Part shown: in pieces, positions 1 through 49,426 of the stretch
How the letters are laid out: each line of letters begins with the position of its first letter
Numbering within the stretch: position 1 is the stretch's first letter
Assembly: GCA_937996665.1 (NCBI GenBank)
Contig: CALKUU010000144.1
Coordinates: 1-49,426, forward strand
Origin: an uncultured Xenococcaceae cyanobacterium
Lineage (GTDB): Bacteria > Cyanobacteriota > Cyanobacteriia > Cyanobacteriales > Xenococcaceae
Reading direction: 5' to 3'
Length of the DNA stretch: 49,426 nt
Program-made: the position numbers and the translations under genes
The notes under the pieces: model-generated
What the model was told of the DNA's origin: nothing
The model's database searches: none
What the model saw: only the letters and a program-made list of their open reading frames with translations

Positions 1-86
1 AATAAGGATTTTTTTACCTGACGGCTGCTTCAATAACTGACATTAAGACTAGCTTTCGAATAACATCTTCCTCAGAGAACGTAGAA

Positions 87-350
87 TCAACCTAAGGCTA
101 GAAAAAACATAATCCCTAACTGTTGCATCAACTCCTGAACATCACCTTGCTCCCAATGCTCAACAATCTTGCCATTTTCAACTTGATCTAGATGAATCAC
201 TGAGAAGGTTACTTGTTTTATCGTTGTGGAAATACCCATTAATATTCCCTGATGAGTTCCTTTAAAGATGTCATGAGTTACAACACGATCGATAACTTCC
301 GACAAAATATGACGACCATCAAGAAATTTGATTTGGATGTTTGTCTGCAA
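87..350 (-). pseudogene. SnoaL-like/ester cyclase C-terminal fragment
   Basis: An 87-codon reading frame beginning at TTG resembles the C-terminal half of SnoaL-like polyketide cyclase/ester cyclase proteins: DRVVTHDIFKGTHQG, then VENGKIVEHWEQGD and MQQLG, all in the family order. Intact members are about 130-150 residues, so the first third or more of the NTF2-like fold is missing, and no in-frame upstream sequence that I can see supplies it. The last residues after MQQLG look degenerate. I read this as a remnant rather than a working enzyme; a short divergent gene cannot be excluded. It points away from the lyase gene that begins at 435. Confidence 0.45.
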
Positions 351-434
351 AAAATTGAGCGCAGAGCGATCGCCCTAGAAGATGAGAATTTGGCAATTAC
401 GCTAGAATGAGGCGGATGAATTTGGGAAAATTCT

Positions 435-1364
435 TTGGCTATATTTATAAATAATTTTTTTAAAAAATATTGGTTTTTAACTCTTGCCACCTGTTTCGCA
501 GTGCTGTTCTCTTCCTCAGTTTTTGGACAGGAAATTCCACCCTCAGATCGGTCTACTTTGCGACCATTCCCCAAAAAATCAGAGGTAATTGAAGTTGGAT
601 TCGAAAACCATCTGACGGGGACAAAGTACGTTAAAACTGCCCAACTTAGAGACTGGGATGTGATTGGCTCAAAAGATAGTTGGATGAGTAAAGCCGTAAT
701 TACTCGACAGGAAGCATCTTTAGGTAATAAGTCTTTGAGAATTACTTATTTGCCTGAAGTTAGAACTGGTGGCAGTGCGGTTTGGAATCTCCCCAGCAAA
801 AAGGAATATTATCTTTCCTATCGGGTAAAATTCGCTGATGATTTTGATTTTGACGGCTCAGGAAGTAGCGGTGGCAAACTTCCCGGCTTGGGTGCAAGAG
901 GCGAGCAAGGAGATCTCTGTAGTGGTGGTCAGATCTGCAACGGAGATAATGGTTTTTCCTCACGATATATGTGGCGGGAAGATGGCAGAGCTGTCTTGTA
1001 TCTGTATCACATGGATAAACCAGGTAAATGGGGAGAGGACTTTCAATTTAAGGACAGCGATGGTCGTAAAAAATTCTTTGAGCGTGGTAAATGGCACAAT
1101 CTCGTGCAGAGAGTCAAAATCAATGATGGGGATCAAGCCAATGGGGAAATAGAGGTTTGGATGGATGACGAGCGAGTATTGTCATTAAATAAACTTAGAT
1201 TCGTCACCAATAACCAAGGGATTGATACCTTATATTTCAGCACCTTTCATGGTGGCAATACCGACAAATGGTTGCCTGATCGGACAGTGTATAGTTACTG
1301 GGATGATTTTGTTGTTTCTCCCAATGCTGCTGATGTTGGTCTAGTTTCAAGGAAGTCCAAGTAG
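435..1364 (+). CDS. secreted polysaccharide lyase, PL14-like
   Basis: This 309-aa protein has an N-terminal signal peptide (hydrophobic core about residues 13-30, ending near VFGQE). The rest looks like a beta-jelly-roll polysaccharide lyase of the PL14/alginate-lyase type: YYLSYRVKFADDFDF, GGKLPGLG, SSRYMWREDG, a KWHNLVQRVKIN strand, GEIEVWMDDERV and a C-terminal YWDDFVV. Known PL14 enzymes cleave uronate polymers such as alginate or glucuronan. The start is TTG; the in-frame stop at 417 leaves no ATG upstream, and a TTG start gives a clean signal peptide. It converges on a deacetylase gene only 36 bp away. Substrate is not shown by the sequence; location should be periplasm or outside the cell. 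Confidence 0.72.
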   Translation: MAIFINNFFKKYWFLTLATCFAVLFSSSVFGQEIPPSDRSTLRPFPKKSEVIEVGFENHLTGTKYVKTAQLRDWDVIGSKDSWMSKAVITRQEASLGNKSLRITYLPEVRTGGSAVWNLPSKKEYYLSYRVKFADDFDFDGSGSSGGKLPGLGARGEQGDLCSGGQICNGDNGFSSRYMWREDGRAVLYLYHMDKPGKWGEDFQFKDSDGRKKFFERGKWHNLVQRVKINDGDQANGEIEVWMDDERVLSLNKLRFVTNNQGIDTLYFSTFHGGNTDKWLPDRTVYSYWDDFVVSPNAADVGLVSRKSK

Positions 1365-1400
1365 TTGATTTACTTTTGAATTATCCACTCTCATTTTTTG

Positions 1401-2384
1401 TTAAACAGTCTGAACTACTTTGCGCTCTTCGCCTAATTTCTGGGCAACTAAGTCCGCATGTTCCTCCATTGTGAGGATCTTAAATTGCTTCGACATCATG
1501 CCGATAACCTTGCTAACTATCTCTAGTTTTTTGGCACTGGTAAGGTTCATGGCTGGGAAGAAAGCTAGCGCTGGCAAGTCATCACCTCCGAGAAAGTCTA
1601 GTGGATGCAAGAGCAAAGATAAGGAAGTTCCTGTCCAACGGCAGAGTGTGAGGGCAAACCTGAAATATAACAACGCCAAAGTGGTTGAGAAACAACTGAG
1701 ATAGAGAATGTAGCTGAGGTGGATCGGTATTTTAATTAGGGGCATGGTCGTTACAGGAATTTCGATTAGCTTGCCAGCGTTGCCCAAATTTAATTGAAAG
1801 GGTTTTAACGGCTGGAAGCCATCTTGAAATTTGCCGAAAAGTGCTTTGCGTTTTTGCTTTTCTTCCTCAGTCAATTTCGCAGTCATGAAATAATAAGCCC
1901 TAGCCAAAGGACCAAGGAAAGAGGGAAAAGTAGAAGCATCGTAATGGTAACCACGATTAGCTAAAACTCGAAGGATGGAACGAGAATAGCTAAAGCCAGG
2001 TCCCCGAAAGCCAATCGGTCTTTTGCCTGTTGCCTTTTCGATATGCTTTTCTGCCAGACTTAGTTCTTGGGCAATTTCCTCTTCTGAGCGCAGGTGCAAC
2101 CAAGGTTCATGGTGAAAGGAATGATTGCCAATTTCATGTCCAGCATCGGCGATCGCTCTAAGTGCATGCTGATTTTTAGCTAGGGCAGCATCTTGACCAA
2201 CAATAAATACAGTTAGTTTCAAATTTTGTTTTTGAAAAAAGGTTAGAAAACGGGGTACTACTAAATCTAAATAAGAAGGAAAATCCTCCCAGCCCTCATC
2301 ACCATGGATTTTCATATAAGACCATTGATTGTCTAAATCTAGAGATAAGCTGGCAACAGGTTTTTGTTTGTTATTAAGTCTCAT
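1401..2384 (-). CDS. polysaccharide deacetylase family protein (NodB/CE4-like)
   Basis: This 327-aa protein has the NodB homology domain in its first 170 residues: an N-terminal strand SLDLDNQWSY carrying the catalytic/metal Asp pair, LTVFIVGQDA, the metal-binding GHEIGNHSFHHEPW (His-x3-His type), and GFRGPGFSY. Family members remove N- or O-acyl groups from polysaccharides. The catalytic motif is DLD rather than the textbook TFDDG, as in the more distant PuuE/DUF3473-type deacetylases, so substrate prediction is weak. A hydrophobic stretch around residues 215-250 is unusual for a soluble deacetylase and could be a membrane anchor. It lies downstream of the GT39-like gene but is separated by 141 bp holding a heptanucleotide repeat. 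Confidence 0.8.
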   Translation of the reverse strand: MRLNNKQKPVASLSLDLDNQWSYMKIHGDEGWEDFPSYLDLVVPRFLTFFQKQNLKLTVFIVGQDAALAKNQHALRAIADAGHEIGNHSFHHEPWLHLRSEEEIAQELSLAEKHIEKATGKRPIGFRGPGFSYSRSILRVLANRGYHYDASTFPSFLGPLARAYYFMTAKLTEEEKQKRKALFGKFQDGFQPLKPFQLNLGNAGKLIEIPVTTMPLIKIPIHLSYILYLSCFSTTLALLYFRFALTLCRWTGTSLSLLLHPLDFLGGDDLPALAFFPAMNLTSAKKLEIVSKVIGMMSKQFKILTMEEHADLVAQKLGEERKVVQTV

Positions 2385-2488
2385 GGTTTGTTTATTGGTT
2401 TATTAACGGTATTTTCTGATAATTCCATTTAAGGTGAATTTAACGAAGTAAAAAAATTTTAGGTGTCTTCAGAAACTATTTTTTAAAT

Positions 2489-2522
2489 AACTCCTAACTC
2501 CTAACTCCGAACTCCTAACTCA
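2489..2522. repeat. heptanucleotide tandem repeat (AACTCCT), STRR-like
   Basis: Nearly five consecutive copies of AACTCCT (reverse GGAGTT-A) occur, one copy ending in G. Such intergenic 7-bp tandem repeats are a known feature of filamentous and related cyanobacterial genomes. It lies in the 141-bp gap between the deacetylase and GT39-like genes. Confidence 0.85.
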
Positions 2523-2525
2523 CAT

Positions 2526-4067
2526 CTATTTCCGCTCTAAGAATCTGACTCTTGATTTATAGAATTTTTTGCTAGAAGCAACGTTATAGTTTTTGCTTAC
2601 AAAATCTTCTAAAAAGTTGCAATTTAACTCTGTGCCAAAAGCCATACAGTTGCTATTAACCCTTTCAATTAGCCAAAGGTCATGGCGATCGCTTATCAAT
2701 GCCTGTTCGATTTCTGCTTCGCTAGTTAAGGCATAATTCTCTAGATTGTAGTTTTTAAAATCGTCCTTACGAGGCAAGGGCACAATCTGATTGATCCCGT
2801 TGTAATGGTAGTCAAGTTCGTCGGCAGATATTGAAGTAAATACCAAAATGTCTTGCTGCGGCTGTTCCGAGCTTTCTATATAGGCAGAGACCCTATGCCA
2901 ATCTCCTGCCTTAGCTAAACCCGAGTAATTTTTAGTTAAATTCTGAGCATAAAATAAGAGAACTATCACCGATAAAAAGATAGTAATTGTATTTCTAACT
3001 CGGGCATATTTGATTAAGGATAGGAGGAGAAATAACCCGAAGTAAGAAACAATAAAAATGCCAACAATATGACGAAACAGTAACAGTCCGTTGGTTGCTA
3101 CTAATATGCCCATGAAGAAAAATATTGAGGTAATATTAATCGTCCAAATAGCAATATGGTTATCCTTGATTAAGCGCAGATCGGTAGAAAATATCAGTGC
3201 CGCTAAAAATGCTAAAAGTAAAATCCCACAAGTGATTAACAAGGGGATCGGTAGGTTAGTAAAGTTCTCTAGAAATCCTGATACTTTAGATTGTTGAATT
3301 GCCGCAAAATTTTGCCAAAAACTATTTTCTGCATTGTGGGCATGGGTTGATACTTGGTTGAGCAGGAAGAACAGCATGGGAACAAAACACAGAGCCACTA
3401 TACTCATTCCCCAGGCATATCTCTTAACCCCTTGCCAACGTCGCAAAACCAATAACACTATGCCATTGGCAATTAGCAAGCAAGCCAAATAGTATTGGCT
3501 ATAGAGCGCCATTACTGCCAAGATCAAGTACAAAATTCTTGCTTTCGGCTGAGTTTTTTCGGCAAAATAACCATTAAAAAAGAACAATAATAATAAAGCT
3601 GATAAGAGCATGGCAAAGCCATAAACTCTTATTTCTAATGCCACCTTAATCGTGAAGGGGTTTAAGGCAAAGAGGGCAACAATCCAAACTGGATTAATAT
3701 TTTTGATTAATTTTTTGGCGAGGGCAGCAACTAGATAAATGGTTATGGCGATCGCGATAACTGAAGGTAAGCGCGCCCAAAAAATAGAACTATTAAGCGA
3801 TCGCCAGATATTTAATAAAGCAAAATATAAAGGGGGTTGCAGCTCAAAGTTAATTGCTTGACTAATCGCATATTGTAGACCCTTGCCTGTGGTATCTAGT
3901 GAGTAGGCTTCATCCGTCCAGATATTCAGCAGAGCTGCTAACGGGAGAGTGATCGCTAGGTTTAAGCAGACTATTAAATGAATTAGATAATCCTTGGTTA
4001 GTGAGAAAGAGGATCTATCCTTATCTATAAAATTGAGTGGTTTAGGTTTGGGAGAAGCAGATTTCAT
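2526..4067 (-). CDS. GT39/PMT-like integral-membrane glycosyltransferase
   Basis: This 513-aa multi-spanning membrane protein has the GT-C hallmarks of the dolichyl-phosphate-mannose protein mannosyltransferase/ArnT superfamily: a first extracytoplasmic loop with the catalytic-type acidic pair (WTDEAYSLDT) and, further on, QPPLYFALLNIWR. Many hydrophobic helices follow, and a soluble tail of about 110 residues closes the protein. Such enzymes use polyprenyl-phosphate-linked sugars as donors on the outer side of the membrane. I chose the ATG at 4067 rather than the in-frame TTG at 4082, since the latter abuts the stop of the upstream gene. The DPM1-like GT2 at the head of the same operon could make its donor. 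Acceptor unknown. Confidence 0.82.
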   Translation of the reverse strand: MKSASPKPKPLNFIDKDRSSFSLTKDYLIHLIVCLNLAITLPLAALLNIWTDEAYSLDTTGKGLQYAISQAINFELQPPLYFALLNIWRSLNSSIFWARLPSVIAIAITIYLVAALAKKLIKNINPVWIVALFALNPFTIKVALEIRVYGFAMLLSALLLLFFFNGYFAEKTQPKARILYLILAVMALYSQYYLACLLIANGIVLLVLRRWQGVKRYAWGMSIVALCFVPMLFFLLNQVSTHAHNAENSFWQNFAAIQQSKVSGFLENFTNLPIPLLITCGILLLAFLAALIFSTDLRLIKDNHIAIWTINITSIFFFMGILVATNGLLLFRHIVGIFIVSYFGLFLLLSLIKYARVRNTITIFLSVIVLLFYAQNLTKNYSGLAKAGDWHRVSAYIESSEQPQQDILVFTSISADELDYHYNGINQIVPLPRKDDFKNYNLENYALTSEAEIEQALISDRHDLWLIERVNSNCMAFGTELNCNFLEDFVSKNYNVASSKKFYKSRVRFLERK

Positions 4068-4082
4068 TTTATTTGCTAGCAA

Positions 4083-5210
4083 TTATTTAGGATCAATATT
4101 GGTAACTGGTAGTTTGCCAGCCTCTGATTTTTCAGTCTGGTCTTTCTCAGTCTGAGATTTGTTGGCAGCCGATTTAGCCGCAGATGATTTCACTGCCAGC
4201 AAATCTTGCCAAGACAAGCCTTGCCTAGTGGCGATCGCTAAGCCGATAACTGTTAAACTGGCATTCATTAGCAAATGCAAGGTAATGGCATAAGCAACAA
4301 TCACCCCAGGAGCAATGGGATAGACTTCTAATCCGAAGCGAACTCCCGCCTCAAAAGGGCCTAAATAGCCAGGGGAAGAGGGTACGACGATCGCTAGAGC
4401 TACGACACTTTGCACAAAAAGAGAGCCAATATAGCCAGGGGAAATAATCCCGAAAGCGATCGCGCAAAACCAGAAAGTCACCCCCATCATTCCCCAGATG
4501 CAAAAGGTTTCGATGATGGCGCTTAAGGAACGTCGGGGATATTTAAAAACATCTAGTCCTGCTAAGATGCCATTGACAGTGCTCACGATCTGAGACTTCC
4601 AGCGACTCAGACCAATTTTAGGGCAGATATTTTCTACAGCTCGGGCGATCATTTTCGGATACCAGGCTGCGATTAAAAAGATAGAGCAGCAACCAACTAG
4701 AACTACGGTAATTGAACCTAAGGGCAGATTCGCAAGCTTCGTTTCCTCAGACTGAGCGATAACTAGCAAGGAACCCAACAATAAGATAAATGCCACCAAA
4801 GCATCGAGTAATCTGGCAGTAAAAATGCTGCCAACTGAAGCCCCTAGGGGTACTTTACTGCGACGATGCAATAGCAAAGCTCTAACTAATTCGCCAATTC
4901 GTCCAGGGAAAACACAATTGCAGGCAAAACCGACAAAAATTGCGCTTAACCTACTGCCAAAACTGCCTGGATCGCGAGTTGCTCCGAGTAAAGTTCCCCA
5001 CCTTTTGGCTCTCACAAAATAAGAAGCGAGAAAAATTATCAAGCCCCCCAGTAACCATTCTGGACGTGCTTGTTGCCATGACTGAACTAGTAGCTCCCAA
5101 GATACTCCCCGTCCAGCCCAAGCCAACATGAGAATGGTGATCGCTGTGATCACTGCTATATATAGCCAGCGACGAATTTTAGTTGATAATTGAAGAGGAT
5201 TGTTGGTCAT
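4083..5210 (-). CDS. UPF0104/LPG-synthase-TM (YbhN-like) membrane protein
   Basis: This 375-aa integral membrane protein has the lysylphosphatidylglycerol-synthase transmembrane ('flippase-like') domain: an N-terminal helix, the segment WLLGGLIIFLASYFVRAKRW, the family-typical CVFPGRIGELVRALLL, and near the C-terminus VPSSPGYLGPFEAGV. It lacks the cytosolic MprF synthase domain. Homologues are often found in glycan and lipid loci and have been proposed to move lipid-linked substrates. The C-terminal 40 residues are Lys/Glu/Ala-rich and repetitive. The ATG at 5210 overlaps the upstream stop as ATGA, so translation is probably coupled; a longer start at 5234 would overlap by 28 bp and is less likely. 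Confidence 0.82.
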   Translation of the reverse strand: MTNNPLQLSTKIRRWLYIAVITAITILMLAWAGRGVSWELLVQSWQQARPEWLLGGLIIFLASYFVRAKRWGTLLGATRDPGSFGSRLSAIFVGFACNCVFPGRIGELVRALLLHRRSKVPLGASVGSIFTARLLDALVAFILLLGSLLVIAQSEETKLANLPLGSITVVLVGCCSIFLIAAWYPKMIARAVENICPKIGLSRWKSQIVSTVNGILAGLDVFKYPRRSLSAIIETFCIWGMMGVTFWFCAIAFGIISPGYIGSLFVQSVVALAIVVPSSPGYLGPFEAGVRFGLEVYPIAPGVIVAYAITLHLLMNASLTVIGLAIATRQGLSWQDLLAVKSSAAKSAANKSQTEKDQTEKSEAGKLPVTNIDPK

Positions 5211-6571
5211 AAGGCACTGTTTTCCTGAAGGCATTGCGAATCGAAGTTTGTCTTCTTGCTTTGACTGGAAAGAAGATGTTCCACCCCCTGCTTGGCTAGC
5301 TGAATAGTTTCGTTGACATTTAGGGTGCCATTACAAATATGGGCTGAGTTGATGATGTGTAGTCCCGGAATTGAAGTACTCATCGAGGGCAGGTTTTGCG
5401 AATAATTAAGAGTGGAAATGGCGAGAACTCTTCGTACCCTAGAGACCTGAAAACTAAGTAGATCATCATCTTGAAGATGGGGATACATGCGGCGCAGAGC
5501 AGTCCAAAACTGGACTTTGAGTTCTGCATCACTAAGCTCAAAAGTAGGATCTTCTGGAGTTACATATTTGGGAAGATACACCAAGGTATGACCACCAAAC
5601 TGCCTAGGGTCAACCAAGGTCGACATTTCAATCACTCCAGTAAAAGGAACCCAATCATCTGTAATGTTCGTTACATAGAAATTAGCTAATGGTTGTTTCA
5701 GTAGAAGCGAGGCACAAATAATCCCCTGATATTGAATGTCATTGAGCTTTTTTTTCTCGATCTCAGTTAATTCTGGACAAAGTTTGCTAGCGATCGCTGC
5801 GGGAGTGGTTAAGACTAGGCGATCGCAGACTGCTTGTTGTCCATTGCTAAATTCAACCTCAATTCCTCGGCTAGTTTGTCTAACCTCAGTTGCCAGGTGG
5901 TCAATTTCAATCTTGACCTGTTCCTCGGCTAAAATTTGAGCATAGCGATCCAGCATCCTGCCATAGCCCCCAGGCAGATAGCCAAACATTTCTTTTTTTA
6001 AGCCTGTCCGCCTAGCAGCATATAATCTGGCAATTATTGCCCAAATAAATGCCGCTGAAGCTTTTTTGTAGTTTCCCCCTAATTTTGAGCGCAAGAGGGG
6101 TAGCCATATTTTTTTGACAGTATACTTTCCTGACCATTTTGTCAGCCAGTCAACTACCGAGATCTGTTCTAATTTCTTGGGGGACTTGATCTTAGAACCA
6201 TAAATAATTGTCAGCGCAAAGCGAATTTTGCCAATTAGGTTAAGTGGGAAATAGCGCAGAAATTCCAAAGCATTGGAAATAGAGTAGAGCTTGCCATCGG
6301 TATATAAGCCCGTGCGCGTCTCTACCCAGTTCATTTCTCGCTCTAAACCAAGTTCTCTAAGCAGCGATCGCAATTCGGTATCCGAAAGTAAGGTAACGTG
6401 ATAATGTTTGTCCCAAACTATATCTCCCAATTGCCAGGCACTAGCAAGTCCTCCTAGTTGTTTATCTGCCTCAAACAGAGTTACTTTTTTGCCCTGCTTG
6501 GCTAAATCATGAGCCAGGGTCATGCCTAAAATACCGCCCCCGACAATACCCCAATGTTCTTGCTCGCTCAT
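5207..6571 (-). CDS. FAD-dependent oxidoreductase, amine-oxidase/UGM-like
   Basis: This 454-aa protein has a clear N-terminal dinucleotide-binding fold (GIVGGGILGMTLAHDLA, then an acidic strand end LFEADKQLGGLASAW) and a C-terminal half typical of the amine oxidase/protoporphyrinogen-oxidase superfamily, which includes UDP-galactopyranose mutase. Glycan-locus members of this type are common in cyanobacteria, usually annotated only as NAD(P)/FAD-dependent oxidoreductase. It sits 19 bp downstream of the acyltransferase and overlaps the UPF0104 gene by ATGA, so it should work on the same glycan or lipid intermediate. A mutase, epimerase or desaturase role is possible; the sequence does not decide. 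Confidence 0.8.
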   Translation of the reverse strand: MSEQEHWGIVGGGILGMTLAHDLAKQGKKVTLFEADKQLGGLASAWQLGDIVWDKHYHVTLLSDTELRSLLRELGLEREMNWVETRTGLYTDGKLYSISNALEFLRYFPLNLIGKIRFALTIIYGSKIKSPKKLEQISVVDWLTKWSGKYTVKKIWLPLLRSKLGGNYKKASAAFIWAIIARLYAARRTGLKKEMFGYLPGGYGRMLDRYAQILAEEQVKIEIDHLATEVRQTSRGIEVEFSNGQQAVCDRLVLTTPAAIASKLCPELTEIEKKKLNDIQYQGIICASLLLKQPLANFYVTNITDDWVPFTGVIEMSTLVDPRQFGGHTLVYLPKYVTPEDPTFELSDAELKVQFWTALRRMYPHLQDDDLLSFQVSRVRRVLAISTLNYSQNLPSMSTSIPGLHIINSAHICNGTLNVNETIQLAKQGVEHLLSSQSKKTNFDSQCLQENSAL

Positions 6572-6590
6572 ACTTTCAACTTAATTTATT

Positions 6591-7214
6591 TTATGACGGA
6601 GGAGTTAACTCAATAACTTCACGGTCTTGAATTTGATATTTTAGTCCGCAGGCTTTACAGCTAATTTCTGCTATGTTTACCTTTGTTCCATCGGTGGGAA
6701 ATCGCATTAACGGTTCTCCGCAACGACAGACACACCCTACCGAAGTGGCAGGATGTCCCATTGCTAAGTGGAAATCAGGAATAGATTTAGTTACCAGTGA
6801 AGCCATCCCCACCATGGCAAAGCGACCGATAACCAGATCATTGCCAATGGTGCAAGCAGCACCAATTGTTGCCCCTGAACGCACCAAAGTTGGGAGGGTA
6901 TGTTCGTCAGGGTCAGAAGATTTGAGTTCTTGCAAATCCGTTGTCGCCGAACGAGGAAAGCGATCATTGGTAAAAATAGTTCCAGCACTAATCATCACCC
7001 CATCTTCGATCGTCACTGCATTACAGATATAGACAAAAGAGTTTATTTTGACTCGGTTCCCAATTTTTACCCCGTAGGCAATGTAGGTTTTTCCGCCAAT
7101 AATGCACTGATCACCGATTTGAGTCGAATGGCGCACATGAACGTTATCCCAAATTGATGAACCAGAGCCGATTTTGACTTCTGCTTCAATAATGGCAGTT
7201 GGATGAATTTTCAT
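6591..7214 (-). CDS. WbpD-like hexapeptide-repeat N-acyltransferase with zinc ribbon
   Basis: This 207-aa protein is a left-handed beta-helix acyltransferase with repeated [ILV]G-x4 hexapeptides over residues 10-155. It has the WbpD/WlbB pattern: KIGSGSSIWDNVHVR, KINSFVYICNAVTIEDGV, FTNDRFPRS, then an HTLPTLVRSGATIGA segment. WbpD/WlbB acetylate the 3-amine of UDP-2-acetamido-3-amino-2,3-dideoxyglucuronate. After the helix comes a cysteine-rich tail, CVCRCGEPL and CKACGLKY, which looks like a four-cysteine zinc ribbon not found in the short family members. The dehydrogenase and aminotransferase genes just upstream match WbpB and WbpE, supporting the same pathway step. The actual sugar is inferred. 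Confidence 0.85.
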   Translation of the reverse strand: MKIHPTAIIEAEVKIGSGSSIWDNVHVRHSTQIGDQCIIGGKTYIAYGVKIGNRVKINSFVYICNAVTIEDGVMISAGTIFTNDRFPRSATTDLQELKSSDPDEHTLPTLVRSGATIGAACTIGNDLVIGRFAMVGMASLVTKSIPDFHLAMGHPATSVGCVCRCGEPLMRFPTDGTKVNIAEISCKACGLKYQIQDREVIELTPPS

Positions 7215-7249
7215 TGGCTGCTTATAGATTGGCTAGTAGCTGCTATTTT

Positions 7250-7282
7250 TTGCAGATATATGCTTTTTGCACATATCTGCAA
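7250..7282 (-). promoter_or_regulatory. 14-bp inverted repeat between acyltransferase and dehydrogenase genes
   Basis: Two 14-bp arms (7250-7263 and 7269-7282) flank a 5-nt loop. The single DNA mismatch becomes a G-U pair in the minus-strand transcript, so the RNA hairpin is complete in the direction of the operon. No U-run follows on that strand, so it is not a standard terminator; an mRNA-processing or stability element, or an operator, is more likely. Confidence 0.6.
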
Positions 7283-7317
7283 GGAGCTGGGTTATTTTTG
7301 ATTTAGATTTTGTTTAT

Positions 7318-8316
7318 TTAGGCGGCCTTGGAAGCAATACTTGTCCATTTGCTTTGTTGCAAAGCTGCATAAGCTGCTTCAATTGCTTCCACCGAGGCTA
7401 AAGCATCTTCTGCGGTAATTAAAAGTTGCTCTTGACCGAGGATGGTACGGGAGAAGTTATCAATCTGGCTTTGAAATGCCTGAATTTTGTTATAGCCTGT
7501 GCCAAAAACTACCCAGTCATCTTGGGGAGACTGACGGTACTTAGATTCTTGCCAACCAACGGATATAGTTCCCTCAGATCCATAGATGCGTAGGAAATAA
7601 TCAAGCTCTTTGTTAATACTCCAAGAAAGATCGATATTGCCCATTACGCCGCCATTACTTTTGATGAAGATCCTGACTGTATCTTCTACTGATAGCTCTT
7701 GGATGCGTTTGCCTTCGACTACCTGTACTTTTGCTAATGACCCTAGAAAATAACGAGTGATATCTACTGAGTGGGTGCCATTATCGATTAAAACTCCTCC
7801 CCCACTAATTTTGGGATCAGAGTTCCAGCGAGAAGACATATCTACTCTAGAAGTAAAGGCATTTTCAAAGAGAACAATTTCTCCAATTGCGCCAGAAGCA
7901 ACTAGGTCTTTGGCTTTAATGACGTCTTCAACATAGCGAAATTTGGATGCCATGGTTAGAAGCACACCCTCTTTCTGACTAGCTTTGAGCATCTTTCTCG
8001 CACTCAAACTATCGATACTCAATGGTTTTTCACAAAGGACATTAATTCCCTGTTTGATCGCTGCTAAGGCAATCTCTAGGTGAGTTACGGGGGGAGTACA
8101 GATAATTAACGCATCTATTTCAGCGCCTGCGAACATTGCTTGATGGGAGTCATAGCTAGGGCAATTAGCTTCTTTAGCTAGATCTGCCGCCGCTTGGGGA
8201 CGGACATCAGCGATCGCTACTAGTTCACCACAATTGCTACTCTTAAATGCTTGAACATAAGCCTTGGCGATCGCTCCCGCACCAACCAAGCCAAATTTAA
8301 TTTTTGATTCTGTCAT
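7318..8316 (-). CDS. Gfo/Idh/MocA-family sugar dehydrogenase (WbpB/WlbA-like)
   Basis: This 332-aa protein has an N-terminal Rossmann domain (FGLVGAGAIAKAYVQAF, residues about 7-23), VAIADVRP, CTPPVTHLEIA and the family signature LCEKPLS with the catalytic-type lysine of the EKP motif. The C-terminal alpha/beta domain includes GGGVLIDNGTHSVDITRYFLG, where the conserved D and H of the active site are present. In the WbpB/WlbA role it would oxidise C3 of a UDP-sugar to give the keto substrate for the neighbouring aminotransferase. The gap to the aminotransferase gene is 37 bp, consistent with one operon. Other sugar or inositol dehydrogenase activities remain possible. Confidence 0.87.
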   Translation of the reverse strand: MTESKIKFGLVGAGAIAKAYVQAFKSSNCGELVAIADVRPQAAADLAKEANCPSYDSHQAMFAGAEIDALIICTPPVTHLEIALAAIKQGINVLCEKPLSIDSLSARKMLKASQKEGVLLTMASKFRYVEDVIKAKDLVASGAIGEIVLFENAFTSRVDMSSRWNSDPKISGGGVLIDNGTHSVDITRYFLGSLAKVQVVEGKRIQELSVEDTVRIFIKSNGGVMGNIDLSWSINKELDYFLRIYGSEGTISVGWQESKYRQSPQDDWVVFGTGYNKIQAFQSQIDNFSRTILGQEQLLITAEDALASVEAIEAAYAALQQSKWTSIASKAA

Positions 8317-8353
8317 GGGTTTATATTTAGTTATTATTTTGTTTGTTATCGGT

Positions 8354-9568
8354 TTAACTCAATACCTGCTTAATAGCCTGAGCGATATAGTCCACATGCT
8401 CATCGGTATAGTTTTCATTCCAAGGAAGGACAAGGACACTTTCTAGACCGGCAAATGTACCAGGGTACTGATCAGGGTTATAATCAACCGCCTCAGGACT
8501 AGCTAGGGTGAAGGGGAAACGAGACTTGCCAAAAGTGCGCTGTTCACGGAATATTTCGCACTGGAATGCTGGTTTTTGAATATAGCGAGGTGCAGAGAAA
8601 ATACCTTTTTCTTCTTTGAGCGCTTTTGCTAAGCCCACTGCACCACCTTCTACTAAGTTACTATCCACACTCAAGCAATATTTCCAGTAACTATGAAGGT
8701 TGCGTGGGTCAATCTTAGGAGTAGCAATCCCAGGAATATCTTTGATCTTTTCAGTAAGTTGATTAGCTGTAGTCCGACGACGGTTAACAATGTCAGTTAA
8801 TTTGGTCAGTTGAGCTGTCGCTACTGCTCCTTGCAATTCACTCATTCGATAATTAAGTGCTAGGAAATAGTGATCAGGTTTAGGATCGCCATAACCCCAG
8901 GCTTTGTTAATCGCCAAAAAGGTGCGACGAGCAAAAGCATCGTTGTTGGTTGTAATTAAACCACCTTCACCTGTGGTGATGTGCTTTCCTTGCTGCAAAC
9001 TAAAACAGCCAATATCTCCAATTGAACCAATGTTTTGACCATTATGAGTTGCTAGTAGCGCTTGAGCTGCATCTTCGATAACAGGAATGTTATGGGCTTT
9101 CGCTAGCTCCATAATCTCAGTCATATTGCAAGGATTCCCAAAGAGATGGGTGACGATAATTCCTTTAGTGCGCTCAGTGATTTTAGGGGCGATGGTTTCG
9201 GCTGTTACGTTCCAAGTTTTGGGGTCGACATCTGCAAAGACAGGAATTGCTCCTTGATACAAAATCGGCGTTAACGCACCCATATCAGTAATAGAGGTGG
9301 TGATGATTTCATCCCCTGGTTCAGGATCAATAGCTGCGATCGCTACATGAATTGCTCCCGACCCAGAAGTGCAAGCATAAGCATGTTTAACTCCTAAGAG
9401 CTGGGCAAAATCATGTTCCAACTGTTTGACAAAAGTTCCCTTGGTTCCAGTTAGAGTACCACTTTGAATAACTTTAGTGAGTAGAGCTAACTCTTCATCG
9501 CCAAGAGTACGTCCAGAAGAATTTTGATCTGAAGGTAATGTTAATGATGGATCTTTAGATAAAACCAT
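8354..9568 (-). CDS. DegT/DnrJ/EryC1/StrS-family aminotransferase (WbpE-like)
   Basis: This 404-aa PLP enzyme of the sugar aminotransferase family shows TSGSGAIHVAIAA, the PLP-binding IPVIEDAAQA, the internal-aldimine lysine in FSLQQGKHITTGEGG, and NYRMSELQGAVATAQL. The QGKHITTGEGG version of the lysine motif is also seen in inosose-type aminotransferases, so cofactor use is certain but the substrate is not. Next to the Gfo/Idh/MocA dehydrogenase and the WbpD-like acyltransferase, it most simply fits the amination step of a 3-acylamino sugar. The start ATG is preceded by an A/T-rich stretch with only weak ribosome-binding similarity. Confidence 0.88.
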   Translation of the reverse strand: MVLSKDPSLTLPSDQNSSGRTLGDEELALLTKVIQSGTLTGTKGTFVKQLEHDFAQLLGVKHAYACTSGSGAIHVAIAAIDPEPGDEIITTSITDMGALTPILYQGAIPVFADVDPKTWNVTAETIAPKITERTKGIIVTHLFGNPCNMTEIMELAKAHNIPVIEDAAQALLATHNGQNIGSIGDIGCFSLQQGKHITTGEGGLITTNNDAFARRTFLAINKAWGYGDPKPDHYFLALNYRMSELQGAVATAQLTKLTDIVNRRRTTANQLTEKIKDIPGIATPKIDPRNLHSYWKYCLSVDSNLVEGGAVGLAKALKEEKGIFSAPRYIQKPAFQCEIFREQRTFGKSRFPFTLASPEAVDYNPDQYPGTFAGLESVLVLPWNENYTDEHVDYIAQAIKQVLS

Positions 9569-9598
9569 TTTTTTATTCCTATTTTTTTATATTTATGC

Positions 9599-10708
9599 CT
9601 AATTTTTTTTACTTGATTTGTAAATAGCTGTTCCTAAATAGAAAATCTCCTCAAAATAATTTTTAGTTTGCAAAGACAAAATGCCGATACTCAGAAACTG
9701 GATTGCAATTATTAAACTCATTCCCCCAATAATAAAAGAGTGAGGATATTGGTAGAACGCGGCTGCAACCACTTCCGTAAGATCCGGAAAAAACGTTTGT
9801 TCGGCGAATATTTGGTACTGCCCCCAACAGTGGATTAACACCCAGATATTGGCATACAAAGAACATGCCAATAAGATCAAACCAGGGACTAGAAAAAACA
9901 TTACCGGTCTGAAAATAAATCCCGATAAAATGACCGCCATCGTATGCCGCAGAATTTTCATGCTGGACTTACGCTGCTGGCGTTGCTGACGTTTGCTTGG
10001 CTTCGCTTTAGGCGACTTCCAATGTAAATGGGCAGGAATTTCCTCAATCCTGGCATTGAGAAGCATCGTCTTATGGATCACTTCTGGATTGATCTCCATC
10101 CCCGTAGATCTCAAGTTTAGCGATCGCAAAAACCTGCCATCATAAACTCTGACCATGCCAGTTAGAGTGACTACATCTCCTTTGACTGCCATAGCTAAAA
10201 AACGATTAGCCCAAATGCTTAACGTTTTTCTTGACCAAGGCACATTGGATATTTTGCCCGAGGGCATATAAGGGGAAGCAACCACCATCCTGGCATTAGT
10301 TATTCGGATTTTCTCAAGCAGTTTTTCAATGTGATAAGGAGCATAGCTTAAGTCCAAATCAAAGACTATCAAGTAGTCAGCCAGAGAGTGATTAAAGGCA
10401 AACTTTAAAGCTTGACCCAAGCCAAAATTGATCCCATGATGCAAAACCCTGACATGGGATTTTCCTCTAGCAAAAGACTCTGCCAGTGGACCAGTATCAT
10501 CTGTGCTGCCATCATTCACCACCAACATCTCCCAACGATAATCTCCCTTAAGAGACTGCATGTACTCTTCGAGGATTCCCAGGTTTTCTTCGATGATTGC
10601 TGCTTCGTTGTAAGCAGGTAGAACCAGGGAAACAAGAGGTTTTACCCTTATTTCTTGCTCCTGACTGTAGATATTGCTGCCTAGATAATCTAACCCTTGA
10701 TCGGTCAA
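9599..10708 (-). CDS. DPM1-like GT2 glycosyltransferase with C-terminal membrane anchor
   Basis: This 369-aa protein carries a GT-A fold GT2 domain over residues about 22-245: SLVLPAYNEAAIIEENLG, VVNDGSTDDTG, and the metal-binding DLDLSYAP (DxD). Two hydrophobic segments follow (about 250-285 and 325-350), as in polyprenyl-phosphate mannose/glucose synthases such as DPM1, GtrB and ArnC relatives. The likely reaction is transfer of a sugar from a nucleotide donor to polyprenyl phosphate on the cytosolic face. It begins at TTG; an in-frame stop lies 11 codons upstream with no ATG or GTG between, and GGAAAG sits at ribosome-binding distance. It is the first gene of the minus-strand operon. Confidence 0.85.
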   Translation of the reverse strand: MTDQGLDYLGSNIYSQEQEIRVKPLVSLVLPAYNEAAIIEENLGILEEYMQSLKGDYRWEMLVVNDGSTDDTGPLAESFARGKSHVRVLHHGINFGLGQALKFAFNHSLADYLIVFDLDLSYAPYHIEKLLEKIRITNARMVVASPYMPSGKISNVPWSRKTLSIWANRFLAMAVKGDVVTLTGMVRVYDGRFLRSLNLRSTGMEINPEVIHKTMLLNARIEEIPAHLHWKSPKAKPSKRQQRQQRKSSMKILRHTMAVILSGFIFRPVMFFLVPGLILLACSLYANIWVLIHCWGQYQIFAEQTFFPDLTEVVAAAFYQYPHSFIIGGMSLIIAIQFLSIGILSLQTKNYFEEIFYLGTAIYKSSKKN

Positions 10709-11110
10709 GTTCTTTCCTAGCTCCTGATAGTGAAAAACTCAATAGTTGTTGATATTAACTATTAAACTTTCCAGTTAAAAATTTGGTTTTTAAGGTGTTT
10801 TAATTAGTTTTAAATTATTAATCAGGTTTAGATTGTTTTAGGCTCAATCACAATAAACTAAGGTTAATTAAGCAGAAGCCTAATTATGACTCTAAGCTGT
10901 TTTAGCTAGAGAAAACCGTTAGTTATTGTCAGTAACTATGTTCGCATTGTAGCGATTCTGATTTAGTTACTATTGAACCTTTTTAGGAGTAAAAAATAGT
11001 AAAAGGATTTTATCATTTCCTAGTAATAAACTCAATCGAAAACATAGAAGCTACTTCAAAATGCTTCTAAATAGTAAAGTTGTTGCTATTCAAAAGCATT
11101 TTCAATCTGT
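10709..11110. other. AT-rich intergenic region upstream of the GT2-led operon
   Basis: About 400 bp with no coding frame I can support. It should hold the promoter for the minus-strand operon beginning at 10708, but I could not pick a convincing -10/-35 pair. HIP1 sites are absent. Confidence 0.5.
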
Positions 11111-11289
11111 TTTGGTTGATGCGGTTATAAATAAAACATCTATTCCAGAAGAACTTTGACTATCTTGTATGGGTGGAACTAAATTTAATTGCATAAATTT
11201 AATTCCACAGTCGCAACCACAAATAGAAACCAATTAAAGAAATTAATTAAAAATCGGTATGATAATTGGTGAGATAGAAAGATTCGTCA
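11111..11289 (-). pseudogene. decayed 3' end of a second Wzy/O-antigen-ligase gene
   Basis: Read on the minus strand this gives MTNLSISPIIIPIFN, then two stops and small insertions, then LNLVPPIQDSQSSSGIDV. The intact polymerase gene 1.3 kb away ends with ITNFSHSPIIIPSFNWF and LNLVPPIEESQSPSRIDV. The DNA copies (this one and about 12591-12755) align closely by eye, with two short insertions here, one of which duplicates an adjoining AAATTTAATT. It is a relic of a paralogue or of an earlier allele, in the same orientation as the intact gene. The two copies flank the acetyltransferase gene as direct repeats. Confidence 0.85.
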
Positions 11290-11480
11290 TCAAATTTCTC
11301 TATAGTTTTACAAGTTTTATTCTTGTTTTTTGCTTTGCCCAGAGGATCGCGCCACCTATTTCTATTTGCTTAAAAAATTTTAGGTAATCGCCCAAAATAA
11401 CTTTTGGACAACATCAATTACACTGACAAACTTAGTAAAGCTCACCAATGAGTTGCTGCGAAATGGGGTGAAGAGTTTTG

Positions 11481-12116
11481 TTAGCTTATTTTATTCACTA
11501 AGTTTTCTACTTCTTTAACTCTTTCAGTAAATCTAACACCATCGCGTTCGTACCACGGAGCTGAATCTTTTATTATCTTTGCTGGCGATCCTGCTACCAA
11601 AACATTATTTTTTTCAATGGATTTGTTTACCAAAGAGTTAGCGGCGATCGAGGTGTTGGTTCCGATATTAATACCTTTACCAGCGATAATAGCCCCAGTA
11701 GATAGGTATAAACCATCACCAATACATTTTTGCCCACCAGCTATGCAGGTTGAAGTATGAAGAACACAAAAATTGCCGGCTAATATGTCCCCATTTATGA
11801 CAATTGTTCCATAGTGAGGTATCAGTAAGCCATAGCCAAAAGAGTTATAACCAATACTAAACCCAAGCTTAAGCCCTAATCTTGAGAATCTTAGTTTGTG
11901 ATATATATATACTAATGAGAATATCTTATTTTTTCTTGTGTTTTCATAGAATGCGACATATCTCATCGACTTAAGGTACTTCAGGATTAAGTGAGTGTAA
12001 CTTAAGTTAAGTATGGAGAGAAATCTTTCCTTTGCCGTAGCTTTAGCGCTAAAACCTGACATAATTCTGTCTGCGGCTATGTAAAGGTGAAGCTTGTCTT
12101 TGTTGTCAATCATCAC
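11481..12116 (-). CDS. CysE-like left-handed beta-helix O-acetyltransferase
   Basis: This 211-aa protein resembles serine acetyltransferase-type enzymes of capsule and EPS loci. Residues 1-85 are helical and the hexapeptide coil covers about 88-190 (GYGLLIPHYGTIVINGDI, CVLHTSTCIAGG, GDGLYLSTGAIIAGKGINIG, then VAGSPAKIIKD). The His in the IPHYG segment and the HTSTC turn fit the active-site region of CysE-like acetyltransferases. In this setting it most likely O-acetylates a sugar of the repeat unit; serine acetylation for cysteine synthesis is less likely. The codon use is AT-rich with many ATA and TTA codons, and the gene sits between two copies of a polymerase 3' end, suggesting recent arrival. 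Confidence 0.82.
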   Translation of the reverse strand: MMIDNKDKLHLYIAADRIMSGFSAKATAKERFLSILNLSYTHLILKYLKSMRYVAFYENTRKNKIFSLVYIYHKLRFSRLGLKLGFSIGYNSFGYGLLIPHYGTIVINGDILAGNFCVLHTSTCIAGGQKCIGDGLYLSTGAIIAGKGINIGTNTSIAANSLVNKSIEKNNVLVAGSPAKIIKDSAPWYERDGVRFTERVKEVENLVNKIS

Positions 12117-12586
12117 ATGATTCCTGTTAAATTTCGGTACGTTAAATTTTGTTTTTTGGTAACTACTTAGGTCTGATCAGGAAAAGACAGGAAGCAGTCC
12201 AGATGAGGCTTATATGAGAATATCCAGAAGATTAAAATTCTGTAAGGAGAGGACAGAACGGAGATTAACAAAATCAAGAAGCACTATCAAAAGAACGAAA
12301 AGAAATATTCTGTTTGCATTTCATCCTTCTTAAATCCCGTTAAATTTGATTTTTGAGAAAAAGAAGATTACGTCTTCTGTCAGTTAAAAGCAGTCCTTAC
12401 TGAGTGAGGATTTTTGACTTCTCAAAAATAACGACTTGATGAATATCGACGAAATTATGGGAATCTCAATCCTTAATCCACCAAGTATGTAAAGAAACGG
12501 GGAAAGGAATATTTGAAGTTACACAGGAGTAAGCAATTAACTCTTTTTTTCTTCTGATAACCATTCCGTTTGCGGCGGGTAGTCCA
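12117..12586. other. non-coding stretch with possible degenerate coding remains
   Basis: No open frame survives, yet one plus-strand frame (about 12190-12500) reads as protein-like text broken by stops, for example RTEINKIKKHYQKNEKKYSV followed by FDF, a stop, and EKEDYVFC. The last motif faintly recalls the region before the CPxGK segment of IS1182-type transposases. This is a weak pattern match and I do not assign it; it may be a dead insertion sequence. Confidence 0.25.
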
Positions 12587-13981
12587 TTATACTTTGGTTG
12601 ATATTGGTCGAAATGAAACATCTATTCTAGAGGGACTTTGACTCTCTTCTATCGGTGGAACCAAATTTAATCGCACTGTTGCGACCACAAACAGAAACCA
12701 ATTGAAACTCGGTATGATAATTGGCGAGTGAGAAAAATTAGTTATGAACACGAATGTCAAAATAATCAAAGGCAGAAAGGATTCAGGTCTTTTCGTATTA
12801 ACTATTAGTCTGATTGTTTGAGTGACATTTGTTAGGAATAAAACCATGAATATCACTAGTCCAACCAAACCTATATTCAAAACTATGTCCAAATATCCAT
12901 TGTGGGCATGAGCAACCCAATCCCTTCCGTTGCCCACAACAGCATTAACTACGCCAGCCGCTGGACTATCATTTCCCCGCCATCTTTGCCAAAAGGCATT
13001 ATAGCCAAATCCAAACCAGAGACGCTCTTGAATTTTCGTCTGAAGCAATATTGTCCAAAGGGGTATTCTCCCGCTCAGAGTAACATCCTTCTCGAATAAC
13101 AGTAAAAAATTCTCAAGGTTACTAATTAACCAAATACTGACTGTTCCTAAGGAAGATAACAAGAATAAGAAGAAAATAAAGGCTTGAGTGAAGTTCAACC
13201 TTTTAAAAAAACTTGTTGTCAAAACTAGGATTGTCAAAGTAGCAAATACTAGTAAAGCTCCTGCTGAGTTGGTAAACTGCATGACAATAAAGCATAATGC
13301 AGACAAACAAATAGACCTAATTCGATATCTTGGATTGGACAGAGCTTGAAGTATCCAGAGTGCAAATCCTATAGACATCAAATATCCTAAATCAATTGGA
13401 TGTCCAAAACCTCCACACCAGCCTTTGTCACATAGACCAATGGAAGGAACTAACTTAGCAGAAAATATACTAAAAATGGCGATAAATATGGCGTTCCAGC
13501 GAAATATTTTAGTTAATTCCTGCCATTTGAATTTTCTAGCAAAATGGACAGCAAACATACTAAAAAATATCAATCCGAATGTAGCTTTTGCTGTTACTAT
13601 CGGATTTTCTGACCAGAAAATCGAGAAAGCTATCAGCCCTAGATATAAACCCAAAAAAGGTTGCTGAAAAAGAAATAAAAAATTGCTTACTAATTGCTTG
13701 CTTTTCCCTCGAAAAAGGATGAAAAAAGTTGCATAAACAATTAGCAGAAGTAAGCCCGAAAAAAAACCTTTGGCATTGTCTCCAATATCACGAGGATCTA
13801 AACGATCAAAAGGGAAAAAATTAGCTCCAGAGATTATAAAAACAAATATGTATAAGAGTATTTTTTCAAATGATGCGGCAAATTTTCTGTTTTTGGTAAG
13901 GTTAAAAAGTACAACAAAGTAAACAATACAAGAGAACAATACCCCTAACAGAATAGGTGGGGCTAAAATTATGTCTTTCAT
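12587..13981 (-). CDS. O-antigen polymerase/ligase-like membrane protein (Wzy candidate)
   Basis: This 464-aa protein has about ten or more hydrophobic segments and the Wzy_C/O-antigen-ligase signature in its large periplasmic loop: SGRIPLWTILLQ, WFGFGYNAFWQ, then AHNGYLDIVLNIGLVG, where the His of AHNGYLD is the conserved position. In a locus with Wzx and Wzc this is the natural candidate for the repeat-unit polymerase, although ligases share the same domain. It lies within the minus-strand set that includes flippase and co-polymerase. A decayed copy of its 3' end lies at 11111-11289. Codon use is AT-rich. Confidence 0.85.
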   Translation of the reverse strand: MKDIILAPPILLGVLFSCIVYFVVLFNLTKNRKFAASFEKILLYIFVFIISGANFFPFDRLDPRDIGDNAKGFFSGLLLLIVYATFFILFRGKSKQLVSNFLFLFQQPFLGLYLGLIAFSIFWSENPIVTAKATFGLIFFSMFAVHFARKFKWQELTKIFRWNAIFIAIFSIFSAKLVPSIGLCDKGWCGGFGHPIDLGYLMSIGFALWILQALSNPRYRIRSICLSALCFIVMQFTNSAGALLVFATLTILVLTTSFFKRLNFTQAFIFFLFLLSSLGTVSIWLISNLENFLLLFEKDVTLSGRIPLWTILLQTKIQERLWFGFGYNAFWQRWRGNDSPAAGVVNAVVGNGRDWVAHAHNGYLDIVLNIGLVGLVIFMVLFLTNVTQTIRLIVNTKRPESFLPLIILTFVFITNFSHSPIIIPSFNWFLFVVATVRLNLVPPIEESQSPSRIDVSFRPISTKV

Positions 13982-14114
13982 TCTTAATAATTTCTTTTAA
14001 GAGAATCTCCTCAGATTCAAACTCTATCTCTACTTATAGATAACTATGTGCTGCTAATTAACAAGTTAACTACAGACTAAAGTTAGTCAAAAATCAAATT
14101 GATTATTTAATAAT

Positions 14115-14843
14115 TTACTTGAGCTTATATAAGATATCGTGATGCGAGAGTTGGTCTATTTCTTCATAAAATTCGCCAATATATGAGTCTATTTCCGCTT
14201 TATATCTAGCTTCAATTAACATAAGCTTTGGTCTATACTTGCTAAAGTCAAGACCCTTGAGAACATTCAATTCGTATCCTTCGACATCCAAGGAAAAGAA
14301 GTCAATTTTATCTACATTGCACTCATCTAGAATGGAGGTTAAGGTGCGAGCAGGAACTTCTACTTTATAAGATTTACTATTAGTTTGTTTTTCCTGTTCT
14401 CGTTTAAGCCATCTATTAATGTGGGCTTCTTCGTCCGTCTCGCCCTTTTGTGCACCTTCTACCAAAGACATAAGATTGGCATATCTCATCGTTACATGAG
14501 AATCTGAAAAACCATCTTCTACCAGGGCGCAGTTAAAGACTTGGGAATTTGGTCTTTCTAAGACACACTTATTGTACAAATCGGGAATTCCTTCTACGAG
14601 AATTCCTTTCCAATTATGGAAACGTTCATAGTAGTAAGTATTACTTTGCTTGAACCCATTATTACCTCCAGCTTCTATAAAAAAACCTTCTCGATAGTTT
14701 AAGTATTTTTCTAGCTTGCGATCTAGGTCATTTAATGAGGGTCGGGAATAGCGATCAGAACCTAATGCTTCAAATAGATGTCGACGCTTTGTCTCGTATT
14801 TTTCTTTCAAATTGAGATAATTTGTTTTGACTGTTTTATTCAT
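14115..14843 (-). CDS. FkbM-family methyltransferase
   Basis: This 242-aa protein has the FkbM SAM-dependent methyltransferase pattern: FIEAGGNNGFKQSNTYYYE (motif I with the acidic and glycine residues), GILVEGIPDLY, VFNCALV, ARTLTSILDE and the FkbM-typical DFFSLDVEGYELNVLKGLDF. The family O-methylates sugars and antibiotics; here methylation of a polysaccharide sugar is the simplest role. The first 35 residues form a charged helical extension. It lies between the flippase and the polymerase on the same strand, with gaps of 55 and 133 bp, so it may be co-transcribed. Confidence 0.88.
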   Translation of the reverse strand: MNKTVKTNYLNLKEKYETKRRHLFEALGSDRYSRPSLNDLDRKLEKYLNYREGFFIEAGGNNGFKQSNTYYYERFHNWKGILVEGIPDLYNKCVLERPNSQVFNCALVEDGFSDSHVTMRYANLMSLVEGAQKGETDEEAHINRWLKREQEKQTNSKSYKVEVPARTLTSILDECNVDKIDFFSLDVEGYELNVLKGLDFSKYRPKLMLIEARYKAEIDSYIGEFYEEIDQLSHHDILYKLK

Positions 14844-14873
14844 TTTTTTTTAAATCTGCTTTCAAAAATGGAC

Positions 14874-14894
14874 AATGGTTAATGGTTAATAGTT
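14874..14894. repeat. heptanucleotide tandem repeat (AATGGTT x3)
   Basis: Three tandem copies of a 7-bp unit, the last with one change, lie in the 55-bp gap between the flippase and the FkbM gene. This is the same class of STRR-like repeat as that near 2500 but with a different unit. Confidence 0.7.
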
Positions 14895-14898
14895 TGGG

Positions 14899-16233
14899 CT
14901 AATTATTGAATACTTTTTTAATTGAGCTTAGATAAATAAGGTTTTGACGAAAGCGAAATGGGATTAACAATGCCTTTGTCAGCATCCAGCCTGTTTTAAA
15001 GATAGGCGGATAAAATATGCAAGCAAGGTGAGTTGCAATTCCATAAGATACTACGGTGGCTAGTGCTGCTCCAATTCCTCCAAAAGAAGGAATCAGGAAA
15101 AAGTTAAATAAGATGTTAGTGATTGCGCCCAATGATGTTGCTACAAAACTAAAATGAGTTAAATTTTCAGCTACCAACCACTTGCTACGAGCTACCCCTA
15201 AAAACACAAAAGGGGCTGCCCATATGTGCAGAGATAAAATCGCTCCAGCTTTTTCATAACCCTCTCCTAACAAGGCGTTCATTAAATATCCAGAAGAAAA
15301 AGTCATCGGAACGGCGATCGCCAAAGATATGCCGGCCATTAAGTCGTATAACTGCTGGAATTTTGCATAATATTCTTGCTCGCTTCGCTTCTTCGAACGA
15401 ATGATGGCAGGAAATACAGAAGAACAAATTATTGTGGGTACAAAATACAAAACTGAAGAGAATTTTGCCGCGGCAGCATAATTACCGACCTCTCGAATGT
15501 CTGCCATACTACCAAGCATAACTTGATCGACCTTCATATAGATTGTGATCATTACGCCAGACAATAGCAAAGGTAAAGAGTCTTTTAATAACCTCTTGGC
15601 TGTCTGGTTGCAAAACTTCCACTTAAGGATAGACTGCTTGTGCTTAAAGTAGGCACCAACCATCCCGATCGCTCTAATTACAGAAGCTGCCAGTATTATC
15701 CAGGCAAATGCCATTAGAGAAAGATTGAGGGTAACAAAAAGTAGCTTGGCTGAAGAACTTATTAGCAGTTGAACACTTCTGACTATGGCAATTGGTCGTG
15801 ACATTACTTGAGATTGAAACCAGAAGTAAATCGTATCAAAAGAGTCAAATAACAAACTAAAGGAAATAATTACTGACATCCAACGAATTTGAGCATCATC
15901 ACTCGCAGTCCAGATGGCAGTAACAACCAAACTAATTGCGATTAGAGTACTTATCAACTTGAGAACAAAGGCTGTTCCCAATATTTGATTAGTTTTTTGG
16001 TTTTCTTGAACGACATTGCGAATTACAATATTATCCAAGCCAAGCTTAGCGATCGCTGTAAAAAGGGCGACAAAACTCATACTATAACTAAGCTTGCCAA
16101 AATCTTCAGCTCCTAGATAACGGACAACATAAACACCGACTAAAAACGTCAGCAACATGTTTAGGAATCTTTCGGCGGACAACCAGCCAACGTTGCTGAT
16201 TACCTTGTGTAGCCCAGGACTTAATTTCGCCAT
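14899..16233 (-). CDS. Wzx-type polysaccharide flippase
   Basis: This 444-aa polytopic membrane protein is of the MOP/oligosaccharide-flippase family. Its N-terminus (VISNVGWLSAERFLNMLLTF followed by VVRYLGAEDFGKLSYSMSF) is the classic start of Wzx and RfbX proteins, and the mid-protein MKVDQVMLGSMADIREVGNY is also family-typical. Around 12-14 hydrophobic helices can be counted. Its role is to flip undecaprenyl-diphosphate-linked repeat units to the periplasmic face. It begins 2 bp after the stop of the co-polymerase gene, so the two are surely co-transcribed, matching a Wzx/Wzy-dependent export pathway. Confidence 0.92.
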   Translation of the reverse strand: MAKLSPGLHKVISNVGWLSAERFLNMLLTFLVGVYVVRYLGAEDFGKLSYSMSFVALFTAIAKLGLDNIVIRNVVQENQKTNQILGTAFVLKLISTLIAISLVVTAIWTASDDAQIRWMSVIISFSLLFDSFDTIYFWFQSQVMSRPIAIVRSVQLLISSSAKLLFVTLNLSLMAFAWIILAASVIRAIGMVGAYFKHKQSILKWKFCNQTAKRLLKDSLPLLLSGVMITIYMKVDQVMLGSMADIREVGNYAAAAKFSSVLYFVPTIICSSVFPAIIRSKKRSEQEYYAKFQQLYDLMAGISLAIAVPMTFSSGYLMNALLGEGYEKAGAILSLHIWAAPFVFLGVARSKWLVAENLTHFSFVATSLGAITNILFNFFLIPSFGGIGAALATVVSYGIATHLACIFYPPIFKTGWMLTKALLIPFRFRQNLIYLSSIKKVFNN

Positions 16234-16235
16234 GA

Positions 16236-18473
16236 TTAAATAGTAGGAGATTCGCTTTGAATCTCACTTTGAATCTCACTTTGAAGCTTTAAGTATCGTT
16301 GTTCCGAGCCGGCGATTAATGCAGTTTTGGGAACTACATTACTTACCTTAGCTTCATTAACCACCATGCCTAATACTTTTTGGCGAGAATTTTGGATAAA
16401 TTCTTTGGCTTCCTTGACGCTTTCCTTATCTGCCACTCCAGTACGAACAACAAAGACGATCCCGTCAGATAATTTACTCATTAATCCAGCATCTGCATTT
16501 CCCTTAAGAGAAGGTGCATCAAAGATGATGAAGTCATAGTGCTTTTTGAGTTCGCCAACTAAAGCTTTTATAGAATTCGACTCAAATAGTGCCAACGTAT
16601 TATTAAATACACCTCCAGAAGTAAGAACATCCAGATTAGGCATTACATTGCGAATAATCGAGCTAGCATCAATCTGTCCGCTAATCATGCTGTTAGATGG
16701 AAATCTATCCAAAAACAAGTTGATCAAACCCGTTGAATTTGACAACTCCCAAATTTCATGTTGTGTGGGATTACGCAGATTACCATCGATCAGAAGTACC
16801 CTACTGTCTCCTTGTGCCATCGACAGAGCCAAATTAGCGCAAATTCTCGACTTACCTTCATTTGAAACTGAGCTAGTAACAGTGATGGTTTTGGGCTTAG
16901 ATTCTGAGCAAAAACTCAAGTTTGCTTGTAACAGTTGATAGGCATCTCTAACTCGAAAGTCAAACAAATCACTACTAGTCATTCTTGGAAAAGAAAGACC
17001 CGTTTCCTTCATTTCTAAAGCATCAATCTCTCCATACAGGTTGGGGATAGTTGCCAGTAAATTGTAAGGAAATAGTCTTTTGGCTTCTTCAACTGTTTTT
17101 AGTGATTTGTCGATCATATCGATAACCAGCGTAACCCCAACGCCAAGTAGTACTCCTAAAATCCCACTAGCCAAGACAATGGTCTTCTTATGAGAGTTAA
17201 AGGGTTCTGTTGGTATTAAAGGTCTAGATATCACGCGGACATTGGCAACGTTTTGATTCTCGGCAACATTAATTTCCTGTAGCCTGGTTAGCAACGTCTC
17301 ATAGGTTGTTTGAGAAGTTGCGACATTGCGCTCCAATTCTTTTAGAGATTGTTCTATCCCTGGCCAGACCTTGACTTTTTCCTTAGAACTCGATAGATAA
17401 GTCCTCATTTCAACCAAACGCTTTTCTAACCCAATCCGTTCTTTTTCGGTTTGAAGCAACTCTTGAATTTGGCTTTCTTCTCGCGAATCAACAACTTGGA
17501 GGCTTCTCCAGTTAACAATCTTTTTACTTCCCGTCGACTTCTCTATTCTCTCCTGTAGTAACCTTTCGAGATCGTTAAGCCTTTCAGTTAAACCGATAAC
17601 AACAGGATTTTGAGCTTGAAATCGGGTCTGTTCCGTAGATAGTTGAGTTTCAACGCCTTGAAGTTCTGTTAGAAGACCTTGAATCCCAGGGACTTGGCTT
17701 AACTTAAATACAATAGCCGCCTCGTCTACCCCTAAACTTGTCTGCCTTTTCAAATTGTTTAAACGGGCTGTTGTATCAACCAATTGAGCCTGAGAATCGC
17801 TAATTTTTTCCTCTAACTCTTTAACGGAACGAATGCTTGCTGAAGACTCCTCTTCGAAATAAGTAACATTGTTTTTTTCTTTAAACTGTCGAAGGGCAAA
17901 CTCTGCTTCTGTGACAATTTTTTCTGATTGGGGTAATTGCTTAAGAATAAACTTTCTTGCAGCGCCCGCCTCAATCCGATTGTCACGAATATTTTGTTCG
18001 ATAAAGATTTCAACCAACTTCTCAACTACAGTTGCAGCTTTTTGAGGCTCGTCGGCTGTGTAATTGACTTTTAAAACATCTGTGCCTTTGAGCGCATCTA
18101 CTTTAATGCTTTCTCCCAACTTTTTAATTGGAATCAATTCACCTTGTTCATTTTTGAGCTGAAGTTCTCGAATGGTCTGCTCCAAAGCAGTATTAGATAG
18201 TAATATTTCAACCTGAGCGTTTAATGGATCACTCTCATCAGTTAACGTTTCTATTCTCCCTATATTTTCTCCTAAACCCGTAAGAGAGGAGGTATTATTC
18301 GTTTTGATCAGGAGTTTTGCTTCTGATTTGTACAAAGGTTTGGATAAAAGTGCATACAATAATCCGAGAAAAGTAACCAGACTAAAAACTGTCAGGGCTA
18401 TACTCTTACCTCTTTTAAGAATTAGCCAGTACTTTCGCCAGTTTATGTCTTCAAATTGGTGATCATAGTCCAT
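16236..18473 (-). CDS. Wzc-like polysaccharide co-polymerase / BY-kinase
   Basis: This 745-aa protein begins with a Wzz domain (TM1 about 27-45), followed by a long coiled-coil region (about 170-420), a second TM with the PFNSHKK approach motif (about 430-455), and a cytosolic kinase domain from about 500. The kinase shows Walker A (SSVSNEGKSR, about 534-543), Walker A' (VLLIDGNLRNP, about 559-569) and Walker B (DFIIFDAPSL, about 647-656). Such proteins control chain length and export. The C-terminus has a single tyrosine instead of the Tyr-rich cluster used for autophosphorylation, and ends in a tandem SEIQSEIQSE made by a 12-bp DNA duplication. It is the first gene of its minus-strand set. 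Confidence 0.9.
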   Translation of the reverse strand: MDYDHQFEDINWRKYWLILKRGKSIALTVFSLVTFLGLLYALLSKPLYKSEAKLLIKTNNTSSLTGLGENIGRIETLTDESDPLNAQVEILLSNTALEQTIRELQLKNEQGELIPIKKLGESIKVDALKGTDVLKVNYTADEPQKAATVVEKLVEIFIEQNIRDNRIEAGAARKFILKQLPQSEKIVTEAEFALRQFKEKNNVTYFEEESSASIRSVKELEEKISDSQAQLVDTTARLNNLKRQTSLGVDEAAIVFKLSQVPGIQGLLTELQGVETQLSTEQTRFQAQNPVVIGLTERLNDLERLLQERIEKSTGSKKIVNWRSLQVVDSREESQIQELLQTEKERIGLEKRLVEMRTYLSSSKEKVKVWPGIEQSLKELERNVATSQTTYETLLTRLQEINVAENQNVANVRVISRPLIPTEPFNSHKKTIVLASGILGVLLGVGVTLVIDMIDKSLKTVEEAKRLFPYNLLATIPNLYGEIDALEMKETGLSFPRMTSSDLFDFRVRDAYQLLQANLSFCSESKPKTITVTSSVSNEGKSRICANLALSMAQGDSRVLLIDGNLRNPTQHEIWELSNSTGLINLFLDRFPSNSMISGQIDASSIIRNVMPNLDVLTSGGVFNNTLALFESNSIKALVGELKKHYDFIIFDAPSLKGNADAGLMSKLSDGIVFVVRTGVADKESVKEAKEFIQNSRQKVLGMVVNEAKVSNVVPKTALIAGSEQRYLKLQSEIQSEIQSESPTI

Positions 18474-18589
18474 GAGTCTACTAAAGGTATTTACTTAAAA
18501 GTTACTTATCTAAAAACTTGATGAAACCAAAAAAAAGTTAAAAGTTCGATATTATCTAAAAAAATAATCGCGTTATCATATCCAAAAGT

Positions 18590-18615
18590 TGGCAAAGGAG
18601 ATTAGATTTTTGCCA
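18590..18615. promoter_or_regulatory. inverted repeat TGGCAAA-N12-TTTGCCA
   Basis: A perfect 7-bp inverted repeat with a 12-bp spacer sits about 120 bp upstream of the Wzc-like start. The spacing, about two helical turns centre to centre, suits a dimeric regulator. This is inference from symmetry only. Confidence 0.4.
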
Positions 18616-19041
18616 GTCAACTAAACTTGGATAACTCTCTTAGATACTAATGTTTTATCTATAACAATAAATTGCTTTTGGATGAAGTTTTCATGAACAA
18701 AAAGAAGATATTTGTTTCGAGTTGAATACATTTCCTAGTTTAAAAGCTCTCAAAAACCATTATCAAAACATATTACATACATTACATACATTATTCAGTA
18801 ACATTAGCCAGACTAAGATCAAGGGTGGTTGGCAACTTACCTCTAAGGAGTTATTAATGAGATCGAGCTTAAAAAATACGAAATCATCCAAACGTACTAT
18901 GCAAATTGATAATTACTAATTAGGAATTAGATTAGCTATTTAGTTCCTTAAATAATAAAGGTTTTAAGCTTAAAAAAAATTTAATATCGAGATATTGACC
19001 GAATTAAACTTTAATTATGTTCAGTAACAACAGAATTTTAG

Positions 19042-19066
19042 GTATATAGTATGCTTACGTATATAC
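19042..19066. promoter_or_regulatory. inverted repeat GTATATA-N11-TATATAC
   Basis: A perfect 7-bp inverted repeat with an 11-bp spacer lies about 165 bp upstream of the GT4 start. It may be an operator; in sequence this AT-rich, chance symmetry cannot be excluded. Confidence 0.3.
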
Positions 19067-19229
19067 AGTAGGTGGTTTTACTTAGGTAAATATACTTGTA
19101 TTAACATAATAAGCTTATTTTTTAGCATGAAAATGTACAAGATGAACAGATAGATCTAGGATCTTCTGTGGCTTTAGATGAACTTAGAATGCCAGGGATG
19201 TTCATTTAATTAAGGGTTTTGCAAAAAAA

Positions 19230-20471
19230 ATGAAAGAGTTTAATAGAGTTCTGATCGTAGTAGAAAATCTTCCTAGCCCTTTTGATCGTCGGGTATGGAT
19301 GGAGGCTACTACTTTGATTAAAAAAGGATATGAGGTCTCAATTATCTGCCCTCAAGGTAAGGGATATGAAAAAAGCTATGAAGTAATTGACGATATCCAC
19401 ATTTATCGCCATCCAATGCCACCGGACATCAGTTCTGTCAGGGGTTATCTAACAGAATATGCCACAGCAGTGTATTGGGAATTCCGTCTTGCTCATCGTG
19501 TTTGGCGAGAGAGAGGCTTTGATATTATTCACATTTGTAATCCGCCAGATTTACTATTTTTGACCGCTGGATGGTTTAAACTCTTTAAAAAAGTGAGAGT
19601 CATTTTTGATCATCACGACATCAATCCAGAAATGTACGAAGCCAAGTATGGTCGGCGAGATCTTTTTTACTACGGACTTCGATTGGTGGAGCGTTTGACT
19701 TTTGCTACTGCTGATACCGTTATTTGCACAAATGAGTCCTATCGAGAGATTGCTCTAACTCGTGGACGAAAAAAAGATGAGGATGTTTTTGTCGTTCGGA
19801 GTGGACCAGATTTATCTATTTTTAAGACAACTCCGCCCAACCCAACTTATCGACGCAATCGTCGTTACCTTGTCGGTTATGTAGGCGTGATGGGAGAGCC
19901 AGAAGGTATTGATTATTTACTTGAGGCGGTACGCTATCTTGTTTACGATCAAAATCGTCAAGATATTCAGTTTATGTTGATTGGAAGTGGTCCTATGTTT
20001 GATCAACTTCAGGAGCTTGCAAAACAATTAGGAGTAAGTGAGTTTGTCGAATTTACTGGGAGAGTTTCCGATGATGAACTTTTAGAGAGACTTTCAAGTT
20101 GTGATATTTGCGTAAATCCTGATAAGAAAATGCCTTACAACGATAAGTCCACCATGAATAAAATCATGGAGTATATGGCGATGAGCAAACCTATTGTTCA
20201 ATTTGATCTAATGGAGGGTCGTCGTTCAGCAGGCGAAGCATCTTTGTATGCTGAAGGCAATAATTCTGTTGATTTTGCAGAAAAAATGGTTGAGTTACTT
20301 GCTGACCCTGAACTTCGGGAGCGGATGGGCAAAATTGGTTTGCAACGGATGGAAGATGTTTTGGAATGGCGTCATCAAATTCCTAAGCTATTGAAGGCTT
20401 ATGGCTGTGAAGATTGGCAGCAACCCTTGTCTTCAACTACCAGTAATCAAGCAGAATTGGTATCGAAATAA
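19230..20471 (+). CDS. family 4 glycosyltransferase
   Basis: This 413-aa GT-B fold protein has the N-terminal VENLPSPFDRRVWMEATTL common to a subgroup of bacterial GT4 enzymes, DHHDINPEMYEAKYG, and in the C-terminal donor-binding half YVGVMGEPEGIDYLLEA, LIGSGPMFDQL, then YNDKSTMNKIMEYMAMSKP, the region equivalent to the E-x7-E motif. It would add one sugar to the lipid-linked repeat unit in the cytosol. It is the first plus-strand gene after the divergent promoter region, followed by a 258-bp gap. Confidence 0.9.
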   Translation: MKEFNRVLIVVENLPSPFDRRVWMEATTLIKKGYEVSIICPQGKGYEKSYEVIDDIHIYRHPMPPDISSVRGYLTEYATAVYWEFRLAHRVWRERGFDIIHICNPPDLLFLTAGWFKLFKKVRVIFDHHDINPEMYEAKYGRRDLFYYGLRLVERLTFATADTVICTNESYREIALTRGRKKDEDVFVVRSGPDLSIFKTTPPNPTYRRNRRYLVGYVGVMGEPEGIDYLLEAVRYLVYDQNRQDIQFMLIGSGPMFDQLQELAKQLGVSEFVEFTGRVSDDELLERLSSCDICVNPDKKMPYNDKSTMNKIMEYMAMSKPIVQFDLMEGRRSAGEASLYAEGNNSVDFAEKMVELLADPELRERMGKIGLQRMEDVLEWRHQIPKLLKAYGCEDWQQPLSSTTSNQAELVSK

Positions 20472-20729
20472 TTTCTAAGAATTAATCTTTATAGATTGAT
20501 TTCTCAATGTAATTTCGTAGTTTCATTGTTTCCTACTTCTTAGTTTGGGGAAAGGAAAATCTTTTTAGCTGTATTTGAGTATTCTTTGAAGATTTTCAAA
20601 TTAGAATTTTCTTCAAAATCAAGTTTAGAATAATAAACTTTTTTTTAATACCTATCCAATATTGTTTTTACAAGAAATTTTGTTTTTAGTTACTAATCTT
20701 GGATATTTATACTCATAAAAGGAACAATC

Positions 20730-21390
20730 ATGAAAATTACTAAAGATGTTCAAGCAAAAGTAATGTATGGATCGAGAAAAAATAAACTCAAACATTTTTT
20801 CTCGCTATGCGAAGAGGGTATGAAAGTTCTTGATGTGGGAGTTTCGTCAGAGAAGCATCAAGGGACGTCAAGCCTAAATTATTTCCTCAAAAACTTCCCT
20901 TATCCAGCGACAGACTATACCGGCTTGGGGGTTGAGGATCTTTCTGGAATGGACCAATTGTTTCCCCAGAAAAAATTTATTCAATATTCAGGTGACGATT
21001 TTCCTTTTGAAGATAATCAGTTTGATTGGGTATTTAGTAATGCCGTGATTGAGCATGTTGGCTATACTCCCCAACAAATTAAGTTTGTGAATGAAATGTT
21101 GCGAGTAGGTAAAAATGTTTTTTTTACTACTCCCAATAAATACTTTCCAATTGAATCTCATACCCAAGTAATTTTTTTACACTGGAATGATGATTATTTT
21201 TATAAGTGGTTGGAGAAGAATAAGCCCCATAGATCTAAAAAAAAATTTAAATCTACTGTCTAAGCGAAAATTAAAGGAAATTCTTGAAAAGTCCAATGCA
21301 ACTAATTACAAAATTCGTAGCAATTCATTCTTGACCTTTACCATGACTTTTACCGTGGTTTGCAATAATCCTTTGGAAAACCAACTTTAA
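20730..21390 (+). pseudogene. class I SAM methyltransferase split by a +1 frameshift at A9
   Basis: The first frame (177 codons, ending 21263) encodes a SAM methyltransferase: MKVLDVGVSSEKHQG (motif I), FPFEDNQFDWVFSNAVIEHV (Methyltransf_11-type) and EMLRVGKNVFFTTPNKYFP. At a run of nine adenines (21237-21245) the frame enters unrelated residues and stops. Removing one A joins it smoothly to the next frame, giving NLNLLSKRKLKEILEKSN and the hydrophobic strand SFLTFTMTFTVVCNN, for a total near 219 aa. So either the gene is inactivated, or the read or assembly is wrong, or slippage on A9 restores it. The SAM-binding core is intact in the first part. Confidence 0.8.
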
Positions 21391-21462
21391 AAGTTGCTTA
21401 TTGAAGATCACTAAGCATTTCAAACCTCGAAATAATAAAAATCAGTAATAGAGAAATAAATT

Positions 21463-22764
21463 ATGAAGATAAGTATTTTCGGTCTTGGTTATGTCGGTGT
21501 TGTTACCGCAGCTTGCTTGGCTAGAGATGGACATCATGTAGTTGGCGTGGATTTAAACCCAGATAAGGTGTCCCTGATTGCCAGAGGAGAATCTCCAATT
21601 ATTGAGCCGGGCTTGAAGGAGTTACTTCAGTATGGTGTTCAGTCGAATCGTATTGAGGCAACTGTCGATGCCGAAGCAGCAGTAATAAATTCTGATATGT
21701 CCCTAATTAGTGTTGGGACTCCCCCAATGGAAAGAGGGGAACCGGATTTAAGTTATGTAATTAGTGTTTGTAAAGATATCGCCTTAGCCATTAAGAAAAA
21801 AGGTTCTTCCCATGTCGTAATGATCCGCAGCACAGTTCCTCCTGGAACACTCAAGCGTTGCCAAGAGCTGATGGAAGATGTTTGTGGGCAAGATTCTGTT
21901 CATGTTGCTTTTAATCCGGAATTTTTAAGGGAAGGTTCGGCGATTCGTGACTATGACTGTCCTCCTTATACAATTATTGGTACTGAGTCAGCGATCGCTG
22001 AACAAGCTGTTCGAGATCTTTATGCCAAGGTTGAAGGCAAAGTTATGGTAGTAGAGCCAGAAGTGGCAGAAATGGTTAAGTATGTGGCGAATACTTGGCA
22101 TGCAACTAAAGTCAGCTTTGCTAATGAAATTGGCAGACTAGCCAAGGCTTTCAATGTTGATGGACGAGAAATAATGAACATCATTGTGCAAGATGAGAAG
22201 TTAAATGTTTCTCCTGTCTATATGCGTCCAGGATTTGCTTATGGCGGTTCTTGTCTACCGAAAGATTTAGGCGCTCTCCTATATTTTGCGCGAGCGAAAG
22301 ATCTTTTCGTTCCTATGCTGAACGCACTTCCTGCAACCAATAACTTGCAAATAGATTTAGCAGCGCGGAAAATTCTAGGTTATGGAGTCAAAAAGATCGC
22401 CATTTTTGGTTTAGCGTTTAAAGCTAATACCGATGATTTGCGAGAAAGTCCTACTGTTCCTCTTGTCAAACGCCTTTTGGGAGAAGGCTGTGAGGTAAAA
22501 ATTTACGATCCTGCGGTTAATGAAACCCAATTGATGGGGACAAATTTAACTTATATTCAGCAGCATCTACCTCACTTTGCTAATTTGCTAGTTACTAATC
22601 CTGAAGAGGCTTTAGCTGATTCCGACTTGGTGGTAGCGACTCATCGTACACCAGAATTTCAACAGCTTTTACAGCAATTGCCAGAAACAACTAAAATCTT
22701 TGATTTGGTTGGTGTTTTCGATCACGCACCAGCAGTTCCTCAGTATGAAGGATTGGCCTGGTAG
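21463..22764 (+). CDS. UDP-glucose/GDP-mannose 6-dehydrogenase family, AlgD-like
   Basis: This 433-aa four-electron nucleotide-sugar dehydrogenase starts with the NAD-binding FGLGYVGVVTAACLARDG and has NPEFLREGSAI, the NEIGRLAK helix, the catalytic cysteine in YGGSCLPKDLGAL, and IFGLAFKANTDDLRESP. Length and the pattern MRPGFAYGGSCLPKDL with EVAEMVKYVANTWHATKVSFANE are closer to AlgD (GDP-mannose 6-dehydrogenase, 436 aa) than to the typical Ugd, from my memory of those proteins. It would supply GDP-mannuronate or UDP-glucuronate for an acidic polysaccharide. A single HIP1 site lies within it. Substrate specificity is inferred. Confidence 0.9.
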   Translation: MKISIFGLGYVGVVTAACLARDGHHVVGVDLNPDKVSLIARGESPIIEPGLKELLQYGVQSNRIEATVDAEAAVINSDMSLISVGTPPMERGEPDLSYVISVCKDIALAIKKKGSSHVVMIRSTVPPGTLKRCQELMEDVCGQDSVHVAFNPEFLREGSAIRDYDCPPYTIIGTESAIAEQAVRDLYAKVEGKVMVVEPEVAEMVKYVANTWHATKVSFANEIGRLAKAFNVDGREIMNIIVQDEKLNVSPVYMRPGFAYGGSCLPKDLGALLYFARAKDLFVPMLNALPATNNLQIDLAARKILGYGVKKIAIFGLAFKANTDDLRESPTVPLVKRLLGEGCEVKIYDPAVNETQLMGTNLTYIQQHLPHFANLLVTNPEEALADSDLVVATHRTPEFQQLLQQLPETTKIFDLVGVFDHAPAVPQYEGLAW

Positions 22765-22799
22765 AAAATGATAGGAGGCAAAGTAAAGCTAATTAAGCC

Positions 22800-23711
22800 A
22801 TGAACATTAACGTAGTATTTCTAATCTTTAAACGTCCTGATACTACTGCCAAAGTATTTGAAGTGATTAGGAGAGCAAAACCGGCGAAACTATTCGTCGT
22901 TGCCGATGCTCCGCGTGGAGATCGACCTGATGAAGCCGAAGGTTGTGCTGCTACTCGCGCCATTATTGATGGCGTTGATTGGGAATGCGAAGTTTATCGA
23001 AATTACGCAGAAGTTAATTTGGGTTGTGCTAGACGTGTTTCTAGTGGTTTAGATTGGGTATTTGATCAGGTGGAGGATGCAGTAATCATTGAAGATGACT
23101 GTATTCCTGATCTCTCCTTTTTTCAATTTTGTGCGGAATTACTCCATCGTTATCAAGACGATCAAAGAGTAATGACGATCGCTGGAAGTAATTTTCAGTT
23201 TGGCAAAAGCGTGACTCCCTATAGCTACTACAATTCCCAATATCATGATTGTTGGGGATGGGCGACTTGGCGGCGAGCCTGGAAACATTTCGATTTTGAG
23301 ATGAAGTTATGGGAAGAGCTTAGAGATTCTAGCTTTCTCCAAGATCACTTGGGCGATCGTCAGATGGCTAAGTATTGGCGGATTAAGTTTGATCTGGCAT
23401 ATCAATCTCAGCGAGATACTTGGTTTTATCGTTGGCTCTATTCCTGTTGGGTACAAAATGGAATTGCTCTTGTCCCCGATCTCAATTTAATTTCTAACGC
23501 TGGTTTTCACCCTGGAGCTACTAATACAGTAAAAGAAGCTTCCTATTTCGACTTACCTAGAGTAGAAATGAAATTCCCGATGCAACATCCACCCTTTATG
23601 TTCCCCAATCGAAAAGCTGATCGATTAAATTTTTTAAATAGGTGTCATATCGGTTTACCAACTCGTTTTACCGGGAAAATGAAAAAAATTGCCGCAGGCA
23701 TCAAAAAATAG
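22800..23711 (+). CDS. HlpA-like/GNT-I-type glycosyltransferase
   Basis: This 303-aa protein starts VVFLIFKRPDTTAKVFEVIR and contains LFVVADAPRG, NLGCARRVSSGLDWVF and the metal-binding IIEDDCIPDLSFF (an ED-D variant of DxD), followed by YHDCWGWATWRRAW. This is the pattern of cyanobacterial proteins named 'glycosyltransferase' or 'hemolytic protein HlpA-like', related to GT13/GNT-I and GT2 folds. It likely adds a sugar to the repeat unit. It lies 35 bp after the dehydrogenase and just before another GT2 gene, so an operon is likely. Confidence 0.82.
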   Translation: MNINVVFLIFKRPDTTAKVFEVIRRAKPAKLFVVADAPRGDRPDEAEGCAATRAIIDGVDWECEVYRNYAEVNLGCARRVSSGLDWVFDQVEDAVIIEDDCIPDLSFFQFCAELLHRYQDDQRVMTIAGSNFQFGKSVTPYSYYNSQYHDCWGWATWRRAWKHFDFEMKLWEELRDSSFLQDHLGDRQMAKYWRIKFDLAYQSQRDTWFYRWLYSCWVQNGIALVPDLNLISNAGFHPGATNTVKEASYFDLPRVEMKFPMQHPPFMFPNRKADRLNFLNRCHIGLPTRFTGKMKKIAAGIKK

Positions 23712-23757
23712 ATTTCTCAAACGAACTAAAAAAACACAATTTCATAATCACAAGCTC

Positions 23758-24768
23758 ATGACAAATCTTTATCAGCAAAATATTCAACAACAAGAATCAT
23801 CCACAGAATTAAAATTACCAACTATTTCTTTGGTAGTTCCTAACTATCAAGGAGGAGAAACTATTGGTGCTACTTTGCAAAGTATTATCGATCAAAAATA
23901 TCCGAAGCTAGAATTGATTGTGGTTGATGGTGGCTCTACCGATAACAGTATCGAAGTAATCAAGCAATTTGAGTCTCATATTTCCTGGTGGGTAAGCGAA
24001 TCGGATAGTGGTCAATCCAACGCTATCAATAAAGGCTTTGCTCAATGTACAGGTGACGTTGTTAACTGGCTTTGTAGTGACGATTTCCTCGAACCAGGTG
24101 CCTTACTCACCATTGGTGAACACTTTGCTGCTGAGCCTGAAATCGATGTCTTAGTTGGTCGTTGTCGAGTTGAATACATGACCGATCATGTTGGGCGCCC
24201 TTTAAAAGGGGTTAAGGCTTGGACAAAAAGATTGCAAAAGTTTCTGCCATTAGGTTCCCGTCCTATCATTGAACAGAGCGAACATGCTTACATCAAGGCT
24301 CCAACTCCAGAACTAATTGATTTGATGCCTGCTAGTTGCCCAATTCATCAGCCCAGTTGCTTTTATCGTCGAGAACTATTAAATCGTCCTCAACCTTTGA
24401 TTGAAAATCTTCATCACACGATGGATATTGAACTTTTCAATTATTTCCGTTCTATTGGAGCCAAATTCAGAGTAATTGAAGAAATTATTAGCTACGCTCC
24501 CAAAAGTGGTGTCAATAAAAACTGTCTTGCTGGGGCTAAAGCTACTTACGAATTGGAAGATATTTATAAAACCTACACCAATGAATTAATCCCCCTGACT
24601 TTTTGGCATCGCAAGCTGCGCTATCCCCTAGAATGTTTTCTCAAACGTCATCGTAGTGGGATCTGGCTTTATTTGGTTGGTTCGGTTTGGTTTGCCATCG
24701 TCTTGATCTTAGCTCCATTTTACGGGTTGAAAAAGGTCTGGGCATTAAGGTGGACAAGATTTGCTTAA
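23758..24768 (+). CDS. family 2 glycosyltransferase
   Basis: This protein (336 aa from the chosen start) is a GT-A enzyme: SLVVPNYQGGETIGATLQSI, LELIVVDGGSTDNSIEVI, SESDSGQSNAINKGF and the DxD equivalent WLCSDDFLEPGAL. The C-terminal 60 residues include one hydrophobic segment, which may anchor it to the membrane. I chose the ATG at 23758; the in-frame TTG at 23689 would overlap the previous gene by 23 bp and adds a basic, unconserved stretch. It is the last gene before a 670-bp non-coding gap. Confidence 0.87.
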   Translation: MTNLYQQNIQQQESSTELKLPTISLVVPNYQGGETIGATLQSIIDQKYPKLELIVVDGGSTDNSIEVIKQFESHISWWVSESDSGQSNAINKGFAQCTGDVVNWLCSDDFLEPGALLTIGEHFAAEPEIDVLVGRCRVEYMTDHVGRPLKGVKAWTKRLQKFLPLGSRPIIEQSEHAYIKAPTPELIDLMPASCPIHQPSCFYRRELLNRPQPLIENLHHTMDIELFNYFRSIGAKFRVIEEIISYAPKSGVNKNCLAGAKATYELEDIYKTYTNELIPLTFWHRKLRYPLECFLKRHRSGIWLYLVGSVWFAIVLILAPFYGLKKVWALRWTRFA

Positions 24769-25438
24769 AGAAAAAATTAAAACTGAGACCTTATCTCGCT
24801 TTACTTATCCGGCTTAATAAAAACGAGCGGAATTCCACCATCTTCGCCGATAGGCAAGTGGTGGATGAATAGCGAGCTTAGGTTTATTGGGAAATCTTTT
24901 CATTTTTTATATAAATCTTTATACAGTAAGGGTTTTGAGCATCGTATAATAAGCGCGTTACTATGTAACAAGGCTTGATACGTGCATAGTTCTTAGAGGT
25001 GTGTCAAGGCGTTTTGCCATCGATCTCAATCATAAGAAAACCGCTGTGTCACTGGTGTAAAAAGCAAATTCAAACATAAGTTAGCCAAATAAAACAAAAA
25101 ATAAAAGTCTGGCGGTTGCTAGTCAACTTATGGTGCTGCCATTGCTGCCTTTTGAGGCACTGTAAGACCAATATCGAGCTTGCTTGGTAGAGGCAAGAGC
25201 CTGTGAACTGGAAAACTCTAAAGCGGAATAAGACCCGCACTAAAAAGTGAGGTTTGGAGATAACTCCTGCCTCACTAAGTGGGTGGTGAGTAGCTCATTC
25301 TAGCTAGACATCTAGTGTTGATGCCAGCTTTGTTTTACTGGCATAAAAAAGTTTTGCCCTTGGCGGGAAAAGACTTTTCACCGAAAAAATCAAGATAAAA
25401 ATTGACTTAATTTTTACTTTTACAATAATTTTTTAACT
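24769..25438. other. structured non-coding region, possible IS200/IS605-type remnant or RNA
   Basis: No coding frame is supported. The stretch is rich in hairpins: CCACCA/TGGTGG around an inner GCC-GATA-GGC (about 24835-24866), GTTAC-TAT-GTAAC (24957-24969), CACT-AAAA-AGTG near 25238-25249, a guanine-rich imperfect hairpin at 25264-25290 followed by TAGCTCATTC, ATGCCAG-N10-CTGGCAT (25321-25344) and a longer bulged stem after it. The segment 25264-25300 resembles the hairpin and flank at the right end of IS200/IS605 elements, and the preceding 250 bp would then correspond to the guide-RNA-like end region of a tnpB gene. No TnpB residues can be read, so this is only a possibility. Confidence 0.3.
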
Positions 25439-26536
25439 ATGAATAATTTGAAATTCCTTAAAGTTGTGATGCTTGGGCCAGGCTTAGATGTTAAGGGCGG
25501 AATATCTAGAAATGAAAACCTTTTTCTTCAAAATTCTCCTCCTGAAGTGGAAATAAGCCATATTTCTACAAAAGAGGATGGTTCTGCCTTCTTGAAAATT
25601 AGAGTGTTTGTTCAATCTCTGATCAAGTTGATCTGGGTGCTGCTGACCGAAGAGGTTGATCTTGTTCATATTCGGGGTTCTCATCGTGCGAGTGCCTTTC
25701 GTCAAGCAATTTTGACCTGGGTAGCAAAATTTTTCCGTAAACCCACGGTTTTACAAACTCACGCCAGTGAATTCCATATTTTTTATGCCAATCTTGCCCC
25801 TTGGCTACAAAAATTTATCTCCTGGTCTTTCTCTCAGGGCGATCGCTTTGTGGTCTTATCTGAAAGTTGGAAAAAGTTTCATACAACTAACTTGGGACTA
25901 GATTCTGAGAAAGTCACTGTCATGTATAACCCCGTTAAAGTGCCTCCAGAAGTACCGATGCACCGTCCTTCTGCGCCGATTAAATTGATATTTTTGGGCT
26001 ATATTGGTCAACGAAAAGGCGCATTCGATTTGATCAAAGCTTTTGCTAGTCTACCTGAACAGGAAAAAAATAAATCGGTACTAATTATGGCGGGAGACGG
26101 TGAGGTTGAAGCTGCCAAGGATTTAGTTGCTAGTCATAATCTCAATGATAGGATTCTTTTTCCCGGCTGGATTAGTACTGAAGAACGGGATTCGCTCTTA
26201 TCCGAAGTTAATATATTCGTATTGCCTTCTTATAATGAGGGTCTGCCACTTTCGATGTTGGAAGCTATGGCTTGGGAATTACCTGTGGTTGTTACCCCCG
26301 CAGGAGGCATTGGGGAGGTAGTTACCGATGGCGAAAACGGATTAATAGTAGAGCCGGGTAATGTCGAGCAGCTAAAAGATGCGATCAAAGATTTGATCGC
26401 TGATGAGAATTTGAGACTGTCTTTAGCCGATAAAGCTAGAAAAAGTATGGTGCCTCTAGATATTAAAAACTATTGGCTTTCCTTTATTGACATATACTAC
26501 TCAGTTGTCAAATCGTCTACTCAATCATCGAAATGA
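25439..26536 (+). CDS. family 4 glycosyltransferase
   Basis: This 365-aa GT-B protein starts with VVMLGPGLDVKGGISRNENL, an acceptor-side glycine-rich loop. The donor half shows IKLIFLGYIGQRKGAFDLI, LIMAGDGEVEAAKDL, FPGWISTEERDSLLSE and the E-x7-E motif in PSYNEGLPLSMLEAMAWELP. It is a retaining enzyme by family, acting in the cytosol on the lipid-linked intermediate. Its TGA stop overlaps the ATG of the next GT4 gene by 4 bp (ATGA), so the two are translationally coupled and probably act in sequence. Confidence 0.9.
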   Translation: MNNLKFLKVVMLGPGLDVKGGISRNENLFLQNSPPEVEISHISTKEDGSAFLKIRVFVQSLIKLIWVLLTEEVDLVHIRGSHRASAFRQAILTWVAKFFRKPTVLQTHASEFHIFYANLAPWLQKFISWSFSQGDRFVVLSESWKKFHTTNLGLDSEKVTVMYNPVKVPPEVPMHRPSAPIKLIFLGYIGQRKGAFDLIKAFASLPEQEKNKSVLIMAGDGEVEAAKDLVASHNLNDRILFPGWISTEERDSLLSEVNIFVLPSYNEGLPLSMLEAMAWELPVVVTPAGGIGEVVTDGENGLIVEPGNVEQLKDAIKDLIADENLRLSLADKARKSMVPLDIKNYWLSFIDIYYSVVKSSTQSSK

Positions 26537-27789
26537 AGGTTTTGCTTTCTGCCTATGAGTGTCAACCAAATACTGGTTCTGAGTATGGTCTTGGTTGGGC
26601 GTGGGCTAGAGGATTAGTGGCTATGGGTCATGAAATCTGGGTGATTACTTTAAGCGATAATCAAGCCAAGATCGAGCCGGAGTTGTTGCGTAACCCAATA
26701 TCTAACTTGCATTTTATCTATTGCAAGATGCCATCTTGGTTGCCTTGGGGATACAAAATTGCTAACTTTATGCGATCGCAAATTGCTGCTCAGACCTTAT
26801 CACATATAGCTAAAATAGTTTGGCAATGGGATGCTTTTCTAATTGCCAAATTATTGACTCGGGAGTTAAAATTTGACCTTGTCCATCATGTAACTAATTC
26901 GATGGTCAGAAGACCTAGCTTTATGGGTTTTTTAGGCATTCCCTTTATTTTTGGACCCCTTGCAGGAGGAGTAAAAACACCTTGGTCATTAAGGAAAAAT
27001 TATCCTCCCAGCGGATTGTTGAAAGATCTGATGAGAGATTTGGTAAATGCTTGGATTCGGTTCGATCCTCTGATGCACTTGAGTTTTGCTTCAGCCTTAA
27101 AAATATATTGCGACTCAGTTGAAACAAAAAAGCTTATTCCCCAAGTTTATCAATCTAAGTCAGCAGTCTTATTTTCAATTCCTAACTTCGAGCCAAATTC
27201 GTTTGCGCCACAATCATTTAAGGATTTAGCCGAGTCAGAATCATTTCGAGTTCTATATGTGGGTCGGTTTTTGTATTGGAAGGGTATTCACCTAGCACTT
27301 AAAGCTTTTAGTCAGCTATTACAAAATTTTCCTAGTGCTCGCTTTACTCTGATTGGAGAGGGACGAGAACAAGCCTGGCTTAAGAAACTTGCTGGGCAAT
27401 TGGGTCTTGACGAAGCCATAGAATGGATTTCTTGGCTAAACAGAAAACAATTGAGTTCTGCTTATCAACAGCATGATGTATTATTATTTCCAAGCCTACA
27501 TGATACGAGTCCTAACGTAATCTTCGAATCTTTTCATTATGGTTTGCCGGTGGTTTGTCTAGATTTAGGCGGTCCAGGGGTGATGGTAGATGACACTTGT
27601 GGGCGAGTTATTAGAACTGCTGGATTGAGCGAAGAAGTTGTTATTTTTACCTTGGGTCGTGCTTTGGTAGAATTGGCAGAGGACTCAAAACTTCGACATA
27701 GTCTAAGTCAAGGTGCATTGGCACGAGTGACTAAGTTTCCTTTCCAGGATGTTCTTAAACACGTTTATTCAGAAATCAAGGTGGGATGA
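26533..27789 (+). CDS. family 4 glycosyltransferase
   Basis: This 418-aa GT-B enzyme begins LLSAYECQPNTGSEYGLGWA, the start of a well-populated cyanobacterial GT4 subgroup, and continues with FRVLYVGRFLYWKGIHLALKA, FTLIGEGREQAWLKKLA and the donor-site region LFPSLHDTSPNVIFESFHYG, where Glu-rich positions of the E-x7-E motif are partly replaced (D...E). It overlaps the previous GT4 by ATGA. The next frame, 14 bp on, is a truncated sulfotransferase, so the end of this operon has been rearranged. Confidence 0.9.
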   Translation: MKVLLSAYECQPNTGSEYGLGWAWARGLVAMGHEIWVITLSDNQAKIEPELLRNPISNLHFIYCKMPSWLPWGYKIANFMRSQIAAQTLSHIAKIVWQWDAFLIAKLLTRELKFDLVHHVTNSMVRRPSFMGFLGIPFIFGPLAGGVKTPWSLRKNYPPSGLLKDLMRDLVNAWIRFDPLMHLSFASALKIYCDSVETKKLIPQVYQSKSAVLFSIPNFEPNSFAPQSFKDLAESESFRVLYVGRFLYWKGIHLALKAFSQLLQNFPSARFTLIGEGREQAWLKKLAGQLGLDEAIEWISWLNRKQLSSAYQQHDVLLFPSLHDTSPNVIFESFHYGLPVVCLDLGGPGVMVDDTCGRVIRTAGLSEEVVIFTLGRALVELAEDSKLRHSLSQGALARVTKFPFQDVLKHVYSEIKVG

Positions 27790-27803
27790 TTGATTGAAAA
27801 AAT

Positions 27804-27989
27804 ATGAAAAATCCTAATCAGAAACCAAGAAAGTTTTGTCTCCTAACTACTCGAAGAAGTGGTTCAACTTGGCTATCTACCCTCCTAGATAGTAATCTTC
27901 TAATCCAGGGATTTCGGGAACTATTTATTGACCAAGAATTTATTTTTTCCGATATTCAGTTAAGTACACCTTTAATAACAGTCGATTAA
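27804..27989 (+). pseudogene. sulfotransferase N-terminal fragment
   Basis: A 61-codon frame reads FCLLTTRRSGSTWLSTLLDS, which is the 5'-phosphosulfate-binding loop (RRSGSTWL) that opens PAPS-dependent sulfotransferases. It continues as GFRELF and then stops. Complete members are about 250-300 residues and need a second, 3'-phosphate-binding motif, which is absent here; the downstream DNA is occupied by an intact heparinase-like gene that starts 12 bp later. The fragment is therefore a deletion remnant. A full-length sulfotransferase of another type exists at 39920. Confidence 0.8.
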
Positions 27990-28000
27990 GCAAGAAAACT

Positions 28001-29956
28001 GTGAAAGAAAAACTTGGATGGTATTTTGACCGTTTACGAGCCATGTCTCCTGAAGAGATTGCAACTCGCACTAGTCTGGCTATAAAAAAGAAAATTTGGC
28101 AACGTCGTTCCCGCTGGATTTCTCCTCAGCCGAATTTTCATGAGGTAAATCTAATTGAGAGGGATAGCTGGGATTTTCCCAACTTAGAATTAGAGAAGAT
28201 CAACGAAGCAGAAAAAGAAAATCTTTTACGAGAGGCTGATCGTTATCTAGAGGGGAAATATACTCTTCTAAACTTTGATTTTGTCGAACCAGAAATTGAC
28301 TGGCATCTTGATCCCCAAACGGGTAAGCGTCCCCCTTTAGAGTTCGGGCCTAATCTAAATTACCGTGACCCATCCTTAGCAGGTAACGCTAAAAACATTT
28401 GGGAGAAAAATCGACATCATCATCTCACTATTCTTGCCCTAGCCTATCGGCTTACTAAGCAAGAAGACTATGCTTTGGCAGTGGAAAAGCAACTGCAATC
28501 TTGGATCAAAACAAACCCTGTCCCTCTAGGCATAAATTGGAGTAGTTCTTTAGAGCTAGGTGTTCGTCTCATTTCTTGGAGTTGGTGCGATCGCTTACTG
28601 AGAGACAGTTCTGTTCATACCCGTCTTTTTGGCTCACAAGGACTGTTATGGTCATCAATCTACTGGCACCAATGGTTCATCGTCCAGCACTATTCTCAAG
28701 GCTCCTCAGCCAATAACCACTTGATCGGCGAAATGGCGGGACTATTTATTACTACTTACCTGTGGCCAGTATTTCCCGAATCTACAAGTTGGCAATCTCT
28801 GTCTCGAAAGTCACTAGAGCAGGAAGTATCTAGACAAACCTTCGAAAGCGGACTCAACCGAGAGCAAGCCTTTTCCTACCAAATATTTTCTCTCGAATTT
28901 TTCCTCCTAGCTGGATTAGAAGCTGAGAGACTATCCGACTCATTCTCTCCTACCTACAAAGATTGGGTCAAACGGATGCTGGAGATAATTCCATTTATAA
29001 TGGATATTGGCGGCAATCTACCCCAATACGGAGATGGGGATGATGGAATGGCACTTCAACTGAGACCCATCAACTCTTCTCGTCTCGACTGGCTTTTCCA
29101 TCTTGGTCGTCAGTGGTTAGGTGCTAAAGTCCCACTTCCCTCAATCAATTGCGGTTTATTAACCTCTAGACTCATTTGTTCAAGTCTTCAAGATGAAGTG
29201 GTTACAGTAGAATCTCCCCAAGGCTCAGTTAGTCTAGATGACGCGGGACTCTTTGTTTTAGCCTCTCAGCGAGGTCAAGAAGATGAGGTCTTTTGTCTAG
29301 CCGATGCTGGTTGCCTAGGATTCCTTTCTATAGCGGCTCATGGTCATGCTGATGCCCTTTCATTCACCTTAAGCGTCGGTGGTGTACCGATAATTGTCGA
29401 TCCAGGAACCTATATTTATCATGCGGAGCCTCAATGGCGGGACTATTTTCGTAGTACGAAAGCTCATAATACGATTATGGTAGATGGTGTTGATCAGTCT
29501 GAGCCAGCAGGTATTTTTTTGTGGAAGCAGAAAGCTCAAGCTAAGGTTTTGTCTTGGGAAGAGAAACCTGAAGGCGCAATTCTCCTTGCTGAGCATGATG
29601 GTTATATGCGGCTAAAAGAAGGAGTTGTTCATCGTCGCAGTTTAGCGTTGGAGAACAAAAGTCTAGAAATTAAAGATGATATTCAAGGTAATGGATCTCA
29701 CGATTTGGAGTGGCGTATTCATTTCTCTCCTCAATGTGAGTTGAGTCTTAAAGACAATTCTTGTATAGTTACTTGGTCAGAAGGTAGGCTAGAGATAAAC
29801 CTTGATTCTCAGTTGGAATGGTCTTTATCTCGAGGAGAACAAGAGGCTGGTTGGTATTCATCCGGTTTTAATCGTAAGCAGATGAGCTATACCTTGTCAG
29901 GATTGATAAGTGCTAATGTACCTATCAGTTTCAGTAACGTTGTAAAAATCGGTTAA
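28001..29956 (+). CDS. heparinase II/III family protein
   Basis: This 651-aa protein has an N-terminal alpha/alpha toroid (about 1-370) with NYRDPSLAGNAKNIWE, INWSSSLELGVRLISW and the catalytic-region SANNHLIGEMAGLF, followed by the heparinase II/III beta-sandwich with AHGHADALSFTLSVGG, PGTYIYH and YFRSTKAHNTIMVDG, all hallmark segments. Related enzymes are PL12/PL15/PL17/PL21-type lyases that cleave uronate polymers. No signal peptide is visible: the start KEKLGWYFDRLRAMSPEEI is the standard start of EPS-locus members, some of which may act in the cytosol or be exported otherwise. The start codon is GTG. It could trim or edit the locus product. Confidence 0.9.
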   Translation: MKEKLGWYFDRLRAMSPEEIATRTSLAIKKKIWQRRSRWISPQPNFHEVNLIERDSWDFPNLELEKINEAEKENLLREADRYLEGKYTLLNFDFVEPEIDWHLDPQTGKRPPLEFGPNLNYRDPSLAGNAKNIWEKNRHHHLTILALAYRLTKQEDYALAVEKQLQSWIKTNPVPLGINWSSSLELGVRLISWSWCDRLLRDSSVHTRLFGSQGLLWSSIYWHQWFIVQHYSQGSSANNHLIGEMAGLFITTYLWPVFPESTSWQSLSRKSLEQEVSRQTFESGLNREQAFSYQIFSLEFFLLAGLEAERLSDSFSPTYKDWVKRMLEIIPFIMDIGGNLPQYGDGDDGMALQLRPINSSRLDWLFHLGRQWLGAKVPLPSINCGLLTSRLICSSLQDEVVTVESPQGSVSLDDAGLFVLASQRGQEDEVFCLADAGCLGFLSIAAHGHADALSFTLSVGGVPIIVDPGTYIYHAEPQWRDYFRSTKAHNTIMVDGVDQSEPAGIFLWKQKAQAKVLSWEEKPEGAILLAEHDGYMRLKEGVVHRRSLALENKSLEIKDDIQGNGSHDLEWRIHFSPQCELSLKDNSCIVTWSEGRLEINLDSQLEWSLSRGEQEAGWYSSGFNRKQMSYTLSGLISANVPISFSNVVKIG

Positions 29957-30926
29957 GTCCAATTATTTAGGTTAGTTTTAGCTTTAATACTAAATAGTTG
30001 ATGATATTATTTCTTCTATTTATCTATTTAAGCTAATCCCATTATTTCTGATTATTAATCCGAAGATTAAATCTTGTGTTTTTCAGATTTGGAGACGAGT
30101 AAATGATTTTTCTCTTAAATGTAAAGTGGAACTTAAAACTGCAAAAATAAAGGAAAGATTAATTTAGCCATTGACCCAGAAAATATTTTCTGAATAGTCT
30201 AACAACATTTTCTGCCAGAACAATACTTTAGGCAACTAAAAATTTCTTGTTTGAATAGACTTTGAGCTAGTTTGTATTATCGGCATAATCTTTATTTAAA
30301 TCACCGCTATCATTCGATTTCATCTAAATAATAGCAATATGAAATAGGTTTATATATTTTGAGGGGTGATTAAGTCAATATCGTAAATTTGTAACTGATA
30401 TTTTTTCTTGCTACAAAATTGAGATAAACCTACTACAATTTCTGTTATCCGTATTTTTACCTAAATCAATTAGATTCGATTTTGGATAAATATATTGGCT
30501 AAAAACTTATCGGTTTAGCTTCGTTTCTACTTTTACAATTTAGACACAAATTGACAAAGATTAGACACAAAATCGACAAGACTTAGATGCAAGTCCGATA
30601 AGATTTAGACATAAAATCGACAAGATTTAGACATGAAATCGCCATTTTCGTAAATATAAGATAAAGGTTCTTGAAAATGGGATTGGCTTTGTTTTTGTCT
30701 TTACTATTTAGACATAAATTAGACGTAAAAATCGCCATTTTTGTAAATATAGAATCAAGATTTTTGAAAAAGGGATTGAGATTAAAGGGTTTCTGATTTG
30801 CAGTAACCATTGATTCATCTATGTTTTGCTGTTCGGTAATTTATCTTCTAAGAGCTTAAAAAAGGAAAAGTCTGAGAATCCCAAGAACATAGAAATCTAA
30901 CTTCATTAAAATACATCTAAAATAAA
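29957..30926. other. 970-bp AT-rich intergenic region upstream of priming transferase
   Basis: No coding frame is supported. The part from 30538 on holds the tandem repeat array listed next; the first 580 bp have no element I recognise. It should contain the promoter of the polyprenyl glycosylphosphotransferase gene. Confidence 0.6.
30538..30778. repeat. about 22-bp direct repeats, consensus ATTTAGACAYAAAATCGACA
   Basis: Five consecutive units begin at 30538, 30560, 30581, 30603 and 30625, each 21-22 bp, followed by a second, larger duplication: 30625-30694 (ATTTAGACATGAAATCGCCA, then TTTTCGTAAATATA and GAAAATGGGATTG) is echoed at 30706-30778. The 22-bp step is two turns of B-DNA, so any bound protein would stack on one face. 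The array ends about 150 bp before the start of the priming transferase gene. Function is unknown. Confidence 0.75.
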
Positions 30927-32480
30927 ATGCAGTTATCAACCAGCCTTATTAAAGACTCTACCGAAAAGTTAATTATTTTTTTAAATTTGCTAATTAATCC
31001 CAATCGGTTTTTGTTAGAGAATCAACCTTACAGTTCGAGAAGGGAGCAGGATATTCGCTCATCATCAAAATTAAAGGTAGTCGGCAAAAAAATCATTCAT
31101 TTTTTGAGAACTTTATTTTTGATGGCTGCTGACAATACGGCTATAGCTATAGCTTGGATATGTCTTATTCAATTAAGCCAAAGTGTATTTGGCGAAAGTA
31201 ATCCTGCTTTTTTTCAAGAATTTGATTTAGATAACACTGGCTACTTACTAATAATGCTAGTCATAAATTTATCAATTTTTTATTCTTCTGGACTCTATGG
31301 AACTAAAGATAAAAGCCGAAGAATAAGCGATACTTTATCTGCCTACTCTTTGAGCTACATAGTTTTTTTGTTTATCGTTGGGATTTTTGAGAAATCGTCA
31401 GTATTTGATCCCTTATCAATATTGATTTTGGCTGGAGTTTGGCTATTTAGTCTGTTTTTGATCTGTCTAGAAAGATTTTTTGTGTTTCGAGGTATTGAGT
31501 ATTGTCGAAGTAATTTAATGCCCCTAAGAAGAAAAATTCTTTTGATCGGCACAGATAAGGATATTTATGTCACCAGCAAATTGTTTCGAGAAAGTAAAAA
31601 TTTCCAAGTTGTTGATACTTTGGACTTGTCGATACTCAATGATGACAACTTTTTCAAAAAAGTCTATCGAACTTTTTTATCCAAACAGGTCGATGAGGTT
31701 ATTATTTGTTCTTGGGAAAAGATCGAAGAACAAACAAAGGTCTTCTGGGCTTTACAAACTTCGGGAATTAGTTGGCGTATTCTGCCAATCAAGCAGTCGA
31801 TTCCTCAGCGTAATCATGAATTAGCCGATATAGATGGTGTTGCTACGATCAGATATGGCACCTCAACAATAGTTGGAATTGATTTCTTGGCGAAGCGTGT
31901 TTTTGATTTAGTGCTAGCTAGTTTGGCTTTGATGATTTTGGGTGTTCCTATGTTTCTTCTTGGGATCCTAATTAAGTTGGATTCGCCAGGACCAATTTTT
32001 TATAGACAAACCCGCGTAGGCTTGAAAGGGAAAAAAATTAAGGTCTGGAAATTTCGGACAATGGTACAGAACGCTAGTGAGCTTCAGAAACAACTAGAGT
32101 CAAAAAACGAAGTAAAGGGAGGAATTTTATTTAAAATCGCTGATGATCCTCGAATTACTCGAATTGGCAAGTTTATTCGTCGCTATAGCTTGGATGAACT
32201 ACCTCAGTTATTTAACGTTTTGGCTGGAGAGATGAGTTTGGTGGGACCTCGACCTTTGCCAATTCGAGATGTAGAAAAATTTGAGAAGCATCATAATTTT
32301 CGCCATGAAGTACTACCCGGCATAACTGGCTTATGGCAGGTAAGCGGACGTTCCGATACTAGCTCTGATCAAGTTTTTAGGCTAGATTTTGAGTATATTG
32401 AGAACTGGTCACTAGTTATCGATCTCAAAATCATGTTGAAAACGGTGCAAGTTGTCTTTTTGAGTAAAGGAGCTTATTAG
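30927..32480 (+). CDS. polyprenyl glycosylphosphotransferase (priming sugar transferase, WcaJ-like)
   Basis: This 517-aa protein has several N-terminal membrane helices (about 60-190), a CoA-binding-like Rossmann segment (RRKILLIGTDKDIYVTSKL), and the C-terminal bacterial sugar transferase domain (about 320-517): AKRVFDLVLASLAL, DSPGPIFYRQTRVG, VWKFRTMVQNA, RRYSLDELPQLFNVLAGEMS and LVGPRPLP, PGITGLWQVSGRS. It moves a sugar-1-phosphate to undecaprenyl phosphate, the first step of repeat-unit assembly. It stands alone at the end of the EPS locus behind a 970-bp regulatory-looking gap. Confidence 0.92.
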   Translation: MQLSTSLIKDSTEKLIIFLNLLINPNRFLLENQPYSSRREQDIRSSSKLKVVGKKIIHFLRTLFLMAADNTAIAIAWICLIQLSQSVFGESNPAFFQEFDLDNTGYLLIMLVINLSIFYSSGLYGTKDKSRRISDTLSAYSLSYIVFLFIVGIFEKSSVFDPLSILILAGVWLFSLFLICLERFFVFRGIEYCRSNLMPLRRKILLIGTDKDIYVTSKLFRESKNFQVVDTLDLSILNDDNFFKKVYRTFLSKQVDEVIICSWEKIEEQTKVFWALQTSGISWRILPIKQSIPQRNHELADIDGVATIRYGTSTIVGIDFLAKRVFDLVLASLALMILGVPMFLLGILIKLDSPGPIFYRQTRVGLKGKKIKVWKFRTMVQNASELQKQLESKNEVKGGILFKIADDPRITRIGKFIRRYSLDELPQLFNVLAGEMSLVGPRPLPIRDVEKFEKHHNFRHEVLPGITGLWQVSGRSDTSSDQVFRLDFEYIENWSLVIDLKIMLKTVQVVFLSKGAY

Positions 32481-33273
32481 CTTTTAGGTTCAGGTTCATC
32501 TAGTTGAGAATGAGATAATTAATTCTGGCGGTAGGCAGGAAATTAAGACAGGGAGAAGATTGTATATCTTTCTTGTTAATAGATTATTTTAAGTGAATCT
32601 GCAATCTTCTTGCAACTTACTGTACTTCCTACTTTGAATAATTTCATCTTGCGAAGATGATTTTGATCACTAAATTGGTTTCTAAACTTTAGAGAAAATA
32701 ATTGGAAAACTCTTATAGGCAGTTGTGAGAGCAACTTTCTATAGTTAAGTAATTTTCTGTGTAACTGACACAAGTAAACTATGCTGAAAAACATTTACTG
32801 AATTTCGGTGAATAGTATTAATAGATCTTCCTGTTGCGAGATGGATATTGTTAGTTTCTAAAGGTTTTTAAGGCAATTAATTAATTAATAGCTTTTAATT
32901 GATTGCTATGCGCTTGAAATTTTAATTTTTATAGTACTAATTATCTTTTTCTAACTCCATATATCTCTAGAGTATTTTGTTATTTAAGTTGATATGCTTA
33001 TTTTTAATAACTTGTTTTCTTTGGCTTAATTCGTTGCGATCTCGTTTATTCCTAAAGATTTCTAAGGATATCGATAAAGAAGCTTCTCTATACTTTAGAC
33101 TATCTACTTTTTTTCTTTCTGATTTCAGAGTCACGATTAGGAATGGTTAAATAGTTAAGGAATAGGAGTCAAATTAATAACACAAATGAAATTAGCAGTT
33201 TTCATATCTTGACTAGTAGTGATATTGAAATGTTTTTTGAGTTGGGTAAAAAAATTGCAAGATTAATTGAGTC
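32481..33273. other. 793-bp intergenic region between converging genes
   Basis: No coding frame, RNA or clear terminator was recognised. There is a palindromic AATTAATTAATT run near 32877. Very AT-rich. Confidence 0.5.
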
Positions 33274-34821
33274 TCAATAGTGAAACCAACGCCGATCGCT
33301 TTGATAACGAACAATAACTGGATGAGCTAAGCGATTAATTGTCACTGGTTTTAACTCAATATCTCCAGGCAAATTAAATAAATTAGGTAACATGGAGCTT
33401 GTTAGAAACCGTGTGGCAATCGGTAATTCAAATTGTTGCGGATCTAGCTTCTTTTTCGAAGCCATTACAAATCCCCAAGGCCCAAAACTCGGCACATTAA
33501 TCGTATAGGGCATAGTTTGCAGCCCTACATGATTAAGCGTTCGACTAATGCAGCTCATCACCTTCGGGGCAAAAAAAGGACTAGAAGCCTGAGTTACGAT
33601 CACTCCTTGGTCGGCTAAACGTCCTAATAGTTGCAAATAAAAACCTTCTGAGTAGAGCTTTGCCAAGATCTCGCGGTCGGGATCAGGGAAATCAGCAACA
33701 ATCACATCAAAGCGATCGCTAATTTCTGCCACTTTCAAAAATGCATCTCCATAGATGATTTCTACCCGTGGATCTCGTAGCGAATCTTGATTGCTTTTGA
33801 CTAGTTGTGGTTGGTTTTTCGCTAGAGTAACCACTTCAGGATCTAGTTCGATTAAGACAATTTTTTCTACCTGCTGCCACTTAAGAATTTCGCGAATTGC
33901 CATTCCATCGCCAGCCCCCATTACCAAAACCTTCTTAGGGCGATCGCTTTTTTGCAGATTGGCACTCATCGCCGGATGAACTAATGCCTCATGATAGCGA
34001 TATTCATCGATTGTTGAAAGCTGAAGATCTCCATCAAGAAACAAGCGCAGATCACGACCTTGGCGAGTTAGCACAATTCTCTGATACTTAGACTGAATCC
34101 GTTTAACAATTGGCGCTTCGTAGAGATTATTTTCGAGACGGTTCGTGATGGGGATTGAGATCGGGGTGAGGGTAATTAAGAGTATGGCGATCGCTAAGCC
34201 CAAGTATTTCCAACTTTTCAATTGCGAGAACTTTGTTCCCAACATGAACACAATCAAAGCCTGCAAAGTTCCCAAAATAAACCCAGTCGGAAACAAGCCA
34301 AAGAAGGGTAAGAGCAATAAGGGAAAAGCGACCGATCCCAGCAATGCACCAATATAATCAAGGGCTAAAACTCCTGCCAAGGCATCTTTAAGATCGCTTT
34401 CCATCTCTAAAATTCTGGTAAGAAGCGGAACTTCTAAGCCTGCCAAGATTCCCAAAAATACAGTTGCCAAAGATAACCCTAACCAAAGATTGCCATTGTA
34501 AACAAACAAGGCAAACAACCCCACAGGAAATAAGGCTGTTAAGGGGGCAATCAGCAATTCTACTTTAATAAAAGCCGATAATAAATCTTGTTGGAGAGAT
34601 TCAGATTGCTGATCTTGCGCAATAAATTTGCTTAAATAGGAACCGATCCCCATTGCTGCCAAAAAAAAACCGACAGCGACACCATAGGCTAACGCTTGGT
34701 TGCCAACTAAATAGCTTGCCAAAGTACCCAACAGTAGCTCTACTGCTAGCCCACAACTAGAGGAAACTGCCGCCGCGATTAAGAGTAGTTGCCGTTGTGA
34801 TTTGGTTGTTGGTTTTGACAT
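33274..34821 (-). CDS. membrane-associated spermidine synthase-like protein
   Basis: This 515-aa protein has an N-terminal membrane region (about 7-220, roughly seven helices) and a C-terminal polyamine-synthase-type methyltransferase fold (about 235-500): YRYHEALVHPAMSA, VLVMGAGDGMAIREILKW (decarboxy-SAM-binding Gly motif), IVLIELDPEVV and the active-site region DVIVADFPDP, where the catalytic Asp of the family (usually DSxDP or DxPDP) is kept. Such membrane fusions are widespread in cyanobacteria and other bacteria. Aminopropyl transfer is inferred from the fold; the membrane part has no known role. It ends the EPS region and starts a different functional block. Confidence 0.87.
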   Translation of the reverse strand: MSKPTTKSQRQLLLIAAAVSSSCGLAVELLLGTLASYLVGNQALAYGVAVGFFLAAMGIGSYLSKFIAQDQQSESLQQDLLSAFIKVELLIAPLTALFPVGLFALFVYNGNLWLGLSLATVFLGILAGLEVPLLTRILEMESDLKDALAGVLALDYIGALLGSVAFPLLLLPFFGLFPTGFILGTLQALIVFMLGTKFSQLKSWKYLGLAIAILLITLTPISIPITNRLENNLYEAPIVKRIQSKYQRIVLTRQGRDLRLFLDGDLQLSTIDEYRYHEALVHPAMSANLQKSDRPKKVLVMGAGDGMAIREILKWQQVEKIVLIELDPEVVTLAKNQPQLVKSNQDSLRDPRVEIIYGDAFLKVAEISDRFDVIVADFPDPDREILAKLYSEGFYLQLLGRLADQGVIVTQASSPFFAPKVMSCISRTLNHVGLQTMPYTINVPSFGPWGFVMASKKKLDPQQFELPIATRFLTSSMLPNLFNLPGDIELKPVTINRLAHPVIVRYQSDRRWFHY

Positions 34822-35066
34822 TCAGATCTTGGTATTCAAGCTTCGATATTTAGAATGAGACATTTGGGTTGCATTATTTGCATACCTTAAATACTTCTTT
34901 CGACTAGATTAAATTGCTAACTCTTAACGGTTATAAGCTTTTGAGTTAATAAACATTGCCTAAGAATACCACTCCAGTAAGGTCAAATTCCCTAACTTGA
35001 TCCTTTGGAGACAGGCGAACTTAGAAATCTGAACTTTCTCCTCATCCATCACAATAAAACTGACGA

Positions 35067-35297
35067 CTACTTGCCCGTGCCCAAGCCTCCACCTCGAAAA
35101 TCTGGATAGTCTGCTCTTGATGGGCTAGCTTGCCAATAGCCGCCCCGATAAACTCCTGATAATCTTGTTCCTCTACGAACGGCATAGTTGTTTTGGTTTT
35201 CTTGTCGCAAGACAAATGCTGACTGGTAACTATAGGCAGATCTAACAGTTAAAACTGCGATCGCGATCGCACCAAGAGCATAAAATTTGGTTAGCAT
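35067..35297 (-). CDS. small secreted or membrane-anchored hypothetical protein
   Basis: This 76-aa protein has a hydrophobic N-terminal helix (FYALGAIAIAVLTVRSAYSY, about residues 5-24) and a Gly/Arg/Tyr-rich tail (SGVYRGGYWQ, then DFRGGGLGTGK). I do not recognise a family. Coding is supported by an ATG start, signal-like segment and two HIP1 sites within the frame. It lies 80 bp downstream of the 329-aa membrane protein on the same strand, so co-transcription is possible. Confidence 0.55.
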   Translation of the reverse strand: MLTKFYALGAIAIAVLTVRSAYSYQSAFVLRQENQNNYAVRRGTRLSGVYRGGYWQASPSRADYPDFRGGGLGTGK

Positions 35298-35377
35298 AAT
35301 TTTTTCTATGGGTTTGAAAACAGGATCTCGGAATTTGCAGGGATGAAAAAACTCAAAAGAGTAGGTGTAGTTGTCTG

Positions 35378-36367
35378 TTAATAGCTAATTTCTTTTACCT
35401 CGATGTTGCTCAGAGTTTTACTACCATCTCGAACCGTCAGCGATGTCCACTCAACAGGGTTATCTGGTTCGACTTTAACTGCAAATCCATAAGAATCTCT
35501 TTTTTTTAAAACAAATAAAGACTCTGATTTTGCCTGAGCTTTAGTGATTTCGCCATCTTCATCCTTGCTAATTCTCACAGGGACGGTTCTCGACTCTTGA
35601 TAAATTCTTTCCCCATAAACATTATTGATATAGAGATCTATCTTTGCCTGTCTAGGAGTTGTTTCATCTAAAACACTATTAATGCTGACCTTGACTAAAT
35701 TATTCTCTCCACCTACTGTTGCGCGCTCACGGGGATCACTATCGTTGATCTTTTTAAAGATTGCTTGTTGACCGCTAATGCCAGTAGCAATCAGCGATAG
35801 AATACCTAAAATTCCAGTAAAAAAGAATCCAGAGAGAAGATGGCTTCTTTTAATTGCGCCTTTTTTAACTTTCAGATCGAAGTTGACCATTAAATTAGCA
35901 GGTTGCCCTGAGGAAGTCCCCGATTCTAGTACCTCGATGACTACTGTTAGTTTTTCTGCTTGTTTGCTGCGAAGATCTAAGCCAGCAGCAAGTTCTGATT
36001 CTGACCAAGAACCAGATTCCCCGCCTTCTCTCCACCTTCCCGATTCTCGCCAAGCCTCATCTATAGCCGAGGCTACAATCTCTCCCTCTGCATCAACTAG
36101 TTGAATTTCGTATACTACCCAATGGTTATCAGGAAAAAAAGCTTTCGCATCGATGCGCAAAGCTCCCAAATCTCGTGGTTTAAGCTCGATTGTGCCAACG
36201 CTAGCTGGTTTTTCTGCTGATACTTTGACTTTCTCTTTAATTATGGTTTTGCCGAGAGCAGAGCCAAAGATGCTGAGAAATAGCAGGAACGGAGCGATCG
36301 CGATCGGCACATAAGCCCAACGATCTATAAAGCGGGACGTGTTAATTTTCGAAACTTTAGCTGGCAT
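35378..36367 (-). CDS. hypothetical membrane protein, two helices
   Basis: This 329-aa protein has hydrophobic segments at about 17-40 (YVPIAIAPFLLFLSIFGSAL) and about 182-205 (LLSGFFFTGILGILSLIATG). Between them lies a beta-rich, probably periplasmic domain with ELKPRDLGALRIDAKA and an acidic, Ser/Gly-rich insert (ESGRWREGGESGSWSESE). A second beta-rich domain follows the second helix. I recognise no family. It is divergent from the ABC ATPase gene at 36685 across 317 bp. Confidence 0.7.
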   Translation of the reverse strand: MPAKVSKINTSRFIDRWAYVPIAIAPFLLFLSIFGSALGKTIIKEKVKVSAEKPASVGTIELKPRDLGALRIDAKAFFPDNHWVVYEIQLVDAEGEIVASAIDEAWRESGRWREGGESGSWSESELAAGLDLRSKQAEKLTVVIEVLESGTSSGQPANLMVNFDLKVKKGAIKRSHLLSGFFFTGILGILSLIATGISGQQAIFKKINDSDPRERATVGGENNLVKVSINSVLDETTPRQAKIDLYINNVYGERIYQESRTVPVRISKDEDGEITKAQAKSESLFVLKKRDSYGFAVKVEPDNPVEWTSLTVRDGSKTLSNIEVKEISY

Positions 36368-36684
36368 AAATTTTAACGTCCTAGTTATTGATTTTCACAA
36401 TTTTTTGTCATGAATACTTGGTTATTAATTTTGCCTAGTAAGCTCAGTTTCTTTTGCCTGAACATAGTTTTCTGTGGGAACTTCTATCCCGTTAAAACTC
36501 GATTATAAAGTGACTTTTTCCAATTTTCCACAGGCTAAAAAGATCGAGGCTGAAAATATTGGTTTGAAACTATCGGGCTGAAACTTCAACTCAAAAATGT
36601 CACAATGCGGATATATATCCTGGTAGCAAATTATCAAAGGGTATTCAACTATCTAACGGGTTGTAATTCCTACCCAATTAACTA
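36368..36684. other. divergent intergenic region
   Basis: 317 bp between the hypothetical membrane protein (-) and ABC ATPase (+). No repeat, RNA or unambiguous promoter was recognised. Confidence 0.5.
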
Positions 36685-37416
36685 ATGACCGATGATTCTA
36701 ACCTGATCCGCCTAGAAGCGATCGCTAAAGTTTATGGTGAAGGAGATACGATAGTTCGTGCTTTAGACCAAATAGATTTGGTTGTTAATCGCGGTGAATA
36801 TTGCTCGATTATGGGGGCATCTGGTTCGGGCAAATCGACAGCGATGAATATTATTGGTTGCTTAGACCGCCCAACTGCTGGTAATTACTATTTAGATCAA
36901 GTAGCTGTTGCTGAGCTAAATAAGGATGAGTTGGCAACGATTCGCAATCGTAAAATTGGTTTTGTCTTTCAGCAATTTCATTTGTTGGCACAGATGAGCG
37001 CTCTCGAAAATGTAATGTTGCCCATGGTATATGCCGATGTATCTCCTCAAGAACGCAAAGCAAGAGCAGAAGAAGCTTTAGTTAAGGTTGGCTTGGGGGA
37101 TCGCTTAGGCAATAAGCCTAATCAGTTATCTGGGGGGCAGCAACAACGGGTAGCGATCGCTAGAGCAATGGTTAACCAACCTCTGTTGTTATTAGCCGAT
37201 GAACCAACAGGCGCGCTAGATTCCCAGACGACAAAAGAGATACTGCGCATTTTTCAAGAATTACACCAAAGCGGGATCACTGTGGTCATGGTTACCCACG
37301 AGCCAGAGGTAGCCAAAACCACCAACAGAATTATTTGGTTTAAGGACGGAAAAATTGTTTATCCTCGGCTTACCCCAGATGAAATGTTACAGGTCGCATT
37401 TTCTGGAGCCAACTAA
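36685..37416 (+). CDS. ABC transporter ATP-binding protein, MacB/LolD/DevA type
   Basis: This 243-aa ATPase is complete: Walker [17 protein letters not shown]-loop [20 protein letters not shown], signature [15 protein letters not shown], Walker [14 protein letters not shown] and H-loop [10 protein letters not shown]. The [13 protein letters not shown] region and the 'FHLL...ENV' Q-loop are typical of the MacB/LolD/DevA subfamily, whose permeases are mechanotransmitters working on lipoproteins, glycolipids or peptides. No permease or membrane-fusion gene is next to it in this window, so its partner is encoded elsewhere. HIP1 sites occur within the gene. Confidence 0.92.
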
Positions 37417-37716
37417 TTAGGGTGGAAATATAAAGAAAATAAGCAAAAAGTAAATTTTAATAAACTATTAATGATCCCCAGCAAATTGGAGCTAGGTTCT
37501 TACTTGTTTAAGCTTTACAGGTAATTTACTTGTAGTTGAATTTAACTCAAATAGGGTATTAATTACTTCTATGTTGGTATGATATTAAGTTAAAGAATCT
37601 GTATTTTTGTATACTAAGATTAACGACTAAACCATAAATTACTAAAAAGTTAATCGCTAAGCAGAAATGCTATCAAAAAATCAGGGCAAAAAGTTAAGGG
37701 TTAATCAGGTAAGTTA
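37417..37716. other. intergenic region upstream of ABC1 kinase
   Basis: 300 bp without coding capacity. No clear promoter or terminator hairpin was recognised. Confidence 0.4.
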
Positions 37717-39438
37717 GTGAATCTAAATGAAGTGGTTGCTGCCAAAGAAAGCAAAGCGAACAAACCTTATATTGGTTACGACCAAAAGGCGATCGCTAAA
37801 TATTATCGAGTCCGCCCTTGGTTAGCTCTAGGTAGAGCAATCAAGATAGTTTGGTTATTTGGAACATTTCTCCTTAGTTTACTCATCGATGATTGGACTA
37901 AGCAGCTAGATTCTAATCGACCTAAAAGAGCCACTGAACTCAGAAAAATTCTGACTAACTTAGGTCCTACCTTTATTAAAGTAGGTCAAGCTCTTTCTAC
38001 CAGACCCGACTTGGTTCGTAAAGATTTTTTGGCAGAGTTGATTAAACTTCAAGATCAACTTCCTCCTTTTGACAATAAGACTGCTTTTGACATTATTGAA
38101 AGTCAACTTGGTAGTAAAGTCACAGAAATTTATCAAGAAATAACTCCCGATCCAGTCGCCGCAGCTAGTTTGGGTCAGGTCTATAGAGGCAGATTATACA
38201 CAGGTGAAGAAGTTGCGATTAAGGTGCAACGACCTAAACTTCGACCTGTGATTAGTTTGGATCTCTATCTAATGCGCTGGGGTGCTAGTTGGTTAGCTCC
38301 TTGGTTACCGTTAAATCTCGGTCACGATCTAAGTTTGATTGTTGACGAGTTTGGCAAAAAGCTTTTTGAAGAAATTGACTATCTTAATGAGGCGAGAAAT
38401 GCCGAGAAGTTTGCCGCTAATTTTGCGGGAGATCCAGAAGTTAAGGTTCCTTGTATTTATTGGCAGCAGACCAACACAACTGTCTTAACTCTTGAGTGGA
38501 TTAATGGTTATAAGCTCAACGATATAGACGCGATTAGAGCTGCTGGACTAGATGTTGATAGTTTGATCCGTATTGGGGTGACCTCTGGTTTGCGCCAACT
38601 TTTAGAACATGGCTTCTTCCACGCAGATCCTCATCCTGGGAATATTTTTGCCACTCCTGATGGACGGATGGCTTACATTGATTTCGGGATGATGGATCAA
38701 CTGAATGAGCAAACCAAAGAAACTCTGACTAGTGCCGTTGTTCAACTAATTAATCGTGATTATCAGGGTTTAGCTAAAGACTTTGTTCAATTAGGTTTTC
38801 TGACTGGTGATACCGACATTACGCCGATTATTCCTGCTTTAGAGAAGGTTTTGGGCAAGGCGATGGGTGAAAGTGTTGCTGACTTTAACTTCAAAACCAT
38901 TACCGATGAGTTTTCGGAATTGATGTTTGAATATCCTTTTAGAGTTCCTTCTAACTTCGCGCTGATCATTCGCTCTTTGATTACCCAAGAAGGTTTAGCT
39001 CTTAGCCTCAACTCTAACTTTAAGATTGTCGAGGTCTCCTATCCTTATGTATCACAAAGATTGCTCAAGGGTGAGTCTCCTCAACTGCGCCGTCGCTTGT
39101 TGGATGTCTTGATCAAAGATGGTAAGTTCCAGTGGGAAAGACTAGAAAATATGATTGCGATCGCCCAGTCTGATGGCGGTTTTGATATTCTCCCAACTGC
39201 TCAACTAGGCTTACAATACCTGCTCTCTGAGGAAGGTCAGTATTTGCGTAATCAGCTACTCCTCGCACTAACTGAAGACGATAGGTTACATACTGATGAA
39301 GTGCAAAGACTTTGGACTTTAATCAAAGACGATATTCAGCCTCAAAAGCTTTTTGATGCTGCGGTTAATGCGATTAGAGAGATTTCTTTAGAAAGAGTGG
39401 TTGCTCTAATGCCTGCGGCTCTTTCTAACGATAAGTAG
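37717..39438 (+). CDS. ABC1/UbiB/AarF-family atypical kinase
   Basis: This 573-aa protein has the UbiB-like kinase hallmarks: the N-terminal KxGQ motif (TFIKVGQALSTRPDLV), the alanine-rich nucleotide loop AAASLGQVYRG in place of a Gly-rich loop, the lysine in VAIKVQRP, catalytic HADPHPGNIF and metal-binding YIDFGMMDQ. Cyanobacterial and plastid members act in quinone/tocopherol metabolism or photoprotection. The start is GTG with no ATG nearby in frame; the first 20 residues are charged and precede IGYDQKAIAKYYRVRPW, a common family start. It is monocistronic as far as seen. Confidence 0.93.
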   Translation: MNLNEVVAAKESKANKPYIGYDQKAIAKYYRVRPWLALGRAIKIVWLFGTFLLSLLIDDWTKQLDSNRPKRATELRKILTNLGPTFIKVGQALSTRPDLVRKDFLAELIKLQDQLPPFDNKTAFDIIESQLGSKVTEIYQEITPDPVAAASLGQVYRGRLYTGEEVAIKVQRPKLRPVISLDLYLMRWGASWLAPWLPLNLGHDLSLIVDEFGKKLFEEIDYLNEARNAEKFAANFAGDPEVKVPCIYWQQTNTTVLTLEWINGYKLNDIDAIRAAGLDVDSLIRIGVTSGLRQLLEHGFFHADPHPGNIFATPDGRMAYIDFGMMDQLNEQTKETLTSAVVQLINRDYQGLAKDFVQLGFLTGDTDITPIIPALEKVLGKAMGESVADFNFKTITDEFSELMFEYPFRVPSNFALIIRSLITQEGLALSLNSNFKIVEVSYPYVSQRLLKGESPQLRRRLLDVLIKDGKFQWERLENMIAIAQSDGGFDILPTAQLGLQYLLSEEGQYLRNQLLLALTEDDRLHTDEVQRLWTLIKDDIQPQKLFDAAVNAIREISLERVVALMPAALSNDK

Positions 39439-39919
39439 CAGTATCTACAAACAGAAATCTAGCTATAACTTAGTTTGTTATCTTGGTTTTCAGCGATTAG
39501 TTAAAACTTGAGGGGATTTTGAGTTTCTAAAGTATTACTCCTATGTTTATATACTTCTCTAATAGCAAGTAATCTCAGCTTGAATGTTGAATCTATCAGT
39601 AAATATATCCAGTTTATAAGAAACTAAATAACTATCTTTGGATAAAAGGCATGTCTTTAAATGTATAAGATATGTCTTTTTTATGATTGTTTTAGAATAT
39701 TTATTGTTGGCTCAGCTTCTTTCTCAATAAGCTTTTGGTGGCTACGGTGTTGATATTATATCTAAGCTTTTATTTTTTATTTTTAATTCTGAAAATTATT
39801 TTTTAGCTATTAACGATTGCGGCAGTTTTTAAATTTTAGAGATATCATAGTGGCTAATAAAATAAGCTTTGCCATTATTTAAAAATTAGTTAGCAATTTA
39901 GTTAGATTAGTTGGAAAAA
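39439..39919. other. intergenic region with possible terminator
   Basis: About 480 bp, very AT-rich. The only element seen is an AAAAGGCAT/ATGTCTTTT stem (39644-39652 and 39672-39680, one G-U pair, 19-nt loop) followed by Ts, a weak terminator candidate placed oddly far (about 200 bp) after the kinase stop. Confidence 0.35.
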
Positions 39920-40834
39920 ATGAATTTAAAATATCAGTCTCCCAGCTTTATGTGTATCGGACCAGAAAAAACTGGAACAACTTGGCTCTATCACACCTTG
40001 ATTAAACATCCCGAAGTATATCTCCCTCCAGTCAAAGAACTACGCTACTTTTGGGAAAAAGTTTTTCAACCAGATCATAATTTGCTCAAAAGATTTTTTA
40101 GTAAACATTGGCATTGTCGTTTTTACCAACAACATCTTCGAGAGCGCGCTCTTTTTTACACCCAGAATTTCCCGAAGTTAATCGGAAAAGACAGCGAAAT
40201 CAAGGAACAGTGGGCTTGGGATCTCAATTATTTGTTTGGTTCCCACGATGATCAATGGTATCTTTCCCTGTTTAAAGATGGAGCTGGTAAAACAATTGGT
40301 GATATTGATCCCCTGTGTTACCTATTACCAGAATCGGAAATTAGCAGAATCAGTAAGCTATTTCCTGAGCTAAAAGTTATTGTTCTCATTCGCAATCCGA
40401 TTGATAGATCTTGGTCTAAGGCGAAGATGAACCTTTGCCGTAATCGCAATCTTAAATTTGAAGAAGTGCCTGATCGCGAATTTTATGAGCATTTTGATGA
40501 TGAGTTTAGTTGTCTATCTAGCTACACTAATTTAGTTAGTACTTGGCAAAAGTATTTCCCAGCAGAAAACATTCATGTCAACTTCTATGACAAATTATCA
40601 GAAGAACCGATCGCTTTTCTCTCAGAAATTTGTGACTTTGTTGGCTTAGACCTTAACTCTATGCCCCAGGAAACTTTAGATAAATTATCCCAAAGAGTTT
40701 TCAAAGGTTTAGATATCAATATTCCTCAAGAATATGCTGATTATCTTGTTAAACTCTATCAAGATTGTATTGAGGAAGTTGCCACTTTTGACGAGGTTTA
40801 TCCCCAAAAATGGGTTGAAGCTGTAGCTAAATAG
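39920..40834 (+). CDS. PAPS-dependent sulfotransferase
   Basis: This protein (304 aa from the ATG) contains the 5'-PSB loop CIGPEKTGTTWLYHTL near the N-terminus and the 3'-phosphate motif KVIVLIRNPIDRSWSKAKM at about 155-175, so both halves of the PAPS site are present. HPEVYLPPVKELRYFWE is typical of carbohydrate (heparan N-sulfotransferase-like) members. It probably sulfates a glycan; the adjacent window contains an EPS locus but the link is inference. A TTG three codons upstream is an alternative start. Confidence 0.9.
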   Translation: MNLKYQSPSFMCIGPEKTGTTWLYHTLIKHPEVYLPPVKELRYFWEKVFQPDHNLLKRFFSKHWHCRFYQQHLRERALFYTQNFPKLIGKDSEIKEQWAWDLNYLFGSHDDQWYLSLFKDGAGKTIGDIDPLCYLLPESEISRISKLFPELKVIVLIRNPIDRSWSKAKMNLCRNRNLKFEEVPDREFYEHFDDEFSCLSSYTNLVSTWQKYFPAENIHVNFYDKLSEEPIAFLSEICDFVGLDLNSMPQETLDKLSQRVFKGLDINIPQEYADYLVKLYQDCIEEVATFDEVYPQKWVEAVAK

Positions 40835-40866
40835 ATTGGGGTTAAATGAGCCTTAGTTCCAAAAAT

Positions 40867-41196
40867 TTAAGGTTTTTGATACAGACGACAGACATATTTT
40901 TCTAACTGGTCTTGTTCAATAAGATTTTGGGTGGTTACTTGGGCTTGATCTGCTTGCCAGTAAGAGTGTTGGCGACAATCATAAATTCTAGTCACTTTTG
41001 GGCGATCGCCAATTTTGAGCGCAACCCGATACTCCCAATAGTTTTTGGCACTGCGTTTAATTTGTAGTAAACAAATTGGCTGACCAGAAGCATTCTGACT
41101 AAAAGTTTTCTGACAGGTTTTTGCTATCAATGGCTGTTGCGTCGCTAGCCAAAAAGATGTGCTCAGAATAAATACTAAAAGGCGTTTGAATATCAA
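40867..41196 (-). CDS. small secreted hypothetical protein
   Basis: This 109-aa frame begins at TTG with a signal peptide (LLVFILSTSFWLATQQPLIA) and a mature part with four cysteines (TCQKTFS, ICLLQ, IYDCRQ, VCRLYQ) that could form two disulfides. I recognise no family. It converges on the sulfotransferase gene at a distance of 32 bp. Translation start uncertain. Confidence 0.55.
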   Translation of the reverse strand: MIFKRLLVFILSTSFWLATQQPLIAKTCQKTFSQNASGQPICLLQIKRSAKNYWEYRVALKIGDRPKVTRIYDCRQHSYWQADQAQVTTQNLIEQDQLEKYVCRLYQKP

Positions 41197-41388
41197 AGTA
41201 AAACCAGGTTTTGGGTTAATCTGTGAGCTTTAGCGATCGCTATTATAGATCGATTGGCTTGAGTATTTGGACTTCTCTGAATGGACTACTTAAACTAAAT
41301 TCAATTTTTTTTTGAGTAAAGACTTCACTTTTTCTAAACCTAGTACTTATTTTATATTCCTATCTTCTTAATCCAAAAAATCGCAAAA

Positions 41389-41427
41389 AAATACTTGGAG
41401 AAATTCAGATAATTTCTCCAAGTATTT
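41389..41427 (-). terminator. Rho-independent terminator of the pilMNOQ operon
   Basis: A perfect 17-bp inverted repeat (arms 41389-41405 and 41411-41427, loop CAGAT) is followed on the minus strand by a run of Ts (TTTTTTGCGA). It lies 28 bp beyond the pilQ stop. It is the strongest terminator in the window. Confidence 0.92.
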
Positions 41428-41455
41428 AAACTTTTAATTCGTATTTACGAATAGT

Positions 41456-43729
41456 TTATTTAGGCTCATTGGGTAGATCTGATCCACCTTTTTTGAGAAG
41501 CTCGCGAGACTCTTTACTTGGTCTATAGTTATAGCCAAAGTCAGCTTGCTCATCAATAATTTCAGGTGTCAAAAGAACGATTACCTCAGCTCTTTCATTG
41601 GTCTTATCTGTGCTGCGGAATAATGAGCCAAGTAGTGGGATATCACCTAATACAGGCACTTTAGTTACTGTGCTTAATTCTTGATCCTGAATTATCCCAG
41701 AAAGAATCAGAGTCTGACCATCACGAAGACGGATTAAACCCGAGCTTACTTCTCTGCGACTTAACAGATTAATAGTATTATCTGCACTTCCACTGTCAAA
41801 TATTACGCTATCGCCAATAGAACTAACGGTAGGACTGACTGAAAGCAAAACAAAACCATTATCATCGATTCTTTCTACATTAACGTTAACAGTTAAACCA
41901 GCTTCACCAAGTTCTGCCTCAGTTGTAGTTACCCCATTATCACTAATATTGGTAGTTACATTAGTAATAATGTCCTGAGTCAGTTTGATTGTTGATTCCT
42001 GACCTTCTTGAACCACAATCGTTGGATCTGTAAGAATTTTGGCATTGCCACTAACAACACTTGATTCCAACAAAGCTAAAAATTGTCTAGGATTATTGAT
42101 CAATCCAGTTCCACCTGGTGTGCCTATATTCAAATCGTTAATGGGATCTGTATCTCCAAATCTAAGAGTGGCAGCACCATTGTCTTGAACAAAGAAACTA
42201 TCATTAACCCCAAACGAAAAGCTGCTGTTGAAAATATCTTGGTTGCTCAAATTAATATCAACGATTTTGACATTAACTGCCACCTGACGGCGACGAGCAT
42301 CAAGTTGAGTAAGAAATGCGGTTGCCATTTCTACTTTGCGGGCTTCTCCAACCAGCGTAATCGAATTAAGTCGATCATCTGTTGCCACCTGAACGCCTCT
42401 TAATAGCAAGGCACTAGTCGAATTCTCCTCGTCATTTACGGCTCCACCCAAATCTTCAAGAGTAGCAGGCAATTCCCTGCGTCCAACGACCCTATCTGTT
42501 TCTGGATCTACTATTTCTTCAACTTCGGTGGTTAGTCTTTGACCTTGTGCCCCTTGACTTGCCAAGAACAAAGCTGCATTCTCTGCTTCAACTTGATTTA
42601 GTCTAATAGTTCGACTAATCAAGTTACGAGCCTGAGCTGGTAATTCTTTGCCGACGTAAATTATATTTTCTCGTCGACTAGCATTTAGATTAGAAATAAG
42701 TAAAATCGAATCAAAGGCTTCTTGAACAGACTGGTTTTCTAAATCGAGTGAGACAGTAGGACCTTCTGATGTGGATTCGCTGTCCTCACCATCTCCACCA
42801 GTCGAAAAAACTATATTTAAGCCTGCTTGTCTTGCTAATAAAGAAAGAACTTCTCGAACAGGTGCATCTCGAAGAACCAAGCGAGGAACAACCGCATTAG
42901 AATTTAAATCAACTGAGTCAGGAAAAGTGCTGATGTTAGAAACCGCTATATCGCCAACAGGAGGTGCAATAGCTCTAGGCAAAGAAGACGATTCTCCTTC
43001 GACTCTTTTATGCCCAGATCTTTTTCTCTTATGCGCGTTAAGTAAATTTTGTGGATTCTCACTAACAACGATTTCTGGATCGGGAACTAAAATATCGGAA
43101 TCTTGACTATTTTTAGTTTCAATAATTTGGGGTTCAGAAACTAAAAGATTGGAATCTCGACCTTTTTTAGTTTTTTGGGTTCTAGTTGTTGGGATTCTAG
43201 TTTTTTTACTGTCTTTATTTCTCTGACTATCAGTAAAAGAAATAAGGTTATTTTTCAGTTGAATTAAATCTGAAGAAAAAGGAACTTTTTCGAAGATTGA
43301 GTTGCCAATTTTTTCCTGATTGAACTGAATATTCAACTCAGAACCACTTTGAATAATAGTAGGTTCAAAGGTTAGATTCTCGTCTTTTACCAAAGTAACT
43401 TTAGTTTGATTTTCATCAATTTGTTTAAGCGTTACTTTTGAGATCCCAGGAAAAGGATTAGATTTCTGAAATACTTCTTGGTTGGCTAGATTTAATTTAC
43501 TGTTAAGAATAGTAGTCTCAATTGTTTTCCCTTGATCGACTGAAACAAATGAAGATTCAGCACTATCTTTGCCATCAAGAGTTAACTTCAATTCCATCCC
43601 TTGCCGATTTTCTGCAAAATCAATTGCTGTGATTTTTTGAGATGCTGCCAAGGAAGGAGTCGTGGCTAAAAGAAAAGTAGTTCCTAATGTTAGCCAGCTT
43701 AAATAATTCACTATAAATACCTCAACCAA
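41456..43729 (-). CDS. pilQ: type IV pilus secretin PilQ
   Basis: This 757-aa protein has a signal peptide, an N-terminal AMIN domain (about 30-140), a charged low-complexity linker (about 160-245), a STN/secretin N-domain (VREVLSLLARQAGLNIVF) and the C-terminal secretin channel with TDPTIVVQEGQ, RREVSSGLIRLRDGQTLILSG and the hallmark VPVLGDIPLLGSLF. It forms the outer-membrane gate through which the type IV pilus passes; in cyanobacteria the same apparatus is needed for motility and is linked to polysaccharide secretion in hormogonia. It is the last gene of pilMNOQ and ends before a perfect terminator hairpin. Confidence 0.95.
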   Translation of the reverse strand: MVEVFIVNYLSWLTLGTTFLLATTPSLAASQKITAIDFAENRQGMELKLTLDGKDSAESSFVSVDQGKTIETTILNSKLNLANQEVFQKSNPFPGISKVTLKQIDENQTKVTLVKDENLTFEPTIIQSGSELNIQFNQEKIGNSIFEKVPFSSDLIQLKNNLISFTDSQRNKDSKKTRIPTTRTQKTKKGRDSNLLVSEPQIIETKNSQDSDILVPDPEIVVSENPQNLLNAHKRKRSGHKRVEGESSSLPRAIAPPVGDIAVSNISTFPDSVDLNSNAVVPRLVLRDAPVREVLSLLARQAGLNIVFSTGGDGEDSESTSEGPTVSLDLENQSVQEAFDSILLISNLNASRRENIIYVGKELPAQARNLISRTIRLNQVEAENAALFLASQGAQGQRLTTEVEEIVDPETDRVVGRRELPATLEDLGGAVNDEENSTSALLLRGVQVATDDRLNSITLVGEARKVEMATAFLTQLDARRRQVAVNVKIVDINLSNQDIFNSSFSFGVNDSFFVQDNGAATLRFGDTDPINDLNIGTPGGTGLINNPRQFLALLESSVVSGNAKILTDPTIVVQEGQESTIKLTQDIITNVTTNISDNGVTTTEAELGEAGLTVNVNVERIDDNGFVLLSVSPTVSSIGDSVIFDSGSADNTINLLSRREVSSGLIRLRDGQTLILSGIIQDQELSTVTKVPVLGDIPLLGSLFRSTDKTNERAEVIVLLTPEIIDEQADFGYNYRPSKESRELLKKGGSDLPNEPK

Positions 43730-43763
43730 ATAATATTAATTTTCAATTGTTTAGAAAAGTAGT

Positions 43764-44552
43764 CTATTTTCTTTTCCGTCGTTCTCTTCTTTCCCTACCA
43801 CTTCCTTGTTTTGCATTTTGTTGTGCCTGAGCTTCTGCTTTTCTAGCTGCTTCCAACTCAGACTGACTCAATGGCAAAATAGCATCGAGCTTTAAACTGG
43901 TCGTAAGGATAGCTGAATCTTGAGGAATTAATTCAGTACTATTGTTAGTCAGGATCGCTGTCGGTTTTTCGCTTACTTTAGAGTTGTAACTACGAATCAT
44001 CAAAAGAGGTTGTAGTCTTTCAATATCTTGAAGGATAGCTTGAGTTTGGCTATATGTTCCTTTGATATCAAGGGTGAAACCTTTGCGTTTAAGTTTTCCT
44101 TTAACGTCTGCGCCTAAAGAGTTGTCGTTGATAATAGAAACTCTGCTTTCTGGATTGTATTTAAGTAGTTCTCCTTGATTTAAGGCAATAAAATTATTAA
44201 GGTCGATTAGAATAGTTTCTAAATCATCCTGGTTGGTAAACATGGCGATCACTCTTGATTTAAGAGCCTTTTGATCAGCTAAATCAGATTTTAGTCCCGC
44301 GACTTTGTCGGCGAAGCCAGGTTGCTTCATCTGAGCCAATTTGGCTTGTTTTTGATCAAGCTGGGTTTGTACTTCCTTATATTTTGTCTCGGCCGCCTTA
44401 GTTATATTCATATGAATATAACCAGCACCAACAATCCCTAAAATCCCCAAAGAAATACCAATAACCATAGGGGTAAAAGTAATCCCAAAGGCTGTTGGAT
44501 AATCTTCTTCCAGGCCCTTTCCTTCGTCTAAAAGATCTTCAGCAAATGTCAT
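43764..44552 (-). CDS. pilO: type IV pilus assembly protein PilO
   Basis: This 262-aa inner-membrane protein has one TM helix (about 27-48), a coiled coil (about 52-105, rich in KLAQMKQ-type heptads), and a ferredoxin-like periplasmic domain (about 145-230: FTLDIKGTYSQTQAILQDIE). PilO pairs with PilN to form the alignment complex between PilM and PilQ. A basic, low-complexity tail (QGSGRERRERRKRK) closes it. It overlaps pilN by ATGA (44549-44552). Identity is supported by operon position and domain layout more than by strong sequence motifs. Confidence 0.9.
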   Translation of the reverse strand: MTFAEDLLDEGKGLEEDYPTAFGITFTPMVIGISLGILGIVGAGYIHMNITKAAETKYKEVQTQLDQKQAKLAQMKQPGFADKVAGLKSDLADQKALKSRVIAMFTNQDDLETILIDLNNFIALNQGELLKYNPESRVSIINDNSLGADVKGKLKRKGFTLDIKGTYSQTQAILQDIERLQPLLMIRSYNSKVSEKPTAILTNNSTELIPQDSAILTTSLKLDAILPLSQSELEAARKAEAQAQQNAKQGSGRERRERRKRK

Positions 44553-45298
44553 CTTTTAATAGCTCCTTTTTGTTCAAGAGTTTTGAGTCTGGTTACTACA
44601 CCGACCGAACCTTTCCTATCCAATTCTTTGATCAATTTGGATGTAGGAATATTGTTTAATTGAGCGGTAATACTATATTTAATCCCTCCAGGAATTTTTA
44701 AAGAAGAACGCTCAGGAAGAATATCTTTGTTGGCTACTTCAATTGGCAAAGAAGTTGCACTGAGATTGCCTAAAATAATTCCTTTTTTATTGAAGAAAGG
44801 AGATCTTTGTAGGAATAGAACAAAATCGTTGACATCGTTATAGGAACGGGCAGAACCGTTAATTTGTAGTTTTGAGGTACTTCCAGATCCATTTTGTGCC
44901 AGAGAACTAACTTGAACCCCGGGTGGAGTTCTTTCGCCAACTTCTTGGAGAATTGCAGACCAAGGACGAATTTTATCAAAGACTCCAACTAGTGCTTGGG
45001 TTTCGGTTTTTTCTTTGGTAATTTGTGATTCTATCTCTTCGAGAGATTTGTTCTCGGTTTGCCTTTTTGCTATTTCCAGATCAATTTGTTTGATTTGATC
45101 TTGGGCATCTGCTTCTTTGGCTTCGTAATTTTTCGCCGAACTTATTGCAAGAAAAGGTAACAAAACAGCTAAAACTCCACCAACAGCCATCGGTATTTTG
45201 TCCTGAATTGGAGAAGACTTTTTGGTGGCTTGGCTCTGAGTTTCAACTGTAGTGTTTAAACCTCGATCCTTGAGAAAGTTGACATCTAAGCTATACAT
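44549..45298 (-). CDS. pilN: type IV pilus assembly protein PilN
   Basis: This 249-aa protein begins YSLDVNFLKDRG, a cyanobacterial version of the conserved PilN INLLP-type motif that binds PilM in the cytosol. A single TM helix (about 34-53) and a coiled coil (about 55-100) follow, then a periplasmic ferredoxin-like domain with SKLQINGSARSYNDVNDFVL. It overlaps pilO by ATGA and follows pilM by 55 bp. Confidence 0.9.
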   Translation of the reverse strand: MYSLDVNFLKDRGLNTTVETQSQATKKSSPIQDKIPMAVGGVLAVLLPFLAISSAKNYEAKEADAQDQIKQIDLEIAKRQTENKSLEEIESQITKEKTETQALVGVFDKIRPWSAILQEVGERTPPGVQVSSLAQNGSGSTSKLQINGSARSYNDVNDFVLFLQRSPFFNKKGIILGNLSATSLPIEVANKDILPERSSLKIPGGIKYSITAQLNNIPTSKLIKELDRKGSVGVVTRLKTLEQKGAIKR

Positions 45299-45353
45299 AA
45301 AATTATCCAGATAAATTTGATGGTATCAATTGTAAATTTATGACTATATACAA

Positions 45354-46439
45354 CTAAGCTACCTCTCGCATTCCTAATCCCAAGGCAATTCCTAAGCCAG
45401 AGCGCTCTTCTGGGGGAATACTATTTCCAGTTTCTATAGCTAATGCTGCAATTGGGTCTACTGGCATAGCTGGCAAATTAAGCCTTTGTGTAAAAAACTC
45501 GTCAATTTTGCCGATGCTGGCACCTGGACCAGCTAGGATCATTTGAGCGACATCAAGATCTTCACTTTGATTTAGATAGAAATTGATTGAGCGACCGAGT
45601 TCATCTGTCAATTCGCCAACTACTTTTAGCAAAGAGGAAAGACTAGAATTATCGGTATCTTCTAGACCAGGAATTAGATCAATATTTCTCAGAGCATTGA
45701 TACCTTCATCGCTAGAACCGTCGATTTCTTGTTCAAGAGTTTCTTGCATTTGGTACGTTCCAATGGGGATCGTCCGAGAAAATTGAGGAACTCCTTCAAC
45801 AATAATGGCGATTTCTGTACTGTCAAATTCGATATCGACTAAAACAACCGCTTCTTGCGCTCCAAATTGTCTGAGCTGATCTTTAATTGTTCTAATTAGA
45901 GCAAAGCTATTAATTTCTAGGACTTTAACCTTTAGATCTGCCTGCTCAAAAATATCTATGTATAGGTCAGTAACTTCTCTCTTCGTGGCGACGAGAAGTA
46001 CATTGACTTTTTCTATACCATCTTCATCCATAAAGTAGCCTAGCTTGGTGTAGTCGAGATCTACCTCTTCTCTAGGATAAGGGAGATGCATCCCTGCCTC
46101 ATGAACCATGATCATGTCTTTCAATTCTTCTTCATCTAGCTCGGCAGGAACCGGAATAATCCGAATAATTGCCTCTCTCATTGGGACTGCTGTGACGACT
46201 TCTTTTGCCGAAATACGGTTTTGTTTGAAAACGTCTTTAATCAGTTCCGATAGACTTAGAGAATCAATAATTTCTCCATCTTCGTAAATACCTTGCGGAA
46301 TTTGAGTGGAAACATTTTTCTGGAGTTTATATTGCTGACCCTGTTTGGCAATTTGGGTAATGTTGATTTTTTGGGGATTGATCTCAACGCCAACAACATC
46401 ACTTTTTTTGTCAAACAGATTACTTATGCTATTTATCAT
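45354..46439 (-). CDS. pilM: type IV pilus assembly protein PilM
   Basis: This 361-aa actin-like ATPase of the PilM/FtsA class contains VVGVEINPQKINITQIAK (phosphate-1 loop), TAVPMREAIIRIIPVP, VVLVDIEFDSTEIAII (phosphate-2), and a C-terminal MILAGPGASIGKID (adenosine loop). It docks on the cytosolic tail of PilN and helps coordinate pilus motors. First gene of the operon; the 370-bp region upstream is shared with a divergent solute-binding protein gene. Confidence 0.95.
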   Translation of the reverse strand: MINSISNLFDKKSDVVGVEINPQKINITQIAKQGQQYKLQKNVSTQIPQGIYEDGEIIDSLSLSELIKDVFKQNRISAKEVVTAVPMREAIIRIIPVPAELDEEELKDMIMVHEAGMHLPYPREEVDLDYTKLGYFMDEDGIEKVNVLLVATKREVTDLYIDIFEQADLKVKVLEINSFALIRTIKDQLRQFGAQEAVVLVDIEFDSTEIAIIVEGVPQFSRTIPIGTYQMQETLEQEIDGSSDEGINALRNIDLIPGLEDTDNSSLSSLLKVVGELTDELGRSINFYLNQSEDLDVAQMILAGPGASIGKIDEFFTQRLNLPAMPVDPIAALAIETGNSIPPEERSGLGIALGLGMREVA

Positions 46440-46809
46440 TCGAATCTCCTCACTAATTAGGAATGGACAACTACTAATTTTTTAAAGTTTTATCCTTAAA
46501 ATAAATATCGATGCCATTGCATAGAAAATTATTGAATAAAAATAATTTTCTTTTTACTTAGATTTATTTTTCCGATTAGTTTTAACCACTATTTTGGTTG
46601 TTTATTGATTAGTTCTGTAGGCTATTGTAGCCGCTAAATTTCGATTCCAAGATAAGTGCATATACGGAAAAAATTTACTAATTTCCTATAAGCTATGGTT
46701 AAAATTACGCATAATAATTAAGTACTTAATCAATTGATTGTTTTTAGATAGGTTTTTCTCTATTCTGAGTAAGATCTCGATTTGTTCTGTTAAGCTATTT
46801 TTTGTCTGA
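46440..46809. other. divergent regulatory region, pilM / solute-binding protein
   Basis: 370 bp, AT-rich, without coding capacity. It should hold both promoters. I could not choose a convincing -10/-35 pair and saw no long inverted repeat. Confidence 0.5.
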
Positions 46810-48120
46810 ATGAGGAAAAATAAAATAGTGAACCCAAAATCTCGTTATCTAATTCTTTTTGGTCTATTTTTGAGTCTTGTTTCTGGTTGTGGCAGTTCTT
46901 CTCCATCAAAAACAGCGGCGGCGGAAATTGAATTTTGGACTATGCAATTGCAGCCAAAATTCACCCAGTATTTTAATGAGCTTAATCAAGATTTTGTTGA
47001 AGATCGTGAATTTGAAATCCGTTGGGTTGATATTCCTTGGTCGGCAATGGAGAGTAAAATCTTGACTGCGATCTCTGCAAATACTGCTCCTGATGTGGTT
47101 AATCTCAATCCTAATTTTGCTGCTCAGTTAGCGACTCGTAATGTTTGGACTGATATTGATCAGGTTGTTCCTGCTGAAAAACAGGCGGCATATTTACCTA
47201 AAATTTGGAAGGCAAATAGTATTGATATTTGTCGAGATGAAAGTTGTGATACTTCTACTTTTGGTATTCCTTGGTATTTGACGACTAGGGTAACTATCTA
47301 TAATCGGCAACTATTAAAAAATGCTGGGGTTGTCAAAGCTCCGCAGAACTATCAAGAATTGGCGATCGCTGCAAAGGAAATTAAAACTAAAACTGGGAAA
47401 TATGCTTTTTTTGTAACTTTTGTTCCTGGTGATTCGGCAGAAGTTTTAGAGTCAATGGTGCAGATGGGGGTAACTTTATTGGACGACGAGGGCAAGTCCG
47501 CGTTTAATAATGCTGATGGGGTTGCTGCGTTTCGCTATTGGGTAGATCTATATCAACAGAAGTTATTGCCTCCCGAGGTACTAACTCAAGGACATCGCTA
47601 CGCTGTCGAGCTTTACCAGGGAGGGCAAACGGCGTTTTTATCTTCTGGAGCGGAGTTTTTGGATGTAATTGCCACTAATGCTCCTAATATTGCTAAAGTA
47701 TCGGCTACTTCTTCGCAAATTACTGGCAAAACTGGCAAAATTAATGTGGCAGTAATGAATCTAGCTATTCCTCGCAATACGGATAAACCAAAGGAGGCAC
47801 TGGATTATGCTTTGCATTTAACTAATGCGGAAAATCAGTTAGCTTTTGCGAAGGCGGCTAATGTTCTTCCTTCTAACCAAGCAGCCGTTAAAACTTATAT
47901 TCAGGAGTTAAGCGAGCAAGATACGACTACGGCGATCGAAGAGGCAAGAAAAGTGAGTGCTATGCAGCTAGAAAATGCAGAAATTCTGATTCCAGCAAGA
48001 GATGATTTACAATTGCTGCAAAAAGTTATTTATGAAAATTTACAAGCAGCTATGCTGGGGGAAAAAACTGTGGAAAAGGCCGTTGAGGATGCGGCTAAGC
48101 AGTGGGATGAGTCCTTATAG
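46810..48120 (+). CDS. family 1 extracellular solute-binding lipoprotein
   Basis: This 436-aa protein has a lipoprotein signal peptide with the lipobox LVSGC (Cys at about residue 27) and then the family 1 (MalE/UgpB-like) ABC substrate-binding fold: IEFWTMQLQPKFTQYFNEL, DVVNLNPNFAAQLATRNVW, FGIPWYLTTRVTIYNRQLL, and GQTAFLSSGAEFLDVI. It would bind a sugar or polyol for uptake. No permease or ATPase gene follows on this strand in the window, so its partners are elsewhere. It faces away from the pil operon, sharing its upstream region. Confidence 0.92.
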   Translation: MRKNKIVNPKSRYLILFGLFLSLVSGCGSSSPSKTAAAEIEFWTMQLQPKFTQYFNELNQDFVEDREFEIRWVDIPWSAMESKILTAISANTAPDVVNLNPNFAAQLATRNVWTDIDQVVPAEKQAAYLPKIWKANSIDICRDESCDTSTFGIPWYLTTRVTIYNRQLLKNAGVVKAPQNYQELAIAAKEIKTKTGKYAFFVTFVPGDSAEVLESMVQMGVTLLDDEGKSAFNNADGVAAFRYWVDLYQQKLLPPEVLTQGHRYAVELYQGGQTAFLSSGAEFLDVIATNAPNIAKVSATSSQITGKTGKINVAVMNLAIPRNTDKPKEALDYALHLTNAENQLAFAKAANVLPSNQAAVKTYIQELSEQDTTTAIEEARKVSAMQLENAEILIPARDDLQLLQKVIYENLQAAMLGEKTVEKAVEDAAKQWDESL

Positions 48121-48145
48121 CTAGTTGTGATTTCAGTTTGTTCTT

Positions 48146-48182
48146 GCTGATACCAATGGATTTAACTAAAATCAGCTTTTTT
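48146..48182 (+). terminator. probable terminator after solute-binding protein gene
   Basis: GCTGAT and ATCAGC arms (48146-48151 and 48171-48176) enclose a 19-nt loop and are followed by six Ts. It lies 26 bp after the stop. The stem is short, so moderate confidence. Confidence 0.5.
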
Positions 48183-49305
48183 AGAACCAGTCGTTGTTTT
48201 TAGGCGATCGCGATTTTGGTTGTGACAGCGATTTTGATTTAGTTTTAAACCCAAAATCATCTAGCTTCTCTAACTTTTCTGAGCTGGAAGAATTAGCCTG
48301 TTGTTTTTCCGTTTGCTCAGAAGTTTTTAACCCTAAAGTCTTGGTCTTACCTAAATTTTGCCATAGCCCTCGACTTTTATTGCCAATTTTTTTTGCTTGG
48401 TGCAATGTCACCTCAATATCTTCCTTAACTTTGTCGGTAATGATTTCCGTTAAATTATCTTGGGATGCAGAGCGATCGCGGATAAATTCTTTTCTGGGAA
48501 TTGTTTTTAGCCTACTGTTGGGAATTTTTCTGATCGCACACCCTTCTACAACGCTAGAAGAGTCGCCCTCAACTGTCTGATTAAGGAAAGGACTGGAGTT
48601 ATTAATTACATTCCTAATGCTCTGATTGCTAATGCAAATCGAGAGGGGTTGATTACAAACGGCTGCGGTAATCCATAACCCTTGTTTTTGTCGAATCGTA
48701 TTTTGCCATAAATAAGTTTGGTGAGGATATTTTCCTTGATGATTGATTTGTCTTGCTAAATCTAAATTGCCCTGATTAATTTTTTGGTAGTTTTCAAAGT
48801 TTTGAGATTGGTAAGAATCGAGAATAGGTTGTTTGCTGTTTCTGCGATATTCTTCTAGCCACCAGACTTTAAGAATATGCTGATAAAGATTTTGAAAAGA
48901 ATGCAAATATTGATCTTGGTAAAGGGGAAAATTGCTGATTCGGCTGTTGTTTTTTAGTTTGGTTGTGTAGCCAACAAATATATAGAGTGGTCGTCCCCGA
49001 TCATCTTTGGAAAGTAAATCAATTATGCTTTGCTCCATACCTGCTAAGAGGTCTCTAACCATGCAGGTTACGCCAATGATACAGTGGGATCTATTTTTAA
49101 AAAGTGACCATTTAGGGGCAGTCGATAATTTGTTTGCTTGACGAAAGGTCGACAAAATATATTGAGCAGCCCAGTTTTTTTCGGGAGTGGTAAAGTCTTG
49201 GGGAATACTAATAAATCTAAAATCGATGTGATAGCTACGACCATAGATGATTGCTGCCCATTCATGTGTAGTTGATTCAGATTGGTCTAGCTTGATTTTA
49301 GACAT
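48181..49305 (-). CDS. hypothetical protein, 374 aa
   Basis: I do not recognise this protein. The N-terminal 250 residues look globular (HEWAAIIYGRSYHIDFRFIS, IIGVTCMVRDLLAGMEQSII, RPLYIFVGYTTKL, KVWWLEEYRRNSKQP). The C-terminal 110 residues are Ser/Lys/Gln-rich and of low complexity, ending KSRSPKNNDWF, and are probably disordered. Its ATG overlaps the end of the upstream gene by 8 bp, so the two genes form an operon and should share a function. HIP1 sites occur in the 3' half. Confidence 0.75.
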   Translation of the reverse strand: MSKIKLDQSESTTHEWAAIIYGRSYHIDFRFISIPQDFTTPEKNWAAQYILSTFRQANKLSTAPKWSLFKNRSHCIIGVTCMVRDLLAGMEQSIIDLLSKDDRGRPLYIFVGYTTKLKNNSRISNFPLYQDQYLHSFQNLYQHILKVWWLEEYRRNSKQPILDSYQSQNFENYQKINQGNLDLARQINHQGKYPHQTYLWQNTIRQKQGLWITAAVCNQPLSICISNQSIRNVINNSSPFLNQTVEGDSSSVVEGCAIRKIPNSRLKTIPRKEFIRDRSASQDNLTEIITDKVKEDIEVTLHQAKKIGNKSRGLWQNLGKTKTLGLKTSEQTEKQQANSSSSEKLEKLDDFGFKTKSKSLSQPKSRSPKNNDWF

Positions 49306-49426
49306 CTGCTGTTACCTCATTGCTACCTAAAAATAAGGAGACTTGTTGTAGTTCTTGCGCGAGCAAGCCCATGTTATTTTCCACCGTTTCGATTTGGTGA
49401 TTAATGAGTTCTAATTCGCTTGTTTG
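49298..49426 (-). CDS. C-terminal end of a gene cut by the right edge
   Basis: An open frame runs from the window edge to a TAA at 49298-49300, giving 42 residues rich in Leu/Glu/Gln (SELELINHQIETVENNMGLL, then QELQQVSLFLG), consistent with an amphipathic or coiled-coil helix. It overlaps the start of the 374-aa gene by 8 bp. No identification possible from this fragment. Confidence 0.65.
   Translation of the reverse strand, partial: QTSELELINHQIETVENNMGLLAQELQQVSLFLGSNEVTADV

Follow-up and report, generated by a model that had tools for sequence, protein, structure and literature searches.

A conserved gene set centered on an uncharacterized flavoenzyme may prepare a polyprenyl-phosphate-linked amino sugar in cyanobacteria and distant bacteria

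What is made by a compact run of minus-strand genes for sugar-building enzymes, a flavoenzyme, and membrane-associated glycosyltransferases in an uncultured Xenococcaceae cyanobacterium, and which of these genes belong together? The window that we analyzed is the whole stretch of 49,426 nucleotides on contig CALKUU010000144.1. A sequence-only reading of it had proposed that seven of the genes form a complete, self-contained unit that makes a sugar, loads it onto a lipid, flips it, and transfers it. All seven open reading frames are present and closely spaced (Table 1), and Pfam places the aminotransferase, dehydrogenase, hexapeptide acyltransferase, FAD oxidoreductase, UPF0104 protein, GT-C enzyme, and GT2 in the families claimed for them. 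The conserved unit, however, is a different one: the GT2, aminotransferase, dehydrogenase, N-acyltransferase, FAD enzyme, and a deacetylase, six of the eight genes in this minus-strand run. The deacetylase gene, which lies outside the limits drawn by that reading, is the eighth of the run, 141 bp beyond the GT-C gene.

Table 1. Genes of the cassette and its accessory parts in the window
Feature	Coordinates	Strand	Status and family
GT2, DPM1/ArnC-like, two C-terminal membrane helices	9599..10708	-	Core; predicted polyprenyl-phosphate sugar synthase; Glycos_transf_2
DegT-family PLP sugar aminotransferase	8354..9568	-	Core; PF01041 (DegT_DnrJ_EryC1), 293.5 bits
Gfo/Idh/MocA sugar dehydrogenase	7318..8316	-	Core; predicted UDP-GlcNAc(A) 3-dehydrogenase; PF01408 (GFO_IDH_MocA)
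Left-handed beta-helix N-acyltransferase, WlbB/WbpD-like	6591..7214	-	Core; Hexapep
FAD oxidoreductase NF005560/PRK07233, amine-oxidase/phytoene-desaturase fold	5207..6571	-	Core, survey anchor; Amino_oxidase
UPF0104/LPG_synthase_TM membrane protein	4083..5234	-	Accessory; predicted flippase; PF03706
PMT_2-type (GT39/GT83-like) GT-C glycosyltransferase	2526..4082	-	Accessory, variable; PMT_2
CE4/NodB-type polysaccharide deacetylase	1401..2384	-	Core; no signal-peptide room; PF01522, 75.2 bits

In reading direction, the intergenic gaps are 30 bp (GT2-aminotransferase), 37 bp (aminotransferase-dehydrogenase), 103 bp (dehydrogenase-acyltransferase), and 19 bp (acyltransferase-FAD), and the UPF0104-GT-C spacing is 0 to 15 bp. 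The ATGA coupling proposed for the FAD and UPF0104 genes holds if UPF0104 starts at position 5210, which is likely; counted from the first ATG, the genes overlap by 28 bp. Between positions 1300 and 11600, promoter-like patterns (24 versus 22.3 +/- 4.6 by chance) and terminator-like patterns (10 versus 9.3 +/- 3.2) occur at chance level and so neither show nor refute an operon structure.

Using the FAD gene as anchor, we surveyed 80 of its 181 relatives. Within the host's order, the GT2, the aminotransferase, the deacetylase, and a close FAD gene are found in an identical 6 of 120 genomes. The first three are all absent, at the cutoffs used, from the other 114, even from the 3 of these that carry a distant FAD homologue (42 to 46%). 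The gene order aminotransferase-dehydrogenase-acyltransferase-FAD-deacetylase is kept in 30 of 53 loci from about six phylum-level groups. The six-gene set is common to very distant bacteria, and the FAD enzyme, which had been called the odd part of the locus, is the gene around which it is conserved. Distance correlations among five core proteins across the 30 ordered loci (r, 0.49 to 0.81; none of 1,000 permutations was as high) fit joint inheritance, although they weigh little because species signal is in them too. A decaprenyl-P phosphoribosyltransferase-like gene, itself for a polyprenyl-P-sugar enzyme, accompanies 9 of the 80 loci, and one representative passes NF008977. Several neighbor clusters (c0, c1, c2, c3, c5, c6, c8, c9, c10, and smaller ones) overlap other genes, either on the opposite strand or out of frame with them, and were judged by position to be shadow open reading frames. 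The literature searched (titles and abstracts, with most subscription journals outside its coverage) yielded no description of the six-gene set and no papers on PRK07233.

UPF0104 and this GT-C are accessory rather than constant parts. Among the six carriers in the order, five have UPF0104 and three a close GT-C. Relatives of both at E <= 1e-20 are confined, across the 120 genomes, to cassette carriers, and the proposed co-occurrence in other genomes is real. Because single-sequence tblastn undercounts both proteins, we also used PF03706 and an iterated profile, although the latter, too, picked up UPF0104 at just six loci. Of the 35 loci examined, 7 of the 16 cyanobacterial ones and 1 of the other 19 have UPF0104 near the FAD gene; in the remaining 27, some on short contigs, neither UPF0104 near the FAD gene nor any other flippase was identified. 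The window's UPF0104 protein scores 146.3 bits against PF03706 (gathering cutoff, 33.4). The GT-C enzyme scores 35.3 bits against PMT_2 (cutoff, 26.1) and carries DE at residue 57 and QPP (QPPLY) at residue 82, motifs typical of enzymes that use polyprenyl-P-sugars, in agreement with its earlier description as GT39-like. A GT-C neighbor is present in 37 of 53 loci, and PMT_2 matches 45 of 55 main-group GT-C sequences (54 of the group's 59 members plus the window's own). As candidate flippases, ArnE/ArnF had no match and GtrA no hit in the eight proteins, and UPF0104 stands in their place. That the seven genes form a complete make-load-flip-transfer unit would accord with the confinement of UPF0104 and GT-C relatives to carriers, and with archaeal UPF0104 genes that adjoin PMT/STT3-like enzymes and glycosyltransferases (PMC5898192). 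Such a unit would omit a core gene, the deacetylase, which belongs to the widely kept order, and would include two inconstant ones; we regard it as very improbable, and to call it "complete" or "self-contained" is more than the data allow.

At E <= 1e-50 the aminotransferase has four solved matches, one sugar aminotransferase and otherwise perosamine synthetases; against the ArnB equivalog it scores 179.0 bits and leaves the cutoff of 631 unreached. The top NCBIfam for the dehydrogenase is inositol dehydrogenase (141.1 bits; cutoff, 355), followed by NF040723, UDP-GlcNAc 3-dehydrogenase (122.7 bits; cutoff, 450), both below cutoff, and 3q2k is among its solved matches. The acyltransferase passes no NCBIfam cutoff; its best solved match is 3mqg, which we take to be WlbB, at 119.8 bits over residues 3 to 197, C-terminal tail included.

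The GT2 is best matched among solved structures by the dolichol-phosphate-mannose synthase 5mlz, with ArnC next. It carries DLD at residue 117, and a simple hydrophobicity scan places two C-terminal helices at about residues 264 to 282 and 326 to 344, the two named in the sequence-only reading. It falls far under all curated equivalog cutoffs (ArnC, 39.1 bits versus 529), and its acceptor could be other than polyprenyl phosphate. In 36 of 43 loci, a GT2 gene on the same strand as the FAD gene lies no more than 9 kb from it. Ten loci with sufficient flanking sequence lack both the acyltransferase and the deacetylase; 8 of these, all Pirellulaceae by title, have a GT2 directly upstream of the FAD gene, and this pair is all that they keep of the cassette. 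The GT2 of L082, the sole pair locus in the structure search, also matches dolichol-phosphate-mannose synthase (95.2 bits) with ArnC next; in just two of the eight, L082 and L093, is the pair immediately followed by a GT-C gene on its own strand.

These GT2 data bear on whether we are looking at ordinary exopolysaccharide genes. The aminotransferase, dehydrogenase, and acyltransferase would then make UDP-GlcNAc3NAc or its acid, the GT2 would add this sugar to an undecaprenyl-diphosphate repeat unit, and the deacetylase and FAD enzyme would modify either the nucleotide sugar or the repeat unit on its lipid; no monophosphate donor would be involved. The cassette does adjoin a Wzx/Wzy/BY-kinase cluster with several glycosyltransferases and a bacterial sugar transferase, the acyltransferase is WlbB-like, no curated family assigns the GT2, and at L016 a run of UDP-sugar dehydrogenase, Gfo/Idh/MocA, hexapeptide, and aminotransferase genes comes just before a 43% FAD homologue. 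The proximity of the GT2 to dolichol-phosphate-mannose synthase and ArnC, the retention of such a GT2 beside the FAD gene in the reduced loci, and the frequency of GT-C neighbors nonetheless make this account rather unlikely.

In an alignment of 42 deacetylase sequences, the motifs SLDLDN, NHSxxH, RxPG, and LLHP are invariant, and in all 42 the first catalytic motif starts after only 7 to 22 residues, which argues for a protein without a signal peptide and for a cytoplasmic site. A Foldseek search returned CE4 deacetylases, with ArnD (8t0j) at rank 17. No ArnD family is among the NCBIfam hits at E <= 0.001, and an identification as ArnD is unsupported by sequence, the NodB fold being common to both; against the XrtA-system family TIGR03006 the protein stays below cutoff (63.6 bits; cutoff, 276.2). 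Acyltransferase and deacetylase travel together: over 57 loci, 36 have both, 3 the acyltransferase alone, 8 the deacetylase alone, and 10 neither, and in one of the three (L020) a deacetylase lies 11 kb off on the same contig. Because the deacetylase occurs without the acyltransferase in 8 of the 57, a cycle of acetyl protection and deprotection is not general.

The FAD enzyme belongs to NF005560 (452.9 bits; curated cutoff, 252), a family (NF005560/PRK07233) named "hypothetical protein," without function. Its AlphaFold2 model (pLDDT, 92.6) is best matched by phytoene desaturase (Z, 33.6) and protoporphyrinogen oxidases. The substrate is unreadable from this fold because amine oxidases, desaturases, and UDP-galactopyranose mutase have it in common; the mutase (4dsg/4dsh) appears in the fold lists level with many oxidases, and a mutase role is conceivable. 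The enzyme may act on a lipid-linked sugar, which we hold to be somewhat less likely than not. It might instead saturate or desaturate the polyprenyl chain, providing the GT2 with a special carrier lipid, since its best fold matches use lipophilic substrates. That fold is, however, common to many unrelated oxidases, and the residues invariant in 57 relatives include K115, R117, E135, K163, R182, R187, K193, E194, Y281, Y299, Y336, and Y390, charged and tyrosine positions that would suit a sugar or a phosphorylated compound as substrate; we consider the chain unlikely as substrate. This alternative covers the FAD step alone and is compatible with our best explanation of the cassette.

That explanation, by analogy, is that the cassette follows the scheme of ArnBCD-EF-T, except that acetylation replaces formylation, UPF0104 takes the place of ArnEF, and a flavin step is added. 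The dehydrogenase and aminotransferase would aminate a UDP-N-acetylhexosamine at C3, the new amine would be acetylated by the WlbB-like enzyme, and the GT2 would load the product onto polyprenyl phosphate. The lipid-linked sugar would be oxidized or reduced by the FAD enzyme, much as by DprE1 in decaprenyl-P-arabinose synthesis, and the deacetylase would free an amine, as ArnD does. UPF0104 would flip the lipid in the window's lineage, and the GT-C enzyme would transfer the sugar outside the cell, probably to the exopolysaccharide of the adjoining cluster. Our results proper are the gene families, two predicted folds, the conserved gene order, the shared presence or absence of GT2, aminotransferase, deacetylase, and close FAD gene within the order, and the accessory standing of UPF0104 and the GT-C enzyme. 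We infer all substrates, the acceptor, and which of the FAD and deacetylase steps comes first; the chances that the cassette prepares a polyprenyl-phosphate-linked amino sugar by this whole route seem to us evenly balanced.

A glycolipid pathway would use several of the same parts: the GT2 would glycosylate phosphatidylglycerol or a hopanoid, the deacetylase would free the amine, UPF0104 would flip the product, and the GT-C enzyme would extend it. Its precedent is gpgSDF, which comprises a glycosyltransferase, a deacetylase, and an UPF0104 protein (PMC12713373), and the FAD enzyme is weakly similar to HpnE (94.9 bits; cutoff, 283.05). GpgS (GT4) and GpgD (COG3233) belong to different families, however, and UPF0104 was not found near most FAD genes examined. 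Of 36 cassette genomes, 17 have a squalene-hopene cyclase over cutoff, and 7 of the 16 cyanobacterial ones (the window's excluded) show no match to it whatever; for this patchiness we reject a hopanoid as a general acceptor. We think the pathway as a whole decidedly unlikely.

More broadly, it is conceivable, if doubtful, that PRK07233 flavoenzymes are dedicated partners of DPM1-like polyprenyl-P-sugar synthases that tailor the lipid-linked sugar, in an acetylate-load-oxidize-deacetylate pathway whose order persists across cyanobacteria, planctomycetes, acidobacteria, and actinobacteria, a widespread and unrecognized branch of lipid-linked sugar metabolism. If our reading is true, an uncharacterized family of flavoenzymes and a family of cytoplasmic deacetylases, neighbors in several phyla, would gain a functional setting, and cyanobacteria, planctomycetes, and acidobacteria would be expected to carry an amino sugar on their surface, perhaps with its amine free. 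In the Arn and mycobacterial arabinan pathways, such lipid-linked sugars are established determinants of surface charge and drug response. Cultured cassette carriers include Microseira wollei, Tolypothrix, Planktothricoides, and Limnoglobus roseus.

Among known systems, one precedent is ArnBCADTEF, which adds Ara4N to lipid A (PMC10632790). At the level of superfamily and fold, both have a DegT aminotransferase, an ArnC-like GT2, a NodB-fold deacylase without a signal peptide, a GT-C enzyme, and a membrane protein that may flip, and N-acylation before loading with deacylation after it would be shared as well. Unlike Arn, the cassette has a 3-dehydrogenase and an acyltransferase for ArnA formylation (the eight proteins contain no ArnA-type formyltransferase domain, and a hexapeptide acyltransferase instead), UPF0104 for ArnEF, and an extra FAD enzyme. 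The Gtr and pentofuranose three-component systems likewise combine a polyprenyl-P-sugar synthase, as the GT2's nearest solved structures suggest for the cassette, with a flippase and a GT-C enzyme, and some of them include redox tailoring of the lipid-linked sugar by DprE1/E2 (PMC11127046), as we propose here; the cassette differs in having UPF0104 rather than GtrA/MATE, an amine-oxidase-fold FAD enzyme, and internal nucleotide-sugar genes. WbpB/WbpE/WbpD and Wlb, which make UDP-GlcNAc3NAcA, share, at the family level, the Gfo/Idh/MocA dehydrogenase, DegT aminotransferase, and WlbB-like N-acetyltransferase, whereas the cassette is without WbpA/WbpI and adds the FAD enzyme, deacetylase, and GT2. 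GpgSDF, for glucosaminyl-phosphatidylglycerol in Pseudomonas aeruginosa, resembles the window in its adjacent glycosyltransferase, deacetylase, and UPF0104 genes, but it acts on a phospholipid and lacks the GT2 and PF01522 deacetylase of the cassette.

The FAD flavoenzyme (NF005560/PRK07233) anchors a gene set that recurs across phyla. A scan with its protein sequence gave 181 relatives, and all of our cross-phylum counts refer to loci (L-handles) around the best 80 of 181, mostly from metagenome bins and labelled Cyanobacteria, Planctomycetota, Acidobacteriota, Verrucomicrobiota, Myxococcota/'Deltaproteobacteria', Bacteroidota, Ignavibacteria, and Acidimicrobiia. When we mapped the eight window proteins onto the loci with enough flank (n=53), the order aminotransferase (AT)-dehydrogenase (DH)-acyltransferase-FAD-deacetylase was kept on one strand in 30 of them (by label, 14 planctomycete, 7 cyanobacterial, 3 acidobacterial, 2 verrucomicrobial, 2 acidimicrobial, 1 Myxococcota, and 1 Deltaproteobacteria). 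The ordered set also occurs in isolates, among them Microseira wollei, Spirulina subsalsa, Tolypothrix campylonemoides, Limnoglobus roseus, and Adhaeretor mobilis. The exceptions (23/53) comprise L020, L043, and L021, where the deacetylase lies farther off or on the other strand (L021 was scanned within the locus only, and likely resembles L020 because UPF0104 is 10 kb off there too); L031, L038, L039, L050, and L054, where single genes were not found; L046, L051, L062, L085, L098, and the rearranged L047, with FAD and deacetylase genes and without the three sugar-synthesis genes; and L071, L074, L077, L078, L082, L083, L087, L093, and L096, with no other gene of the order on the FAD strand. 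In a Pleurocapsa bin (L019), the deacetylase, GT-C, and UPF0104 genes lie on the strand opposite FAD, and another contig (G120:C390) carries a further, partial copy of the FAD gene.

A GT2 gene (at least 150 bits, own profile) lies within 9 kb of FAD and on its strand in 36/43 loci. Ten loci with enough flank have neither acyltransferase nor deacetylase, and GT2 is kept before FAD in eight of these, all labelled Pirellulaceae, ending 95-366 bp ahead of FAD; other Pirellulales have the full gene set. A GT-C gene stands beside FAD on the same strand in only 2 of the 8 (L082 and L093). In L082, a GT87 protein follows FAD, and the best solved match of the GT2 is dolichol-phosphate-mannose synthase (95.2 bits) with ArnC second, as for the window GT2 (5mlz, 57.1 bits). 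A single ORF fits both GT2 and deacetylase profiles in 20/80 loci, mostly planctomycete and acidobacterial; the only one scanned with NCBIfam, in L064, has an XrtA-like deacetylase domain (TIGR03006, 261.0 bits; cut-off, 276.2) and then a GT2 domain. Apparent fusions of such a deacetylase domain with DPM1-like GT2s are at L064:5301-7070, L075:4772-6712, and L035:5170-6873.

The sequence-only reading had proposed that seven minus-strand genes might be a complete make-load-flip-transfer unit. All seven ORFs are in place and belong to the families it named, and ATGA does join the FAD and UPF0104 genes (5210-5207). The seven-gene limit fell one gene short, however, as a deacetylase gene follows on the same strand (see the table).

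Features of the window, and loci sharing one further gene
Feature	Positions	Strand	Remark
GT2	9599-10708	minus	
AT	8354-9568	minus	
DH	7318-8316	minus	
Acyltransferase	6591-7214	minus	
FAD	5207-6571	minus	
UPF0104	4083-5234	minus	
GT-C	2526-4082	minus	
Polysaccharide deacetylase	1401-2384	minus	141 bp beyond GT-C gene
Predicted polysaccharide lyases, PL14-like and heparinase II/III-like	435-1364, 28001-29956		flanking and inside exopolysaccharide locus
UDP-sugar dehydrogenase	21463-22764		
Decaprenyl-phosphate phosphoribosyltransferase-like gene			beside cassette in L039, L041, L042, L052, L054, L055, L060, L067, L090

The genome containing the window spans 4.15 Mb in 349 contigs; the window is rich in GCGATCGC, which we take to be HIP1, and this richness together with its relatives identifies it as cyanobacterial. 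The opposite flank of the cassette encodes an acetyltransferase-like ORF, a Wzy-like protein, an FkbM methyltransferase, a Wzx-like flippase, and a Wzz/BY-kinase, followed farther along by several glycosyltransferases, a UDP-sugar dehydrogenase, a heparinase-like lyase, and a bacterial sugar transferase, which makes this an exopolysaccharide locus. The two lyases and the tabulated dehydrogenase hint at a uronic-acid polymer. The DH-acyltransferase gap holds an inverted repeat at 7251-7281 (GCAGATATGTGC, five A, GCATATATCTGC on the minus strand, with one G-T pair), at which a plus-strand scan lists a terminator-like site; a short GAGTTAGGAGTT-type repeat lies between the GT-C and deacetylase genes (~2489-2522).

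Within the order Cyanobacteriales the cassette is patchy. In one draw of 120 genomes (G-handles), the window's own included, deacetylase (E <= 1e-40), GT2 (E <= 1e-40), and AT (E <= 1e-90) were each found in the same six (G000, G037, G060, G071, G088, and G091), spread over four families; the draw includes five further genomes from the family of the window, none with a match, and the patchiness follows from these. DH and acyltransferase are present in the regions taken from the five other carriers. FAD (E <= 1e-60) occurs in 9/120, at 66-69% identity in the carriers (own, 100%) and 42-46% in G067, G085, and G102. The proposed co-occurrence of GT2, UPF0104, and GT-C held in part: at E <= 1e-20, UPF0104 (5/120, 9-11 kb or less from FAD) and GT-C (3/120) occur only in GT2 carriers, and in five and three of those six, respectively. 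Both are thus cassette-linked in the order, yet not obligatory. The Microseira record of G091, which is also locus L023, has a broad-group GT-C that the order search missed at E <= 1e-20.

We sought PF03706 in the genomes of 35/80 loci (16 cyanobacterial, 19 other). It lies on the FAD contig within ~12 kb in 7/16 cyanobacterial loci and in 1/19 others, in the latter on the opposite strand; short contigs may hide further cases. Since UPF0104 exceeds the cut-off somewhere in 31/35 genomes, its bare presence is uninformative. Of the 53 loci whose downstream flank reaches 8 kb or more, 37 carry, within 9 kb of FAD and on its strand, a GT-C that belongs either to the window's broad group or to a GT87-like cluster. 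Sequences in the broad group vary widely (9-69% identity with the window GT-C). DE and PPLY are the majority residues at their positions, with 90% reached by the PP pair alone, and of 55 members scanned, 45 match PMT_2 and 6 match PMT.

The acyltransferase aligns across almost its full length with 3mqg (presumably WlbB), the DH matches include 3q2k (presumably WlbA), and the AT is of the perosamine-synthetase type, which makes a 3-amino sugar the likely product. This would probably be UDP-GlcNAc3NAc, with a GnnA/GnnB-like start, or UDP-GlcNAc3NAcA, the two being indistinguishable here. The latter is made by the Wbp route (PMC10622841); neither WbpA nor WbpI lies inside the cassette. In L016:2921-10371, UDP-sugar dehydrogenase, Gfo/Idh/MocA, hexapeptide, aminotransferase, epimerase, and 43% FAD homologue genes run in series, resembling a Wbp operon to which the FAD gene has been added. 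In Bacteroidota-labelled L085, L098, L062, L090, and L061, a UDP-sugar dehydrogenase is followed by FAD-deacetylase, and in 4/5 a gene ahead of it looks asparagine synthase-like, judged by eye, an arrangement that hints at an amidated uronic acid. The decaprenyl-phosphate phosphoribosyltransferase-like gene (9/80 loci; one representative above the NF008977 cut-off) is in several loci joined by two GT-C genes and a HAD-like phosphatase, possibly a pentofuranose branch.

SLDLDN, NHSxxH, RxPG, and LLHP are invariant among 42 deacetylase relatives. Because 7-22 residues precede the first motif in 42/42, counted from first possible start codons, so that true N-termini can only be shorter, the deacetylase is predicted to be cytoplasmic and to act before export. 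The AlphaFold2 model of FAD (pLDDT 92.6) is nearest to phytoene desaturase (Z 33.6, rmsd 3.3, 435 aligned) and protoporphyrinogen oxidases. Among the best 60 of 119 profile matches, phytoene dehydrogenase, protoporphyrinogen oxidase, and amine oxidases lead, and later ones are other flavoproteins, matched mostly via the dinucleotide-binding N-terminus.

The load-flip-transfer idea and the UPF0104 flippase prediction are already published. In the literature searched we found no account of the six-gene set or of PRK07233 coupled to DPM1-like GT2s, which, as far as that literature shows, are new here. An amino sugar would be made, acylated, loaded onto polyprenyl phosphate, deacylated on the lipid, flipped by UPF0104 as putative flippase, and transferred. 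The FAD enzyme would change the sugar on the lipid. DprE1, which belongs to a different flavoenzyme family, offers a precedent in kind together with DprE2: the two alter a lipid-borne sugar during arabinan synthesis in mycobacteria (PMC11127046). The cassette parts and their order are consistent with an ArnBCD-EF-T-like route, for which we infer every substrate, taking as model the Arn route (PMC10632790). A flippase role for UPF0104 was predicted from archaeal gene neighbourhoods (PMC5898192). In Pseudomonas gpgSDF (PMC12713373), where UPF0104 adjoins a deacetylase, flipping is likewise only proposed.
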